A DNA stretch of 51,856 nt, from positions 1 to 51,856 of the IMG/VR virus record IMGVR_UViG_3300025087_000092. One strand, 5' to 3'. Below, one piece after another: positions 1 through 51,856 of the stretch. The notes beneath the pieces were generated by a model. The model saw only the letters and a list, made by a program, of their open reading frames with translations, did not search any database and was not told the origin of the DNA. A program made the translations under genes and the position numbers. The DNA is from a virus. The number at the start of each line of letters is the position of its first letter. Position 1 is the stretch's first letter.

Positions 1-1146
1 AAAAAAATATTCTACTGCTTGATTTGTTGTTTGTTCATCGGCCCAATCAAATGATTTAACTACTAGCATTTTCAATGACATCGGGCCGCAAACATCTAAT
101 AAACTCATTAGTCTATCAGCATGTTCTGCAATAGGGTTAATTCGTTTACTTTGCAATGCAAAATGCATATTTTTTTCTATATCTATTAATGCTTTATCGG
201 CAGCAAGAAAATCTTGCAAATTTAATTCCATGCTAGTATTTTCAGAAAAATGATTTACTATAGCAAGCTTTATTAAATGGACTTTTTTTCGACCATAATA
301 ATATTTCAATTTTGGGTCATCATTTATACGATATGTATCTTGCTTATGTAATACCCAGTCTGTAAACCATTCTTCCGCATCCGGTAACATACGAACTTCA
401 CCAAATAATTTAGCTATGTTTACAAGATGCTTCTTCAATTCTATTATTGATTTTCTTTGCTCATCATCTATAATTATTTTTACAATTCTATGACGTGGTT
501 TTGCACCCCATATAAATATGACACGGCTTGTAAAGCCTTCATTAATCATCATATTAGATATATTTTGTTGTATCCACTCTGGTGTGCAACAGCCTAAGAA
601 ATTAATACACATATTAGCTATGTCATCTTTTCCTTGTGTTTTTGTTGAACGTTTAAAACTACCACAGTTATAGCCTTGTGTTAGAAAACGAACCAAGTCA
701 TTACTTTTATCTCTAAAAAGTGTTCCCATTTCTTCGCCAAGGCAAAAACTCATACTTGCATGAGTATAGAAATCTTTCTTTCCACCATTACTATATTCGA
801 CCGTTCTAGTAGCATTAACTAATTCAATAAATAATTGTTCTAGTGTTGTTGAATCAGGAGAAATATTTACTAAGCTTCTATATTTTGCATTTCCTGATTT
901 GTCCAAATAAACTTCCATAAGAAATTTCAATATTTCTGTTGATTTAACTGCTGGCAAAGACTTACCAACTGCCGGTTCGCCTACAAATACAATATAAATA
1001 TTTGGAAAGACTGGGAATTCTTTGTCTCCATACCACACTTTACGAGACAAACAACTTGCTATCATGTAATAGAAATTCCATGATATAAAATGGGTTGGAG
1101 ATTCCAAATCTTTTAGAAAAAAGTGATACTTTTCTATGTTGAGCAT
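1..1146 (-). CDS. DUF3987-like P-loop replicative helicase, N-terminal 382 codons (cut by window end)
   Basis: The reading frame starts at ATG 1146 and runs off base 1. Its C-terminus is found at 51673-51856, giving about 399 aa in all. A Walker A motif GEPAVGKS lies at residues 56-63, after a segment reading FPNIYIVFVG. N-terminal motifs such as LESPTHFISW, a conserved tryptophan-rich stretch and FPNIYIVFVG are typical of the phage DUF3987 ATPases, which stand in for DnaB or primase-helicase proteins. The role is therefore probably unwinding at the replication fork, with the family A polymerase encoded at 3121-5580. It follows the gene ending at 1158 by 11 nt in one leftward operon. Bases 1-4 do not match the other copy of the overlap, so the codons there should be read from 51727-51730. 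ATPase identity is strong; the exact helicase family is less sure. Confidence 0.75.
   Translation of the reverse strand, partial: MLNIEKYHFFLKDLESPTHFISWNFYYMIASCLSRKVWYGDKEFPVFPNIYIVFVGEPAVGKSLPAVKSTEILKFLMEVYLDKSGNAKYRSLVNISPDSTTLEQLFIELVNATRTVEYSNGGKKDFYTHASMSFCLGEEMGTLFRDKSNDLVRFLTQGYNCGSFKRSTKTQGKDDIANMCINFLGCCTPEWIQQNISNMMINEGFTSRVIFIWGAKPRHRIVKIIIDDEQRKSIIELKKHLVNIAKLFGEVRMLPDAEEWFTDWVLHKQDTYRINDDPKLKYYYGRKKVHLIKLAIVNHFSENTSMELNLQDFLAADKALIDIEKNMHFALQSKRINPIAEHADRLMSLLDVCGPMSLKMLVVKSFDWADEQTTNQAVEYFF
5..130. repeat. Left copy of 126-bp terminal overlap
   Basis: Bases 5-130 are identical to 51731-51856. The match stops at base 4, where AAAA (1-4) stands against TACT (51727-51730). The repeat lies inside the helicase gene and has no promoter or gene of its own. 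This fits an assembly overlap from a circular or circularly permuted genome better than a functional terminal repeat. A true short direct terminal repeat cannot be excluded from sequence alone. Confidence 0.95.
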
Positions 1147-1157
1147 TTGATAACATA

Positions 1158-1517
1158 TTAAAAAAAGTTACGAGCTACAAAATTAGCCCAATTAGTGTAA
1201 TATTTTATTCGTGGAAGATAGAAGATATTGCTATGGTAATGTGTGCCAATAATATCTATTTTTGATTTATTTAACATAACAGCTATAGTAACTTGTTCTA
1301 TTAAATTATTTGTCGCCATTTTACCATTGAATACAAGAAACCAATTAGCTAGTTTAATTGTATTTATAATAAATTCTGTATAATCTGCCCACGGTTTAGA
1401 TATATCACGTTGTAATTTTGGCAGTTCAACAATTGTATGTCCAAGTGAATGTATAAATTCATGCTCTGTTTGCGGATACATTATAAGATTTGCTGTAGTA
1501 GTTACAATGACTGACAT
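1158..1517 (-). CDS. Hypothetical protein, 119 aa
   Basis: I do not recognise this protein. It begins MSVIVTTTANLIMYP, contains HEFIHSLGHTI near residue 20 and a hydrophobic stretch ANWFLVFNG in the middle, and ends in an aromatic-rich segment (YYTNWANFVARNFF). Its start overlaps the end of the preceding gene (1502) by 16 nt and it lies 11 nt before the helicase, so it is co-transcribed with replication genes. There is no clear signal peptide and no catalytic motif. HEFIHSLGH looks superficially like a metal-binding HExxH with one residue extra (HEFIH is itself an HExxH match), but no other zincin feature supports it. Confidence 0.6.
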   Translation of the reverse strand: MSVIVTTTANLIMYPQTEHEFIHSLGHTIVELPKLQRDISKPWADYTEFIINTIKLANWFLVFNGKMATNNLIEQVTIAVMLNKSKIDIIGTHYHSNIFYLPRIKYYTNWANFVARNFF

Positions 1518-1966
1518 ATATTTATAAATCTTTCAGCACGTTGCATAATTGCTGGATGAATTATTATATTTCGTTTATATCCAGTAATATACGCTGGCGC
1601 ATTCCAGAGTAAGTAGAATTCACGTAATGTTGGTTGACGATTATACATTCTTTTGAATGTTATTAATCTAGCTTCAATAATTTTTGTTGCAATTATTTTT
1701 GCATGCTTTGGATTAGCTGGTTTGTAATTATTTCCATTAGCATAATATTGCCAGTTCTTAGGTAAAATTTGATAACGACTTACTTCTTGTCGTCGACCAA
1801 TTTTACGATCTGCGCTGCAAAATGTATTAGTTGTTGGATTTGTTTCTATCCACGAAATTGCTTTAAGTAGTATATCATTAGTATAGCCATCAATAAATGA
1901 ACTAATTACTAATGGCACAGTCTGTTTGGTGAATAATTTATAAAATATTTTTAGCAGACTTCTCAT
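1502..1966 (-). CDS. Candidate lysozyme/transglycosylase-fold protein (possible endolysin)
   Basis: This 154-aa protein has a pattern typical of lysozyme-like enzymes: a helix ending in glutamate (AISWIETNP, E41), then about 20 residues later SRYQILPKNWQYY (65-75), where family members read GPYQIxPxxW, and a distal helix with LLWNAPAYITGY (119-130), like the AWNAG motif. In this fold the glutamate is the acid catalyst that cuts the peptidoglycan glycan strand. The N-terminus is mildly hydrophobic but not a clear signal peptide. No other lysozyme-like gene is visible in the window, so this is the best endolysin candidate, although it lies in the replication arm. The family call rests on motif spacing seen by eye. 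It overlaps both neighbours (1517 and 1938), as is usual in this operon. Confidence 0.45.
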   Translation of the reverse strand: MRSLLKIFYKLFTKQTVPLVISSFIDGYTNDILLKAISWIETNPTTNTFCSADRKIGRRQEVSRYQILPKNWQYYANGNNYKPANPKHAKIIATKIIEARLITFKRMYNRQPTLREFYLLWNAPAYITGYKRNIIIHPAIMQRAERFINICQSL

Positions 1967-2411
1967 TTATCTGCCTTTCAATTTCAGTTTGAATATCTGG
2001 TGGTTGATGATTGGGAGGTTTAATTAATTTTCCTGCGTTATCTATATAACTACCCGGTGCGAATTTGGCTAAATTATTATTATCAACTAACTCTTGAATT
2101 GGTTCATCATCTAAACCAAAAGATGATAGTGTTCCAGTTACAACTACTTTAAGATCAGCACAACCATCTACTGTTTCAATAAGATTGAATTTATTTGTAT
2201 CTTTTAATATAAAATGCTTTGAATTACTATTAAATTTAGTAAGATTTAATTCAAATCCTAAAGCTTCAACAGTTTCAAGAGCTTCTTCTAATATAAGCTT
2301 AGCTCGAAGAAATCTTAAAATGAGTGTTGGCTTATTTATAGGTGCATTTGGAACTTTTTGTTTTGCCAAATGCATGAATTGTTCGACACGTTTTTGATGC
2401 TTGGATTTCAT
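1938..2411 (-). CDS. MazG-like / phosphoribosyl-ATP pyrophosphatase-like NTP pyrophosphohydrolase
   Basis: This 157-aa all-helical protein carries the MazG-type metal site. LRAKLILEEALETVEA gives E42, E43 and E46, and VDGCADLKVVVTGT gives D82 and D86. These are followed by the phage-typical tail: FGLDDEPIQELVDNNNLAKF, then DNAGKLIKPPNHQPPDI. Such enzymes hydrolyse (d)NTPs to the monophosphate and pyrophosphate. In phages they are thought to clean nucleotide pools or to lower alarmone signals. It sits between the polymerase and helicase genes, which suits nucleotide metabolism. The C-terminus overlaps the next gene by 29 nt and the start overlaps the previous stop by 4 nt. Confidence 0.8.
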   Translation of the reverse strand: MKSKHQKRVEQFMHLAKQKVPNAPINKPTLILRFLRAKLILEEALETVEALGFELNLTKFNSNSKHFILKDTNKFNLIETVDGCADLKVVVTGTLSSFGLDDEPIQELVDNNNLAKFAPGSYIDNAGKLIKPPNHQPPDIQTEIERQINEKSAKNIL

Positions 2412-2632
2412 AATTTAGTAAATTCTTGTTTTATGATTTCAAGAGCTTTTTCCCATGTTTTTTGGCCTGTAAAATTACTCAAGGCTATTCTTTCATAATA
2501 ATCAGCAGCTATTGGATCATTTGATTTTTTTAGCAAAGCATTTAATGCGGCATCAGCAGCTACTTTATGTGCAATTTCCTCAAAGCTTTGGAATTTAGTA
2601 ATTATTTTATCTTGCAATTCTGTCATATTCAT
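2408..2632 (-). CDS. Hypothetical small helical protein, 74 aa
   Basis: Not recognised. It is rich in alanine and charged residues (HKVAADAALNALLKKS) and predicted to be helical throughout, with no cysteine. Translation may begin at the first or third codon (both Met), the latter at 2626. Its stop overlaps the MazG-like start by 4 nt, which suggests translational coupling, and its 5' end overlaps the upstream gene by 26 nt. Confidence 0.6.
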   Translation of the reverse strand: MNMTELQDKIITKFQSFEEIAHKVAADAALNALLKKSNDPIAADYYERIALSNFTGQKTWEKALEIIKQEFTKL

Positions 2633-2873
2633 TTTGTGCTCTTTCAGTTAATTCACTAACGATTATTTGTAGTCTTTCTGCTTGCGGAATTATAACATCT
2701 AAAGCTAAACCAAGTTCTATAAAAAAATGCATGCTTAGTTTAGCATCACTATAATTACCAACTAAATTTATATAGTCCAATTTAATTTTAAGTTGATCAG
2801 TTGGTGTAATTACTTTGTTATTATTACTATTAATTTTTAATGATTCTTTAACGTGGGTGCTCATAGATTTCAT
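2607..2873 (-). CDS. Hypothetical protein, 88 aa
   Basis: Not recognised. The N-terminus is polar and asparagine/lysine-rich (KINSNNNKVITPTDQLK); the rest is helical with LSMHFFIELGLALDV in the centre. It may start at codon 1 or 4, since both are Met. It lies in the leftward operon between the polymerase and the MazG-like gene. No catalytic residues stand out. Confidence 0.6.
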   Translation of the reverse strand: MKSMSTHVKESLKINSNNNKVITPTDQLKIKLDYINLVGNYSDAKLSMHFFIELGLALDVIIPQAERLQIIVSELTERAQNEYDRIAR

Positions 2874-2884
2874 CTGAAATTTAA

Positions 2885-3124
2885 TTAATCATTTTTATGT
2901 GTTGGGAATCTTACTGGTTGATTATGAATAATATGACTTAAAACAACAATAAGATTCATCAATGACTTTTCATGTTTATCGAAGAACGCAAGCTTTTGCT
3001 CATATAAATAAAATCTAATTTTATGTGCTAGATTATCCATACAAGTGCATCCGATACCATGATCAGGATGATTTTCATCATGTTTAATGATTTCAGCTAC
3101 AGTATTCTCAAGTAATCCATTCAT
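2885..3124 (-). CDS. Hypothetical protein, 79 aa, with His/Cys cluster
   Basis: Not recognised. A cluster HDENHPDHGIGCTCMD (about residues 15-30) could bind a metal. The remainder is helical and hydrophobic (LMNLIVVLSHIIH). Its start overlaps the polymerase stop by 4 nt (ATG at 3124 against a stop at 3121), which supports this start and coupling to polymerase translation. Confidence 0.6.
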   Translation of the reverse strand: MNGLLENTVAEIIKHDENHPDHGIGCTCMDNLAHKIRFYLYEQKLAFFDKHEKSLMNLIVVLSHIIHNQPVRFPTHKND

Positions 3125-5580
3125 AATTTTATTTCTTGTAATCCTTGTGGATTTTTCTTTTCATGATATGATCCCCAATTATATCCAACAGCAGCCTCAG
3201 ATTTCATCTGGAATTTAATTCCTGTTGGACTTATTAGTTGTTTTTCGATATGGCTTTTTATCTCTTTTGCTACAGTTAATTCGTTACCAATAGGGCATTG
3301 AGTTAATAAACTATCAAAGCCATTTTGTAGAATATCAAATCCCTGCAAAACTTGGTCTCCTTCATTTATTCTATTCTGCAATTCTGTCATAGCCATATTA
3401 GTTATAGTGCCTACAGTTGATTGTGGTATCCAAGCATAAGCTTCCTTGAATAACTTATCTCCCCATGGCATATTGAAATTGCGAGGAAAACCAAATAAAT
3501 TATGTAAGATTCTACCACGTTCAAGTTGATCTCTTATCATACAATGCCACTCGCGTAATTCTGGAAAAATACTATGATAAATACCAAGTATCTTTCCACA
3601 TTCAGCTAATGTTAAACGAAGCATACCTTCAGATTTAATCATTATTTGCATTTGTAACATAGCAGCATCAATATCATAATTACTGGAATGACATGTAAAT
3701 TTTGCTATGTAGTAATGACGGTATCTTGGATCATCTGCATTATCACTATCTCTAACATATTTTTCTAATTCTTTCCAACGTGGAATAGCAAGTAAATTCT
3801 TAATAGGAGAATGCAAAAAATGATCAATATCGTGTATATCTAATAATTTTGCCCAATGCATTGGAATTATGTGCATTGCTACATATACATGTGGTTTAAT
3901 TCCATATTTAAATAATGAACGAAAATTACCATCACGGCATAGATAAGCTACAATTAATGCCTCGGCTCCAGCTTGATCTATCTGAACGAATATCTTACCT
4001 GTATCTGGCTCAACAATATGCCTAAGTTTCTTGGACCAATTTTGCATATTGGTTCCAAATCCTTTGAATGTTGACCTGAATTTGAATAATGAACGCGATG
4101 CAAGTCTGAACGATTCAGTGCCGCCCACAAGCCAACTGCAAGTAATACGATCATTTTTAAATAATTTGAATTTTAGTGTGCTTCCTAATTTACTTGCTTC
4201 ACGAATTGCAATAATTAAACGTATGCTTGGAACATTATATTCTGCATGAAGTTGCAGTAAATTTATTTCACGTGTTGGATCATTAAATGGTTTGGGCAAA
4301 CCAAGATATTCATATAAATAATCACATACTTGATCAGAAGAACGTGGATTAAGTTGGCGATTAGTTACTATATTTAGCATCCGCTGTAATTGTTCTTTAC
4401 GTGCCTCAAAATTATCATACAATTTACATAATGCTTCAGTATTAACTTTTGCGCCTTTTAATGTCATCATCATGCAAGAATATACAGAAGCATTTGCTTG
4501 CTTTACACTATTTATTGCATTAAGTTGTTTGGCATAAATTAGTATTTTACTATATAGTAAAGCACTGGTGTAAATATCTTTACCATTATAATGCCATAAT
4601 GAATTATCCTGCGTGTCATCATTAGGTTCATATGTAGTCGCTTCATCTTTGTGAAAAGATAAATCTAAGTATAAACTAATACAGTGTCCTAATGATTTCT
4701 CAATTTCAGGATAACAGCGACAATGGGCAAGCATAGTATCAAAAATATGTTTTCCAAATAATATTCTATAATCATTTGCAAGAACAAGCAAGTCGAAAGA
4801 AATATTATGACCAACAACAACATTATTATTAATTGCAATAGTAAGTGCACGCAATATATTAAGAATTGCTATTTCATCATATGCAAATGTATTATTATAT
4901 CGTTTGATTGGAACTACGTAAATTTCGAATGGCGGAGAAGAACTGAAATAATAATCATTTTTGAAAAAACAAAAACCAAAACAAGTAATATTACGGTATC
5001 TGTCTGTTTCTATATCAAGAACAAATTTCTCATTTTTATGTGCTTGTAGTATATTTATTATTTCACCAGATGGTGAATATATATGGTAATTAGCTGCGGG
5101 ATACTGTTCAATACGGCCAGAACTATTAAGTATCCGAAGAGCTTTTTTAATATCATGATACAACCAAAATCTAAAATTATCACGGGCTGTTCTTTGATAA
5201 TCTTTCTCACTGGCTGCTGCATCTTCACTCTCCTTTTTTCCATACTTTTGTCTATCCATTGCATCTTGCGGTGCAAATGTTGGAATATAGCAAATATCAT
5301 TTATATAGAACGGTGCTCCTCTATTTGGAGTAAATGATTTGCTTGGCTGATATTTTTTATATGCTGCCTCTCCTAAGAGAATTACTACCTTAGTTTCTGG
5401 AAGAAGATCAGTATTAACAGTATTATCACGAATATCGCAATTAATCCTGGAAATAGGTAGCAAAATCTTTTCAAAAAATTGACCAGCATAACCTGATATT
5501 AATTTATTCTCATCGAAACGAGACGGTTCACCTAAAATTATTGTTAATCCATTATATAAATTTAATGGTGAATGATGCAT
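3121..5580 (-). CDS. DNA polymerase: UDG-like domain + 3'-5' exonuclease + family A polymerase
   Basis: This is an 819-aa replicative polymerase. Residues about 10-150 resemble a family 4 uracil-DNA glycosylase fold (GEPSRFDENK, then LISGYAGQFFEKIL, VVILLGEAAYKKY and YIPTFAPQDAM in order), though the catalytic GEAPG motif is degenerate. A DnaQ-like exonuclease follows: FVLDIETDR (D189, E191), VVGHNISFDLL and HYNGKDIYTSALLY. The family A palm has motif A IDQAGAEAL (D535, E540), motif B around KFTCHSSNYDID, and motif C NGFDSLL (D756). Motif C has Phe where most family A enzymes have His, and motif B has Asp where YG usually gives Gly; both catalytic aspartates remain. UDG-polymerase fusions are known in several phage groups. 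It is co-transcribed with downstream MazG-like and helicase genes. Confidence 0.92.
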   Translation of the reverse strand: MHHSPLNLYNGLTIILGEPSRFDENKLISGYAGQFFEKILLPISRINCDIRDNTVNTDLLPETKVVILLGEAAYKKYQPSKSFTPNRGAPFYINDICYIPTFAPQDAMDRQKYGKKESEDAAASEKDYQRTARDNFRFWLYHDIKKALRILNSSGRIEQYPAANYHIYSPSGEIINILQAHKNEKFVLDIETDRYRNITCFGFCFFKNDYYFSSSPPFEIYVVPIKRYNNTFAYDEIAILNILRALTIAINNNVVVGHNISFDLLVLANDYRILFGKHIFDTMLAHCRCYPEIEKSLGHCISLYLDLSFHKDEATTYEPNDDTQDNSLWHYNGKDIYTSALLYSKILIYAKQLNAINSVKQANASVYSCMMMTLKGAKVNTEALCKLYDNFEARKEQLQRMLNIVTNRQLNPRSSDQVCDYLYEYLGLPKPFNDPTREINLLQLHAEYNVPSIRLIIAIREASKLGSTLKFKLFKNDRITCSWLVGGTESFRLASRSLFKFRSTFKGFGTNMQNWSKKLRHIVEPDTGKIFVQIDQAGAEALIVAYLCRDGNFRSLFKYGIKPHVYVAMHIIPMHWAKLLDIHDIDHFLHSPIKNLLAIPRWKELEKYVRDSDNADDPRYRHYYIAKFTCHSSNYDIDAAMLQMQIMIKSEGMLRLTLAECGKILGIYHSIFPELREWHCMIRDQLERGRILHNLFGFPRNFNMPWGDKLFKEAYAWIPQSTVGTITNMAMTELQNRINEGDQVLQGFDILQNGFDSLLTQCPIGNELTVAKEIKSHIEKQLISPTGIKFQMKSEAAVGYNWGSYHEKKNPQGLQEIKL

Positions 5581-5583
5581 AAA

Positions 5584-5853
5584 TTACTTACTAATAATTG
5601 AACCAAGCATTTGTTTTTTCAATGCACCAAGATAAAATATGCAGTCTATGATTTCTGCACGTAATTCAGGAAAAGCTGGCCGATCAAGAATATTATCGCT
5701 ATGTTCACGACTTCCAGCACAATATTTAATTATTGCATCTTGACAAAATTCACGTAAACACTCTATCATAAATGCACGTGAATTTTCAGGCATTAATTGA
5801 AAATCACATTCTGGAATAGTCAACGTAATCTTTATCTTTCGATTTTTGCTCAT
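5584..5853 (-). CDS. Hypothetical protein, 89 aa
   Basis: Not recognised. I chose the internal ATG at 5853 (MSKNRKIKITLTIPE) rather than an upstream ATG at 5904, because the extra 17 residues lie wholly inside the preceding gene. The protein looks alpha/beta, with CLREFCQDAIIKYC in the middle and a helical end. It overlaps the gene at 5804-6040 by 50 nt and lies 3 nt before the polymerase, so it belongs to the same transcript. Confidence 0.55.
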   Translation of the reverse strand: MSKNRKIKITLTIPECDFQLMPENSRAFMIECLREFCQDAIIKYCAGSREHSDNILDRPAFPELRAEIIDCIFYLGALKKQMLGSIISK

Positions 5854-6040
5854 AACCAAGTAATTGTTTGTGCACACTAATAACTGTAGGAAATGATGGA
5901 TCAAAAATTAACACAAAACCTGGTAAAATATCTTGTGTTAATATAGCTTCCGGAGATATATAAATTTTTTCTCCGTTTCCACTGGTAAAATATATTTTAC
6001 CATCAGCCAATTTTGCGCTCATGTTTTCTGTTAATTGCAT
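5804..6040 (-). CDS. Hypothetical protein, 78 aa, beta-rich
   Basis: Not recognised. The sequence alternates short strands and turns (GKIYFTSGNGEKIYISPEAIL), suggesting a small beta-barrel or OB-like fold, and ends in a charged tail (QKSKDKDYVDYSRM). A second Met at residue 7 is an alternative start. It overlaps both neighbours, including the 50-aa gene at 6003-6155 by 38 nt. Confidence 0.55.
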   Translation of the reverse strand: MQLTENMSAKLADGKIYFTSGNGEKIYISPEAILTQDILPGFVLIFDPSFPTVISVHKQLLGYEQKSKDKDYVDYSRM

Positions 6041-6155
6041 CAGTTAATTTGGACTTTCCGAGTTTATTAAGTGTTCCATAAACATAAGCATCTTTATGTT
6101 TGCCTGTTAAGCCTTTGGCTTCGCGTGATAATTTATTGTGTAACCATTTTGGCAT
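6003..6155 (-). CDS. Small conserved-type phage protein, 50 aa
   Basis: A short open frame starts at ATG 6155 and stops with TGA at 6003-6005. It is basic, reads MPKWLHNKLSREAKGLTGKH and then AYVYGTLNKLGKSKL. The order WLHxxLxREAxxxGLTGxxxxAYVYGTLN recurs, as I remember it, in many small phage proteins of unknown role, which is why I accept it despite its size and its overlap with both neighbours (23 nt and 38 nt). It fills what would otherwise be a 92-nt gap in a tightly packed operon. Confidence 0.65.
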   Translation of the reverse strand: MPKWLHNKLSREAKGLTGKHKDAYVYGTLNKLGKSKLTDAINRKHERKIG

Positions 6156-6366
6156 ATTTATTTTTTAAAGCAGCTATTTTTTCTTTACGGTCAAAAATTA
6201 ATGATACAATTAATTTTTCTAAATCATAAATCATAGAAGATGCTACTGATTCAGGCAATGCATTTACAATCATAAGACTTTTAATAGTGCCTATGTTACC
6301 TTTAACACGAAATATATAACTATTATATTGTCTTGCAATTATTTGAGCTGGAGTCGTTTGTCTCAT
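6133..6366 (-). CDS. Hypothetical protein, 77 aa
   Basis: Not recognised. It is a basic, helical protein: MRQTTPAQIIARQYNSYIFR at the start, and KIAALKNKYAKMVTQ at the end. The ATG at 6366 lies only 8 nt beyond a strong hairpin with a T run on the same strand (6374-6435), so expression may depend on read-through or attenuation there. Confidence 0.55.
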   Translation of the reverse strand: MRQTTPAQIIARQYNSYIFRVKGNIGTIKSLMIVNALPESVASSMIYDLEKLIVSLIFDRKEKIAALKNKYAKMVTQ

Positions 6367-6373
6367 ATTAATT

Positions 6374-6435
6374 AAAAAGGCTCCCTATAATGGTTTATAA
6401 TCGGGGAGATTACCTTACATAATAGGAAGCCTTTT
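6374..6435 (-). terminator. Hairpin with T run between SSB-like gene and the polymerase group
   Basis: Bases 6375-6392 pair with 6418-6435 (AAAAGGCT...AGCCTTTT) over about 16 base pairs with two mismatches. An inner stem TAATC/GATTA (6398-6402 / 6408-6412) has the loop GGGGA. Read leftward, the stem ends GCCTTTTT, the form of an intrinsic terminator, 8 nt before the ATG at 6366. Read rightward it ends GCCTTTTGGTCAGTTTTT, a weaker form. It should end or reduce transcripts from the promoter at 7744-7759 that carry the Sak4/SSB-like pair. The 112-nt gap 6367-6478 holds nothing else I can see. Confidence 0.75.
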
Positions 6436-6478
6436 GGTCAGTTTTTAGAGGAATTATGTATTTTTTGCCTCCTTGAAA

Positions 6479-6946
6479 TTATTGAGCAGGCTTATCAATA
6501 AGCATAGAAATTTTTCTATTGTAAATAACAACTGGTTCACCCGTGTAAGGATTTAGCACGGGTTGCTTTGTTTCTTCATTAAGCATTTGTCGTGATTCTG
6601 ATTTGCAGACTGCTGCAAATTCAAGACCTTTCAACATGGCCGGTTCATAACCAGCTAAATCTTCAACTTTAATTTGTGGCATGCCAACCGCTTTATGTAT
6701 GCCATTAATAGCGAATAATGCTTTTTCACTTAATGAAGTATACTGTATAATTTCTAAACCATTAATATCAATAACTTGTCCACGCAAATTAATACCAGGA
6801 TGATTAATAATTTCTACTGTTGTAACCACCATTGGTTGCTTCTTGCTTGATAACTTTTTCTCTGCATCTGTAATGCGTAAAAAATATGCATCAAGTGGCA
6901 ATTTGATTTCTTCTGGACTAACAGGGATAGGATTATCTTCACTCAT
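6479..6946 (-). CDS. Probable single-stranded DNA-binding protein (DUF669-like)
   Basis: This 155-aa protein is predicted to be a beta-rich OB-type fold: LPLDAYFLRITDAEKKLSSK, then VVTTVEIINHPGINLRGQVID, and a late segment GLEFAAVCKSESRQ with a KQPVLNPYTGEPV loop. The order and spacing resemble phage DUF669-type SSBs, which coat ssDNA during replication and annealing. It lies 33 nt after the Sak4-like gene and before a terminator, a gene pairing seen repeatedly in phages with Sak4 recombinases. Expression is presumably from the sigma-54-type promoter at 7744-7759. The usual acidic SSB tail is absent; the C-terminus is MLIDKPAQ. Confidence 0.6.
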   Translation of the reverse strand: MSEDNPIPVSPEEIKLPLDAYFLRITDAEKKLSSKKQPMVVTTVEIINHPGINLRGQVIDINGLEIIQYTSLSEKALFAINGIHKAVGMPQIKVEDLAGYEPAMLKGLEFAAVCKSESRQMLNEETKQPVLNPYTGEPVVIYNRKISMLIDKPAQ

Positions 6947-6979
6947 ATGTATTTCTATTGTTTAACTAACTACTAATTA

Positions 6980-7714
6980 CTATTTCAATCCATAATATTC
7001 CGTTATTCTATTACAGACAAATAGCAAATCATTTTGAATTTTCGGTTGGAACATTTCAGCAGGTGACTTTGCTGCTGAAATGCCATCATGGCTGGTAAGA
7101 AAACTAAATGCCGTATTCGTCGTTCCAGCTTCGCGCATTACATCAGTCCACAAAACTAATGTAAACTCTTTTTCTATTTTACCTTCCCAGGCCTTACCCG
7201 AGACAGCACAGCGTCTGCTATGAAATTTAGTTCCATTTGGATTCATCATTTCAACTAGCTCGTCAATAGCTAAAATAATGATAAATTTACTAGTGTTCTT
7301 TTTAATGCGCTCCAGTAAATCAAATATACGTTGATTATATTCTTTATAAATATCATAACCTTTAAAAGTTTTACCACAAAGATTTAGTTGAAACTCACAA
7401 TATTTTGTAAAACTATCTAGCACTATGTATTTGATTTCTGGATCACGAAGTGCAGCTTGAATTGCTTGATCTATTTTGGCTGGTATTTCTTCAGTAACTA
7501 CTTTAGTAAAATTAAATGCATTTCGGAAGGGAAGTGTTTTGTTTTCAACATTAATAATGCAAGTTTGGGCGGGAGGTAAATTACGAATACTATAACTCTT
7601 GCCTGTTCCACTTCCACCTACAATAAGAGTTACTGGAAATGGTTTATTAATAACTGTTTTTTCTGCTGCAATTTTGTTCGCAGCCTCAATGATATTTATA
7701 TTATTATCGCTCAT
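6980..7714 (-). CDS. Sak4-like RecA-fold ATPase (single-strand annealing/recombination)
   Basis: This 244-aa protein has Walker A GGSGTGKS at residues 33-40, a Walker B-like strand KYIVLDSF near residue 100, and a later strand KFIIILAIDE. This is the compact RecA-core AAA_24 arrangement of the phage Sak4 family, small ATPases that work with an SSB in homologous recombination. The next gene encodes an SSB-like protein, as expected for Sak4. A textbook sigma-54-type promoter lies 30-45 bp upstream of the ATG, giving a leader of about 20 nt without an obvious Shine-Dalgarno sequence. Confidence 0.85.
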   Translation of the reverse strand: MSDNNINIIEAANKIAAEKTVINKPFPVTLIVGGSGTGKSYSIRNLPPAQTCIINVENKTLPFRNAFNFTKVVTEEIPAKIDQAIQAALRDPEIKYIVLDSFTKYCEFQLNLCGKTFKGYDIYKEYNQRIFDLLERIKKNTSKFIIILAIDELVEMMNPNGTKFHSRRCAVSGKAWEGKIEKEFTLVLWTDVMREAGTTNTAFSFLTSHDGISAAKSPAEMFQPKIQNDLLFVCNRITEYYGLK

Positions 7715-7743
7715 TATGTTTTTGACTTTGTGAATAGTTATAA

Positions 7744-7759
7744 AGCAACTGGCATGCCA
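7744..7759 (-). promoter_or_regulatory. Sigma-54 (-24/-12) promoter for the Sak4/SSB genes
   Basis: On the minus strand the site reads TGGCATGCCAGTTGCT. GG (7758-7757) and GC (7746-7745) are separated by exactly 10 bp, as sigma-54 requires. Predicted start of transcription is near 7733, with the ATG at 7714. The -24 half also forms the perfect palindrome TGGCATGCCA. It lies in the 57-bp gap between the nuclease gene and the recombinase gene. Confidence 0.85.
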
Positions 7760-7771
7760 AGTTATAATGTA

Positions 7772-8680
7772 TTAATCTTGGAATGCTAATGGATTATAAG
7801 TAATTCTTTGCATATTTGCTTCAATAGCTTGTGTTTGAATCTGCTCCGGAAGCTTACAATAATCAAAGAACTTACACGGATAAAATCTGCCATTGCAACA
7901 AGTGAAGTTTGGCTTAATATAATGTGCATCAAGCATTTCTACTAACAATCCAATTTGCTGGTGCGCCCATGTTATAAATTCTTCCATTACTGATTGTGGG
8001 TAAGTTATAATTTGACTTTGCGATATTTGTAAACCATCAAATTTACCATCTTCATTAAAAGTATTTTTGTAGAGAAATAATCCATTAATTACTAGTGGCA
8101 AATAACCTTGTTTAGTTAATTGGTTATAGCACCAGCTATAAAACATGCCTTGAATAGATAATTCATATTCTTTGAAAAATTTACTCAAAGCACTTTGGCC
8201 TTTATGAAAAGGCGCATGTGTTTTATGATCAACTAAACAAACAGTGCCTTCATAATCTGATATTAAATCAATGGTGCCAACTAAATATATATCTGTTATA
8301 TTTGACATTGTTGTATGTTTTAAATATGGTATCTTGAACTTAACTTCAAGTACTGGTTTATTATCATTATCAGTTAATAATTTGAATGGATACCCTACGC
8401 GATAATAATAGCGAATTGACTTAATTAAATGTATTGGTGTTCGCCATTCATTTTGTGGAATGAATTGTGTATATGGTTCATAATAAGCTACAGCAAGATC
8501 AATAGCTTTAGCTAAGTTTTCCCCACTATAAAACGCTTTTAATGCACGATGCATTGCATTGCCGTATGCTGCTTTATATGATCCATCTACACTTTCTCTA
8601 TAACCTTGCACTACCATATAATTAAATCTACGCAAGCAAGCTGATTCCTTTAAAGCCGAAGCATCAATTAATATTTCCAT
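7772..8680 (-). CDS. PD-(D/E)XK exonuclease, Cas4/RecB type, with probable Fe-S cluster
   Basis: This 302-aa protein has the RecB-like nuclease pattern: H44 in GNAMHRALKAF, D138 in GTIDLI, D151-x-K153 in LVDHKT, and Q177 with Y181 in IQGMFYSW. One N-terminal cysteine (C15, ACLRRFNY) and three C-terminal ones (C262, C269, C275, ending in PCKFFDYCK) match the Cx(n)...Cx5C layout of AddB/Cas4 4Fe-4S nucleases. Such enzymes resect DNA ends and often accompany Sak4-type annealing proteins, which follow here. It is a complete-length member. Whether it acts in recombination or in degrading host DNA cannot be told. Confidence 0.85.
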   Translation of the reverse strand: MEILIDASALKESACLRRFNYMVVQGYRESVDGSYKAAYGNAMHRALKAFYSGENLAKAIDLAVAYYEPYTQFIPQNEWRTPIHLIKSIRYYYRVGYPFKLLTDNDNKPVLEVKFKIPYLKHTTMSNITDIYLVGTIDLISDYEGTVCLVDHKTHAPFHKGQSALSKFFKEYELSIQGMFYSWCYNQLTKQGYLPLVINGLFLYKNTFNEDGKFDGLQISQSQIITYPQSVMEEFITWAHQQIGLLVEMLDAHYIKPNFTCCNGRFYPCKFFDYCKLPEQIQTQAIEANMQRITYNPLAFQD

Positions 8681-8684
8681 ATTA

Positions 8685-8876
8685 TTACCATGTTTTTAAA
8701 TTGTGAAACATTGAATCTTCGCCTGTATAAACACAAGCAATATGCGGACCTTTATGACCTTTTGCTCTAGTGCAAACATAGCCTAGTCTGTCCAGATAAT
8801 CATAACCACAATTCCAAGCTTTATGTCTGCATAGCCTACGCTTAGCTGTGCATTTAATACGTTGATTTTTTTTCAT
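8685..8876 (-). CDS. Small Cys/His-rich protein, 63 aa
   Basis: Function unknown. It begins strongly basic (MKKNQRIKCTAKRRLCRHK) and carries YVCTRAKGHKGPHIACVYTG, a CxxxxGHxGPH motif frequent in small phage proteins and probably zinc-binding. A run of four cysteines with histidines suggests a zinc finger or treble clef. It overlaps the neighbouring zinc-ribbon gene by 4 nt (8873-8876), so the two are probably coupled. Confidence 0.65.
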   Translation of the reverse strand: MKKNQRIKCTAKRRLCRHKAWNCGYDYLDRLGYVCTRAKGHKGPHIACVYTGEDSMFHNLKTW

Positions 8877-9085
8877 AGATTTTCTCCATGTTTTGATAAA
8901 GAGTTAATAAATGGTTTTACTGCTGAATCAATTACTTTATCTGATTCAAACTCAATACCGCAGTTACTGCATACTTCTGGGCCATCTTTAATGTATGGCT
9001 GATCATCTTGTCTATTTAATCCGCCCAAATGAACATTAAAATAGTGTGGCATATCACAACGGGGGCAATAATATGAAAAATCCAT
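8873..9085 (-). CDS. Zinc-ribbon protein, 70 aa
   Basis: Two CxxC knuckles, CPRCDMPH near residue 7 and CSNCGIEF near residue 40, form a plausible zinc ribbon. The short C-terminal tail is helical. Role unknown: such proteins may bind nucleic acid or a host polymerase. It is separated by 1 nt from the preceding gene in the operon. Confidence 0.7.
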   Translation of the reverse strand: MDFSYYCPRCDMPHYFNVHLGGLNRQDDQPYIKDGPEVCSNCGIEFESDKVIDSAVKPFINSLSKHGENL

Positions 9086-9086
9086 G

Positions 9087-9530
9087 TTATAATTCTACCT
9101 CTCTTAATAATTTAATTGCACTGCAAGCAATGGATCCAACTGGAGCCATTTTTACTAATATTTCGACATTATCACTTATTTTAACAATATCAACAGATTC
9201 ATCCGATATTTTTTTAAGCGACGCTTTTGACATACTATTAAATAATTGCCAAAATGGTTCAATATCTTTATCAGTAACTACAATCCTTTTTATTTTTTGT
9301 GGTTGTCTTACATTGCAAACATAGCAGCGAAAGTAAGATTTATCTTTGAATGAAATAAAATTTTTTACTGCTTTTTTTGTGCTGAACACAAATAATTTTG
9401 AACCTTCTAGTTTTGGCATAATCCACTCATTAAGTATATACTTAATAGAATATTGACTATACAATTCAAGATTTAAAATATTAAGTATAGATTTATTATC
9501 TAACGTGGTTAATTTATAGTATGTTTTCAT
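9087..9530 (-). CDS. Hypothetical protein, 147 aa
   Basis: Not recognised with confidence. It begins MKTYYKLTTLDNKSI, then has KYILNEWIMPKLEGSKLFVF and SYFRCYVCNVRQPQK with a single CxxC. It reads like small cytosolic phage proteins that record host-like monofunctional domains, but I can assign no activity. It overlaps the next upstream gene (9514) by 17 nt. Confidence 0.6.
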   Translation of the reverse strand: MKTYYKLTTLDNKSILNILNLELYSQYSIKYILNEWIMPKLEGSKLFVFSTKKAVKNFISFKDKSYFRCYVCNVRQPQKIKRIVVTDKDIEPFWQLFNSMSKASLKKISDESVDIVKISDNVEILVKMAPVGSIACSAIKLLREVEL

Positions 9531-9795
9531 CCATTTCCTCCAATTCTCGTGCCATTTTTTGTAATTCTGCCATAATGTTTTTACATTCTTTCTTTTTCTT
9601 TGATTTCTTTGGGCTAATATCTTTTAATTCTTCTTCTGGTTTATCATGCTTATTCAGCTTGCCACCAAGTTCAGCAAATTGATGATGCTTATTTTCTATA
9701 CTTATACTATCAACAAGCAATAATTTTAATTGCTCATTATCCATAGCAATTAAAGCTTCTGTAGTATAGCCGAGAATTTCTTCAATTGTTGCCAT
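9514..9795 (-). CDS. Hypothetical charged protein, 93 aa
   Basis: Not recognised. The N-terminal half is acidic and helical (EALIAMDNEQLKLLLVD); the centre is strongly basic (ISPKKSKKKKECK); the C-terminus is a likely coiled coil (MAELQKMARELEEMDEN). This distribution suggests a nucleic-acid-binding or bridging protein, but that is inference. It starts 3 nt after the preceding gene stops. Confidence 0.55.
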   Translation of the reverse strand: MATIEEILGYTTEALIAMDNEQLKLLLVDSISIENKHHQFAELGGKLNKHDKPEEELKDISPKKSKKKKECKNIMAELQKMARELEEMDENIL

Positions 9796-9798
9796 ATT

Positions 9799-10347
9799 TC
9801 ATGATTTTACCATAGTTATAGACTTGTTATCTATTGATATTTCAATTGAAGTTCCTTCAATCAAATTTCTAACCCATTGAATGTCCGCTGTGGTTAAATC
9901 AAGATTAATTAATCGCAGAATAGTTTCACTTGAAGCTAACCATGATTCAATCTTATCTTTCCATGTTTCAATCAGATCTTCAGAAGCATGAAAATCTGGC
10001 GTTATTCTACTTGTAGGAAATGATACAATTATTCCCTCGATTTTATGCCGGAATTTTATCATTCCGCGTAGCATTAATAAATATTCAATGGAAGGCAATG
10101 ATTCTGGAGCGTGATCTTTAAATAAATTATAATGATCAATAATCCAACGCAAACCATCGGTTATGCGTTGCTTCATAGTGCCTGGAGCAAGCCGTTGATT
10201 TTTGAATGGAACAATAATATCCTTATTTATTTTACTTTTGTCCAACATGTGAACAACAGCCTGTGTATAAATAGGTAGAAAGCGTATTGCATTATTGATG
10301 CAATAGCTACTTCGTTTTATGATTGGTCTGTTGGTTTGTGGCGGCAT
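9799..10347 (-). CDS. Hypothetical protein, 182 aa
   Basis: Not recognised. Mostly helical, with TMKQRITDGLRWIIDHYNLF near residue 57 and a C-terminal strand pair ISIEISIDNKSITMVKS-like. It stands next to the paralogous pair at 10351-11051, with 3-nt spacing, and may work with them. No catalytic motif is evident. Confidence 0.6.
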   Translation of the reverse strand: MPPQTNRPIIKRSSYCINNAIRFLPIYTQAVVHMLDKSKINKDIIVPFKNQRLAPGTMKQRITDGLRWIIDHYNLFKDHAPESLPSIEYLLMLRGMIKFRHKIEGIIVSFPTSRITPDFHASEDLIETWKDKIESWLASSETILRLINLDLTTADIQWVRNLIEGTSIEISIDNKSITMVKS

Positions 10348-10350
10348 AAA

Positions 10351-10710
10351 TTATATTGTTTGTGTGTGCAACCACTCCTTGTGTTCAAAAGTAGGCTTTT
10401 CGCCTTCCTTACTACGCTTAGTGTTGAATGATTCGTAAATACGAATATTTGTTATGTTTTTTGTAAAATTATGAAAACGCAACAATGCCCACCGAATTGG
10501 CGCCGGAATAACACCATAAATATTTAAATACCTTACATTCGTATCTTGCAATCGATCAAATAACTCTTTAACAACTTTAAAAGCTTCATCAGTCGTAGTA
10601 ATTTCCCTGCTTGCTAAATCAGTAAAATCAATTGTAGATCTTTCACCAATTTCATTAAGTTGAGCTTGCGTCAATTGATGACGCGTAAAAACTATTGCTA
10701 ATGTTCTCAT
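10351..10710 (-). CDS. Paralogue 1 of a tandem pair; small Rossmann-like, faintly Csx20/CARF-like
   Basis: 119 aa from ATG 10710, chosen over an upstream ATG at 10743 because the sister gene shares MRTLAIVFT at its start. The layout is: strand MRTLAIVFT, then LTQAQLNEI; later a strand-loop YLNIYGVIPAPIRWALLRF; then IRIYESF and a conserved end EWLHTQTI. The pattern of an N-terminal strand followed by LTxxQ, and a later strand leading to a small-residue loop and helix, recalls single-domain CARF proteins of the Csx20 type, which bind or cleave cyclic oligoadenylate. That resemblance is weak and by eye only. DNA identity with the next gene (for example around 10688-10710 and 11029-11051) shows a tandem duplication. 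Confidence 0.65.
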   Translation of the reverse strand: MRTLAIVFTRHQLTQAQLNEIGERSTIDFTDLASREITTTDEAFKVVKELFDRLQDTNVRYLNIYGVIPAPIRWALLRFHNFTKNITNIRIYESFNTKRSKEGEKPTFEHKEWLHTQTI

Positions 10711-10718
10711 ATATTGTA

Positions 10719-11051
10719 TTATATTGTTTGTGTGTATAACCATTCAGAAACATTTTCGTGCTTAAACAATTCATGCACATGAATTGTTTTTGTTAGTTGG
10801 GCTTTATTTTTTAATTCAATTAAAGCCCACCGAATTGGCGGAGGAATAGTTCCATAAATATTAATTGTCTGCAATCTTGGATATTGCTGCTTTATTCGAT
10901 TAAACAATTCCATAACAATTTTTAAAGCCTTATCTGTTGAAGGAATTTTTTGATTACTATTAAAATAAATATAATCAAGATCAAGTTTAGCTTGCGCCAA
11001 CTGATCTTGTGTTAATCTACGCTTAGTAAAAACTATTGCTAATGTTCTCAT
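10719..11051 (-). CDS. Paralogue 2 of the tandem pair; small Rossmann-like, faintly Csx20/CARF-like
   Basis: 110 aa from ATG 11051, aligned with the start of the downstream copy. Shared blocks with paralogue 1 are MRTLAIVFT, LTQ-Q, IYGxIPxPIRWAL, HELF/YESF and EWLxTQTI. The middle is more diverged (DYIYFNSNQKIPSTDKALKI). This copy is first after the terminator at 11102-11131, so it may need its own promoter or read-through; I see no sigma-54-type site in the 96-nt gap. Function unknown; a phage ring nuclease against type III CRISPR is one testable idea. Confidence 0.65.
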   Translation of the reverse strand: MRTLAIVFTKRRLTQDQLAQAKLDLDYIYFNSNQKIPSTDKALKIVMELFNRIKQQYPRLQTINIYGTIPPPIRWALIELKNKAQLTKTIHVHELFKHENVSEWLYTQTI

Positions 11052-11101
11052 GATAACGACCAAGTTTTGTTGTAACGTATCTAGATTAAAATAAAATAAA
11101 A

Positions 11102-11131
11102 CCGACTTAACTATATTTCAAATTAAGTCGG
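11102..11131 (-). terminator. Intrinsic terminator after the 11148-11654 gene
   Basis: A perfect 9-bp stem CCGACTTAA / TTAAGTCGG (11102-11110 and 11123-11131) with a 12-nt loop. On the minus strand it is followed by TTTTATTTTATTTTA, a standard U-rich tract. It lies 16 nt beyond the stop of the gene at 11148 and closes a one-gene transcript from the promoter at 11723-11738. The rest of the gap 11052-11147 shows no gene. Confidence 0.85.
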
Positions 11132-11147
11132 TCTTTAGTTAGTGTTG

Positions 11148-11654
11148 TTAACCTTCGTCCAAATCTTGCATAGCCAGTTCCATGGCTTGCGTCATAAGTT
11201 GCTTGGCGAGTTTCTTGTCGCCTTGTTTCATAGCTTCCCGTGCTTGACGGAAAAGTTTTTCCGGCGTTATATCACGTTCACCGGGCTTGAATGCCTCAGC
11301 ATCTTCTTCCGTTAATAACAGAATCTTATCTTCTGCTATCAACTTACTCCACGCCTTCTTTTGTTCTAATGCATCATCGAATTTAGGCAATCGTCCCTTG
11401 GCCTTGTTACGCATGCTAAACGCAATTGCACTATTAATAAGCGCAAGCATTGTGGCCTCTGTATATTTTTCGATTGCTGCAGCAAGTGATTTAAACTGAA
11501 TAATATAAAAAGAGAATCCGGAAGCCGCTCCATCAAAATCTTTCTTCTCAAGATAATATTCGCCCTTATCCACTCGAACTGTTTTTTCTTCTTCGTTTTC
11601 TGCCAATTCGGCAGGATTAATCTGATTTGTATTAATAATATTTTCTTCTGGCAT
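11148..11654 (-). CDS. Hypothetical protein, 168 aa, in its own strongly signalled transcription unit
   Basis: Not recognised. I chose ATG 11654 (MPEENIINTNQINPAEL) because a good Shine-Dalgarno sequence (AAAGGGAG) precedes it, and because an upstream ATG at 11720 would lie before the predicted transcription start near 11712. The protein is acidic at both ends, with YYLEKKDFDGAASGFSFYII in the middle and a C-terminal helical repeat-like part (LFRQAREAMKQGDKKLAKQL) reminiscent of a TPR helix pair. Strong promoter, ribosome site and terminator together suggest high expression. Confidence 0.75.
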   Translation of the reverse strand: MPEENIINTNQINPAELAENEEEKTVRVDKGEYYLEKKDFDGAASGFSFYIIQFKSLAAAIEKYTEATMLALINSAIAFSMRNKAKGRLPKFDDALEQKKAWSKLIAEDKILLLTEEDAEAFKPGERDITPEKLFRQAREAMKQGDKKLAKQLMTQAMELAMQDLDEG

Positions 11655-11715
11655 AATGTTCTCCCTTTTATTGTTGCTAACCTGGCTTACCACAATAGGC
11701 TTGCCCTTGCACATA

Positions 11716-11756
11716 CACACATAGCAATCGGCATGCCAATGTAGATGCTATGTGTG
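11716..11756. repeat. 11-bp inverted repeat enclosing the sigma-54 promoter
   Basis: CACACATAGCA (11716-11726) is exactly complementary to TGCTATGTGTG (11746-11756), with 19 bp between. The left arm covers the -12 element and the centre holds the -24 element. It lies just after the activator gene stop. It could be an operator for a dimeric regulator. It could also be an RNA hairpin in transcripts that read through from the activator gene; it has no T run typical of an intrinsic terminator. Confidence 0.7.
11723..11738 (-). promoter_or_regulatory. Sigma-54 (-24/-12) promoter for the 11148-11654 gene
   Basis: The minus strand reads TGGCATGCCGATTGCT. GG (11737-11736) and GC (11725-11724) are 10 bp apart. 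Predicted start is near 11712, leaving a 58-nt leader with a good ribosome site. The site overlaps the left arm of an 11-bp inverted repeat. The AAA+ activator gene ends 26 bp upstream (11764), so activator and promoter are neighbours. Confidence 0.85.
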
Positions 11757-11763
11757 CAAAATT

Positions 11764-12543
11764 TTATAAATCCCCTAGTATATTAGCCCGGGAAATTAAA
11801 TTAATTAATTCTCTTACATTACCTTTTAATTCTTCTCCTCTTTGTCTCATGCACATTATTTCCATAAATACTTTACATGCAATATCTTTATCTTTTGCAT
11901 AATGTTGACATAATAATTCTATATCTTTTATTGGTCTGCTGCGTAATGGAGGAATATGAATTATTATTGATGAAATTCTGTAGTATAAATCTTCTCGAAA
12001 TTTCTTTTGCTTGACTAATTCTATCAAGTCCGTGTTTGTGGCGCAAACTAATCTACAATTTGCGTGTTGTTCTTTGGTATCACCCAACCTACGGTAGAAA
12101 CCATTTTGTAGAAATCTTAACAATTTACTTTGCAATATCCAAGGCATGTCACCAATTTCATCAAGAAATAAAGTGCCACCATTTGCTTCTGTAACTAATC
12201 CATCTCTATCATACATACAACCCGTATAACTACCTTTAGTTGCGCCAAAAAATTCTGCCTCAAGTAATTCACTGGGTATTCCAGCGCAGTTAACAGCAAC
12301 AAACTGTGCTGGATTTTTACCGTGTAGGGCTTGAGCAATTAATTCTTTTCCGGTTCCAGTTTCTCCTAATATTAGAACTGGAATCGTTTTAATAGCTAGT
12401 TTACGTATTATTTGTTTTATAAATTCTATTGTTGGATCTGTCGTTATGAACTTTTCAAGTATTTCATTAGTTGATGCAGCATAATCTTCTTCATCTAATT
12501 GCTGCTCAAATTTCTTCATTTGTTCAATCAATTTATTGTTCAT
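11764..12543 (-). CDS. Minimal sigma-54 activator: stand-alone NtrC/PspF-class AAA+ core
   Basis: This 259-aa protein matches the central domain of bacterial enhancer-binding proteins: Walker A GETGTGKE (60-67), the sigma-54-contacting GAFTGA loop as GSYTGC (104-109), Walker B GGTLFLDEIGD (D128, E129), then FREDLYYRISS and PPLRSRPIKDI with the sensor/arginine-finger region, and a final NVRELINLISRANIL. It ends there: there is no Fis-type helix-turn-helix, and the first 30 or so residues are too short for a receiver or GAF domain. Known relatives hydrolyse ATP to open sigma-54 RNA polymerase promoters. Six sigma-54-type promoter matches in this genome make that role likely. It starts 1 nt after the partner gene at 12545 stops. 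Confidence 0.9.
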   Translation of the reverse strand: MNNKLIEQMKKFEQQLDEEDYAASTNEILEKFITTDPTIEFIKQIIRKLAIKTIPVLILGETGTGKELIAQALHGKNPAQFVAVNCAGIPSELLEAEFFGATKGSYTGCMYDRDGLVTEANGGTLFLDEIGDMPWILQSKLLRFLQNGFYRRLGDTKEQHANCRLVCATNTDLIELVKQKKFREDLYYRISSIIIHIPPLRSRPIKDIELLCQHYAKDKDIACKVFMEIMCMRQRGEELKGNVRELINLISRANILGDL

Positions 12544-12544
12544 A

Positions 12545-13408
12545 TTATTCTTCAGCTAATTTTTGTTTAAACTGAAATGCTTGGTTTATTAAAGCTAACA
12601 TTTCGTTTATAATTTCCTGTTGTGTTTTATTTTCATTAATTACCGGTATATAAATATCGGTTGATTCTATTTTATATTTATCCCAGCTAGTAGTTGCACT
12701 ATAGCCAGCACCAGAATAGAAACCAAATTTTTTTATTATATCTTTTGATTCCAATTCTTCTGAAGAAAAAATTAATCTGCGCAGCATGCTTGGGTGAGCA
12801 AATGCAAATGCTAATTTATCAATATCTGCCGGTTGATCAAATTCTTTCAAAAGAATTTGACTTGTATAAAAGTTATCATTGCCTTTTTGCACAGTATGCG
12901 AATACCACAATTCAAGTTGCCAACCAAATTTAAGCATTGCTTCTACTAAAGAAACAATACATGCCCCACGATTAAATATAGTATCATGATTTATATTTGA
13001 GATATGTCCAGCACCAATAATGAATCTTTGTAATATTTTTCCTTCTTTCAAAGATTCATAATTTGGTTTGAAATTAATCATGCAATCTGGAACACCATTA
13101 ATATAATTGCCAATATTAACAGCACCGCCAACTATATTGCTATATAGTTCTTCACTATAATCAAGTTTTGGAAAATACTTACTGATTATCGGATCAATTT
13201 GTATTTTCAATTCACGTATTTTATCTAATCCTTTTGGCCATCCAGTTCTTGCTAATTTAATTGCAGTTTCAAAATTAGGAGTGCCGGCCCATTCATTATG
13301 ATTTTTATCTGATATTCTAGATTCCTTGTCAAACTCGGTTTGCTTATCTTGTGTTGTGTATTTAAGAAAAGCATACCAATTATTGTATCTTCTTAAGATG
13401 TTTTCCAT
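12545..13408 (-). CDS. Partner protein of the CobS-like ATPase (DUF7192-like)
   Basis: This 287-aa protein has no P-loop. It contains WAGTPNFETAIKLARTGWPKG near residues 40-60 and later IGNYINGVPDCMINFKP. These blocks (F.G...ALxLAxxGWP... then a segment with PDCM) resemble a phage family I recall as DUF7192, usually encoded beside CobS/MoxR-like ATPases. It overlaps the ATPase gene by 16 nt and abuts the sigma-54 activator gene by 1 nt, so the three are probably translated together. A role as a VWA-like or adaptor partner is inference. Confidence 0.55.
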   Translation of the reverse strand: MENILRRYNNWYAFLKYTTQDKQTEFDKESRISDKNHNEWAGTPNFETAIKLARTGWPKGLDKIRELKIQIDPIISKYFPKLDYSEELYSNIVGGAVNIGNYINGVPDCMINFKPNYESLKEGKILQRFIIGAGHISNINHDTIFNRGACIVSLVEAMLKFGWQLELWYSHTVQKGNDNFYTSQILLKEFDQPADIDKLAFAFAHPSMLRRLIFSSEELESKDIIKKFGFYSGAGYSATTSWDKYKIESTDIYIPVINENKTQQEIINEMLALINQAFQFKQKLAEE

Positions 13409-14424
13409 GGATTGAAATCTTCGGTTGAAGTTATTTCAGACTGTTTATTAAAACCAAGCTTTACGCGTGCTTTTAGTTTATCTACTTGGCTAACTTCTAG
13501 TCCACGAAGTAATACACTGCAAACAAGAAAGTTTTTGTCAACTCCACTAGCAAGCATACGGATTGCTTGAAGTGTATTACGCGGTGAGATAATATGGTTA
13601 ATAGATAATTCATCAATAGCAGCCCGAATATCCACTATACTTTTGACTGTTAAATCAAAATCATTTTTATCCTTGCCACCATACCGACAATATTCATTCC
13701 ATGCTATATTGTGTTCGAATTCTTCATCATAGGGCCAATGAAGATATACAAAAATATTTAATAGTGCTTTATCTTGTGGATTGCGTCCGACATACTGTGC
13801 ATCTGCACCATTGCCAATGGTATTTGCACCAGCAACGAGGCGAAAATTAGGATGCTTATTTATGTTACCAATTGATGGAAAATGACAAACATCCCCGTCA
13901 TTAAGCATCTTTAATGCAACATTAGTGTTTGCGTTGCCATTATCTATTTCATCTATAAATAACAGACCACCATTTTTATATGGTTCATATGCAATGCCTG
14001 GGACATATTTACCATTTGCATCAGTATAGCCAATAATTTCATAAATCATAGTCTCTCTTGAAACTACCTTGCGATATGATTGTAGTTGCATTTGATTTGC
14101 AGCATTAATTACTGCAACAGTTTTGCCGCTACCAGTCGGGCCATATAAATATATAGCATCAGGCCGAGTAAGGCATGATAATAGCAAAGGATAGTTTTTG
14201 TGTTGTGATTTAACCACAAGCTCATTAGACAGTTGTGGTATATCAAGTGGTTTGAATTTAATTATTGTTTCGGCAGGTTTATTGCCTGCTATAAATGCTT
14301 TAATATCTTCAGCATTAATTAGCTTGTGAGCAATAATTTCGTTATGTATAATATCACAAATAACTCGTTCGTCAATTTTAACCTGTTTACTGACTTCATC
14401 AGTGATTATTTTTAACAAGTCCAT
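13393..14424 (-). CDS. MoxR/CobS-like AAA+ ATPase
   Basis: 343 aa with Walker A GPTGSGKT (95-102), Walker B GGLLFIDEIDN, and a sensor strand FRLVAGANTIGNG. The AAA_5 order (YLYGPTGSGKT, then a PG/YEPY loop, then DEID, then ALxMLNDG) is that of CobS and MoxR chaperone ATPases, which remodel partner proteins together with an adjacent partner. The N-terminal 80 residues are a helical leader. The gene precedes the DUF7192-like partner and the sigma-54-type ATPase, so two different AAA+ proteins are made from adjacent genes. Confidence 0.85.
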   Translation of the reverse strand: MDLLKIITDEVSKQVKIDERVICDIIHNEIIAHKLINAEDIKAFIAGNKPAETIIKFKPLDIPQLSNELVVKSQHKNYPLLLSCLTRPDAIYLYGPTGSGKTVAVINAANQMQLQSYRKVVSRETMIYEIIGYTDANGKYVPGIAYEPYKNGGLLFIDEIDNGNANTNVALKMLNDGDVCHFPSIGNINKHPNFRLVAGANTIGNGADAQYVGRNPQDKALLNIFVYLHWPYDEEFEHNIAWNEYCRYGGKDKNDFDLTVKSIVDIRAAIDELSINHIISPRNTLQAIRMLASGVDKNFLVCSVLLRGLEVSQVDKLKARVKLGFNKQSEITSTEDFNPWKTS

Positions 14425-14426
14425 AT

Positions 14427-14675
14427 TTAATTCTTGAATTCCCGTTTTTCACAAGGTTTAAACATAATCCACTCTGGACTTATAGTTGTTTGATGCGTAT
14501 AGATGCCAGCTTTTTTGCACATAGTAGTAATTTGTCCACGTCTTGTTTGTGGACAAATTATTGTTTCACCGTTTTGCAAACGAGCAAAATACTCCTTGTT
14601 ACTTGGCATTGTTAACGGTATTATGACTTCAATTTTTGTTGAACCATTTGGTAATTTTGTTATGGTTACTTTCAT
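14427..14675 (-). CDS. Hypothetical protein, 82 aa
   Basis: Not recognised. The start at 14675 is favoured over 14696 because its ATG overlaps the upstream TGA as ATGA, the usual form of coupling here. The protein is beta-rich at the N-terminus (MKVTITKLPNGSTKIEVIIP), then basic with three cysteines (ICPQTRRGQITTMCKKAG). It stops 2 nt before the CobS-like ATPase start. Confidence 0.6.
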   Translation of the reverse strand: MKVTITKLPNGSTKIEVIIPLTMPSNKEYFARLQNGETIICPQTRRGQITTMCKKAGIYTHQTTISPEWIMFKPCEKREFKN

Positions 14676-14911
14676 AAATCCTTTTTGTTGAGCCACTCCA
14701 CACAGTGTTGTTCATTACTTTCCAACCATTTTTGCAGCATTTGTGCCGGCGTGCAATCATATTCCAAATATTTTACACAACATTCTGCGTAGTAAGCTAG
14801 CAAAGCTAGCTTACAACTGTTATATTTTATATCTGCAACAGCCCCTTGTTGAATATGGTGATATTTCTCCATCGCATATTGCACATATTCCCAATTTTTG
14901 TATAATGCCAT
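14672..14911 (-). CDS. Hypothetical helical protein, 79 aa
   Basis: Not recognised. Helical, with YYAECCVKYLEYDCTPAQML in the centre and a tryptophan-rich end (CVEWLNKKDL). It lies in a run of small genes between the SF2 helicase and the CobS-like ATPase, with 3-nt spacing to the preceding gene. Confidence 0.6.
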   Translation of the reverse strand: MALYKNWEYVQYAMEKYHHIQQGAVADIKYNSCKLALLAYYAECCVKYLEYDCTPAQMLQKWLESNEQHCVEWLNKKDL

Positions 14912-14914
14912 AAA

Positions 14915-15118
14915 TTATTCTTGTAGTTTAATTATGTAAACTTCCCCGTTGTTGCTATCTTTATGACGATAACTTGTATCACTATCTAGATTAAAGATTC
15001 CTTTCGGGTTAGCCAGTCCAGCATTAAACAATGCTAGAAATGCTTCCTGCATTGTGAATCCATCTTGCTTCCATGGATGTTCTTTGCCTACAGTATAAGC
15101 AAATTTATATTCATTCAT
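14915..15118 (-). CDS. Hypothetical protein, 67 aa
   Basis: Not recognised. Contains KEHPWKQDGFTMQEAFLALF and SYRHKDSNNGEVYIIKL; probably a small alpha/beta domain. Its ATG follows the preceding stop directly. Confidence 0.55.
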   Translation of the reverse strand: MNEYKFAYTVGKEHPWKQDGFTMQEAFLALFNAGLANPKGIFNLDSDTSYRHKDSNNGEVYIIKLQE

Positions 15119-15490
15119 TTATATATTATTTGTCCTGTAATTTTCGTCTTCTAGCAGACTGATCCTTTCACGTAGTTCGTAATATTTTTCAGTCCATTCT
15201 ATACAATTCTTTTTAAAACCGACAGAATTAATATCACAGTGATGCACTGTGCACACTGGTCGTAAATACGGTGGCACTACACAACCCTGCGGACCAATAA
15301 ACGGTATTGGTCCATTGCTTGCAGGTAATAGTTTTATATTGTATTTTTCAAATGCATAATCCACTGTAAATTTGCAGTATTCTGCGGAACAGCAACTGTA
15401 TGCTGTTTTGCAATAATCTCGACAATCGGCTAATGTGAAATCAGCCATCTCTTGATATGCTTGAATCAATTGTAGGAGTTTATTTTTCAT
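15119..15490 (-). CDS. Cysteine-rich protein, 123 aa, probably metal-binding
   Basis: Function unknown. About ten cysteines, with clusters CRDYCKTAYSCCSAEYC (residues about 23-39) and PVCTVHHCD (near 80), suggest zinc binding. The middle is proline-rich (PIPFIGPQGCVVPPYLRP). Similar cysteine-rich proteins occur in phage replication arms, usually uncharacterised. It overlaps the upstream gene by 4 nt. Confidence 0.6.
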   Translation of the reverse strand: MKNKLLQLIQAYQEMADFTLADCRDYCKTAYSCCSAEYCKFTVDYAFEKYNIKLLPASNGPIPFIGPQGCVVPPYLRPVCTVHHCDINSVGFKKNCIEWTEKYYELRERISLLEDENYRTNNI

Positions 15491-15876
15491 ATTACTACTG
15501 GTATCTCTATGACATCATTTTTATATGTTTCAAAGAAAGCTAATAATTTTTTGTCAAAATTATTAGCTTTTGGACTGAATGCATAACCAAACCATCCACC
15601 AGTATGAACTTTTCTTATTTCAGCACCATATAATTCCATTTTGCCTAGTAAATGCAATGGAATCATATAGTGCTTGTGCAATATTGTCGTGTTTGAACTA
15701 TTAGTTGTCAACAATTGAAACACTATGTAACCTGCTGATTTCAATTCACTTGTATGAATTTTTAACAAATTCACGCAATCATCAATAATTTTTTTGCTTT
15801 CAGCAATAATAAGCTGATTTTTATTGATTGCAATGGTCAACTTATACACTTTGTGTGCTATCTGTTTCTTGTTCAT
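15487..15876 (-). CDS. Hypothetical protein, 129 aa
   Basis: Not recognised. A helical N-terminus (NKKQIAHKVYKLTIAINKNQ) is followed by mixed strands, including VHTGGWFGYAFSPKANNF. It lies 10 nt after the SF2 helicase stop. Confidence 0.55.
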   Translation of the reverse strand: MNKKQIAHKVYKLTIAINKNQLIIAESKKIIDDCVNLLKIHTSELKSAGYIVFQLLTTNSSNTTILHKHYMIPLHLLGKMELYGAEIRKVHTGGWFGYAFSPKANNFDKKLLAFFETYKNDVIEIPVVI

Positions 15877-15886
15877 TGGCTATAAT

Positions 15887-17383
15887 TTATTGGTTGTAGT
15901 TATCTAAATCAATACTATCAAGTATGCTTTCTCCGGCTTCATCCTTATCTAGTGCTTCTTCTTCTAACTTAGATTCCATTTCGGAATCCACGTTTTCATT
16001 TAGAATATCTAACCAGCTTTCTTTCCTTGTAACAAGCTCCTTCAAAGAATGCAATCCAAGGTCCATTTTGTATTTAACCCTTTCCTCAATAGTGCCTGCA
16101 TACAACACAACATCTTGATATGTTGTGCTTTGAGTCAATACTCTGTGCGCTCTACCTAATGCTTGGACCATTTCAATTGGCGACCAAGTAACAGGTAGAA
16201 TAACATGCCTTGGACGGGCATTCTTATGCCCTGTCTGATGATCAAGCGACAAACCAACGCCACCACACTTGAGAATCATCAAACAATAGTTTGATTGTCC
16301 GCGTTGGAATTTATCTATATTCTCTTGGCGCACCTTTTCTGTTTGGTTGCCGTAGATAACGGATATTTCATCCGGTTTGACGCTATTTTTAATTAGTGTT
16401 TTTCCAACTAATTCTAATACGTCTATGAAGTTGCAAGCAATGATGATTTGCTTATTATTGTGCTTGTTAATTTCAATGGCAATCCGGGCTAGCTTAGGAG
16501 CCCGAAGAATTTCGCTAATTTGGCGAAATTTTAGGAATGCTACCCAAACTGCAGCAAGACCCATTAAAGGATTGCGTCCCTTTTCTGCACGTACTTTTTG
16601 ATATTCGGCAAAGGCCGAATGATAAATTGCACGCTGTTCGTCATTTTCGAAATTGATCAATTGAGTTTTGATAATTGTCCGGTGCAGAAATTTAGGTGAG
16701 TTGATATTCACCTTAAGTTGACGCTCCAGCAAGAATTCGTTAAATCGCCTCATTACAATTGGCGATGGTTGACTTGGTGGATTATTCCAATTGCAAAAAT
16801 CATTTTGCAAACTGTGCCAAGATTGTGGGCTATTGCAAAGTTTTAAACCGTAACTCAATACTTGCAAATCATCAAATTTTACGCCAGGCGTTGCCGATGA
16901 AAAAATAACACGTCCGCCCTGCAAGATATATGCAAGCAATACTTTGCTGCACAAAGCGTCTATGTTTTTTACCGACTGGCATTCGTCGGCGATGACTAAA
17001 TCTGGCATATCCTCATTACGCCAGATAGGTTCGTAAGCTATTTCGCCGGCTACAATTTTGCTAACCCAGTCGAGCCAGAATTCACCAAATCCAGCGCGCA
17101 TGGAGTCATAGCTTTCTACTGCAACATGCTGCAAACCAAATTGCTTGCAAACACGCCGGGTTTGTGTTTTTACTGATTTCTTGGTTAACCACAAAATGGA
17201 ACAGAGTTTGCCTTGTCCATTTTGATAGAAACCATGTTGCTGTAACCTTGCAATTGCTGCTGCAATTACATAGGTTTTACCCGAACCTGCCTGTCCAGTT
17301 AGCAGGGCAGATTTGTTCGCCAAGATATTATCTACTAAATCTTGGCTAGGTTTGATCTGAAATTGTAATAACTCGGCATTCAT
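15887..17383 (-). CDS. SF2 (SNF2-like) helicase
   Basis: 498 aa with the SF2 motifs in order: motif I GQAGSGKT (30-37), motif II ADECQSVK (D133-E134-C135-Q136), motif III SSATPG, motif V-like region LKCGGVGLSL, and motif VI QALGRAHR. The DECQ box and the C-terminal helicase half with SPIEMVQALGRAHRV match phage SNF2-type translocases, which act on dsDNA in replication or recombination. The C-terminal 40 residues are strongly acidic (LEEEALDKDEAGES). Spacing to both neighbours is under 12 nt. The base composition is somewhat less AT-rich than the genes around it. Confidence 0.88.
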   Translation of the reverse strand: MNAELLQFQIKPSQDLVDNILANKSALLTGQAGSGKTYVIAAAIARLQQHGFYQNGQGKLCSILWLTKKSVKTQTRRVCKQFGLQHVAVESYDSMRAGFGEFWLDWVSKIVAGEIAYEPIWRNEDMPDLVIADECQSVKNIDALCSKVLLAYILQGGRVIFSSATPGVKFDDLQVLSYGLKLCNSPQSWHSLQNDFCNWNNPPSQPSPIVMRRFNEFLLERQLKVNINSPKFLHRTIIKTQLINFENDEQRAIYHSAFAEYQKVRAEKGRNPLMGLAAVWVAFLKFRQISEILRAPKLARIAIEINKHNNKQIIIACNFIDVLELVGKTLIKNSVKPDEISVIYGNQTEKVRQENIDKFQRGQSNYCLMILKCGGVGLSLDHQTGHKNARPRHVILPVTWSPIEMVQALGRAHRVLTQSTTYQDVVLYAGTIEERVKYKMDLGLHSLKELVTRKESWLDILNENVDSEMESKLEEEALDKDEAGESILDSIDLDNYNQ

Positions 17384-17389
17384 GCTATT

Positions 17390-17599
17390 TTAGTTATTTT
17401 CAAATCTTTTGCTACAAGCAAATCTTGCAGCAATGAGCAATTCTGCTATTACTTCCGCCATTTGTGCAGAAGTTAAACCTTTTGTAAAGATTACTCCTGC
17501 TGCTATCGCTTCAAGAGTAATGCGTTCTTCGCTTTCTTTTTGCAACTTGCTATCCAATAGCAAGCACAATACTGAACCAATACCTTTTTGAGTTATCAT
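17390..17599 (-). CDS. Hypothetical protein, 69 aa
   Basis: Not recognised. Start taken at ATG 17599, where it overlaps the upstream TGA as ATGA; an earlier ATG at 17629 would lie inside the upstream gene. Helical and alanine-rich (SAQMAEVIAELLIAARFA), with IGSVLCLLLD near the start. Confidence 0.55.
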   Translation of the reverse strand: MITQKGIGSVLCLLLDSKLQKESEERITLEAIAAGVIFTKGLTSAQMAEVIAELLIAARFACSKRFENN

Positions 17600-18054
17600 T
17601 GCAAAAATAACTTTAAATTGAATTGCCATTTGGCAAGCAAATTATCTAGCTTGTTTTTCATGACTTCACTGCACAATTCGTGCATGTAGTCATGAATTAG
17701 TTGTTTTACAACGGCTTCGCCATGCTTGGCAACAAATTCTGGTTTGTGCTGCATGAACAACACATATATGGCGTTGGCGGCTTCTGCCTGTCTATTTGCT
17801 TGCTGCATTTCTACAGCAATGGTTGCTTTAAGCCGCCGTTGCCTTTCAGTGCTGGCTTGCCATGTTTTCAAGCGCCACAGTTTATACACTGCTCCACACT
17901 GTTCAATATGAATGAATTGTTCATGTCCTGCTATGCTAGTGATTGATGCGTATTGAGCCGCATCAATCACTGCATACTCGCAGAAACGATGATCAGGAGT
18001 AAGTAAATTGATATATTCCCCAAGGGAAATAATTATTGTTGGCTTATTATTCAT
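17596..18054 (-). CDS. Hypothetical protein, 152 aa
   Basis: Not recognised. It begins with strands (KPTIIISLGEYINLLTP) and becomes helical, with RQRRLKATIAVEMQQANRQA in the centre. Its ATG is only 9 nt beyond the hairpin and T run at 18060-18094, so it is made from read-through of that terminator or from a promoter I cannot see. Confidence 0.6.
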   Translation of the reverse strand: MNNKPTIIISLGEYINLLTPDHRFCEYAVIDAAQYASITSIAGHEQFIHIEQCGAVYKLWRLKTWQASTERQRRLKATIAVEMQQANRQAEAANAIYVLFMQHKPEFVAKHGEAVVKQLIHDYMHELCSEVMKNKLDNLLAKWQFNLKLFLQ

Positions 18055-18059
18055 AACAT

Positions 18060-18094
18060 AAAAAAGCTAGTCTATAATTATATAGACTAGCTTT
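18060..18094 (-). terminator. Intrinsic terminator/attenuator after the first leftward gene
   Basis: A perfect 14-bp stem (18063-18076 with 18081-18094; core GCTAGTCTATA / TATAGACTAGC) has an ATTA loop, and on the minus strand is followed by TTTTTT. It lies 15 nt after the stop of the gene at 18110. The next ATG (18054) comes almost at once, which suggests that most transcripts end here and a fraction, or an antiterminated form, continues into the long leftward operon. Confidence 0.85.
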
Positions 18095-18109
18095 GCTGGT
18101 AATGGGAAA

Positions 18110-18580
18110 TTAAATTTCAGTTGATTCGTTGTCGTCAAGACCCTCGAATAAAAGCTCTTGTGCTCTGTCCCAAGCGGCTTTACTTGCTGCACTAAAGCGC
18201 TTGAATTCATCCATTTTACCTGCGGCTTTCGCCGCAAGTGCCTGTTTGCGAAACTCTTGACTATCCCGCATAAATCCAGCACTGCCCTTTTCTCTGCCGC
18301 GTGGGGCAGAGATGTCCATTAGCCAGTCATTAATGGACTTTTCAAATTCAGCAATGTTGCCATCCGCTTGTTTCCAGTGGTATTGGCAAAATTGATCCAT
18401 TGCATCATCAACAATTTCAGCAGCCTTGCTGGCACCGAATATACTGTTGATGTTGGCCAGACTGATGGCCAGGCGTGGATACGACCATTTTTCTCCACGC
18501 TTTGTTGATGCTGCATTTACATTGCAGTCATGCCCGTTAATGTTGAGAATGTTCGAACCGCTGAAACTCTTAATATTCAT
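18110..18580 (-). CDS. First leftward gene: hypothetical protein, 156 aa
   Basis: Not recognised. The N-terminus is short and polar (MNIKSFSGSNILNINGHD), then comes a helical region (SKAAEIVDDAMDQFCQYHW), a disordered loop SAPRGREKGSAG, and a helix FRKQALAAKAAGKMDEFKRF. A ribosome site AAAGGG precedes the ATG. It is flanked by the best-matching sigma-54-type promoter and by a strong terminator, so it should be abundant, like the gene at 11148. Its early position suggests a DNA- or host-interacting protein, but that is inference. Confidence 0.75.
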   Translation of the reverse strand: MNIKSFSGSNILNINGHDCNVNAASTKRGEKWSYPRLAISLANINSIFGASKAAEIVDDAMDQFCQYHWKQADGNIAEFEKSINDWLMDISAPRGREKGSAGFMRDSQEFRKQALAAKAAGKMDEFKRFSAASKAAWDRAQELLFEGLDDNESTEI

Positions 18581-18631
18581 CTACTGACCCTTTCTTTGTT
18601 TTACGAAGTTAACTAACTAGCTGCAAGCTAT

Positions 18632-18647
18632 AGCAATAATTGTGCCA
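18632..18647 (-). promoter_or_regulatory. Sigma-54 (-24/-12) promoter of the leftward arm
   Basis: The minus strand reads TGGCACAATTATTGCT, a full match to the TGGCAC-N5-TTGCW consensus, with GG (18646-18645) and GC (18634-18633) 10 bp apart. Predicted start is near 18621, giving a leader of about 41 nt to the ATG at 18580. This is the closest to consensus of the six sites and heads the longest operon, which includes the activator gene some 6 kb downstream. Confidence 0.88.
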
Positions 18648-19233
18648 AGCATGCTTGCGAAAAATGTAGTGTGTTTTCGTGGCCCCATACTATGGGTAGC
18701 ATATAGCTACGCTTGTGGTATTACGCTCTCCGGAGCATATAGGGATAATTTATTATCATAGTTGAGAGTGCCATCCTATAGTATTTTATGGTTCCTACCA
18801 TATTCTCAAAACCGAGAATCGCGGAGCTTTAACGTTAACGCACAAGGAATTTCTCAAAAGTGATATATAGTAGCACCAAAATACACTAATTTAGCAGTTG
18901 ACACGTATCTATATGTCTATTTTTACTAGTTTTGACTTACGAAATAGGGTAATACAAGAGTATTAGTATGGTAAGTTCAAAGGATTAAACTATCCTCTGA
19001 CTTTCTTCACAATAATATACTTCGTCATTATCGTCATCAAGGAAGACACATCAAACAATGTAGCAGATAATGCACCTATTTTGTCTTGGACACACAGCAA
19101 AGGATAATGATATGGTTTTACTACACAACTATTTAAAGTGCTTTATGCAACTATGTTGTATAATGCAATTCATATTAACTGTATATAATTATTATATGTG
19201 GCTATGTGTAATTCATGTTGATTATATGTAGGG

Positions 19234-19245
19234 AAATCGCGATTT
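19234..19245. promoter_or_regulatory. 12-bp perfect palindrome, candidate operator
   Basis: AAATCGCGATTT is fully self-complementary and lies 99 bp upstream of the rightward sigma-54-type promoter. A dimeric regulator or an activator complex could bind here. No second copy was noticed, and the phage activator has no DNA-binding domain, so any ligand would be another protein. Confidence 0.35.
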
Positions 19246-19321
19246 AATGAGTGCCCGGTATCCCCTATTGGTCTCTCTTAAAATATATATTATAACTTTT
19301 TCAAAATAATAAATTATATTT

Positions 19322-19354
19322 GATTTGGCATACAGATTTGATTTGGCATGCAGA
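19322..19354 (+). repeat. Tandem duplication of the -24 half-site
   Basis: GATTTGGCATACAGA (19322-19336) is repeated with one change as GATTTGGCATGCAGA (19340-19354), a period of 18 bp. Only the second copy has a GC at the -12 position. The first may be a relic of promoter duplication or an extra binding site for sigma-54 or another factor. Confidence 0.7.
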
Positions 19355-19359
19355 ATGCT
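19344..19359 (+). promoter_or_regulatory. Sigma-54 (-24/-12) promoter of the virion arm
   Basis: Reads TGGCATGCAGAATGCT, with GG (19345-19346) and GC (19357-19358) 10 bp apart. Predicted start is near 19370, only about 5 nt before the ATG of the small terminase, so the first gene would have an almost leaderless message with no Shine-Dalgarno sequence. It drives the terminase-portal-scaffold genes. Confidence 0.85.
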
Positions 19360-19374
19360 TCTTGTTAAAATTAT

Positions 19375-19773
19375 ATGAGTGAGAATATATTAGGCAATCA
19401 AGGATTGCAACTAAGGGCATTAATAAGGCAAGGCCTCAGCATTATTGAGGCAAGCCAGGCAATGGGAATTGATGAAGATGCAGCTAGACTAGCATTAGAT
19501 AGTAGTAGTAACAAATCATACACAGTAGATGAATTAATAGCCAAGCATAAACCACGAGTAGTAGAAATATTGATGCAAATTGCAGAATTAAGTGATAATG
19601 ATAATGCTCGTGTTAAAGCATGTCAAATACTATTAACTGGACAAGGAGAACTACCAGGCATGAACCTGGCCAAACTTAATGAACGATTTGAGAAAATGAA
19701 ACATGCCTTGAACATCATTGATACAGCAAGTGATACTGCTGCTAGTATAGTGGAACAAAAATTACTTGAATAG
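19375..19773 (+). CDS. terS: Terminase small subunit
   Basis: 132 aa, immediately upstream of the large terminase. The N-terminal part (LRALIRQGLSIIEASQAMGI) forms a helix-turn-helix suitable for binding the packaging site; a central helical segment (VVEILMQIAELSDNDNARVK) and a C-terminal coiled coil (MKHALNIIDTASDTAASI) fit the oligomerising parts of TerS proteins. It recognises phage DNA and hands it to the large subunit. Assignment rests mainly on position, size and domain pattern. It is the first gene after the rightward promoter. Confidence 0.75.
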   Translation: MSENILGNQGLQLRALIRQGLSIIEASQAMGIDEDAARLALDSSSNKSYTVDELIAKHKPRVVEILMQIAELSDNDNARVKACQILLTGQGELPGMNLAKLNERFEKMKHALNIIDTASDTAASIVEQKLLE

Positions 19774-19777
19774 AATT

Positions 19778-21394
19778 ATGAGTGACTATCGAGAGTTTCC
19801 AGTTAAATTTGAATCACCAGTAGAATTATTAGCATTCTATGATGATGACATGAATAATGGTCAAATTAAATTGCATAACTGGCAAATTGATCGCATGAAA
19901 GTTTTTGGTAGAAATCGTAAAAATTCAGCAGATATAATTAAAGCAGCTTTATGTTCAGCTAATGGTGTTGGCAAATCACAATTTGTCCTTGCCCCTTGCG
20001 CGTGTTGGATGGCGATAACACATGTGGAAAGTCTCACAGTAATTACTACTGCATCCGGTGAACAACTTGATACACAAGATCAGCGGTATATAAGAAGACT
20101 TGGAGAAAAAATTAATTCAGTTCATCGTGAAGATTTAGGCGGCATGGATGTATTTAAATTAAATTACCGACAATTCTTCAATAATGTTACTGGTAGTTTT
20201 ATTGATATGTTTGCCACAGATGAACCTAAGAAAGCAGAAGGAAGACATCCTATCAGACCTAATGCAGAATTTGCTATAATTGTTGATGAAGCAAAAACAG
20301 TAAGTGATGATATATTTGGAGCCTTAGATCGTTGCACGGGTTTCACCCGTAAATATCTTATTTCTTCTCCAGGCGATAGTTCTGGTTATTTTTATGATAT
20401 AATGATTATGTCAGATAGTGGCTTTGATAAAAGAACTGTAACTGCATTTGAATGTAGTCATTTAAATAAAGATGACATAGCATGGAAAATTCGCAAATAT
20501 GGTCTCAATCATCCATTAATCAGATCAAGTATATTTGCAGAATTTGTGCATATAGGAGGAGCAGTAGTAATAAGTAGAGAATTATTAAAGAAATGTCAAG
20601 CATTACTTACACGCATTATTCATTTTGGTCCAATCCGTGCCGGCTTTGATATTTCAGCTGGCGGAGATGAGCAAGTAATTAGTATTTGGCATGGCAATGA
20701 AATGTTGGCTCAAATATGTTGGAATATTACAGATACTATTGAACTTGTTTATAAAGCTATTGAAGTATTTAAAGAGTGGAAAATAGATGCACGAAATATT
20801 TATGCTGATGATGGTGGATTAGGAAGAGCAGTTATTGATAATTTTCGTGAAAAAGGTTGGAATTTTAATAGAATAAATAATCAAAGCCGTGCTTATGATT
20901 ATATGCACTATGCAAATAGGGGTGCAGAATTATACTGGAATTTTCGCAGATTTGTTGAGGAAAAACAAGTAAAAATAATTGATGACGGAATACTTTTTAA
21001 TCAACTTACTACTCGTCAGACTCGTCAACAACAAGCAACAGGTAAAATATTATTAGAAAGTAAAGCAGAAGCAAAGAAACATGGTAGGCCATCACCTGAT
21101 AGAGCAGACGCCTGCGTTCTTGCATGGGTTCCGTATATATTTCCTGTTGATGCTTTACAGCATAATGCTGATGATAAAAATGATAGAACTACACATTGTC
21201 AAGCAATAACAGCAGAAGAATTAATAGCATTATTTGATACTGAACTAAGAATGAATTATCAAGCTGGCATGAATAATGCTAATAATAATGTTGTAGATGG
21301 ACGATATATCAAAAATGATAATTTCGTCAGCAATTATAAAACATTAATGGAGAAATTAAATGAAAGATCAAAAATTTTCAGAAGATATGAATAA
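19778..21394 (+). CDS. terL: Terminase large subunit (packaging ATPase/nuclease)
   Basis: 538 aa from ATG 19778; a TTG at 19766 in frame is less likely because it overlaps the upstream gene. The ATPase half has a Walker A-like SANGVGKS (60-67) and Walker B FAIIVDEAKTV. The RNase H-like nuclease half has AGFDISAGGDEQVI, IYADDGGLGRAVID and a late aspartate in SPDRADACVLAW. It packages DNA through the portal. The last part (after about residue 460) is polar and variable. A sigma-54-type sequence lies within its 3' end (21265-21280). Confidence 0.93.
   Translation: MSDYREFPVKFESPVELLAFYDDDMNNGQIKLHNWQIDRMKVFGRNRKNSADIIKAALCSANGVGKSQFVLAPCACWMAITHVESLTVITTASGEQLDTQDQRYIRRLGEKINSVHREDLGGMDVFKLNYRQFFNNVTGSFIDMFATDEPKKAEGRHPIRPNAEFAIIVDEAKTVSDDIFGALDRCTGFTRKYLISSPGDSSGYFYDIMIMSDSGFDKRTVTAFECSHLNKDDIAWKIRKYGLNHPLIRSSIFAEFVHIGGAVVISRELLKKCQALLTRIIHFGPIRAGFDISAGGDEQVISIWHGNEMLAQICWNITDTIELVYKAIEVFKEWKIDARNIYADDGGLGRAVIDNFREKGWNFNRINNQSRAYDYMHYANRGAELYWNFRRFVEEKQVKIIDDGILFNQLTTRQTRQQQATGKILLESKAEAKKHGRPSPDRADACVLAWVPYIFPVDALQHNADDKNDRTTHCQAITAEELIALFDTELRMNYQAGMNNANNNVVDGRYIKNDNFVSNYKTLMEKLNERSKIFRRYE
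21265..21280 (+). promoter_or_regulatory. Possible internal sigma-54 promoter within terL
   Basis: Reads TGGCATGAATAATGCT, the same pattern as the intergenic sites, with GG (21266-21267) and GC (21278-21279) 10 bp apart. Predicted start is near 21291, 69 nt before the small gene at 21360 and about 350 nt before the portal. Being in coding sequence it might be coincidence; its exact agreement with the phage's own consensus argues for a second promoter ahead of the portal genes. Confidence 0.5.
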
Positions 21395-21632
21395 ATCATT
21401 TGGCCGGCCTCGTAAATTATTCAAGACAAATAAGCCGGTTACTAATATTCCAATTGAACCTGAAAACGCAATGAAGGATGAAACTATGGAAGAAATGCCT
21501 ATGATGGAAACTGAAGAATCTCCTATTGCATTAACTATTAATAGTTGGAGTGAGGAAGAACAACGAGAAGCATATGAATTACTCGCAAAGAAATTTACAC
21601 CAGTTATTGATGAAGCAGAACTTGAAGGTTAA
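21360..21632 (+). CDS. Small acidic protein between terminase and portal, 90 aa
   Basis: Not recognised. A basic N-terminus (GRPRKLFKTNKP) leads to a methionine- and glutamate-rich middle (MKDETMEEMPMMETEESP) and a helical end (EEEQREAYELLAKKF). It overlaps terL by 35 nt and stops 7 nt before the portal. Proteins in this position are often virion or packaging accessories. Confidence 0.6.
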   Translation: MKDQKFSEDMNKSFGRPRKLFKTNKPVTNIPIEPENAMKDETMEEMPMMETEESPIALTINSWSEEEQREAYELLAKKFTPVIDEAELEG

Positions 21633-21639
21633 ATAATAT

Positions 21640-23466
21640 ATGGAAATTCTTGAAAAAGATTACAAGGATTTTAAGCTAGCAGATACTGTTCTCCTCAAGT
21701 TAACTAAAAATTGGGAGAATAGTATAAAATCTGACACAGATCATAATAGGCGCGAACGGTATGTTCGTAATTTTCGTCCTGATGATTTGCGTGCTCAAGG
21801 TTTGCTAAAGCAAGATGAAACTTTCATAGCATTAAAAATTGTAGATAGCAATATACGTATAGAGCAACCACAATATATTGCATATTTAACACAAAGTCGC
21901 AGGGCAGCAGTTTTTACATCTCCAACTAATGATACAATAGCTGGTCTTGAACAGCTTGAAATTGATTTTACAAATCGTGCTCGCTACAATGCATGGGAAA
22001 AACCATTTTTGCGTGTAGTTGATGGTTGTCAAATGCATGGTTGGGATTCAATTGAAGTTGTTTTTGATCCAGGAATGCCAGGTAATTTTGCAATTGAACA
22101 TGTGGGTCGTGATAATCTTTGTTTTAGTAAAGATGCAGAAGAATTAGAAGCGCAGGAAATCATTGCACGTAAATTCAGTTTAACTGCGCTTCAATTACGT
22201 GAATTTGTTAAGAATTATAATTTTAATTCCACTGAAGTTGAAAAACTTATCACAGCCGATAAAACAAAAACATCAAGAGACGCAGAAGAATACGATATAA
22301 TTAGTATTGTATATAAAGTATTTTTCAAACAAGATGACTTTGTTTGGGTTGGATGGTGGGCGGAAGGTTTAAATGATTGGCTAAAAGCTCCAGAAAAATT
22401 GTATTTAGGCATGCATGACATTCTTCAGCAAAAAGTTGAAGTTGGTGCTGTTGATATGTTTCAACAACCTGTGCTTGATTATCCACCAATGTATGAAAAG
22501 AGTTATCCATTTTATTTACTACCATACATTGAAAGTGAAAATCCAGTAATTACTAAATTAGTGGGCAGATTATTCCTCGATTATCCTGTGCAAGAAGCAT
22601 GCAGCACTATCATAAGCGCTTTTGTAAATGGTTGCACAAGAGCCTCAAATGTCTATGGTGCACCGGCAGTTGAGAATCTTCAAAATCCTCGTAATGAACC
22701 ACCAAAACAAACTAATGTGGTTCTTAAAAATGGTGCTATATATGATCAGCCAATGAATTTTACTCACATGCCATGGCCTGATAGAGTAGCTGTTTTTGGT
22801 ATTGATTATTTAATTCGTCAAAATAAGCAGGAAGGTTCGCAAATTAACTATGCAGCTTTAACTAGACCTGATACCGAAAAAACAGCAACAGAGTTAAAGC
22901 TTGCTACTAAAGAAGCTGAAAAATTATCCACAGTAAATGTAACATTATTGAGTATTTTTATTCGTGGTGTATATACTCGTTGTTGGATAATTTATCAAAA
23001 TCGTGTTTTGCAAGGTAAAATAGACATCAAGCCTACCTTATTGCCACTTTTTGGTGAAATTGATGAAGCTAGTGGACAAGTGCTTGCTGTTGCAAATTAT
23101 GTTATTAAATCTGCCGGCGATGTTGACGTAGTTCAACGTGCAGAAAAACTTGTTCGGCAAATGCAGTTTTGGCCGGTGGTTTCCAAAACTGCGCTTGCAA
23201 TGGAATTTCTTAAAGATATTATTCGTAATGCATTTCCAGAAGATGCAGAACGTTATTGTGGAATTCTTGATGAAGCAAAGATGCAAGGAGAAGAATATCT
23301 TAAAGCACTAGTGGGTAAATTAGCATCATTACTTAAAGAAGCTATAATAACTCCTGAAGGACAAATACGTCCAGAATTTGCACAATATGCTCCGCAGTTA
23401 CAACAATTAAATGCTGAAGTAAATGCAGTATTAGCACAACAACCTTCAGGAGAAACTAATGATTGA
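21640..23466 (+). CDS. Portal protein
   Basis: 608 aa at the expected place between terminase and scaffold. Features typical of podovirus portals include an N-terminal RRERYVRNFRPDDLRAQG-like region, a central beta-rich wing (FVWVGWWAEGLNDWLKAP), DMFQQPVLDYPPMYEKSYPF, a stem/clip region NYAALTRPDTEKTATELKLA, and a glutamine-rich helical barrel at the end (QYAPQLQQLNAEVNAVLAQQ). The portal forms the dodecameric DNA entry ring at the capsid vertex. The internal promoter at 21265 may add to its expression. Confidence 0.85.
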   Translation: MEILEKDYKDFKLADTVLLKLTKNWENSIKSDTDHNRRERYVRNFRPDDLRAQGLLKQDETFIALKIVDSNIRIEQPQYIAYLTQSRRAAVFTSPTNDTIAGLEQLEIDFTNRARYNAWEKPFLRVVDGCQMHGWDSIEVVFDPGMPGNFAIEHVGRDNLCFSKDAEELEAQEIIARKFSLTALQLREFVKNYNFNSTEVEKLITADKTKTSRDAEEYDIISIVYKVFFKQDDFVWVGWWAEGLNDWLKAPEKLYLGMHDILQQKVEVGAVDMFQQPVLDYPPMYEKSYPFYLLPYIESENPVITKLVGRLFLDYPVQEACSTIISAFVNGCTRASNVYGAPAVENLQNPRNEPPKQTNVVLKNGAIYDQPMNFTHMPWPDRVAVFGIDYLIRQNKQEGSQINYAALTRPDTEKTATELKLATKEAEKLSTVNVTLLSIFIRGVYTRCWIIYQNRVLQGKIDIKPTLLPLFGEIDEASGQVLAVANYVIKSAGDVDVVQRAEKLVRQMQFWPVVSKTALAMEFLKDIIRNAFPEDAERYCGILDEAKMQGEEYLKALVGKLASLLKEAIITPEGQIRPEFAQYAPQLQQLNAEVNAVLAQQPSGETND

Positions 23467-23711
23467 ACATACAAATCCAAGACGAAAGATTGGAACTATT
23501 CCGTCAAGAATGGTTAAAAAATTCATTAACGATAAACTTACTAACGCAGTTGAATCAGGAGGAAATAAAATTAAGAAAAAATCTATTTGCAGCAAGTCGA
23601 CTAAATAATGCACATTGTATTAGTATAATAATAACAGAACTAGAATTATTAGATAATTTGAAAGAATTCATATATGGACGAAGAACCAAATCAATCGCAG
23701 GCACCAATTAA
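23463..23711 (+). CDS. Small protein between portal and scaffold, 82 aa (TTG start)
   Basis: The only start in frame near the portal stop is TTG 23463, which overlaps the portal TGA as TTGA. The protein begins NIQIQDERLELFRQEWLKNS and continues helical (EEIKLRKNLFAASRLNNAH). Small proteins with ERxxxFxxEW followed by helices often lie between portal and scaffold genes in podoviruses; their role is unknown. It overlaps the scaffold start by 38 nt. An alternative 49-codon frame from ATG 23459 looks less protein-like. Confidence 0.6.
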   Translation: MNIQIQDERLELFRQEWLKNSLTINLLTQLNQEEIKLRKNLFAASRLNNAHCISIIITELELLDNLKEFIYGRRTKSIAGTN

Positions 23712-24759
23712 TATTACAACATCAGAAGGAACTATAAAAGAGGATGTAAATAATGCTGAGCCAATTGCTGAACCAGTGGCCGCTGATAGTAGTGATCATT
23801 TTACTTTTGATGATTTTGATTCTGGAATTACAGACAAGAAACCTTTACAGAAAGATTCTACGGACGCACAACATGATATTGGAGAATTACAGAAACAAGA
23901 TCAAACATTAGTTCCTCCGAAACGTGATTATAGTAAGTTTGATCCTGAAGATGCAAAAATTCTTAAAACATTACATAATCGTGCTTTTGATTATTTTTCA
24001 AAAAGGTTACTTTCAGTTAAACAAACTGAGCAAGAAAAGCAAGAAGCATTAGCACAAGTTAAGCAAGTTACCGAACAAGCACAAGGTAAAATACTCCCTT
24101 CCGCCTGGTATGAACATCCTGATGCTTATATGCTTGCCCCTGATTATCAAGCATTAAATCAAAAGTATGATAAAATTTCGTTTGAATCTGATCATTGGCA
24201 AGAACAATTAATTGCTATTAAAGAAGGTCGTCAATGGACGAGACTACTTGGCTATAATAGACAATCAGGTCAACCAGTATTTAGCGATCCAATTGATCCA
24301 TCTCCATCAGCAGAAATTGGTGTGCTTAACGCTTTTAATTCGATGGAGACTGCAAAGCAACAAATTCAGTCTGAAGCGCTTAAATTGCAAACAGAATTTA
24401 AAGACCAGTATCAGCAAGGCTCCACTTTTATTGATCAAGCACTTGAAAAGAATATAGTTAAACTCATGCCTGAATTAAAACCGCGCAAAGAACAACTTGA
24501 TGCATTTAGTCAACTTATGCCAAAAGTTTATATAGGGCATCCATTACTTAAATTAGCTGCAAATCTATTTGCTATTGCAACAAATCAAGCAAATGTTATT
24601 AGTAGTTTACGTGGTGGAGTTAATTCTCAGGCAGCTATTCAACAGGATAAACGTCGTGCTGGTCCTGGTGCAATTAAGACAGTGGGTGGCGCTGGAAAAA
24701 CTGATAATAATAGTGAGGTAATTGATTTCGAGAGTATAGATAAGGAGTTTAATAGTTAA
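23674..24759 (+). CDS. Capsid scaffolding protein (probable)
   Basis: 361 aa. It is acidic and disordered at the N-terminus (HFTFDDFDSGITDKKP), has long charged helices in the middle (RLLSVKQTEQEKQEALAQVK) and a low-complexity C-terminus (GPGAIKTVGGAGKTDNNSE). This layout, and the place between portal and major capsid protein, is that of scaffolding proteins that nucleate and shape the procapsid. No protease motif is apparent. The capsid promoter starts 5 bp after its stop. Confidence 0.75.
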   Translation: MDEEPNQSQAPINITTSEGTIKEDVNNAEPIAEPVAADSSDHFTFDDFDSGITDKKPLQKDSTDAQHDIGELQKQDQTLVPPKRDYSKFDPEDAKILKTLHNRAFDYFSKRLLSVKQTEQEKQEALAQVKQVTEQAQGKILPSAWYEHPDAYMLAPDYQALNQKYDKISFESDHWQEQLIAIKEGRQWTRLLGYNRQSGQPVFSDPIDPSPSAEIGVLNAFNSMETAKQQIQSEALKLQTEFKDQYQQGSTFIDQALEKNIVKLMPELKPRKEQLDAFSQLMPKVYIGHPLLKLAANLFAIATNQANVISSLRGGVNSQAAIQQDKRRAGPGAIKTVGGAGKTDNNSEVIDFESIDKEFNS

Positions 24760-24764
24760 ATTTT

Positions 24765-24780
24765 TGGCATAATATATGCT
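24765..24780 (+). promoter_or_regulatory. Sigma-54 (-24/-12) promoter of the major capsid gene
   Basis: Reads TGGCATAATATATGCT, with GG (24766-24767) and GC (24778-24779) 10 bp apart. Predicted start is near 24791, which gives a leader of about 146 nt to the capsid ATG. A dedicated promoter for the most abundant virion protein makes biological sense. Confidence 0.82.
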
Positions 24781-24797
24781 TTAATTGTTTCAGTGAC

Positions 24798-24909
24798 TAA
24801 TTGTAGCTATAAAGTAGCAAGTTAGTTCGCCTGCCAATGGCTGGTGTATTGCTTCTGTTTAGTGAAGGGCATCACTGGTTAACTTGCTAGCACCTTAGTT
24901 TAGCAATTA
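24798..24909 (+). ncRNA. Structured 5' leader RNA of the major capsid gene
   Basis: The leader can fold as nested stems: TAATTG / CAATTA (24798-24803 with 24904-24909), a perfect 10-bp stem TAGCAAGTTA / TAACTTGCTA (24815-24824 with 24880-24889), and inside it two hairpins, CCTGCC-AAT-GGCTGG (near 24830-24844) and AGTGA-AGGGCA-TCACT (24861-24876). This is a three-way junction. It does not match a riboswitch or tRNA that I know. It may stabilise the capsid message or bind a regulator. A modest ribosome site (AGAAGG) lies downstream before the ATG at 24937. Confidence 0.6.
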
Positions 24910-24936
24910 ATTAATGATAACAGAAGGTAAAACAGT

Positions 24937-26214
24937 ATGCCAGTTCAATATGATCTTCCGGAGTATTTTGCTCCAGCATCCCTTGAGGATGTAAATAAAT
25001 ATAATAGACTTCCGTATTACTTGGCTATGGTAGAAGCCAAGTATTTTCCAGAGTGGCAAGTGTTTAATTCATTATTTGGTAAGTTAACATGGCAACCAAA
25101 TATGGGTTCAACTTTGCGTTCAGTTCGTGCTGAACCAACGCCAGTTGGACAACAGCAATTCTTTCCTGTGGATATAGATCATACTCCACAGAAAAACGTG
25201 TATGAAACGTTGGAATTCATTCAGGATACCAACCTTAAAATGCACGATTATGATAGCAAGCAGTTTCATTTCTTGCCTTCGTTTCAAGATTTTCGCGAAA
25301 ATCAACTGGATTTCAATCATAAGGATATTGTGCGTCAAATTGCTATTTCTAATGATATATTTATTAGTAGTGTTTTGATGCAAAAAACTCCTATGGGAAT
25401 TCTTAGCGGAAATCTTGGTGGCGGTCCTGTGCAACCAATGCCAATTGTTCCTAATGGAACTTCTATTACGGCAGCTAGTGTTGCTGCGTCGGGTAAAAAT
25501 ACTGCATTCTTTATTAATACTGCTGCAAATATTAGTAAAGGTCTTACACTTGCTTGCCTTGATTATGCAGTTTGTGCATTACGTGATGATATGGGTGCAC
25601 CCTTCTTTGAAGGAACTATTAATACTCCACGTGATAATGAACTTATTAAAGGCAAATATGTTTTGCTCACAAGTAGCGAAGCTTGGCAAATGTTCAAATA
25701 CGATCCAAACTTCCAGCAATTTCGTAATGTTAATTTGAATGTTGTTACTGATGGATTTCGTGGTTCAATTTTTGATGAAGTTACCACAAAAATTCTTCGG
25801 TATCCGTTCCGTTTTGCTGATGATGGAACTGTTCCAGCGCCTGAAATATATGATGCTGTAACAGGTTTAACTGTTAGGAATCCAGCATATACTGCGGCAC
25901 CTAATGAAATTGCTTGGCTTACTGGTGCTGATGTGCTCAAAACTATTAAAGTTGGCCCGCCTCCTCGTGCATTTGCGGCAAAATCTATGGCACGTGAAAA
26001 GTTTTATTCTATGCGATGGAATGGAGAAGTTCAGTTGACAGATCAAGTTCTCGTTCAATATCTTGATCCTGGAACTGGAACCATTGTTTATGATACGAAT
26101 GTTCGTGGTCGTTTGCTTAAATTAATTGGTAGCGTTATTTATGGTGCAATTCCTGTTTGCCCACATAATTGTTTTCCAATTGCTTTTAAGCGTCAACGTC
26201 CACAAATTGTTTAA
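24937..26214 (+). CDS. Major capsid protein
   Basis: 425 aa, preceded by scaffold and by its own promoter and leader. The sequence (PASLEDVNKYNRLPYYLAMV, SLFGKLTWQPNMGSTLRSVR, RQIAISNDIFISSVLMQKTP, and a late VQYLDPGTGTIVYDTNVRGR) has the mixed alpha/beta character and size of HK97-fold coat proteins of podoviruses with large capsids. There is no cleavable delta domain evident. It forms the icosahedral shell. The assignment is by gene order, size and composition. Confidence 0.85.
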   Translation: MPVQYDLPEYFAPASLEDVNKYNRLPYYLAMVEAKYFPEWQVFNSLFGKLTWQPNMGSTLRSVRAEPTPVGQQQFFPVDIDHTPQKNVYETLEFIQDTNLKMHDYDSKQFHFLPSFQDFRENQLDFNHKDIVRQIAISNDIFISSVLMQKTPMGILSGNLGGGPVQPMPIVPNGTSITAASVAASGKNTAFFINTAANISKGLTLACLDYAVCALRDDMGAPFFEGTINTPRDNELIKGKYVLLTSSEAWQMFKYDPNFQQFRNVNLNVVTDGFRGSIFDEVTTKILRYPFRFADDGTVPAPEIYDAVTGLTVRNPAYTAAPNEIAWLTGADVLKTIKVGPPPRAFAAKSMAREKFYSMRWNGEVQLTDQVLVQYLDPGTGTIVYDTNVRGRLLKLIGSVIYGAIPVCPHNCFPIAFKRQRPQIV

Positions 26215-26238
26215 TTTAAAAAAAGGAAGAAAAATAAT

Positions 26239-26733
26239 ATGAAAAAATTTCTACTTGCTTTAACAATGTTTGCGGTTGTTAGTATTCAAGCTGCAACATA
26301 TACTGCCAGTATTACTGGTGGTTTAACAAATGTGCCTGTGGCAGGTTCATGCAGTATTTATCTCATTTCACTTGAAAATACTGATACTAATCAATCTTGT
26401 GTTACCAAGATTTGGGATGCAAATGCTAGTGGTGTTATTTGGACTAATGCCGCATTTACAACGTATTGGATGTATTTGACTAATTTGGTTACAAAATATA
26501 CGAACATTCTTGGTAATATTGAAACTAACACAAATAGTGCTATGTATTCAACTACAAGAATTGTTGCGGCATCAACTAATACGTTTCCATTATTGATTTC
26601 TGCAATAGTTCCAGCAGGAGGTTCAATAACATATCAGCCGGCATATCCATATAGTGCATGGCGCGGCATATACATGACAAATGCGGATGTAACTAACTTA
26701 AATGTTAGTATAACATATTCAACTTCATTCTAG
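26239..26733 (+). CDS. Small Thr/Asn-rich protein with Sec signal peptide
   Basis: 164 aa behind a good ribosome site (AAGGA). It begins MKKFLLALTMFAVVSIQA, a typical Sec signal peptide with probable cleavage after IQA. The mature part is rich in Thr, Asn, Ser and Ala (ITGGLTNVPVAGSCSIYLIS) and probably all beta, with two cysteines. Its place directly after the capsid gene suggests an outer capsid or fibre protein, yet a signal peptide would send it to the periplasm. It may be a secreted phage product, a cell-surface modifier or a virion protein with an unusual route. The downstream tailspike has the same kind of N-terminus. Confidence 0.7.
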   Translation: MKKFLLALTMFAVVSIQAATYTASITGGLTNVPVAGSCSIYLISLENTDTNQSCVTKIWDANASGVIWTNAAFTTYWMYLTNLVTKYTNILGNIETNTNSAMYSTTRIVAASTNTFPLLISAIVPAGGSITYQPAYPYSAWRGIYMTNADVTNLNVSITYSTSF

Positions 26734-26749
26734 TAGTAACAATTAACCG

Positions 26750-26773
26750 GGGGCCAGCTTAAAAACTGGCCCC
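26750..26773 (+). terminator. GC-rich hairpin after the 26239-26733 gene
   Basis: A perfect 8-bp stem GGGGCCAG / CTGGCCCC (26750-26757 with 26766-26773) with loop CTTAAAAA. It is followed by AAAATTTAT rather than a T run, so it is an imperfect terminator and could be a partial stop or an RNA-stability element that sets the high capsid-region expression apart from the tail genes. Confidence 0.5.
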
Positions 26774-26782
26774 AAAATTTAT

Positions 26783-27127
26783 ATGCCTATCCCAACTAGA
26801 AATCCTCTTGCAAAACGCACTGTTTTTCCACCTGTTCTTATTAATAATGCTGGTGCGGCGACAACTACAATTTTTGATTCGGCTGTTGATGGTCCATTGG
26901 GACAGGTAGTTATTCAAAATTGTGGTGTTGCTCCGATTAAATATGCTTTTAATACATCTGCATCTGATGTTGTTTTTCATGGTGTATTAGCTGCTTGCGG
27001 CACTGTTGATGATGGACTTGGTTCTCTTGTTAGTATTACTGATGAAGCTAGTATAGTTTCAATTTCAATTTATGGCGCGGCTGCGCATAGAGCTGCTATT
27101 TCAAAATTTATTGCTAGGAATAATTAA
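26783..27127 (+). CDS. Probable capsid decoration or head-fibre-type protein, 114 aa
   Basis: All-beta small protein (VVIQNCGVAPIKYAFNTSAS, then FHGVLAACGTVDDGLGSLVS and VSISIYGAAAHRAAISKFIA). The pattern of a beta-sandwich with VxIQNxGxxPIxYxF and a C-terminal GxAAHR recurs in small phage proteins encoded near capsid genes; their role is generally structural. No signal peptide, unlike its two neighbours. Confidence 0.55.
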   Translation: MPIPTRNPLAKRTVFPPVLINNAGAATTTIFDSAVDGPLGQVVIQNCGVAPIKYAFNTSASDVVFHGVLAACGTVDDGLGSLVSITDEASIVSISIYGAAAHRAAISKFIARNN

Positions 27128-27130
27128 TAT

Positions 27131-30100
27131 ATGAAGAAAATTTTGTTTTTATTTTTAATATTTGCTTGCACAGTAAGTGCTCAGGTGCAAGAAATTCGGC
27201 TTGCTTCACCAGTTACATTAACGAATATTTTTAATTATCTTTTACAACATACTAATGTTGTTGGTTCAGTTAGTAATGTTGTGGAAATGTTATCTTTGCC
27301 AAGTTTAACAAATAATGATGTCGTTATAACTGCTGGTAGAACTACAGCAGGAGATGGTGGTGGTGGTATATTTATTTGTAGTCTAGATGACGGTAGTGTT
27401 ACAAATACTGGAACTATATTTAGATATTTGTTAAGCACTAATATGTTGCTTAAAAGATTTGATACTACTCCAGTTAATATTAGATGGTTCGGCGCAACAG
27501 GGGATGGAATTACTGATGATACTGATGAAATTCAGACAACAATAGATTTTGTTCAATCAGGTAGTTTTCCATCTGCAATTAGTGGAAATGCTGTTTATTT
27601 TCCTTCTGGAACTTATAAAGTTTCTGATCAATTAAATATTACTACAAGTGGTTTGAAAATTTATGGTGATTCATGTGAGAGTTCAATGATTAAAAATTTT
27701 AATACTACTAATGCTGTATTTTATTATATAGGTGCTGCTGGTAGAATTGAATTTAATGATTTTTCTATATCACAAGATGCCAGTGTAGTTGCTGTAGCAA
27801 ATCAATGTGGTATTAGATGTGAAGCTCCTGCTGGAAATTCTGTTGCTGTTTTCGCAGAAAATGTTCATATTTATGGAACATATCGTGGCTGGTGGTTAAC
27901 GCATAATACTGAAAGTAGTTTTATTAATTGTAAAGTTAATAGTTGTGTTTCAGAAGCTTTTTATGGTGATGATTGGAATACATTATTATCGTTTATTAAT
28001 TGTTGGGGCAATACAGTTGGCATTGGGTTTAGTTTTTCAGGTTCTGGTGATATTAGTTTTATAAATTGTGCAGTTGATGTTCCATCTGATAAAGGATTTT
28101 ATTTAACTAATTGTAGTTTGGTTACTTTACAATCTTGTCCAATTGAAGCTTTTGGAACAATTGGAATACATCTAGATTCATGTTCACAAATAGATATTAA
28201 TGCAAAGTTAATTGGATTAGCTTCTGCTGTTGATGGAATACGAGTTGACGGTGGCTCTAGTATTTTATTAAATTCATGTATTGTTGATGGTAGTGTTCCA
28301 GGAACAGGCTATAGTTTAAATATAACAAATGCTGTAACTGGTTTAACAATAGTTAATGGTATTTATACAGCTTGGGGAGCTGGCATTATAAATAATGCTA
28401 CAAATGCTTTACAAATAGGCAATAATTATCTTAATAATATCGCTACAACATATGGTGTGGCGACATTTAATCGTTATATGGGTTGGGGTCTTTGTATAAA
28501 TACTGATGATCTTGTTGTAACTAATGGTTTTGCTGGTATAAATTGTAGCAATCCAAATGTAGATTTGCATGTTGGCGCTGGTGTTATATCTGGTGATTTA
28601 TTTGGTAGTGCTACATATGGCAATGGCGAACCACAAGTATTTAATACAGCTATTAGTGGAGAAGTTGGTTTTGGTCTATATACTCAAAACGCTTTTAATA
28701 GACGTGCTAAATTCTTTTTTGATGATGTTAATAATATTTGTGGCATAAGATATACAGTTGGCAGTGGTGGTTGGCCTAGTTTTACTGTTATGCGTGGAAC
28801 AACAGAAGATTTTAGAATTGATGCCGCTGGAAATATTAGTTTTTCAGGAACATTAAATGGCGCAACAAATTTAATGTCTGTAGTAGATACTATAGCTGAT
28901 ATGGTTAGTTTAAATACAATAACTAAGCAAACTAACATTGTTGTTTTAGGATATTCTTCAGTAAATGATGGTGGCGGTGGTATGTTTTATATTAAGACTG
29001 ATGATGGCAGCACGACAAATTTTGGAACAGTTTTTAGAAGTATTACAAACACAAATAAATTGTTTTGTCGTATATATGATCCTGGAACAGTTAATGTAAG
29101 ATGGTTTGGAGCAGGACTTGGCGGAGATGATTATGCTAGGATAACAAATGCTATTGGTTGTCTTTCTACTGGTGGCAGGCTTTATTTTGATGCTGGTAAT
29201 TACTTAATTTCTAAGCGTATTGTTATTGATACTGTTGGATTTCAAGGACTTGATATTTGCGGTCCAAGTCCAACAACAGCAACAATTACTTGCACTGCTG
29301 ATACGGGAGCATTTTTGATTAATGATTCTCATTTTGTTAAAATTCGCAATTTGAAGATTGTTGGACCAAATAGCGGAACCGTGCATGGAATTGAGCTTAC
29401 TAGTGCATGGTATTGTGAAATTGATACTTGTTGGATTTATACATTTGGTGGTTCTGGGATTTATTTTAGTGGCGCAATGGGCGCAAGTCATACTTGTTAT
29501 ATTCGTGATTGCTTTGTAACAGATAATCTTGGAGATCAAATTTCATCTGCTGATTGTGCGGTAAATGCTTTACATATTAGTGGCGGCGAATGCAGAACTG
29601 CAATTACTAATACTATTTCAGGAATTAGTGTTAGCGGAACAGATATTACGGTTCGCGATGTAACTATTGAATCAGTTGGAAATGGCATTACTATTCCTGG
29701 CGGATCTGGTTCATTTAATTATTTAATTGACGGCTGTTATTTTGAAGGAATTTTAACTAATTGTATTCAATTATGCACAGCAGGAAATGCACAAGGAGTC
29801 CAGTTAGTTGGTAATTATATGAATCTTGATAGTGCAATTTGTGGAATTTATGGTGAAAGTGGAAGTAGAACTATTCGTGGATTATTTATTAATGGCAACA
29901 CGTTTTCTGGAATTCCAAGTGGAACTTATAATATTGATCTTTCACAAATATTTCAGTTAAGTGAATGTTTCATAACTTCAGCAAATGGTGAAACACCATC
30001 TACACATTATAATATGCCTACTGCTAGTGCTATTGTTAAATATATGATATTTGGTCGCGATGGCATATTTATTGATAAACTTACTGGAGAAGCTGATATT

Positions 30101-32284
30101 GAAGCTGCAAATGCAACGTTCAGTAGTTTTGTAAAATCTGCTGGCATTACAAATACAGCAATGACTGCTGGAAGAATTTTATTGAGTGACACTGGTGGAT
30201 TAATGACAAATTCTTCAGCATTTACATGGGTTGGAACTAATATTGGAGTTGGCACAACAACTCCTACACAGCATAGATTAGTAGTTGCTGGAGGAACAAA
30301 AGGATTTGCAGTAGGAACAACTGATTATATTTATGGCGGAGCTGGAAGTTGTTTATTAACTCGTCCAGTTGTTGATACTGGTGATTGTTGGATGGAATTA
30401 GTTTCTTTGATTACTGGTGCAACAGCATATAATGGACTTTCAGTTGCAAGATTAGGAGGAAACTTTGGTTTAGGTATTGCTTCGGTTGGAGCAAATGCTG
30501 ATAAAGTCTTTAGTCATGGAAATGGCACTCTTCCCACAACAGTTGTAGCTGATGGTTATCAATTATATTCTGCTGATCTTGGTGGAGTAAATGGTAAAGC
30601 AGCTCCGCATATTTATACTGAAGACGGTGCAAAACATGTCTTTGGAAGTTATGTTGGAATTGGCACAACAAATCCAGCAGCTACATTAAATGTTGTTTCA
30701 TCTGATATTAATGCTAGTTTATTTTTAGATACTTATGATAATGGTGCAAATTCTAGTGATTTTTCTTTTAGAAAATCAAAAACTGATACTAAAGATACAC
30801 TAGTTGAAACTGTTGATGGAGATATACTTGGAATTATAAATTTTATTGGTGTTGATTCTGGAGTTAATAGAGATAGTGGAGCACAAATATATGTTAAACA
30901 ATTAGGTGCTTCTGGAACTTATGTTCCAAGTCAAATTATATTTAGAACTTGGGGCAGTTCTGCATTAAATGATAATGCTTTAGTTATACATACAAACGGC
31001 AACCTCGGCATCGGCACGACGGAACCTGTGGCTAATTTTGATATATTTTCTGATAATCTATCAGCGGCGGCGTTTAGAATTACCAGGCTTAGTGGTCCGG
31101 CAAATTATCTTTCAATTTCTCCTCCACACGGAACCGCAACGGCAAGTAAATTCATAGTAAGTGGTCAAACTGTAGTAACCATGTATTCTAATCAAGGAAT
31201 TGGAATTGGAGATTATGCTGATGTGAATACCGCACCTCCATCTAAAGGATTGATAGTAAGCGGCAACCTCGGCATTGGAATAACTAATCCTGTATCCAAA
31301 CTACACGTAGCTGGCAATGCTATATTACAGAATGCAACTACTCCCACAGCATTTAAAATTCATAATACATATACAGATGCTACTAACTTGCAATACCTCG
31401 ATATGTCTGCACGGACCAATAATTCGATGTTCATCGGGCCAGTGTCATTGGGCACGGCAGGCACGAATGTTCAGATGGTGATTGCGAGTGCTGGGAGTAG
31501 CAATATCACGTTTCAGACGGCCGGCACGGATCGAATGGTGATTGATGGAAGTGGTAAGGTAGGGATCGGAATAGGAAGTCCAGGGGGGGTGCTCCATTTA
31601 CACGAACCAACCGCTGTCACCCCAATCAAATTGATAATTAACAATGCTTACACGGGCAGTGCTAGCACAGATGGATTCGGCTTAAGCGTGGATGAAGTAG
31701 GCACCGCGTTTGTGGATCAAAAGGAAGCCGCTAGCCTGATTTTTAGAACGGCGGGAACAGAAAAAATGAAAATCGCGAGCGCCGGAAATGTCGGCATTGC
31801 AACCAGTTATCCTAAAGCGAAACTACATATTGCCGGAGACGTGGCTTTTGCCAACACATCGACCAATGTTGATCGCTATCGCTTAGTATCCGCTCCCAAA
31901 GCTCTAACCGACGGCGGAACGGACAACATTGTGTTAATCACCTGTCCAACGAACCTATTTACCGGCGGCACAATTTATTATACCATTAATGCACTTGATG
32001 TATCTAATGATGGCCAAGCTGAACGTGGTCAGGTTGAGTATGCGCTACACAACAAAGACGGCGCTGGCACACCTACTATTACCGAGCATGACAGCATACA
32101 ATCGTTGAGTGCAGGCTCGCTAGCAACAACGTGGAGTGCTACATTGACAAGTGGCACGAATCTCGTTATAACGCTTGCTGCTGATACAAGCTTAACACCG
32201 GTTGTGGGCGCAGCCGGATTTGGTATCACTTACACCGTGCAGCAAGACCCGAATGCGACACATTCAACAATTACTCCGCAGTAA
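27131..32284 (+). CDS. Giant tailspike/fibre, 1717 aa, with signal peptide, two beta-helix modules and recombinant C-terminus
   Basis: The N-terminus MKKILFLFLIFACTVSAQ is a clear Sec signal peptide. Two related modules follow, each with a GGGGxF head, VNxRWFGA and a right-handed beta-helix of the pectate-lyase type: WFGATGDG near residue 119, and WFGAGLGG near 658. They are an internal duplication offset by about 540 residues. After about residue 1030 come six copies of a fibre motif xGIGTxxPxxxLxV (for example VGIGTTNPAATLNV), common in fibre shafts. From about 30990 onward (residue 1287) the DNA turns much richer in G+C, so this end was probably acquired recently. The role is receptor binding or surface-glycan hydrolysis; no catalytic residues could be fixed. 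Confidence 0.85.
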   Translation: MKKILFLFLIFACTVSAQVQEIRLASPVTLTNIFNYLLQHTNVVGSVSNVVEMLSLPSLTNNDVVITAGRTTAGDGGGGIFICSLDDGSVTNTGTIFRYLLSTNMLLKRFDTTPVNIRWFGATGDGITDDTDEIQTTIDFVQSGSFPSAISGNAVYFPSGTYKVSDQLNITTSGLKIYGDSCESSMIKNFNTTNAVFYYIGAAGRIEFNDFSISQDASVVAVANQCGIRCEAPAGNSVAVFAENVHIYGTYRGWWLTHNTESSFINCKVNSCVSEAFYGDDWNTLLSFINCWGNTVGIGFSFSGSGDISFINCAVDVPSDKGFYLTNCSLVTLQSCPIEAFGTIGIHLDSCSQIDINAKLIGLASAVDGIRVDGGSSILLNSCIVDGSVPGTGYSLNITNAVTGLTIVNGIYTAWGAGIINNATNALQIGNNYLNNIATTYGVATFNRYMGWGLCINTDDLVVTNGFAGINCSNPNVDLHVGAGVISGDLFGSATYGNGEPQVFNTAISGEVGFGLYTQNAFNRRAKFFFDDVNNICGIRYTVGSGGWPSFTVMRGTTEDFRIDAAGNISFSGTLNGATNLMSVVDTIADMVSLNTITKQTNIVVLGYSSVNDGGGGMFYIKTDDGSTTNFGTVFRSITNTNKLFCRIYDPGTVNVRWFGAGLGGDDYARITNAIGCLSTGGRLYFDAGNYLISKRIVIDTVGFQGLDICGPSPTTATITCTADTGAFLINDSHFVKIRNLKIVGPNSGTVHGIELTSAWYCEIDTCWIYTFGGSGIYFSGAMGASHTCYIRDCFVTDNLGDQISSADCAVNALHISGGECRTAITNTISGISVSGTDITVRDVTIESVGNGITIPGGSGSFNYLIDGCYFEGILTNCIQLCTAGNAQGVQLVGNYMNLDSAICGIYGESGSRTIRGLFINGNTFSGIPSGTYNIDLSQIFQLSECFITSANGETPSTHYNMPTASAIVKYMIFGRDGIFIDKLTGEADIEAANATFSSFVKSAGITNTAMTAGRILLSDTGGLMTNSSAFTWVGTNIGVGTTTPTQHRLVVAGGTKGFAVGTTDYIYGGAGSCLLTRPVVDTGDCWMELVSLITGATAYNGLSVARLGGNFGLGIASVGANADKVFSHGNGTLPTTVVADGYQLYSADLGGVNGKAAPHIYTEDGAKHVFGSYVGIGTTNPAATLNVVSSDINASLFLDTYDNGANSSDFSFRKSKTDTKDTLVETVDGDILGIINFIGVDSGVNRDSGAQIYVKQLGASGTYVPSQIIFRTWGSSALNDNALVIHTNGNLGIGTTEPVANFDIFSDNLSAAAFRITRLSGPANYLSISPPHGTATASKFIVSGQTVVTMYSNQGIGIGDYADVNTAPPSKGLIVSGNLGIGITNPVSKLHVAGNAILQNATTPTAFKIHNTYTDATNLQYLDMSARTNNSMFIGPVSLGTAGTNVQMVIASAGSSNITFQTAGTDRMVIDGSGKVGIGIGSPGGVLHLHEPTAVTPIKLIINNAYTGSASTDGFGLSVDEVGTAFVDQKEAASLIFRTAGTEKMKIASAGNVGIATSYPKAKLHIAGDVAFANTSTNVDRYRLVSAPKALTDGGTDNIVLITCPTNLFTGGTIYYTINALDVSNDGQAERGQVEYALHNKDGAGTPTITEHDSIQSLSAGSLATTWSATLTSGTNLVITLAADTSLTPVVGAAGFGITYTVQQDPNATHSTITPQ
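30990..32283 (+). other. Higher-GC segment: probable recombination patch in the tailspike
   Basis: Base composition changes from about one third G+C to about one half near 30990-31020 (CAACCTCGGCATCGGCACGA), and falls back at the gene end. For example 31501-31560 is close to 50 percent, while 28081-28140 is about 30 percent by eye. Similar 13-base words GGCAACCTCGGCAT occur at 30998 and 31261, a possible seam. It encodes the last 430 or so residues, where receptor-binding tips lie in tail fibres. Confidence 0.75.
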
Positions 32285-32544
32285 TGAAAGAAGACACATT
32301 TAATAAGATTATTAAAGCTTGGCCATTAATAATAGCTGTTGTTGGTTTTATTGCTATTATTAGTGTTATGCAATATAGATTAACAGCTAATGAAACATTG
32401 GATTTTATAGATCATACAAAATTTAAAGAACAAATGATTATTAATAGAGAACTATTAATAAAAATTGAGAAAGATGTTGGTTATTTAAAAAATCATATAG
32501 ATAATTTTTTAGAGCAAACAAAAAGAAAGGAAACAAAACCATGA
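32284..32544 (+). CDS. Single-pass membrane protein with coiled coil, 86 aa (lysis cassette)
   Basis: One N-terminal transmembrane segment (AWPLIIAVVGFIAIISVMQY) followed by a charged periplasmic-type helix (NRELLIKIEKDVGYLKNHID). This fits an inner-membrane spanin (Rz-like) or a small type III holin. Its ATG shares the last base of the tailspike stop. It is followed by two more small membrane-type genes and a lipoprotein frame, so a lysis role is likely though not proven. Confidence 0.6.
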   Translation: MKEDTFNKIIKAWPLIIAVVGFIAIISVMQYRLTANETLDFIDHTKFKEQMIINRELLIKIEKDVGYLKNHIDNFLEQTKRKETKP

Positions 32545-32735
32545 CTACTATAATTAAAATTCTAACATTGGCCGCCAAAATATTTGGTGTTGTTGTTATG
32601 ATTGATTGGACAACTTTTTCACCTAAGTGGGGTGTAGCAATTTTTATGATTGCTTCTATTGCTAAAGATACAATAAATAGGATAGGTGATTATCTTGATG
32701 ATAAATTGCTAAATAATTCATTTAAAACATCATGA
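32541..32735 (+). CDS. Holin-like membrane protein, 64 aa
   Basis: Two hydrophobic segments (IKILTLAAKIFGVVVMI and WGVAIFMIASIA) and a charged C-terminus (RIGDYLDDKLLNNSFKTS) fit a class II holin. A ribosome site AAAGGA stands before its ATG, which overlaps the preceding stop by 4 nt. Confidence 0.55.
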   Translation: MTTIIKILTLAAKIFGVVVMIDWTTFSPKWGVAIFMIASIAKDTINRIGDYLDDKLLNNSFKTS

Positions 32736-32917
32736 ATTGGTTAATAACCATACCAAAAATTATATTAATGGCATTACAAATTTTTTATGAAGTTCTTCAA
32801 GCATTTAAAACTGCTAAAAATTATGAAGAACTTGAGCGTGCTAACAATGCTGTTCGTGATGCTATTAAACGGGTGCGGAACGACGGTGGAGTTAACGGAA
32901 TACAAAAGATTAATTAA
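32732..32917 (+). CDS. Small amphipathic protein, 61 aa, overlapping the lipoprotein frame
   Basis: A hydrophobic start (MNWLITIPKIILMALQIFYE) leads to a charged helix (KNYEELERANNAVRDAIKRV). It could be the inner partner (Rz-like) of the lipoprotein in the overlapping frame (32823), a gene layout known for Rz/Rz1 pairs. It starts 4 nt before the preceding stop (ATGA). Either this or the frame at 32823 could be dominant; both look coding. Confidence 0.5.
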   Translation: MNWLITIPKIILMALQIFYEVLQAFKTAKNYEELERANNAVRDAIKRVRNDGGVNGIQKIN

Positions 32918-33023
32918 TCATCCGCAATTCCCAGCCGCAGTTAATGCCGCACCAGAGTTTGTCGAGGATTGTCTTATTACTATAAATAAGTGGGAATGGG
33001 AAGCAAAAAGAAAACATGAGTAG
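32823..33023 (+). CDS. Outer-membrane-type lipoprotein, Rz1-like spanin candidate, nested out of frame
   Basis: From ATG 32823 the frame reads MKNLSVLTMLFVMLLNGC, a lipoprotein signal with lipobox LNGC, then GTTVELTEYKRLINHPQFPA. This is 66 aa in total. An upstream ATG (32787) would add 12 residues of basic leader. The gene starts inside the 32732 frame in another reading frame and extends past it, overlapping the next start at 33016 by 8 nt. Small lipoproteins overlapped with an Rz-type gene are outer-membrane spanins that fuse the membranes in the last step of Gram-negative lysis. The usual proline-rich stretch is short here. Confidence 0.65.
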   Translation: MKNLSVLTMLFVMLLNGCGTTVELTEYKRLINHPQFPAAVNAAPEFVEDCLITINKWEWEAKRKHE

Positions 33024-33582
33024 TAATTATTGGCTAACTACAGCACCAGCCGTTCGAGATACTACTAAGGAAAAGTTTCTCGTGACGGCTGGTGAAATTA
33101 AAAAATTAAATCATTATTTTGTGTTGCCAACATTTAGTATTGTTGGTGTTCCTTGGTATGGGGTTTCGCATGAAGTTGCACAATTTAATTATTCAGCAAC
33201 GCAACCATTTTCAGTTATTGACATCAGTGGATTTAGTTCTCAATTTTGTCCTTGTATTAAATGGCGCCATAATAATATAGTTTATCGCTATAAATTATGG
33301 GATGATGTAAATGAAATTTTACACGCGCCGCTCTATAATGCTGAAGAAATTGGTGCAAATTTTTGTATAGAAATATGGAATGTAGATGGAGTTGTTAATA
33401 TTAATTTATTGCAGGATAAATTAATAATAACAAGTATATTAACTATTCCTAATCCAATAAATCAAACTGGTCAAATTCTTGAATGCAGTTCAAGTCCAAT
33501 AATTATCGCAGATTTATTTTTTAATGTTCCGTTTAATTTACCTCAAACACTTAACCCAAGCCAATATTGGCTAAATAATTAA
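33016..33582 (+). CDS. Hypothetical tail-region protein, 188 aa
   Basis: Not recognised. Beta-rich with tryptophans (MSSNYWLTTAPAVRDTTKEK, FCPCIKWRHNNIVYRYKLWD, and a final LNPSQYWLNN). It lies between the lysis cassette and a second tailspike, with 1-nt spacing to the next gene, so it is most likely a virion accessory or fibre-attachment protein. Confidence 0.55.
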   Translation: MSSNYWLTTAPAVRDTTKEKFLVTAGEIKKLNHYFVLPTFSIVGVPWYGVSHEVAQFNYSATQPFSVIDISGFSSQFCPCIKWRHNNIVYRYKLWDDVNEILHAPLYNAEEIGANFCIEIWNVDGVVNINLLQDKLIITSILTIPNPINQTGQILECSSSPIIIADLFFNVPFNLPQTLNPSQYWLNN

Positions 33583-33583
33583 T

Positions 33584-36262
33584 ATGCCAGCCAGCGATCA
33601 AGATATTGTAAAAGGTGTAGATTTTACCGGTATTCCGCAAGCAAATGCTGCGTTGTTAAATCAACATGTTGATGAAGCTGATGTAGCTGCTGATAAAGGT
33701 TTAATTGTAACTACAACAGACACTGCTGAAGAAGTTCCAGATTTGCCTGATGTTGTTACATATTCTAAATTTAAGCGTTATATTTGGCGCAGAATTCCGT
33801 TTAATACGCTTGCTGATCAACAACCAAGACTTTATACTTGGGATGATAATGCTGCTGTTGATCCAATATTAAGTCAGTGGGCTTTACTTAATCAAAGTGA
33901 AATAGCTTTAATGGTTGCTGATGAAGTTGATGCTTATATTGAGTCAGGCGTTTTACCGGTTCCTGATAAAAGTGTAACGCCAAGAAAAACAAATTTTGAT
34001 TACGAAATAACTGGCTGGGGTGATACAATAAGACTTGCTGGAAAGTTACCAGTTTTTGATATTATTATCAAAAAACCAATTTTTGATCCTAGAGCATTTG
34101 GAGCGTTTGATGATGGCACAGAACCTGTCGGTGGAAATTCTGCTGCATTTAGACGTGCAATTTATGCTGCTGCTGCGGCTGGTGGAATAATAAAAGTTTC
34201 ATCTGGGTTATATATTATTGATCTTCACGATGAAAATGAAGTCTATGGTGTAGATGAAAGCACTCCTTATATGCCAACTATTGGTGGAGTTGCCTGTTGT
34301 TATCAAGATAGAAATCCATCAAAAGGCGGTTTAGGTGCTAAACTAGCTTGTTTTGCAATACCATTGCTTGATAATACAATTTTAACATCAGATGGTGGCG
34401 CAATATTGCAAATTAAAGCTAATACAATACCAGCTAATAATGTTATTGATAATATTATTTTTACTGCTCGTGGTAGAATAAATGTTATCATTGAAAACTT
34501 AATAATGGACGGTAATTCTGATGTTCAAGCATTGCGAAGAAATAATGCTGCATATCCAACTTTTACTGTTGTAGATGGAAACGGAGATAAATGGGTTGCA
34601 CTTGGTAATAAATCTATTTTACGCTATTGCACATTTAGAAATACAGTTGGTCTTGCAATGCTTACCAGTGCTAATACAATAGTTGACTATGTTCCTTGTT
34701 TGACTCTTGATTATGGTCGCAGTGAAATGTTTGCTGTTGCTTGTGTTAGTGATAATGAAATTTATGGTAATAAGTTTGATAAACTTTTTACTGCTGGTAT
34801 AGCTGTTTCTGGGTCAAAAAACAAAATTTATAATAATGAATTTTCTAATGTTTTAGGTATTAATGTTGGTTTAAGCCATCCGCGTTTTTCTAGTTTATCA
34901 AACAATAATATGGCTTATTGGCTTGATTATAAATTTAATCCACAAACTTATTATAGAGGTTATAATGTTGGAACAATATTAGCTTTAAATAAGCCTTTCT
35001 TTGGTAATGGTTTAACTGATGCACAACTAGCTTTGTTAGAAGCTAATGATAATTTTCTTGATTCTGCTTGGAATTATTGGGTTCTTGAGAATGTTATTGA
35101 AGGAAATATATTTAAGAATTTTGGCTGGCATGCAGTTAATCTTGAATTTTCTGCCGGAACTGTTGTTAAAAATAATACATTTAGATATGGAGTGCCAAAG
35201 TTACTTCGTGTGCCAACAGGTTTAACTAATTTTAATTATCCAGATGGCGAAAGTTCAATATTTAAATATACAGGTATGGATTGTGTTGTTGGCAGTGGTG
35301 TTAATATTGATATAACTATTGATAGTAATACAATTTTTATGTCAAATGAAAATCGTATTAATGGCACATATGATGATGATTTAAAATATAATAGCGATCC
35401 GTTTAGGCGACCAATTAGACCATTTGTTTTACGTGGCTATAACTATTTGTTTGGTTTTAAATTATCTCAGCCAGCGGCTGAATATCAAGAACAACGAAGT
35501 CAAGAATGTATTTGCATAACAAATAACATAATTAAGCCGGCTGTAAATAGAAGTGCAACTACGCTTGATTCTGGTTATGAAGCGCAAGCAATAGAATTGT
35601 TTGGTATTGCATATCCAAATACTAATAATAATGCTGTAGAATCACCATATTATCGTGGTGGTGCTTGCAGTATGAATGCATGTAATAAAGCTGTAACAGA
35701 ATTTGAGCTTAATGAATTATTGCCAATGTTTAATGTTGGTTTAAGACTTTGTTTCAAGGGCTCAGGGCGATTTATTAATAAAAATTTTGATCCACTCGTT
35801 GATCCAAATAGTCAAGAATATCAAACTGTATATCGTAATACACCAACCAATTATTATGGCACAAGACGCAGAACAATTCGCCAATTAATCTTGCGACGTA
35901 ATGCAATGTGGCAGATAGACTGTAATATTAAAATTACAAAATCTGATGATGCTGCATATTTAGCACATATAGCTGGACAGATTCATTTTAAATACACAGC
36001 AGCAGCTTTTGAATATAATAATGAAATTAGTTTGCTTGATTTTCGTGATGGTTGCATTGAGTTTTTGCCAGTTCATGATGGATTATTGCCAGGTAATTTA
36101 TATGCTAATCACACCAATCAACTTACACCAGCTTATCGTGGTGGAATAAATGTATATTATAGTCCATATGTTGTAGATGAGTATGGTTGCACTAGCAATA
36201 CTGTAGTTTCTATGAATAACAATCTTGTTATTGATTTTCAATGGAACATTAAGGAGGTATAA
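33584..36262 (+). CDS. Second tailspike, pectate-lyase-type beta-helix, 892 aa
   Basis: The N-terminal 100 residues (VKGVDFTGIPQANAALLNQH, KFKRYIWRRIPFN) look like a virion-anchoring head. A beta-helix of the pectate-lyase superfamily then begins with FDPRAFGAFDDGTEP and AIYAAAAAGGIIKVSSGLY near residues 167-212, and continues through Asn-rich rungs (NEIYGNKFDKLF, KNKIYNNEFSNV). The C-terminal part is beta-rich. Such spikes bind and often cleave surface glycan. Unlike the 27131 tailspike it has no signal peptide, and its base composition matches the rest of the genome. Confidence 0.8.
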   Translation: MPASDQDIVKGVDFTGIPQANAALLNQHVDEADVAADKGLIVTTTDTAEEVPDLPDVVTYSKFKRYIWRRIPFNTLADQQPRLYTWDDNAAVDPILSQWALLNQSEIALMVADEVDAYIESGVLPVPDKSVTPRKTNFDYEITGWGDTIRLAGKLPVFDIIIKKPIFDPRAFGAFDDGTEPVGGNSAAFRRAIYAAAAAGGIIKVSSGLYIIDLHDENEVYGVDESTPYMPTIGGVACCYQDRNPSKGGLGAKLACFAIPLLDNTILTSDGGAILQIKANTIPANNVIDNIIFTARGRINVIIENLIMDGNSDVQALRRNNAAYPTFTVVDGNGDKWVALGNKSILRYCTFRNTVGLAMLTSANTIVDYVPCLTLDYGRSEMFAVACVSDNEIYGNKFDKLFTAGIAVSGSKNKIYNNEFSNVLGINVGLSHPRFSSLSNNNMAYWLDYKFNPQTYYRGYNVGTILALNKPFFGNGLTDAQLALLEANDNFLDSAWNYWVLENVIEGNIFKNFGWHAVNLEFSAGTVVKNNTFRYGVPKLLRVPTGLTNFNYPDGESSIFKYTGMDCVVGSGVNIDITIDSNTIFMSNENRINGTYDDDLKYNSDPFRRPIRPFVLRGYNYLFGFKLSQPAAEYQEQRSQECICITNNIIKPAVNRSATTLDSGYEAQAIELFGIAYPNTNNNAVESPYYRGGACSMNACNKAVTEFELNELLPMFNVGLRLCFKGSGRFINKNFDPLVDPNSQEYQTVYRNTPTNYYGTRRRTIRQLILRRNAMWQIDCNIKITKSDDAAYLAHIAGQIHFKYTAAAFEYNNEISLLDFRDGCIEFLPVHDGLLPGNLYANHTNQLTPAYRGGINVYYSPYVVDEYGCTSNTVVSMNNNLVIDFQWNIKEV

Positions 36263-36264
36263 TT

Positions 36265-37569
36265 ATGTTATTTTCACGTGATAATAAAATTCAAGTTGAA
36301 TTAGCTAGACTTACTTCAAGTTTTGATTTAGTTGATAAATATACAATTTGGCATGATGGTGTAGTTGCGCCAAATGGTGTAAACAATCTTCGATGGACTA
36401 CTTTTGGCGGCGGATTTGGTATATCTGGTGGTTCTAGTATATTTACATTAGTTGCTATTGTTAAATATGATCCTTATCCGCCCGGTAAATATACAACTAT
36501 TCCGTATCAAGCTCATATTTTTGGTTATAAGGCTAATACAGGTATTGAGTTTGGTATTAATCCAGATGTTACTAATTTTGCACTTGGGCATCCAGAACAA
36601 ATTGAAGATGCTTATGGACAACAAGTAATATTTGGTAATGCAACAAATCAAGCACCTGGATTTTTGCCTTATGTTAATTTGTGGCAAAATCAATCAAATC
36701 AAGAATGGGCTTTTGTTGTAATACAACAAAATGGAAATAAGCAGCGAATTTTTGTTAATGGTTTAAGTGCTGGTGATTTAACTATTAATCCTGAGCCTGT
36801 GACTGGTGTTGAATCTGTTGGACCAAATATACACAGCTACGCGCCATCAGTTACAAATCAAGATTGGGATGCTTCATCTAGCGGTGTTTATTGGGGAATG
36901 AGTCGTTTTGCTATGTTAATGGGCTTTAGTAGAATATTAACTAAGCAGGAATTATTTGATATTTATGCAATGTGTAAGTATGGCAAAGGTTATGCAATTA
37001 GTAGGCAAAATCTTGAAATTATGTGGTTAGGCCGACGTGATTCAATAACTGCTGCTGATATTCAAACTATATTTATTGATAAGCGTAAAGTTACTGTTGA
37101 TCCTGTAACTGATATTTTTTCGACGACTGCTGTGCAACCGCATGGATTTTCTGATGGAGATCGTGTAGCTTTTACATCAGATGGAACATTGCCTGATCCT
37201 GTTGTAGCTGAACGCACTTATTTTGTTAATGTATTAGGCACATTAAATACATTTAAAATTTATCTAACTGAAGCACTTGCTCTTGCTGGTGCAGGTGGAG
37301 AAATTAATATAACTAATGTTGGAATTGGTAATCATTGTTGTGCAGAATATTCTACATGGCGCACAGAAATTCCTGATTTATCTGGACATGCAAGACATGG
37401 TAGGCTTTATACACCAAAATATGATTGGGAATTATTAATTGGTGGTTTAAGTATTGATTCTGGATTTTATTATCCTCGATTTTGGAAAGATGATAATTTA
37501 CATTATGATGGTAGTGCATATAATAATCCAATTATGGAAATTCCTAGTTATGGAGTTAGCTTCTCATGA
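36265..37569 (+). CDS. Tail protein with LamG/ConA-like lectin domain, 434 aa
   Basis: A perfect Shine-Dalgarno sequence AAGGAGGT lies 6 nt before the ATG. The N-terminal half is a laminin-G/concanavalin-like sandwich: IFTLVAIVKYDPYPPG, WAFVVIQQNGNKQRIFVNG, and the typical ending FSRILTKQELFDIYAMCKYG. The second half has the repeat-like ADIQTIFIDKRKVTVDPVTD and a long strand-rich end. It may recognise carbohydrate at the tail tip and follows the second tailspike by 2 nt. The C-terminus overlaps the next start as ATGA. Confidence 0.65.
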   Translation: MLFSRDNKIQVELARLTSSFDLVDKYTIWHDGVVAPNGVNNLRWTTFGGGFGISGGSSIFTLVAIVKYDPYPPGKYTTIPYQAHIFGYKANTGIEFGINPDVTNFALGHPEQIEDAYGQQVIFGNATNQAPGFLPYVNLWQNQSNQEWAFVVIQQNGNKQRIFVNGLSAGDLTINPEPVTGVESVGPNIHSYAPSVTNQDWDASSSGVYWGMSRFAMLMGFSRILTKQELFDIYAMCKYGKGYAISRQNLEIMWLGRRDSITAADIQTIFIDKRKVTVDPVTDIFSTTAVQPHGFSDGDRVAFTSDGTLPDPVVAERTYFVNVLGTLNTFKIYLTEALALAGAGGEINITNVGIGNHCCAEYSTWRTEIPDLSGHARHGRLYTPKYDWELLIGGLSIDSGFYYPRFWKDDNLHYDGSAYNNPIMEIPSYGVSFS

Positions 37570-38531
37570 GCTTAATAAATATTATAACTAATTTTGCTAC
37601 TGATATAGGTGCAGATGTTGTTGAAAATCGCGCTGCACTCATTACATTAGCAAATCGTGCAGCATTAGAAATTTATGACTCTAGTGATTTACCTGGGTCA
37701 TTGATGGAAATTGTTGCAAGTGTTAATCAAGATAGACTTATATCTTTACCATCTTATATGCGTAATATTCGAGCCATTCGTGAATATTATGCTTTTGATA
37801 AGATTAATCTTGTTGATATGCGACCTCGTTATAATTATGAAGCATGGAATCAAATATGGAATAAATGGAGGCTTCGTTCTAATAGTCCCATAAAAGTTGA
37901 TATAACAAATGCTTCAGTAATTAAAATATATGCAGGTGCTATTGAAATTAATTCACCTGTTATAAGTATTATTGGATCAACAACAAACAGTAATAAACTA
38001 CTTGAACAAATCGTATTATCTATATCTGATTCGCATTATGATGCTGTAAATAATTGTTGGGTTACTATTAATGCGTGGACATCAATTGCATGTATTGTTA
38101 AAAATATAACCAATACTTATAATATAATTATTCGTGATATAAATGATATTGAATTAGCTATAATTGATAATGATAAACTTTCTTCAAGCTATATTATTGT
38201 TGATGTATCTGCCTTACCAACTACAGTGCAATCTAACACTGGTAGTATGTATGTAGAAATATTATATAAACGTCAATTTGATTCATTTATTAATGATGCT
38301 GATGAAGTTCTTAATAATCAGTTTGATAATGCAATTATAGCTAAAATGGCTGAAATTTGGACTACAACGCATCCTGGTGAAGAAAAACGTGCACTTTTAC
38401 ATTATCAAAAATCAAATCAATTAGCAAATCAAAAAATAGTTGATGTTAGTGGTCCAACACAAAAAGAATTTACAGCTGAACCTGTAGTTGGTTATATGAT
38501 GAGTCAACGCTTTCCATTTAATGAACGCTGA
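37566..38531 (+). CDS. Tail tube A-like adaptor (gp11-type), 321 aa
   Basis: N-terminal helices (NIITNFATDIGADVVENRAA, LANRAALEIYDSSDLPGSL) and a mid-section with RLISLPSYMRNIRAIREYY agree with the adaptor that sits under the portal in T7-like tails. It is followed at once by a gp12-like nozzle protein, the usual order. An inserted beta region (residues about 110-230) makes it longer than T7 gp11 (196 aa). Confidence 0.6.
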   Translation: MSLINIITNFATDIGADVVENRAALITLANRAALEIYDSSDLPGSLMEIVASVNQDRLISLPSYMRNIRAIREYYAFDKINLVDMRPRYNYEAWNQIWNKWRLRSNSPIKVDITNASVIKIYAGAIEINSPVISIIGSTTNSNKLLEQIVLSISDSHYDAVNNCWVTINAWTSIACIVKNITNTYNIIIRDINDIELAIIDNDKLSSSYIIVDVSALPTTVQSNTGSMYVEILYKRQFDSFINDADEVLNNQFDNAIIAKMAEIWTTTHPGEEKRALLHYQKSNQLANQKIVDVSGPTQKEFTAEPVVGYMMSQRFPFNER

Positions 38532-40140
38532 ACATAATCAATTTGCATTTAACGGAGGCATGAATTTATTCAATGCAGATTCATCTCTTGCTGAGAATGA
38601 ATACGCTATTGGAATAAATATTCGTGTGCGTGATAACACTGTTTATCCAATACTTAATCCACATGAATTTCGTTATTTACCACAAGGTAAACGGCAAGGA
38701 TTATATGCAGTTGGTTCAATATTGATTATATTTATTGATGGCCAAGCATATTATAAATTATCTACTGGTTTGGTTTGGTATAATGTCATTAATTTACAAC
38801 TTGATTCAACTGTTGATTATATTTATGGTTGTGCAGTTCCAACATCATTTAATAATTTTACTCGTTTACTTGAAACTAGTGGCGAATCTAACAGTGGTAT
38901 TAAATTAGGCACAACAACTAATTCTGGCCTTCCTGGTGCGTTTGTTGTTCAAGATGGCATAAATCAACCATGGATAATTTATCCAAATGGTGCAGCAAGA
39001 GTTTTACATACTTATACCGAATGGATGCTAACTGATCGTGAGTATGTTCCTATTGGAAAACAAATGATGTTTTTCAAGGGCATTTTATATATTGTTGCGC
39101 CAGACAATAAGTCATTTTATCGTTCTGTAAGTGGCAGACCGCTTGATTTTGTTGTTAATATTGATGCATCCGGTTTTAAAGGTGGTGATGCAACAACTAC
39201 AAGTCATTCAGTTGATTATAATGCTATTACTTGCATTACTTCACTTAATAATGATAGTTTTTTAGTAGCAACTGCATTTGCTTGTTATTCAATTACGCCA
39301 AATTATGATAACCAAATATTTGGTGAGCCTACATTTGATCAAGCTAGTATGATTTCTGCTGGAGTAGTTAATCAAAATTCATTCATTGAAATTCTTGGTG
39401 ACTATGCATTTATTGATTATGAAGGCTTAAAATCATTTAATGCTGTTTCTCAAGTAACCATGGAAAATAAAATTAATGTATTTTCAATGCTTGTTAGTAA
39501 ATTGTTTGCTGGTATTGTTCAAGATGTTTGTTGCGCTGCTACATTTGATAGTAGTGCATTATTTAGTTTAAAAACTACCTATGGTTATTGCATATTAATT
39601 TATGATTTGCTTGCACAAAAATTTGTGTCTATTGATATAACTGAAGCAGTTCAAATTAAACAGTTTGCAGTTATTTATACTGAAAGTGAACGAAAAATTT
39701 ATGCAATAACTGCAAGTAAATTATTTGAATTGTTTGGCGATGCTGAATCATTTGCTACGCCTGTTATATTTACTCGTGCTTTTATAGCTACTAATTCAAA
39801 TAGTCAAAAGCCATTAGAACAAAAGTCAGCACAATTAACTACATTCTTTTCAGATAGTAATAGTGATAGCACTGTAGTAGCTGCTGAAGTTGTTGATGAA
39901 AAACAATACAGCGCTAGAATAAGTAAACAACTTCGTCAAACTCTTAATGGAATTTTGTTTCCTGTGGCACCGCCAGTTTTTACAAATTCTAATAAAATAT
40001 TGCAAGCAATTAATTTTGTTTTTATGGAGACTTTGAGAGGTTATAAAGTTTCATATATGATAACATGGTATAATGATGCAAGATTAATTGGTTTTTCAAT
40101 AACGGCAGGAGCAGAAAAAACAATCAGTAATAATATTTAA
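38521..40140 (+). CDS. Tail tube B/nozzle-like protein (gp12-type), 539 aa
   Basis: Begins FAFNGGMNLFNADSSLAENE and AIGINIRVRDNTVYPILNP, the pattern at the start of podovirus nozzle proteins. Repeated beta blades follow (YAVGSILIIFIDGQAYYKLS, MMFFKGILYIVAPDNKSFYR, ITCITSLNNDSFLVATAFAC), consistent with the beta-propeller of gp12 that caps the tail tube. Overlaps the adaptor gene by 11 nt. Confidence 0.7.
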   Translation: MNAEHNQFAFNGGMNLFNADSSLAENEYAIGINIRVRDNTVYPILNPHEFRYLPQGKRQGLYAVGSILIIFIDGQAYYKLSTGLVWYNVINLQLDSTVDYIYGCAVPTSFNNFTRLLETSGESNSGIKLGTTTNSGLPGAFVVQDGINQPWIIYPNGAARVLHTYTEWMLTDREYVPIGKQMMFFKGILYIVAPDNKSFYRSVSGRPLDFVVNIDASGFKGGDATTTSHSVDYNAITCITSLNNDSFLVATAFACYSITPNYDNQIFGEPTFDQASMISAGVVNQNSFIEILGDYAFIDYEGLKSFNAVSQVTMENKINVFSMLVSKLFAGIVQDVCCAATFDSSALFSLKTTYGYCILIYDLLAQKFVSIDITEAVQIKQFAVIYTESERKIYAITASKLFELFGDAESFATPVIFTRAFIATNSNSQKPLEQKSAQLTTFFSDSNSDSTVVAAEVVDEKQYSARISKQLRQTLNGILFPVAPPVFTNSNKILQAINFVFMETLRGYKVSYMITWYNDARLIGFSITAGAEKTISNNI

Positions 40141-40145
40141 TATTT

Positions 40146-40529
40146 ATGCCTGTAGCACCACTAAGATTATCATTTGATGCAATGCTTCCGACAGCAGAAA
40201 TTTGGTTTGCAAACGCTGCTGCTTGGAATGCATACTGGACACGAGCTTACGTTACAATAACGGCTGCTAATTTACCATTAGCAACATTGACTGATGCTGG
40301 TGTTGTTAAAAAAGCTGCAAAAGGCACTGATTTTATTAATACTGTTCATACAGTAGCACCAATACGCATCTTATCTGATCAAGATGGTGATGGAATTGAT
40401 GAAGAATATTATGTAGTTTCTGCACAAGATGCTGCAATGATTACAAATTGGGCTGCAAAAATTGAGTCATTAAGTGCAAATTATGCAGCCTTGAAAACTG
40501 CATTTGAAACTGCTGGAGTAATTGGATGA
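40146..40529 (+). CDS. Hypothetical virion protein, 127 aa, with EF-hand-like loop
   Basis: The segment RILSDQDGDGIDEEYYVVS contains DxDxDGxDxE, a calcium-binding loop like those of EF-hands and dockerins. The start (RLSFDAMLPTAEIWFANAAA) and end (AAKIESLSANYAALKTAFET) are helical. It lies between the nozzle and ejection genes, so it could be a small tail component whose assembly or release depends on calcium. The binding role is inferred from the loop only. Confidence 0.6.
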   Translation: MPVAPLRLSFDAMLPTAEIWFANAAAWNAYWTRAYVTITAANLPLATLTDAGVVKKAAKGTDFINTVHTVAPIRILSDQDGDGIDEEYYVVSAQDAAMITNWAAKIESLSANYAALKTAFETAGVIG

Positions 40530-40888
40530 ATCCAATAACGCTTGAAGATATTGTTAAGTTTGTTCTGGCTAATCGTCGCGGAAAAGTATTTAAAAATTGG
40601 TCAGAATTAGAGATTGCATGTCATGTGCATCGTTGTATGAAAAGCAAGACTGTAGCTATAGTAACTGCTGATGAAAACAATGATATTATTGGAGTTGCTA
40701 CAGCATTATTACTTAATTGTTATACAATGCACATTGATAATATACTTACAATTAAGCGAGGCTTGATTCCATTTTTTATTCGTATATTACGAATAAATTA
40801 TCCTGAAGTAACTAAAATACAGGGAGTAAGAAAATTTAAGAATAATATAGTTCATTATGATATTAACAAATTAGCGAAAGCAATATAA
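40526..40888 (+). CDS. GNAT-like ejection-module protein, 120 aa (gp13-type)
   Basis: The strand-helix order (TVAIVTADENNDIIGVATAL, YTMHIDNILTIKRGLIPFFI, YPEVTKIQGVRKFKNNIVHY) resembles the acetyltransferase-like small protein encoded after the tail tube genes in many podoviruses, in the position of T7 gp13. Whether it has any enzymatic role is unknown. Its ATG overlaps the preceding stop by 4 nt. Confidence 0.55.
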   Translation: MNPITLEDIVKFVLANRRGKVFKNWSELEIACHVHRCMKSKTVAIVTADENNDIIGVATALLLNCYTMHIDNILTIKRGLIPFFIRILRINYPEVTKIQGVRKFKNNIVHYDINKLAKAI

Positions 40889-40889
40889 T

Positions 40890-41723
40890 ATGGCACTTAA
40901 TGATCCGCCAGCACCAGCTACTAGTGAAAGCACAGAACAAATGATGCAAGCATATCGGGATTATCTTCCTGATATTTTGCGTATAACAGCCAATAATATT
41001 TTACCGATGGAGCAAGCTAAACTATCTGGTAGTGAAGCTGTGTCTCCAGGTTATGCTAAATTAAGCACTGATTTATTTGGTGAATATGGTCCACAACTTG
41101 CTAAGATTGGTAGTGATATTATTAAACAACAAGCTAACGATCAAGCATTGAGTGATTTATCTGTAGTTAGCGGACCAGGTCGTCAACTTGTTAATGAAGC
41201 TTTAACAACTGCAAAAGCTGCTGATCCAGAATATTATAATGTAAGAGAAGCTGCTGGTAATAAATTAAGTGCTTTGCTAGGTTCTATTAATCCAACTGGT
41301 GGTCTTGATGCTAATGAAACTGAAGCAGTTACTCGTGGACTTGCACAAGAGAATACACGCCGCGGAGTTGCATTTAATCCATCACAAACTAATACAGTTG
41401 CAAATGCAATGCAGTTTGGTAATGCTGCAATGGCTAAAAAAGAGAAAATTGGTAATATTCTTAATGCAACAACAAGCACAGCTCCAGCATTAAAGAGTGG
41501 CATTGATGTATTTCAAGTTGCAACAGGAAAGCCTAGTTATGCAAATCTTGGTGATACTAAATTTACTGGTGTTACTCCAGTAGGTAGTTCAACAGAACAA
41601 TTCGGTGGTAATTTATTAAATAATATAGCAACATTACAAGGTCAAAAGAATCAAATTAATGCAGATAGACGTGATTCAATAGATAGAATTCATGAAGGAT
41701 TTGCTGCAGTTGGATCATTATAA
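40890..41723 (+). CDS. Internal virion/ejection protein (probable), 277 aa
   Basis: Polar, helical, Ala/Asn/Gly/Gln-rich and lacking cysteine (ELYGEYGPQLAKIGSD-like region; LAQENTRRGVAFNPSQTNTV; QFGNAAMAKKEKIGNILNAT). That composition and the position before two similar proteins and a giant one fit the T7 gp14-type ejection proteins. Function by context only. Confidence 0.6.
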   Translation: MALNDPPAPATSESTEQMMQAYRDYLPDILRITANNILPMEQAKLSGSEAVSPGYAKLSTDLFGEYGPQLAKIGSDIIKQQANDQALSDLSVVSGPGRQLVNEALTTAKAADPEYYNVREAAGNKLSALLGSINPTGGLDANETEAVTRGLAQENTRRGVAFNPSQTNTVANAMQFGNAAMAKKEKIGNILNATTSTAPALKSGIDVFQVATGKPSYANLGDTKFTGVTPVGSSTEQFGGNLLNNIATLQGQKNQINADRRDSIDRIHEGFAAVGSL

Positions 41724-41724
41724 T

Positions 41725-42159
41725 ATGAAATTAGAAGATATTTATAAAGAAGTCTGTAATGGCAATGAAGAAGCATTGAAATTTTTGCTTTTGTGGAATG
41801 TCTATGTGCATAGAGTTGATGATGTTATTGATGATAAGTGTATAAATGCTGAAAAAATTATACGTGCTTTTCAATGTGCTGCCGAAGTTTTTAGTTTACC
41901 ATTCTATCAACATTATTTAGCTGCATTATTTCCAATTGTATGTATTGTTACAAATATGTATTTGGATTCTGTTCAGTTTGCTACATCAGAAATAGTTTGG
42001 AAAACTACTGTTGCTGATACATTAAGATTTGCTGGTAATGAGATGGTAAATGCAATTGCAATGATTTGTGGTGGTTTTGACCATATGCGAAAATATTCAG
42101 CTATTTTACGAGAAACTTCATGGCAAGATCATCATGATAAAAACAATAACCCAATTTAA
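41725..42159 (+). CDS. Helical protein with DDxxDD motif, 144 aa
   Basis: Start at ATG 41725, directly after the preceding stop, rather than the ATG at 41692 inside that gene. The protein (MKLEDIYKEVCNGNEEALKF, YVHRVDDVIDDKCINAEKII, ETSWQDHHDKNNNPI) is all-helical. Its VHRVDDVIDD resembles the aspartate motif of the isoprenoid-synthase fold, and comparable proteins occur in podovirus ejection modules. I do not claim catalysis; the role is unknown. Confidence 0.55.
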   Translation: MKLEDIYKEVCNGNEEALKFLLLWNVYVHRVDDVIDDKCINAEKIIRAFQCAAEVFSLPFYQHYLAALFPIVCIVTNMYLDSVQFATSEIVWKTTVADTLRFAGNEMVNAIAMICGGFDHMRKYSAILRETSWQDHHDKNNNPI

Positions 42160-42164
42160 ATATT

Positions 42165-43289
42165 ATGCCTGAAAAACCAAAAAAAGGTCAATTTAAACGT
42201 GGCAATGGTGGTGGTCTTGGAGATTTAGTAAAAGGTGCCATTCTTTCATATTTTGGAGCACCTGAAATAGCTATTGCTACACAAGCAAAGCCTAATAATG
42301 GTCCGGGTGGTGAACTTATGAAAGAGGCTCCAGCAAATTTAGACAGCCCATATTCTAATGTAACTATTAAGAAGCCTGGTTTTGCTAGAAATTTAATTAC
42401 TGGTGGTGCTGCTAATCAAAATTGGTCAAATGCCACAATGGATATTGCCATGCGACAAGCTGATTTTGAAGCTAATAAACAGTTAGCCAATATTCAGCAA
42501 GATTACGCATTAAAACGTCAGGAAATTGAAAATAGTAATTTAAGTGATAGAGATAAGCAACAGTATATATATAATTTAGATTTGCAAAAAGATCAAGCAA
42601 CTAGGCAATCTGAACGAGATAAAAATAATGCTACATATCAAGTGCTTGCTCAACATGGCTTAACACCTTCTTTTGAAGAAGAGTATAATGCTGGCATTCG
42701 TCCATTAGTTACTAATTTAGTTTCTTCACAGGGTAATGCAACTATTAGTGCAAATAAAGAATCTGAAGCAAATTCTAGCTTTGGAGAAGAAAAAGCTAGA
42801 CAAACTTTACGCACATTACAAACTCCTGCTGGAATTAAGAATCTTGAAGCTGGTAATTTAGCTACATTTGGTGCACCAGATTTACAAAAAAGACTTGGTG
42901 AACGTGAATTAAATAGAATTATTCCTCTTGGAGATAGTTTTTTTCAAAAGCCTGGTGAAACATTGCCATCATATATGCCAAAACCAGAAGCGCTGCATCC
43001 ATTAGCTGCATTATTTCCTAATGAATTTGGTAATACAACTGGTAGCAAGAATACAGTTGCGCAAGCTTCAAGCATACCACCTGGTAGCATAGTAAAGAAA
43101 GTGCAACCAGCAACTAATTCACCATCATTAGTATTACCTGAAACAAATTATAATAAATTTGGACCAATGAACATTCCACAGCTTGCTGATCCACCAGATT
43201 TAAATCCAACAATAAATTTAACGCCACCATTTTATCAAATGCCACAAAGACCTCTTAGAAGTAATTTTGGTAGAACCGGTAGTTATTAA
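42165..43289 (+). CDS. Internal virion/ejection protein, 374 aa
   Basis: A basic, glycine-rich start (PKKGQFKRGNGGGLGDLVKG) is followed by a long helical middle (ANIQQDYALKRQEIENSNL, RQSERDKNNATYQVLAQHGL) and a proline/asparagine-rich end containing PQLADPPDLNPTINLTPPF. The coiled-coil region and low complexity fit virion ejection proteins. The end shares PQLxxPPDLxPT with the next gene's product (PQLSSPPDLDPTVG), so the two may bind a common partner or be related. Confidence 0.55.
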   Translation: MPEKPKKGQFKRGNGGGLGDLVKGAILSYFGAPEIAIATQAKPNNGPGGELMKEAPANLDSPYSNVTIKKPGFARNLITGGAANQNWSNATMDIAMRQADFEANKQLANIQQDYALKRQEIENSNLSDRDKQQYIYNLDLQKDQATRQSERDKNNATYQVLAQHGLTPSFEEEYNAGIRPLVTNLVSSQGNATISANKESEANSSFGEEKARQTLRTLQTPAGIKNLEAGNLATFGAPDLQKRLGERELNRIIPLGDSFFQKPGETLPSYMPKPEALHPLAALFPNEFGNTTGSKNTVAQASSIPPGSIVKKVQPATNSPSLVLPETNYNKFGPMNIPQLADPPDLNPTINLTPPFYQMPQRPLRSNFGRTGSY

Positions 43290-43296
43290 AATTAAT

Positions 43297-43986
43297 ATGC
43301 AAACTCCTCCAGATATTGATAATCAAGCTTTAATAAATGAGCTTGATAGTATAATGGCTGAAAGGCCAACTGCTGAGCAATTAAAAGAAGCACAGTTTTT
43401 GCGTAGTGAATTACTTGAGTTACCTACTGCTCAAAGACCAGCAAATTATAATGAATTATTATATGAAATAAATAGCATTATTAAATTAGGGGAACCTGCT
43501 GATAAAGGATCTGGACAATTATCTACACCAGTTAAACAACAAGAACCATTGTTTAATATAAAGAAGGAATATCCCCTTCCTCCGCTTCCTCCTCGTTTAA
43601 CTGGTAATGAATATAAAACTCCTCCAGTTCCACCACGTTTAACTGGTAATGAATATAAGCAACCGCCAATACCTCCACGCATGACAGGCAACGAATATAG
43701 ATTGCCTCCAATTCCACCATATCCAGTTAGAGGTATTTTGCCATCAGACACTCCACAATTATCTAGTCCACCAGATCTTGATCCAACTGTAGGACAGCAA
43801 ATCATTAATGAAATAAATGCAAATGATCAAGCAATGCAAAAATCGCAAGGTTGGAGAAATTATCAAATGGGTCAAATGCAGAATGAATTTAATAAACCAC
43901 AACTTGAACCAGCATTTACAAAATCTAGAATATTTGATCGTGCTAGAAACGCTAAGGCAGCATCACTTTTAACAGGGAGATTTTAA
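43297..43986 (+). CDS. Proline-rich repeat protein of the ejection module, 229 aa
   Basis: Start at ATG 43297, 7 nt after the preceding stop; a TTG at 43267 would overlap that gene. The centre holds three 14-residue repeats of the form PPxPPRLTGNEYKx, followed by a partial one. The flanks are helical (LRSELLELPTAQRPANYNEL) and polar. Proline-rich repeats commonly give extended, flexible linkers or ligands; here they may join internal virion proteins. The final A of its TAA stop is the A of the giant gene's ATG. Confidence 0.65.
   Translation: MQTPPDIDNQALINELDSIMAERPTAEQLKEAQFLRSELLELPTAQRPANYNELLYEINSIIKLGEPADKGSGQLSTPVKQQEPLFNIKKEYPLPPLPPRLTGNEYKTPPVPPRLTGNEYKQPPIPPRMTGNEYRLPPIPPYPVRGILPSDTPQLSSPPDLDPTVGQQIINEINANDQAMQKSQGWRNYQMGQMQNEFNKPQLEPAFTKSRIFDRARNAKAASLLTGRF
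43579..43722 (+). repeat. 42-bp tandem repeat encoding PPxPPR(L/M)TGNEY(K/R)x
   Basis: Three full units at 43579-43620, 43621-43662 and 43663-43704 and a partial fourth. The protein repeat is more conserved than the DNA, with many silent changes, so selection keeps the peptide. The second position of each unit varies (L, V, I). Confidence 0.85.
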
Positions 43987-46900
43987 TGCCACAATTCTTA
44001 ACAGAACAGCAGCGCAGAGATATTGTTGCAAAATTTGGATATAATCCAGATGAATATGATTATGTTCAATTTGATGGTTCTCCATTTCCAGAGCCGCCTC
44101 CTCAGCAAGAAGTTCCTAGTATTGAACCACCAATGAGTTTTGGTGATGCTTTAACAACAAGTTTAAAAGATAATGCTATTTCTGGTGCGGCAGCAGCGTT
44201 AGGAACTGTTGCCGCTAGTAGTCAATTAGCACATTTTTTTCCTGGTGCTGGAACTGCTGTTGCTATTGGTGTTCCACTTATTACTGGTTTTGGCACAGCT
44301 ATTTCAGCAAGATTAGCTCAAGATGCTATACGTAGAAAGTTACAAACTGCTGAAGTAGCTGCTGCATATGAAGCTAAAATTAAAAAAGCGCGTGAAGATC
44401 AATTCGCTGCTTCATTAATTGGTGAAATAGCGCCTAGTTTTATTGCAGGTGGTCCAATATGGGGAAAAGAATTGGGTAATCTTGGTAAATATATTAGTAG
44501 ATTGCCACGTAGAATTATTGGTAAAACAGGTGAAACTATTCCACAAGCAGAATTTAATGCAGCGTTAGGTTCAGCTGTTGCTACTGGAGTAGGTGCTGGA
44601 ACTGAAACTTATGCACAATATCGTAATAAAGAACCAATCAATTTAGGACGTATAGCTGGCGCGGCAGTTGGTAATTTTGCAATGTCTGGTAGATTATGGA
44701 ATAATAGGCTTAATCGTAAATTAGGTGTTAGATTTGATGAACCAACAGCTACTCCATTGACAGGTCAAAGACAAGCTCCAGAAACAGATATTGATGTAGC
44801 ATTAAGTCAGGCACCAGATATAACTCCATTAAGCAGAGCACAAATTACACGTAATACTGCTTTGGGTGTTAGTCCTGAAACACTACCAGCAAATTTACAA
44901 GCTCAAATTGCAAAACAATTACGTATTCCTATTGATCAACCAATTAGAACAACTAGTGCAAAAGGCAAAGAAGTCAAAGGTGTGCGTCAAATTGATCCAA
45001 CTACAGGACAACCATTGCGTCGTTATACGGAAGCTGATTTATTTAAAGCTAATGAAATTACACGTCAAAATGCTGGAATAAATAGACAAGAGGAAGCCGA
45101 AATTGAAGCACGACAACAGGCAGCCAGTGAAATTGAACAAACTAATTATGAAAAAAAGCTTCAAAAAATTCGTGCAGAAGTTGATGAAGCAAATAAAAGA
45201 AATCAACAAACGTTAGCTGATTATGAAACAAGTAAAAAAGCACCAATACAAAAACAGAATGTTCTTGATTGGCGTTTACGTAATTTACATAATACAATTA
45301 ATAATGCTCGTTTAACTGGTTCAGAACAAAGACCACCAATAAAAGCTATTGAAACAGAACCACCGCCATTGCTTAAACCAGAATCACTTTCTAGTGCTGA
45401 ACAAATTGAAGCAGACATTGATAAAAGTTTATATGGCACAAGGTATCAAGAGCCTAAAGAGAAACCATATAATGAATTAACGCCAGAAGAAGCTATTGAA
45501 TATAGGAGGCGTTTAGCTATACAACGCGGTGTTATTAAAGTTCATGAAAATGGTGAAGTTACTGGATATTTTAAGGCTGATGCAAATGGTAATCCTATAC
45601 GTGATAATCGTGGACATTATATACCTGATTCAAATGGCATACCTATACGTATGGCAGGCGTAACTTATGTTAGTGATCGTGTAATTGTTATTGATGCAGA
45701 ATATTATAATCCTGATACATGGCCACATGAATTAGGCGAATTGTTTTTAAATGATCTTAGTCAATCTACCAGGTTACAAGATACTGATTTGTATAATAAA
45801 GGTTTAAAACTTGCTGATGGAGATCGAGAAACTCTTGCTGAAGGTGTTGGATTAAGAGCACATGAATTAGAGAAGTCTCGTATTCGTAAAGAACATACAG
45901 AGCAATTTAAACAATGGCTGCAAGACTTTTGGTCTGCAGTCAAAAATAGGTGGGGTGGTGCAAAAACAAATGATATTCAAGCATTATTAGCTCGCAGATT
46001 GCATGATGATGCGCCGTATAATGAAACATTTGGTCGGCAAAAAATGTATAGCAATTTAGCTAAAGCTATTGAGCAAGCTAGTGTTGCTTTTAAACAGCCT
46101 GGAAAAGCATGGAATAATATTTTAACAAGTTGGGCGAGTAAGGGTTGGATTATTGGTAAAGATGGCGTGAAAAGAAAGGTAAACCGGGCTGAAATTCGTG
46201 ATACAAAATTAGCTGAAATACTTAATAGTGATAAGCTGTTTACAAAAACTGATATAATCAAAGCTATCCAAGATGCTGAAAGCGGCCAAATGATTCATGA
46301 GGCTAGTAGTGAGATATTTGGAACTTATCATACTGGTAATTGGTTTGGAAATCCTAAAGATACACTTGTTCTGACCGATAAGGGAATTAAAGTTTGGTCA
46401 GATGATGATAGCACACATTATGGTAAAGCTAATCCTAATGTTGATATTACAGAAATTAATAGAAAAATAAAACAATTAGAAGCTGAATCTAAAGTTATAA
46501 TTGCAGCTAAAAATAGGCTTGAATTACATAGTCGAAATATAGATAATTTACCTTTTGATTCTCCTGAAGTTCAAGAAATTTTAGCTTTACGTAATACTTA
46601 TATTGAAAAGCTGAATAAAATAGGCGATGAATTACAAAAATTACGTAATGAATCAAATATTCAACAAGATCCTGAAAAAAGTAAAACAATTGCATGGGCA
46701 GAATTAGCTACAGTTAAAGATGCAATTACTGGAGAAGATATTCTTGTTGCCACTGAATTGCAGTCTAATAGACATCAAACTGGACGAGAAGAATTGTATA
46801 ATGATCCAGAAGAAATAGCTAAAAAAACAGCAGCTTATAAGCAACAAGTGGCTGATTGGGAAGAAATTCAAAAACTTAGAACTGAAGCAGTTGAATTACA

Positions 46901-49900
46901 AGCTGAACATGATAAATTTAACTCTAAATTAAATGTTTTATATAATAAATATCAAAAAGCTTTAGAAGATCTTAGAAGAGGCGGGGAAACTGAAGAGTTG
47001 TTTAAAATTTACAATGAAGCGTTTCAAAAATATGAGCAAATGCATACGCAATCTAATGATATTTTTGATAAATATTATACTATATCAGAAGCTGCAGCTG
47101 AAAAATCTGATGCTTATAAAGAAAAATATGATACATATAATGTTGATACAAAACCACGGCCAGAATCACGCATTTTAAGCATTGATGAGATTGATAAAGA
47201 TTGGAAAAAAACCAAAGTTTTATTTGATGAACATCAAAAACTACAGGGAATTTTATCACATACTAGTGAAAATTCGCCAGAATATGAAAAGGCAAAAATT
47301 AATAAAAACATAGCTTACGAAAAGTATAGAGATGCAACTAATAAATTTTTTCATGACTATGATTATAGTTTTGTATCAGATAGTAATCCAGCCGAACCTA
47401 TTTCAGCAGAAAAGGTAAAAGAGTGGGAAGAGATTAATGAAGCTTTAAGTGATTATACTACTTTTAATGCTCATAGTGATCCTACAATATCATTTGTTAT
47501 GGTTAATATAACGCGCCAAACAAATCTTGATATTATTAATTTTATTAAAAAGCATGGTAATATTAGTGTGTTTGATATTAAAAATATATTAAAGCAGAAT
47601 GATTCATCGACAGCTTATAATTATTTAAATCGTGCAATTAAAGAGAATGACTCTGAACTTAATAATAAAGTATCAGAAGAATTTACTTCATTAATTAAAA
47701 AAGAAATTAAGCTTAATGATCTACGTAATACATATGTGAATAAATATGGTCATTTTGATGCTTATAGACCTGCTTCATTGGTAGATAAATTAAAAGAAAA
47801 TTTAGTTCCAATGGCACCATATCGGGAAACTGAAGAATGGTTCAAACGAATGCTAAAAGGAATGATAGATTATGCTGTAAGAAAAGGTTACAAAAAAGTT
47901 GGCTGGGTTAATAGTAGTCATGCTCAAAATATACAAGACTCATATGATGAAGGTAAATATGAAAAGCCTTATGATGTAATTTATCCTAAAGCTGTTAATG
48001 CATATTTAAAAGAAATGGGTTGGAATCAACAAGTTAAAAATACAGAAATTCAACACCAAAATAATCCAGCATCACGTATAGAAGCTGATACTATATTTGA
48101 ATCAGATATTGTCCATACTATTGAAATTACGCCTGAAATACATCAACAAATAAAAAATAAAGGCCAAGCATATTTTCAGGAACCAAAAAATAACTATGCG
48201 GTGCGTAAATTACAAAAAGAATTAGCAATATTTACTCGTGATTTAATTAAATCTAGAGTTCTCTATCCTGATACAGTTGCAGTTAAAGATTTAGTAGATG
48301 AAGGTGTAGAATTACTTGGAATATATCATCCAATACAAGGTCAAGCTGTATCAATAGAAAACAGTCCCACTACAGCATTTCATGAAAATTTACATAAAAT
48401 TCATCATCAATTATCTGATGACTTTCGTGCCTTAATTAAATATAGAATAGAACATGATAATACTGGATTTATAAAATACGCTGTGGATACATTAACTGAT
48501 GAGTATAAAAGAAATTATCAGTTAACTTTATACCCAGTGCAACAAAAAAACTTAGCAGATTTTGATCAATTTGATACAAAAGGCAAAGTTAGTGTTATTT
48601 TTGATGCTCTTGATGAAATTTTAGCTTATGGTATAGATAATGATACCGTAAATAGCAAACAATTAAAAAATATTGTTACAGGTTTTTATGGTCCAGAAAT
48701 GCTCAAAATATTTACGAGAGCAAATATATCTCCGCGTGATTACCCACGCTATAATCCAGATCAAAATGCTTACTATCAAGAATCAAAAACATTTAAATAC
48801 GGAATGCCTGGATTTACTGGAGTAGTTGATAAAATAGCAAAAACATATGGCAAAGCTGGTGAATTTCTTGCTGGAGATATATTTGAACCAATGCTTATTA
48901 ATAGAAGAGAATTAATAGGTAAGTATCGTAATGCTGCTATTGATTTAATTAAACCATTCAATAAAGCTGAACGCAATCGTATTAATCAATATGGACAAGA
49001 AATGTATAAGAATGGTAAATCAACAATACAATTAACACCAGCCGAAGAAAATGCTTACAATAATTTGCGCCAGCTACTTGTTTCTGCTGCACAGCAACAA
49101 CAAGTGGAAGGTCCGTTAGTGCGCGAATATGATCAAAATGGTAAAATTACATTTCGCAAGCGTGGTATAGATAAAAATTATTGGATGATTTCTATGCCAA
49201 AATTGAGTGTAATTCAAACACTTCGCGAAAAACCATATAGTTCAGCGGCACAACAACTTCGTGAAGATTATGTAAATTACTTTATTAATGATCCTCGTTT
49301 TAATGGTAACAGACAAGCTGTATTAGCTGAATTGCAAAAGAATCTTGATATGTTTCCGAAAGAAGGTTCAGCAAGATTCATTGGAATTCGTCTTGCAAAA
49401 GGTAAGGGAATTCCTCCATCATGGCGCGAGGATAGGCTTGACAGATTGTTTGAGCGTTACTTTGTAAATTTTGCAGATGATATGGCTTACTATAAACATG
49501 TCGAAAGTAATCCACATGCACGTAGTTTACTTAAAGTAACAGATCAGTTTGGTAAACATAGTGATGTAAAAGATAAATTACCTGATGGAGTTACACCAAT
49601 TTATAATTTGTCTGGTTCACCTCAAGTTGAAGCAGTTATGCGTTTTATTAAGGGAGCTTACACTGGTCAAGATATAACATTGGATTCGGTAAATAGATTG
49701 GTAAGAGCTGGTATGCTTCAAACTGTAACAGGAATTGGTGATTTACTTACATCGCCAGGTTTAGCTTTATCACAAATTCCATTGCGTGATTTCCATGAGT
49801 TTTTCCGTGGTGCATTTTATGTTCCAACAGGTGTTAAAATAGGTAAGGAACAAGGTATTATTTCTAGTAGATCAGTTGCAGCACTTGAAAGTGGAATGGA

Positions 49901-51179
49901 TACAATGGCTGCTAATACTATTCATGAAGTAATGAATAATGTTTCTGATACTTTTAATCGTTATACGGGGCGCGAATTACTTGAAAATATAAGTCGTGGT
50001 ATATTAACTTCAGGTGGTAAATTTGTTGCGCTTGCAGAAATTCCGCGAGCAATTAAAGGTGATAAAAAGGCTATTAAATTTTTTGAAATTAATGGACCAA
50101 AAGACTGGAAAACATTATTGCAAAAAGGTGATTTTAAAACATTATCAGATAAGACTGGTGCCAGAATAGCTGAATTAACTCAACAATCTTATGATGTTAG
50201 AGATTTGCCAACATGGGCACTGGAAGGTAAATTATCGCCATTCTTTGCAATAGCTAAATGGAATATTGGCAGGGCAAATAATTTTGCAAAATATATTATT
50301 AATCCTGCAATGAAAGGTGATTTTGCTCCAGCTATTAAAGCAATATTAGGTGGATTTCTTAGTGCAACTGCATTAAATGAAGTGCGTCAATATTTGTTTA
50401 AACGTAAACCATCAGCGCCAGAATGGAAAGAATTGATTGAAGCCGGACCAAGCGCGGGTTGGGATGATTGGGCTTATAAAATGGCTACATTGTCAAGTTA
50501 TGCCGGATTTGCGGGCATTGTAGGTGATATGGCGCGTATTGGTTTTGATATAAGTCATCGCGTAAAACCACAGGGTTATAATATGCAACTTGCAGATTTG
50601 GTTGGCAATACCTTTGATATTATACAAAATGCAACCATTGCTATTCAAGATGGAGATAATCCTTATGATGTTTTGTATAATACATTGAAAGAATTAGCTG
50701 AATCAAATATACAAGTTGTTAAATTATATACAGCTTCAACTCGTAATGAAGCTGAACAACAACATGTTAAAGCACAAAATTATAGACGTGATTTGAGAAC
50801 ATTTGAATACTTACATGATTATCCATATGATAAGCTTAGTGGAACTATTGGTAACAGAGTAGGCGGCAGTAAAATTAAAGAATTCAAACGCACGCCAGAT
50901 TTACAAAAGGCTGCACAATTACTTCAGCAGGATATTATACCAAGTGAAATAGCAAGGTGGCGTAATAAACCTGAAGTTTTAATGCGTAGATTACGTAGTT
51001 TGAAACAAAATAGTTACCAAACATTTCCTAATATTGAAGAACGCCCAATTGAAGCTTTAGAATATGCTAGTTTTGTTAAACGTGTCAGGGGACAAAAAAA
51101 CCTGCAAGATATGTTGCAGGATTATTTGAAACAAAATGCTTTAAATAAAGCAAAATCATCATTTGTGCCAGTCAAGTAA
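43986..51179 (+). CDS. Giant polyvalent ejection protein, 2397 aa, with zincin-type HENLH
   Basis: Starts MPQFLTEQQRRDIVAKFGYNPDEYDYVQFDG-like, as many giant phage proteins do; residues about 55-105 are hydrophobic and Gly/Ala-rich (VAASSQLAHFFPGAGTAVAI). Next come coiled coils, a degenerate metallopeptidase-like WPHELGELFLNDL (HELGE, 581-585), helical modules, ATELQSNRHQTGREE (Q926 block) and YAVRKGYKKVGWVNSSH. These match large polyvalent protein domains with the EIQSDxHQ motif. A true HExxH, FHENLHKIHH, lies at 1466-1470. Residues 1600-2397 are mostly helical, with a C-terminus recalling polyvalent-associated domains. By position it is the large ejection protein delivered with the DNA (T7 gp16 type), and it probably carries several effector domains into the host. 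Confidence 0.75.
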   Translation: MPQFLTEQQRRDIVAKFGYNPDEYDYVQFDGSPFPEPPPQQEVPSIEPPMSFGDALTTSLKDNAISGAAAALGTVAASSQLAHFFPGAGTAVAIGVPLITGFGTAISARLAQDAIRRKLQTAEVAAAYEAKIKKAREDQFAASLIGEIAPSFIAGGPIWGKELGNLGKYISRLPRRIIGKTGETIPQAEFNAALGSAVATGVGAGTETYAQYRNKEPINLGRIAGAAVGNFAMSGRLWNNRLNRKLGVRFDEPTATPLTGQRQAPETDIDVALSQAPDITPLSRAQITRNTALGVSPETLPANLQAQIAKQLRIPIDQPIRTTSAKGKEVKGVRQIDPTTGQPLRRYTEADLFKANEITRQNAGINRQEEAEIEARQQAASEIEQTNYEKKLQKIRAEVDEANKRNQQTLADYETSKKAPIQKQNVLDWRLRNLHNTINNARLTGSEQRPPIKAIETEPPPLLKPESLSSAEQIEADIDKSLYGTRYQEPKEKPYNELTPEEAIEYRRRLAIQRGVIKVHENGEVTGYFKADANGNPIRDNRGHYIPDSNGIPIRMAGVTYVSDRVIVIDAEYYNPDTWPHELGELFLNDLSQSTRLQDTDLYNKGLKLADGDRETLAEGVGLRAHELEKSRIRKEHTEQFKQWLQDFWSAVKNRWGGAKTNDIQALLARRLHDDAPYNETFGRQKMYSNLAKAIEQASVAFKQPGKAWNNILTSWASKGWIIGKDGVKRKVNRAEIRDTKLAEILNSDKLFTKTDIIKAIQDAESGQMIHEASSEIFGTYHTGNWFGNPKDTLVLTDKGIKVWSDDDSTHYGKANPNVDITEINRKIKQLEAESKVIIAAKNRLELHSRNIDNLPFDSPEVQEILALRNTYIEKLNKIGDELQKLRNESNIQQDPEKSKTIAWAELATVKDAITGEDILVATELQSNRHQTGREELYNDPEEIAKKTAAYKQQVADWEEIQKLRTEAVELQAEHDKFNSKLNVLYNKYQKALEDLRRGGETEELFKIYNEAFQKYEQMHTQSNDIFDKYYTISEAAAEKSDAYKEKYDTYNVDTKPRPESRILSIDEIDKDWKKTKVLFDEHQKLQGILSHTSENSPEYEKAKINKNIAYEKYRDATNKFFHDYDYSFVSDSNPAEPISAEKVKEWEEINEALSDYTTFNAHSDPTISFVMVNITRQTNLDIINFIKKHGNISVFDIKNILKQNDSSTAYNYLNRAIKENDSELNNKVSEEFTSLIKKEIKLNDLRNTYVNKYGHFDAYRPASLVDKLKENLVPMAPYRETEEWFKRMLKGMIDYAVRKGYKKVGWVNSSHAQNIQDSYDEGKYEKPYDVIYPKAVNAYLKEMGWNQQVKNTEIQHQNNPASRIEADTIFESDIVHTIEITPEIHQQIKNKGQAYFQEPKNNYAVRKLQKELAIFTRDLIKSRVLYPDTVAVKDLVDEGVELLGIYHPIQGQAVSIENSPTTAFHENLHKIHHQLSDDFRALIKYRIEHDNTGFIKYAVDTLTDEYKRNYQLTLYPVQQKNLADFDQFDTKGKVSVIFDALDEILAYGIDNDTVNSKQLKNIVTGFYGPEMLKIFTRANISPRDYPRYNPDQNAYYQESKTFKYGMPGFTGVVDKIAKTYGKAGEFLAGDIFEPMLINRRELIGKYRNAAIDLIKPFNKAERNRINQYGQEMYKNGKSTIQLTPAEENAYNNLRQLLVSAAQQQQVEGPLVREYDQNGKITFRKRGIDKNYWMISMPKLSVIQTLREKPYSSAAQQLREDYVNYFINDPRFNGNRQAVLAELQKNLDMFPKEGSARFIGIRLAKGKGIPPSWREDRLDRLFERYFVNFADDMAYYKHVESNPHARSLLKVTDQFGKHSDVKDKLPDGVTPIYNLSGSPQVEAVMRFIKGAYTGQDITLDSVNRLVRAGMLQTVTGIGDLLTSPGLALSQIPLRDFHEFFRGAFYVPTGVKIGKEQGIISSRSVAALESGMDTMAANTIHEVMNNVSDTFNRYTGRELLENISRGILTSGGKFVALAEIPRAIKGDKKAIKFFEINGPKDWKTLLQKGDFKTLSDKTGARIAELTQQSYDVRDLPTWALEGKLSPFFAIAKWNIGRANNFAKYIINPAMKGDFAPAIKAILGGFLSATALNEVRQYLFKRKPSAPEWKELIEAGPSAGWDDWAYKMATLSSYAGFAGIVGDMARIGFDISHRVKPQGYNMQLADLVGNTFDIIQNATIAIQDGDNPYDVLYNTLKELAESNIQVVKLYTASTRNEAEQQHVKAQNYRRDLRTFEYLHDYPYDKLSGTIGNRVGGSKIKEFKRTPDLQKAAQLLQQDIIPSEIARWRNKPEVLMRRLRSLKQNSYQTFPNIEERPIEALEYASFVKRVRGQKNLQDMLQDYLKQNALNKAKSSFVPVK

Positions 51180-51701
51180 AATATTCCCATTAATAAAATT
51201 TATAACTTTTTCAACCATACTTTTTTTGCTAGGCTTTATATTTTGTTCATCAAATTGTAAAGCCTCTTTTACTTCTTTACTCATTATATTAATTGCACAC
51301 CAAGGATCATTTGGTGTATATATTGGAGTATCATCCATATTTGATAATGTAAATTTAATTGATTTTGCATAGAAAATTGTTATTGACATGGCTGGTAATG
51401 TAACACGCAAAATATAATACGGTTTTATAACAACATTTGTTATAAAAGTTTTTAAACCTGTTTTTATATGATCTGGATTAATATTTCTTATATCTTGATA
51501 TAAATAGTTTTGTGCACAATATAAAATTAATTTGTTTCTATCTGCATATGTTGAACTTATTTTAGTTGATTCTATTCCTAATGTTCCAATATAATTGTTA
51601 ACAACATTTGGATCATGATCTGCATTAATATCAAAACCAACAGGTCTTAATTTATTATATATAAATATCATTTTATATCCTAATTCGCTCATATTTTCCA
51701 C
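51159..51701 (-). CDS. Hypothetical protein at the end of the leftward operon, 180 aa
   Basis: Not recognised. It contains HDPNVVNNYIGTLGIESTK and later KPYYILRVTLPAMSITIFY, a mixed alpha/beta pattern. ATG 51701 (or the ATG at 51692) overlaps the helicase end, so it follows the helicase in the same message once the circle is closed. Its last 21 nt overlap the end of the giant rightward gene tail to tail, and no terminator hairpin was found in this convergence. Confidence 0.6.
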   Translation of the reverse strand: MENMSELGYKMIFIYNKLRPVGFDINADHDPNVVNNYIGTLGIESTKISSTYADRNKLILYCAQNYLYQDIRNINPDHIKTGLKTFITNVVIKPYYILRVTLPAMSITIFYAKSIKFTLSNMDDTPIYTPNDPWCAINIMSKEVKEALQFDEQNIKPSKKSMVEKVINFINGNILLDWHK

Positions 51702-51856
51702 TGATTGGCTTTATTTTTCCACTTAATACTAAATATTCTACTGCTTGATTTGTTGTTTGTTCATCGGCCCAATCAAATGATTTAACTACTAGCATTTTCA
51801 ATGACATCGGGCCGCAAACATCTAATAAACTCATTAGTCTATCAGCATGTTCTGCA
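51673..51856 (-). CDS. C-terminal fragment of the DUF3987-like helicase
   Basis: Read on the minus strand in the frame that continues from the gene at 1-1146, this stretch stays open through the terminal overlap. It then adds a tail ending VLSGKIKPISGKYERIRI and stops with TAA at 51673-51675. It overlaps the start of the next leftward gene (51701) by 29 nt. It is not a separate gene: it is the missing end of the helicase, displaced because a circular or redundant molecule was written as a line. Confidence 0.85.
   Translation of the reverse strand, partial: AEHADRLMSLLDVCGPMSLKMLVVKSFDWADEQTTNQAVEYLVLSGKIKPISGKYERIRI
51731..51856. repeat. Right copy of 126-bp terminal overlap
   Basis: Exact copy of bases 5-130. 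Removing one copy closes the molecule at about 51,726 bp and restores an unbroken helicase gene. Confidence 0.95.

Follow-up and report, generated by a model that had tools for sequence, protein, structure and literature searches.

How does a phage use a sigma-54 activator that has been reduced to its AAA+ core? In bacteria, sigma-54 is generally regarded as a system under tight, signal-dependent control. The gene that raises this question lies in a 51,856-base IMG/VR virus record (IMGVR_UViG_3300025087_000092), and we refer to this whole stretch as the window. The window contains polA, Sak4, PD-(D/E)XK nuclease, helicase, and terminase genes, and therefore the activator gene resides in a tailed phage. 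An earlier note had described the protein as a 259-aa core with neither a receiver nor a helix-turn-helix (HTH), and had proposed a phage regulon driven by way of host RpoN. The activator gene and its GAFTGA-type loop are as follows:

11764 to 12543, minus strand: stand-alone sigma-54 activator core (minimal bacterial enhancer-binding protein, bEBP), 259 aa, ATG start; based on Pfam Sigma54_activat, motifs, and an alignment of 30 viral homologs.
12217 to 12234, minus strand: GAFTGA-type loop L1, GSYTGC, aa 104-109; placed by motif location, with an identical GSYTGC in the related loci L088 and L262.

The earlier description of the protein holds. The open reading frame is exact, and a Pfam search matched it to Sigma54_activat (PF00158) with E=6.2e-59 over nearly the whole profile (positions 2-167 of 168). 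Its motifs include Walker A GETGTGKE (aa 60-67), Walker B LFLDEI (aa 125-130), sensor I ATNTDL (aa 168-173), the R-finger FREDLYYR (aa 182-189), and sensor II GNVREL (aa 241-246), with the C-terminus only 13 aa further on. No receiver domain precedes the core in the window, the window protein and the 30 viral cores aligned with it all lack a C-terminal HTH, and there is no HTH-like frame behind the activator. By sequence, the nearest solved structures are NtrC-family cores, FleQ, and PspF, the last being a relative to which the note had pointed. Read from these motifs, the protein is a complete AAA+ core of the bEBP family with its catalytic residues intact, and it would be expected to hydrolyze ATP, form a ring, and contact sigma-54. 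The GSYTGC loop is three positions off GAFTGA and is rare within the lineage; among the loops read, only the window, L088, and L262 have it. Activity is reported for proteins with GSFTGA or GAYTGA in this loop (PMC6615313), and a literature search returned no published activity test of the exact triple variant. Immediately upstream of the activator, at 12545-14424, are a CobS/MoxR-like AAA+ gene and a DUF7192 gene, which have matches among related loci only in L067 and L088.

An HTH is usual in bEBPs, but it does not define every member, as FleT, CtcC, and FlgR are without it. The closest named architecture is FleT of Rhodobacter (Cereibacter) sphaeroides, described as the only bEBP with neither a regulatory nor a DNA-binding domain (PMC7175178, PMC3162934). 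We liken the two by architecture, not sequence: FleT is a bacterial flagellar regulator, whereas the phage cores are encoded in phage genomes and linked to phage promoters. CtcC of Chlamydia and FlgR of Helicobacter (bEBP group 5) resemble the phage core in having no HTH, but they have an N-terminal receiver and the phage cores have none. PspF matches the phage core in sequence and also has no receiver; however, it carries an HTH and is regulated by a protein that binds it in trans, whereas the phage core ends at sensor II. There are precedents for the note's statement that cores alone can act from solution: truncated DctD (DctD250), which has no DNA-binding domain, activates from solution (PMC3844500), and the CtcC ATPase domain alone activates a sigma-54 regulon (PMC7482065). 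Sigma-54 activation by an AAA+ core is thus already known; its use as a phage transcription switch would be, as far as we have found, new. Our literature search, with subscription papers and preprints outside its scope, found no phage-encoded bEBP or phage sigma-54 regulon, in line with the note's statement that it knew of no well-described phage organized this way; three seeming leads proved to be hits within reference lists.

Most activator matches in the phage collection come from host bEBPs annotated as such or from scaffolds without annotation, and three fecal scaffolds examined have no other gene in common with the window. Several INPHARED records, among them CAKLQH020000012, OR848101, and AGRM01000002, hold annotated host regulators or unannotated bEBP matches and look bacterial; such records inflate counts of phage bEBPs. 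Phage DP SC_2_H4_2017 (MT121960; L002:17770-18684) does encode a stand-alone core, of 304 aa with a GAFTGA loop and no HTH seen after it, but it shares only the activator gene with the window (tblastn), and the 36.6 kb read from it contained no strict sigma-54 site. Its core is located among replication-like genes.

The earlier note had counted six sigma-54-type promoters, and a strict search for TGGCAY-N6-TGCW found exactly 6 sites in the window, 5 of them intergenic and 1 within the 3' end of terL. A position weight matrix (PWM) scan of the window gave 8 sites scoring >=14, compared with a mean of 3.15 and a maximum of 8 in shuffles. This excess is only moderate, and relatives were therefore needed to establish significance. 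The sites and the genes they are predicted to serve are:

11723 to 11738, minus strand: predicted sigma-54 promoter TGGCATGCCGATTGCT, in the gap separating the activator from gene 11148-11720; each of the 41 relatives tested has an orthologous site.
11148 to 11720, minus strand: predicted first target gene of the TGGCATGCCGATTGCT promoter, function unassigned; homologs in 41 loci.
7744 to 7759, minus strand: predicted sigma-54 promoter TGGCATGCCAGTTGCT, ahead of the Sak4 gene; strict search and PWM.
6980 to 7714, minus strand: Sak4-like ssDNA annealing protein, predicted target; PHROG 2872, 5.8e-36.
18632 to 18647, minus strand: predicted sigma-54 promoter TGGCACAATTATTGCT, upstream of gene 18110-18580; strict search and PWM.
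18063 to 18094, minus strand: terminator-like hairpin behind gene 18110-18580; 14-pair stem, then a T run.
19344 to 19359, plus strand: predicted sigma-54 promoter TGGCATGCAGAATGCT, heading the terminase genes; strict search and PWM.
21265 to 21280, plus strand: sigma-54-like site TGGCATGAATAATGCT, within the terL 3' end, 95 nt before gene 21360, a weaker case; strict search.
24765 to 24780, plus strand: predicted sigma-54 promoter TGGCATAATATATGCT, with the capsid gene 172 nt downstream; same place in 20/20 genomes and 62/79 loci.

The AF2 model of the 11148-11720 product is of low confidence, and a likelier start for this gene is near 11654, downstream of a purine-rich Shine-Dalgarno-like sequence. 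An inverted repeat (CACACATAGCA/TGCTATGTGTG, 11716-11760), which might serve as an operator or attenuator, flanks the sigma-54 site at 11738, and the downstream arm of the repeat overlaps the -12 element. Because of the terminator-like hairpin, the TGGCACAATTATTGCT site probably drives one gene only. No promoter was found for the activator gene itself, as the site at 18647 would serve only that single terminated gene.

Single-protein queries with the activator or TerL against IMG/VR viral contigs gave no matches, unlike an aligned query: the alignment-based scan with the activator yielded 250 contigs with homologs, of which the best 80 were kept. Among these 80, the majority of homologs are stand-alone cores of 235-302 aa. 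All 30 aligned viral cores stop at the sensor II region, with the catalytic residues and those of [FY]TG retained, and across about 60 viral homologs the [FY]TG loop and catalytic motifs are likewise kept. When a quick tree was built together with homologs from bacteria and from multidomain proteins, 27/30 viral cores formed one clade (SH-aLRT 97), and the cores of the window, L088, and L102 are near this main viral clade without a resolved placement. The window and dozens of related IMG/VR contigs also have a gene order in common: helicase, activator, 11148-type, 9799-type, PD-(D/E)XK nuclease, Sak4, 6479-type, and PolA. Many of the loci are near-copies, so that counts of loci, here and below, are not counts of independent events, and the promoter counts rest on simple gene calls and simple patterns.

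Within this shared block, the 11148-type gene is preceded by a sigma-54 site in 41/41 related loci, which include many near-copies and represent ~15 distinct site sequences. The site usually lies <=150 nt from the activator stop codon, and in L091, L104, and L113 it is only a few bases past it. In L067 and L100, the 11148-type gene is 1.6-2 kb from the activator, and there the promoter adjoins the gene, not the activator. The variant in L088 has AGC in place of TGC.

Genome-wide statistics from the window and 21 relatives (22 genomes) give the significance that the window alone did not. The canonical pattern TGGCAY-N6-TGCW occurs 119 times, versus 5-20 times with other spacings and a mean of 5.7 for permuted motifs. 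Counting extragenic sites only, there are 85 canonical sites versus 0-3 with other spacings and 0.58 for permuted motifs. Among the sites that are not deep within genes, 79/94 have a same-strand gene start <=350 nt downstream, compared with 10 if reversed, and the strand asymmetry in upstream regions is 53 to 3. Motif positions that the search pattern left free also match the sigma-54 consensus. The predicted promoters therefore have the GG and GC elements, fixed spacing, and correct orientation upstream of genes that characterize -24/-12 promoters. Sigma-70-type and Bacteroidota-type promoters, considered as the main system, were rejected, as they show no strand asymmetry in upstream regions. 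Three Akkermansia phages with distantly related terminases contain no strict sigma-54 sites.

The other recurrent promoter leads to the capsid gene:

24937 to 26214, plus strand: major capsid protein, 425 aa, predicted sigma-54 target; AF2 and Foldseek.
24859 to 24878, plus strand: leader hairpin with an AGGGCA loop, in the capsid transcript; leader comparison.

The product of 24937-26214 is very probably a major capsid protein with the HK97 fold, judging from its AF2 model (pLDDT 79.6, pTM 0.80), for which Foldseek gave a probability of 1.00 to phage HK97-fold capsids; query-normalized TM-scores were 0.29-0.52 among the matches listed. The protein family has no Pfam or PHROG matches, and tblastn of the protein against 50,697 phage records found no match; however, the family is present in at least 88 IMG/VR contigs. 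A sigma-54 site lies upstream of the capsid gene in each of the 20 genomes compared, including G007, where the capsid start was called too early and the site falls just inside the called gene. A second IMG/VR scan, with the capsid protein as query, gave 79 loci, which we searched with a slightly relaxed site pattern in the 300 nt upstream. A site was found there in 62 of the 79, versus 9/79 gene-body controls, and several of the remaining loci have, by eye, a TGGCAG variant at the same position. One capsid clade is without the capsid site (L190, L191, L193, L196, L200, L207, L247, and L251); contigs examined from it retain the site that follows the activator gene. In the stretch from the sigma-54 site to the start of the capsid gene, 63/80 leaders (window plus L179-L257) have at least one AGGGCA-loop hairpin and 49/80 have two, usually in tandem, compared with 0/79 gene-body controls with any. 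An Rfam scan for the leader hairpin in the window and four loci returned no match.

Capsid and activator travel together. When near-complete contigs were chosen by the capsid gene alone, 35/35 encoded a Sigma54_activat protein, nearly all of them stand-alone cores. The activator could be read in 29 of the capsid-selected contigs; 26/29 have a strict site <=900 nt downstream, and 28/29 have a loop of the form G[AS][FY]TG[ACS]. A phage-encoded sigma-54 factor was rejected: the RpoN DNA-binding domain (PF04552) was found in 0/48 viral records, many of them fragmentary and the window not among them, in a search that was positive in 4/14 control genomes. These phages form a large, widespread, and apparently undescribed lineage with a conserved predicted regulon, rather than one odd phage.

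Altogether, the conserved loop and catalytic motifs, the orthologous promoters, the co-occurrence in 35/35 contigs, and the absence of rpoN from the 48 viral records strongly support the earlier proposal of a phage regulon under a stripped-down activator that would work through host RpoN. We consider it very likely that the minimal bEBP of the phage acts on the host's sigma-54 polymerase where it sits on phage promoters, thereby switching on the recombination/replication block and the capsid gene. The activator would be made early; its core, as in the rest of its family, would assemble into an ATP-driven ring; and its GAFTGA-type loop, given the motif and the conservation of the promoters, would remodel host sigma-54 RNA polymerase waiting at those promoters. 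The targets would be the recombination/replication block that starts directly behind the activator gene and the major capsid transcript; in the window, Sak4, the terminase genes, and one more gene would join them. The deviant GSYTGC loop, the capsid clade without a capsid site, DP SC_2_H4_2017 without a strict site in the stretch read, and the negative outcome for the activator's own promoter count against this reading. A broader claim, which we hold to be probable, is that these uncultured tailed phages, whose near-complete contigs span about 40-65 kb, use host sigma-54 as their main middle/late system by way of a free, enhancer-less phage activator, with a two-promoter core regulon and an undescribed tandem-hairpin capsid leader.

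The activator most likely acts from solution, because it lacks a DNA-binding domain and the promoters have no upstream enhancer in common as far as a crude search could see: in most genomes tested, it showed no shared 9-mer or dyad there. The best-surviving alternative, though an unlikely one, is that a separate phage or host DNA-binding protein tethers the core to promoters, for example, a full-length paralog in a mixed ring. In its favor, bEBPs truncated so as to act from solution have lower activity than their tethered counterparts (PMC3844500), and several phage promoters need to be served. However, the result of the enhancer search argues against tethering, and in L091, L104, and L113, the enhancer would need to sit inside the activator coding sequence.

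We think it considerably less probable that host bEBPs serve the phage promoters while the core encoded by the phage disturbs or diverts the host's own sigma-54 transcription. Sigma-54 governs many host functions, and a free core could reach host promoters too; yet a conserved target promoter follows directly behind the activator, which also accompanies one capsid type in 35/35 contigs, its ATPase and loop motifs are kept although a pure inhibitor would not need them, and the crude search detected no host-type enhancer. That the protein has left transcription to become a generic remodeler, such as a helicase loader or a partner of the adjacent CobS/MoxR-like AAA+ and DUF7192 proteins, is most improbable. 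Its gene does sit among replication genes, as does the DP SC_2_H4_2017 core, with no strict site in the stretch read, and the window, L067, and L088 loci also encode CobS-like and DUF7192 proteins; but that pair was found in just two related loci, survival of a GAFTGA-type loop would not be expected, and sigma-54 promoters are tied to the activator gene and its regulon.

If regulation by the minimal phage activator is correct, a phage lineage relying on sigma-54 would represent a new way of seizing host transcription, its activators would be natural, minimal, untethered proteins for mechanistic study, and hosts without rpoN are predicted to be unable to support activator-bearing phages. The combination of activator, capsid, and promoter set is a marker for recognizing this uncultured lineage and seeking its hosts. 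A capsid-profile search of genomes drawn by phylum gave no match (two of the draws shared genomes), and a tRNA gene search found none. The nearest TerL matches are Akkermansia phages at ~30% identity, too weak for us to accept Akkermansia as the host. Shine-Dalgarno-like sites precede 7/43 genes in the window, and this scarcity hints at a Shine-Dalgarno-poor host.
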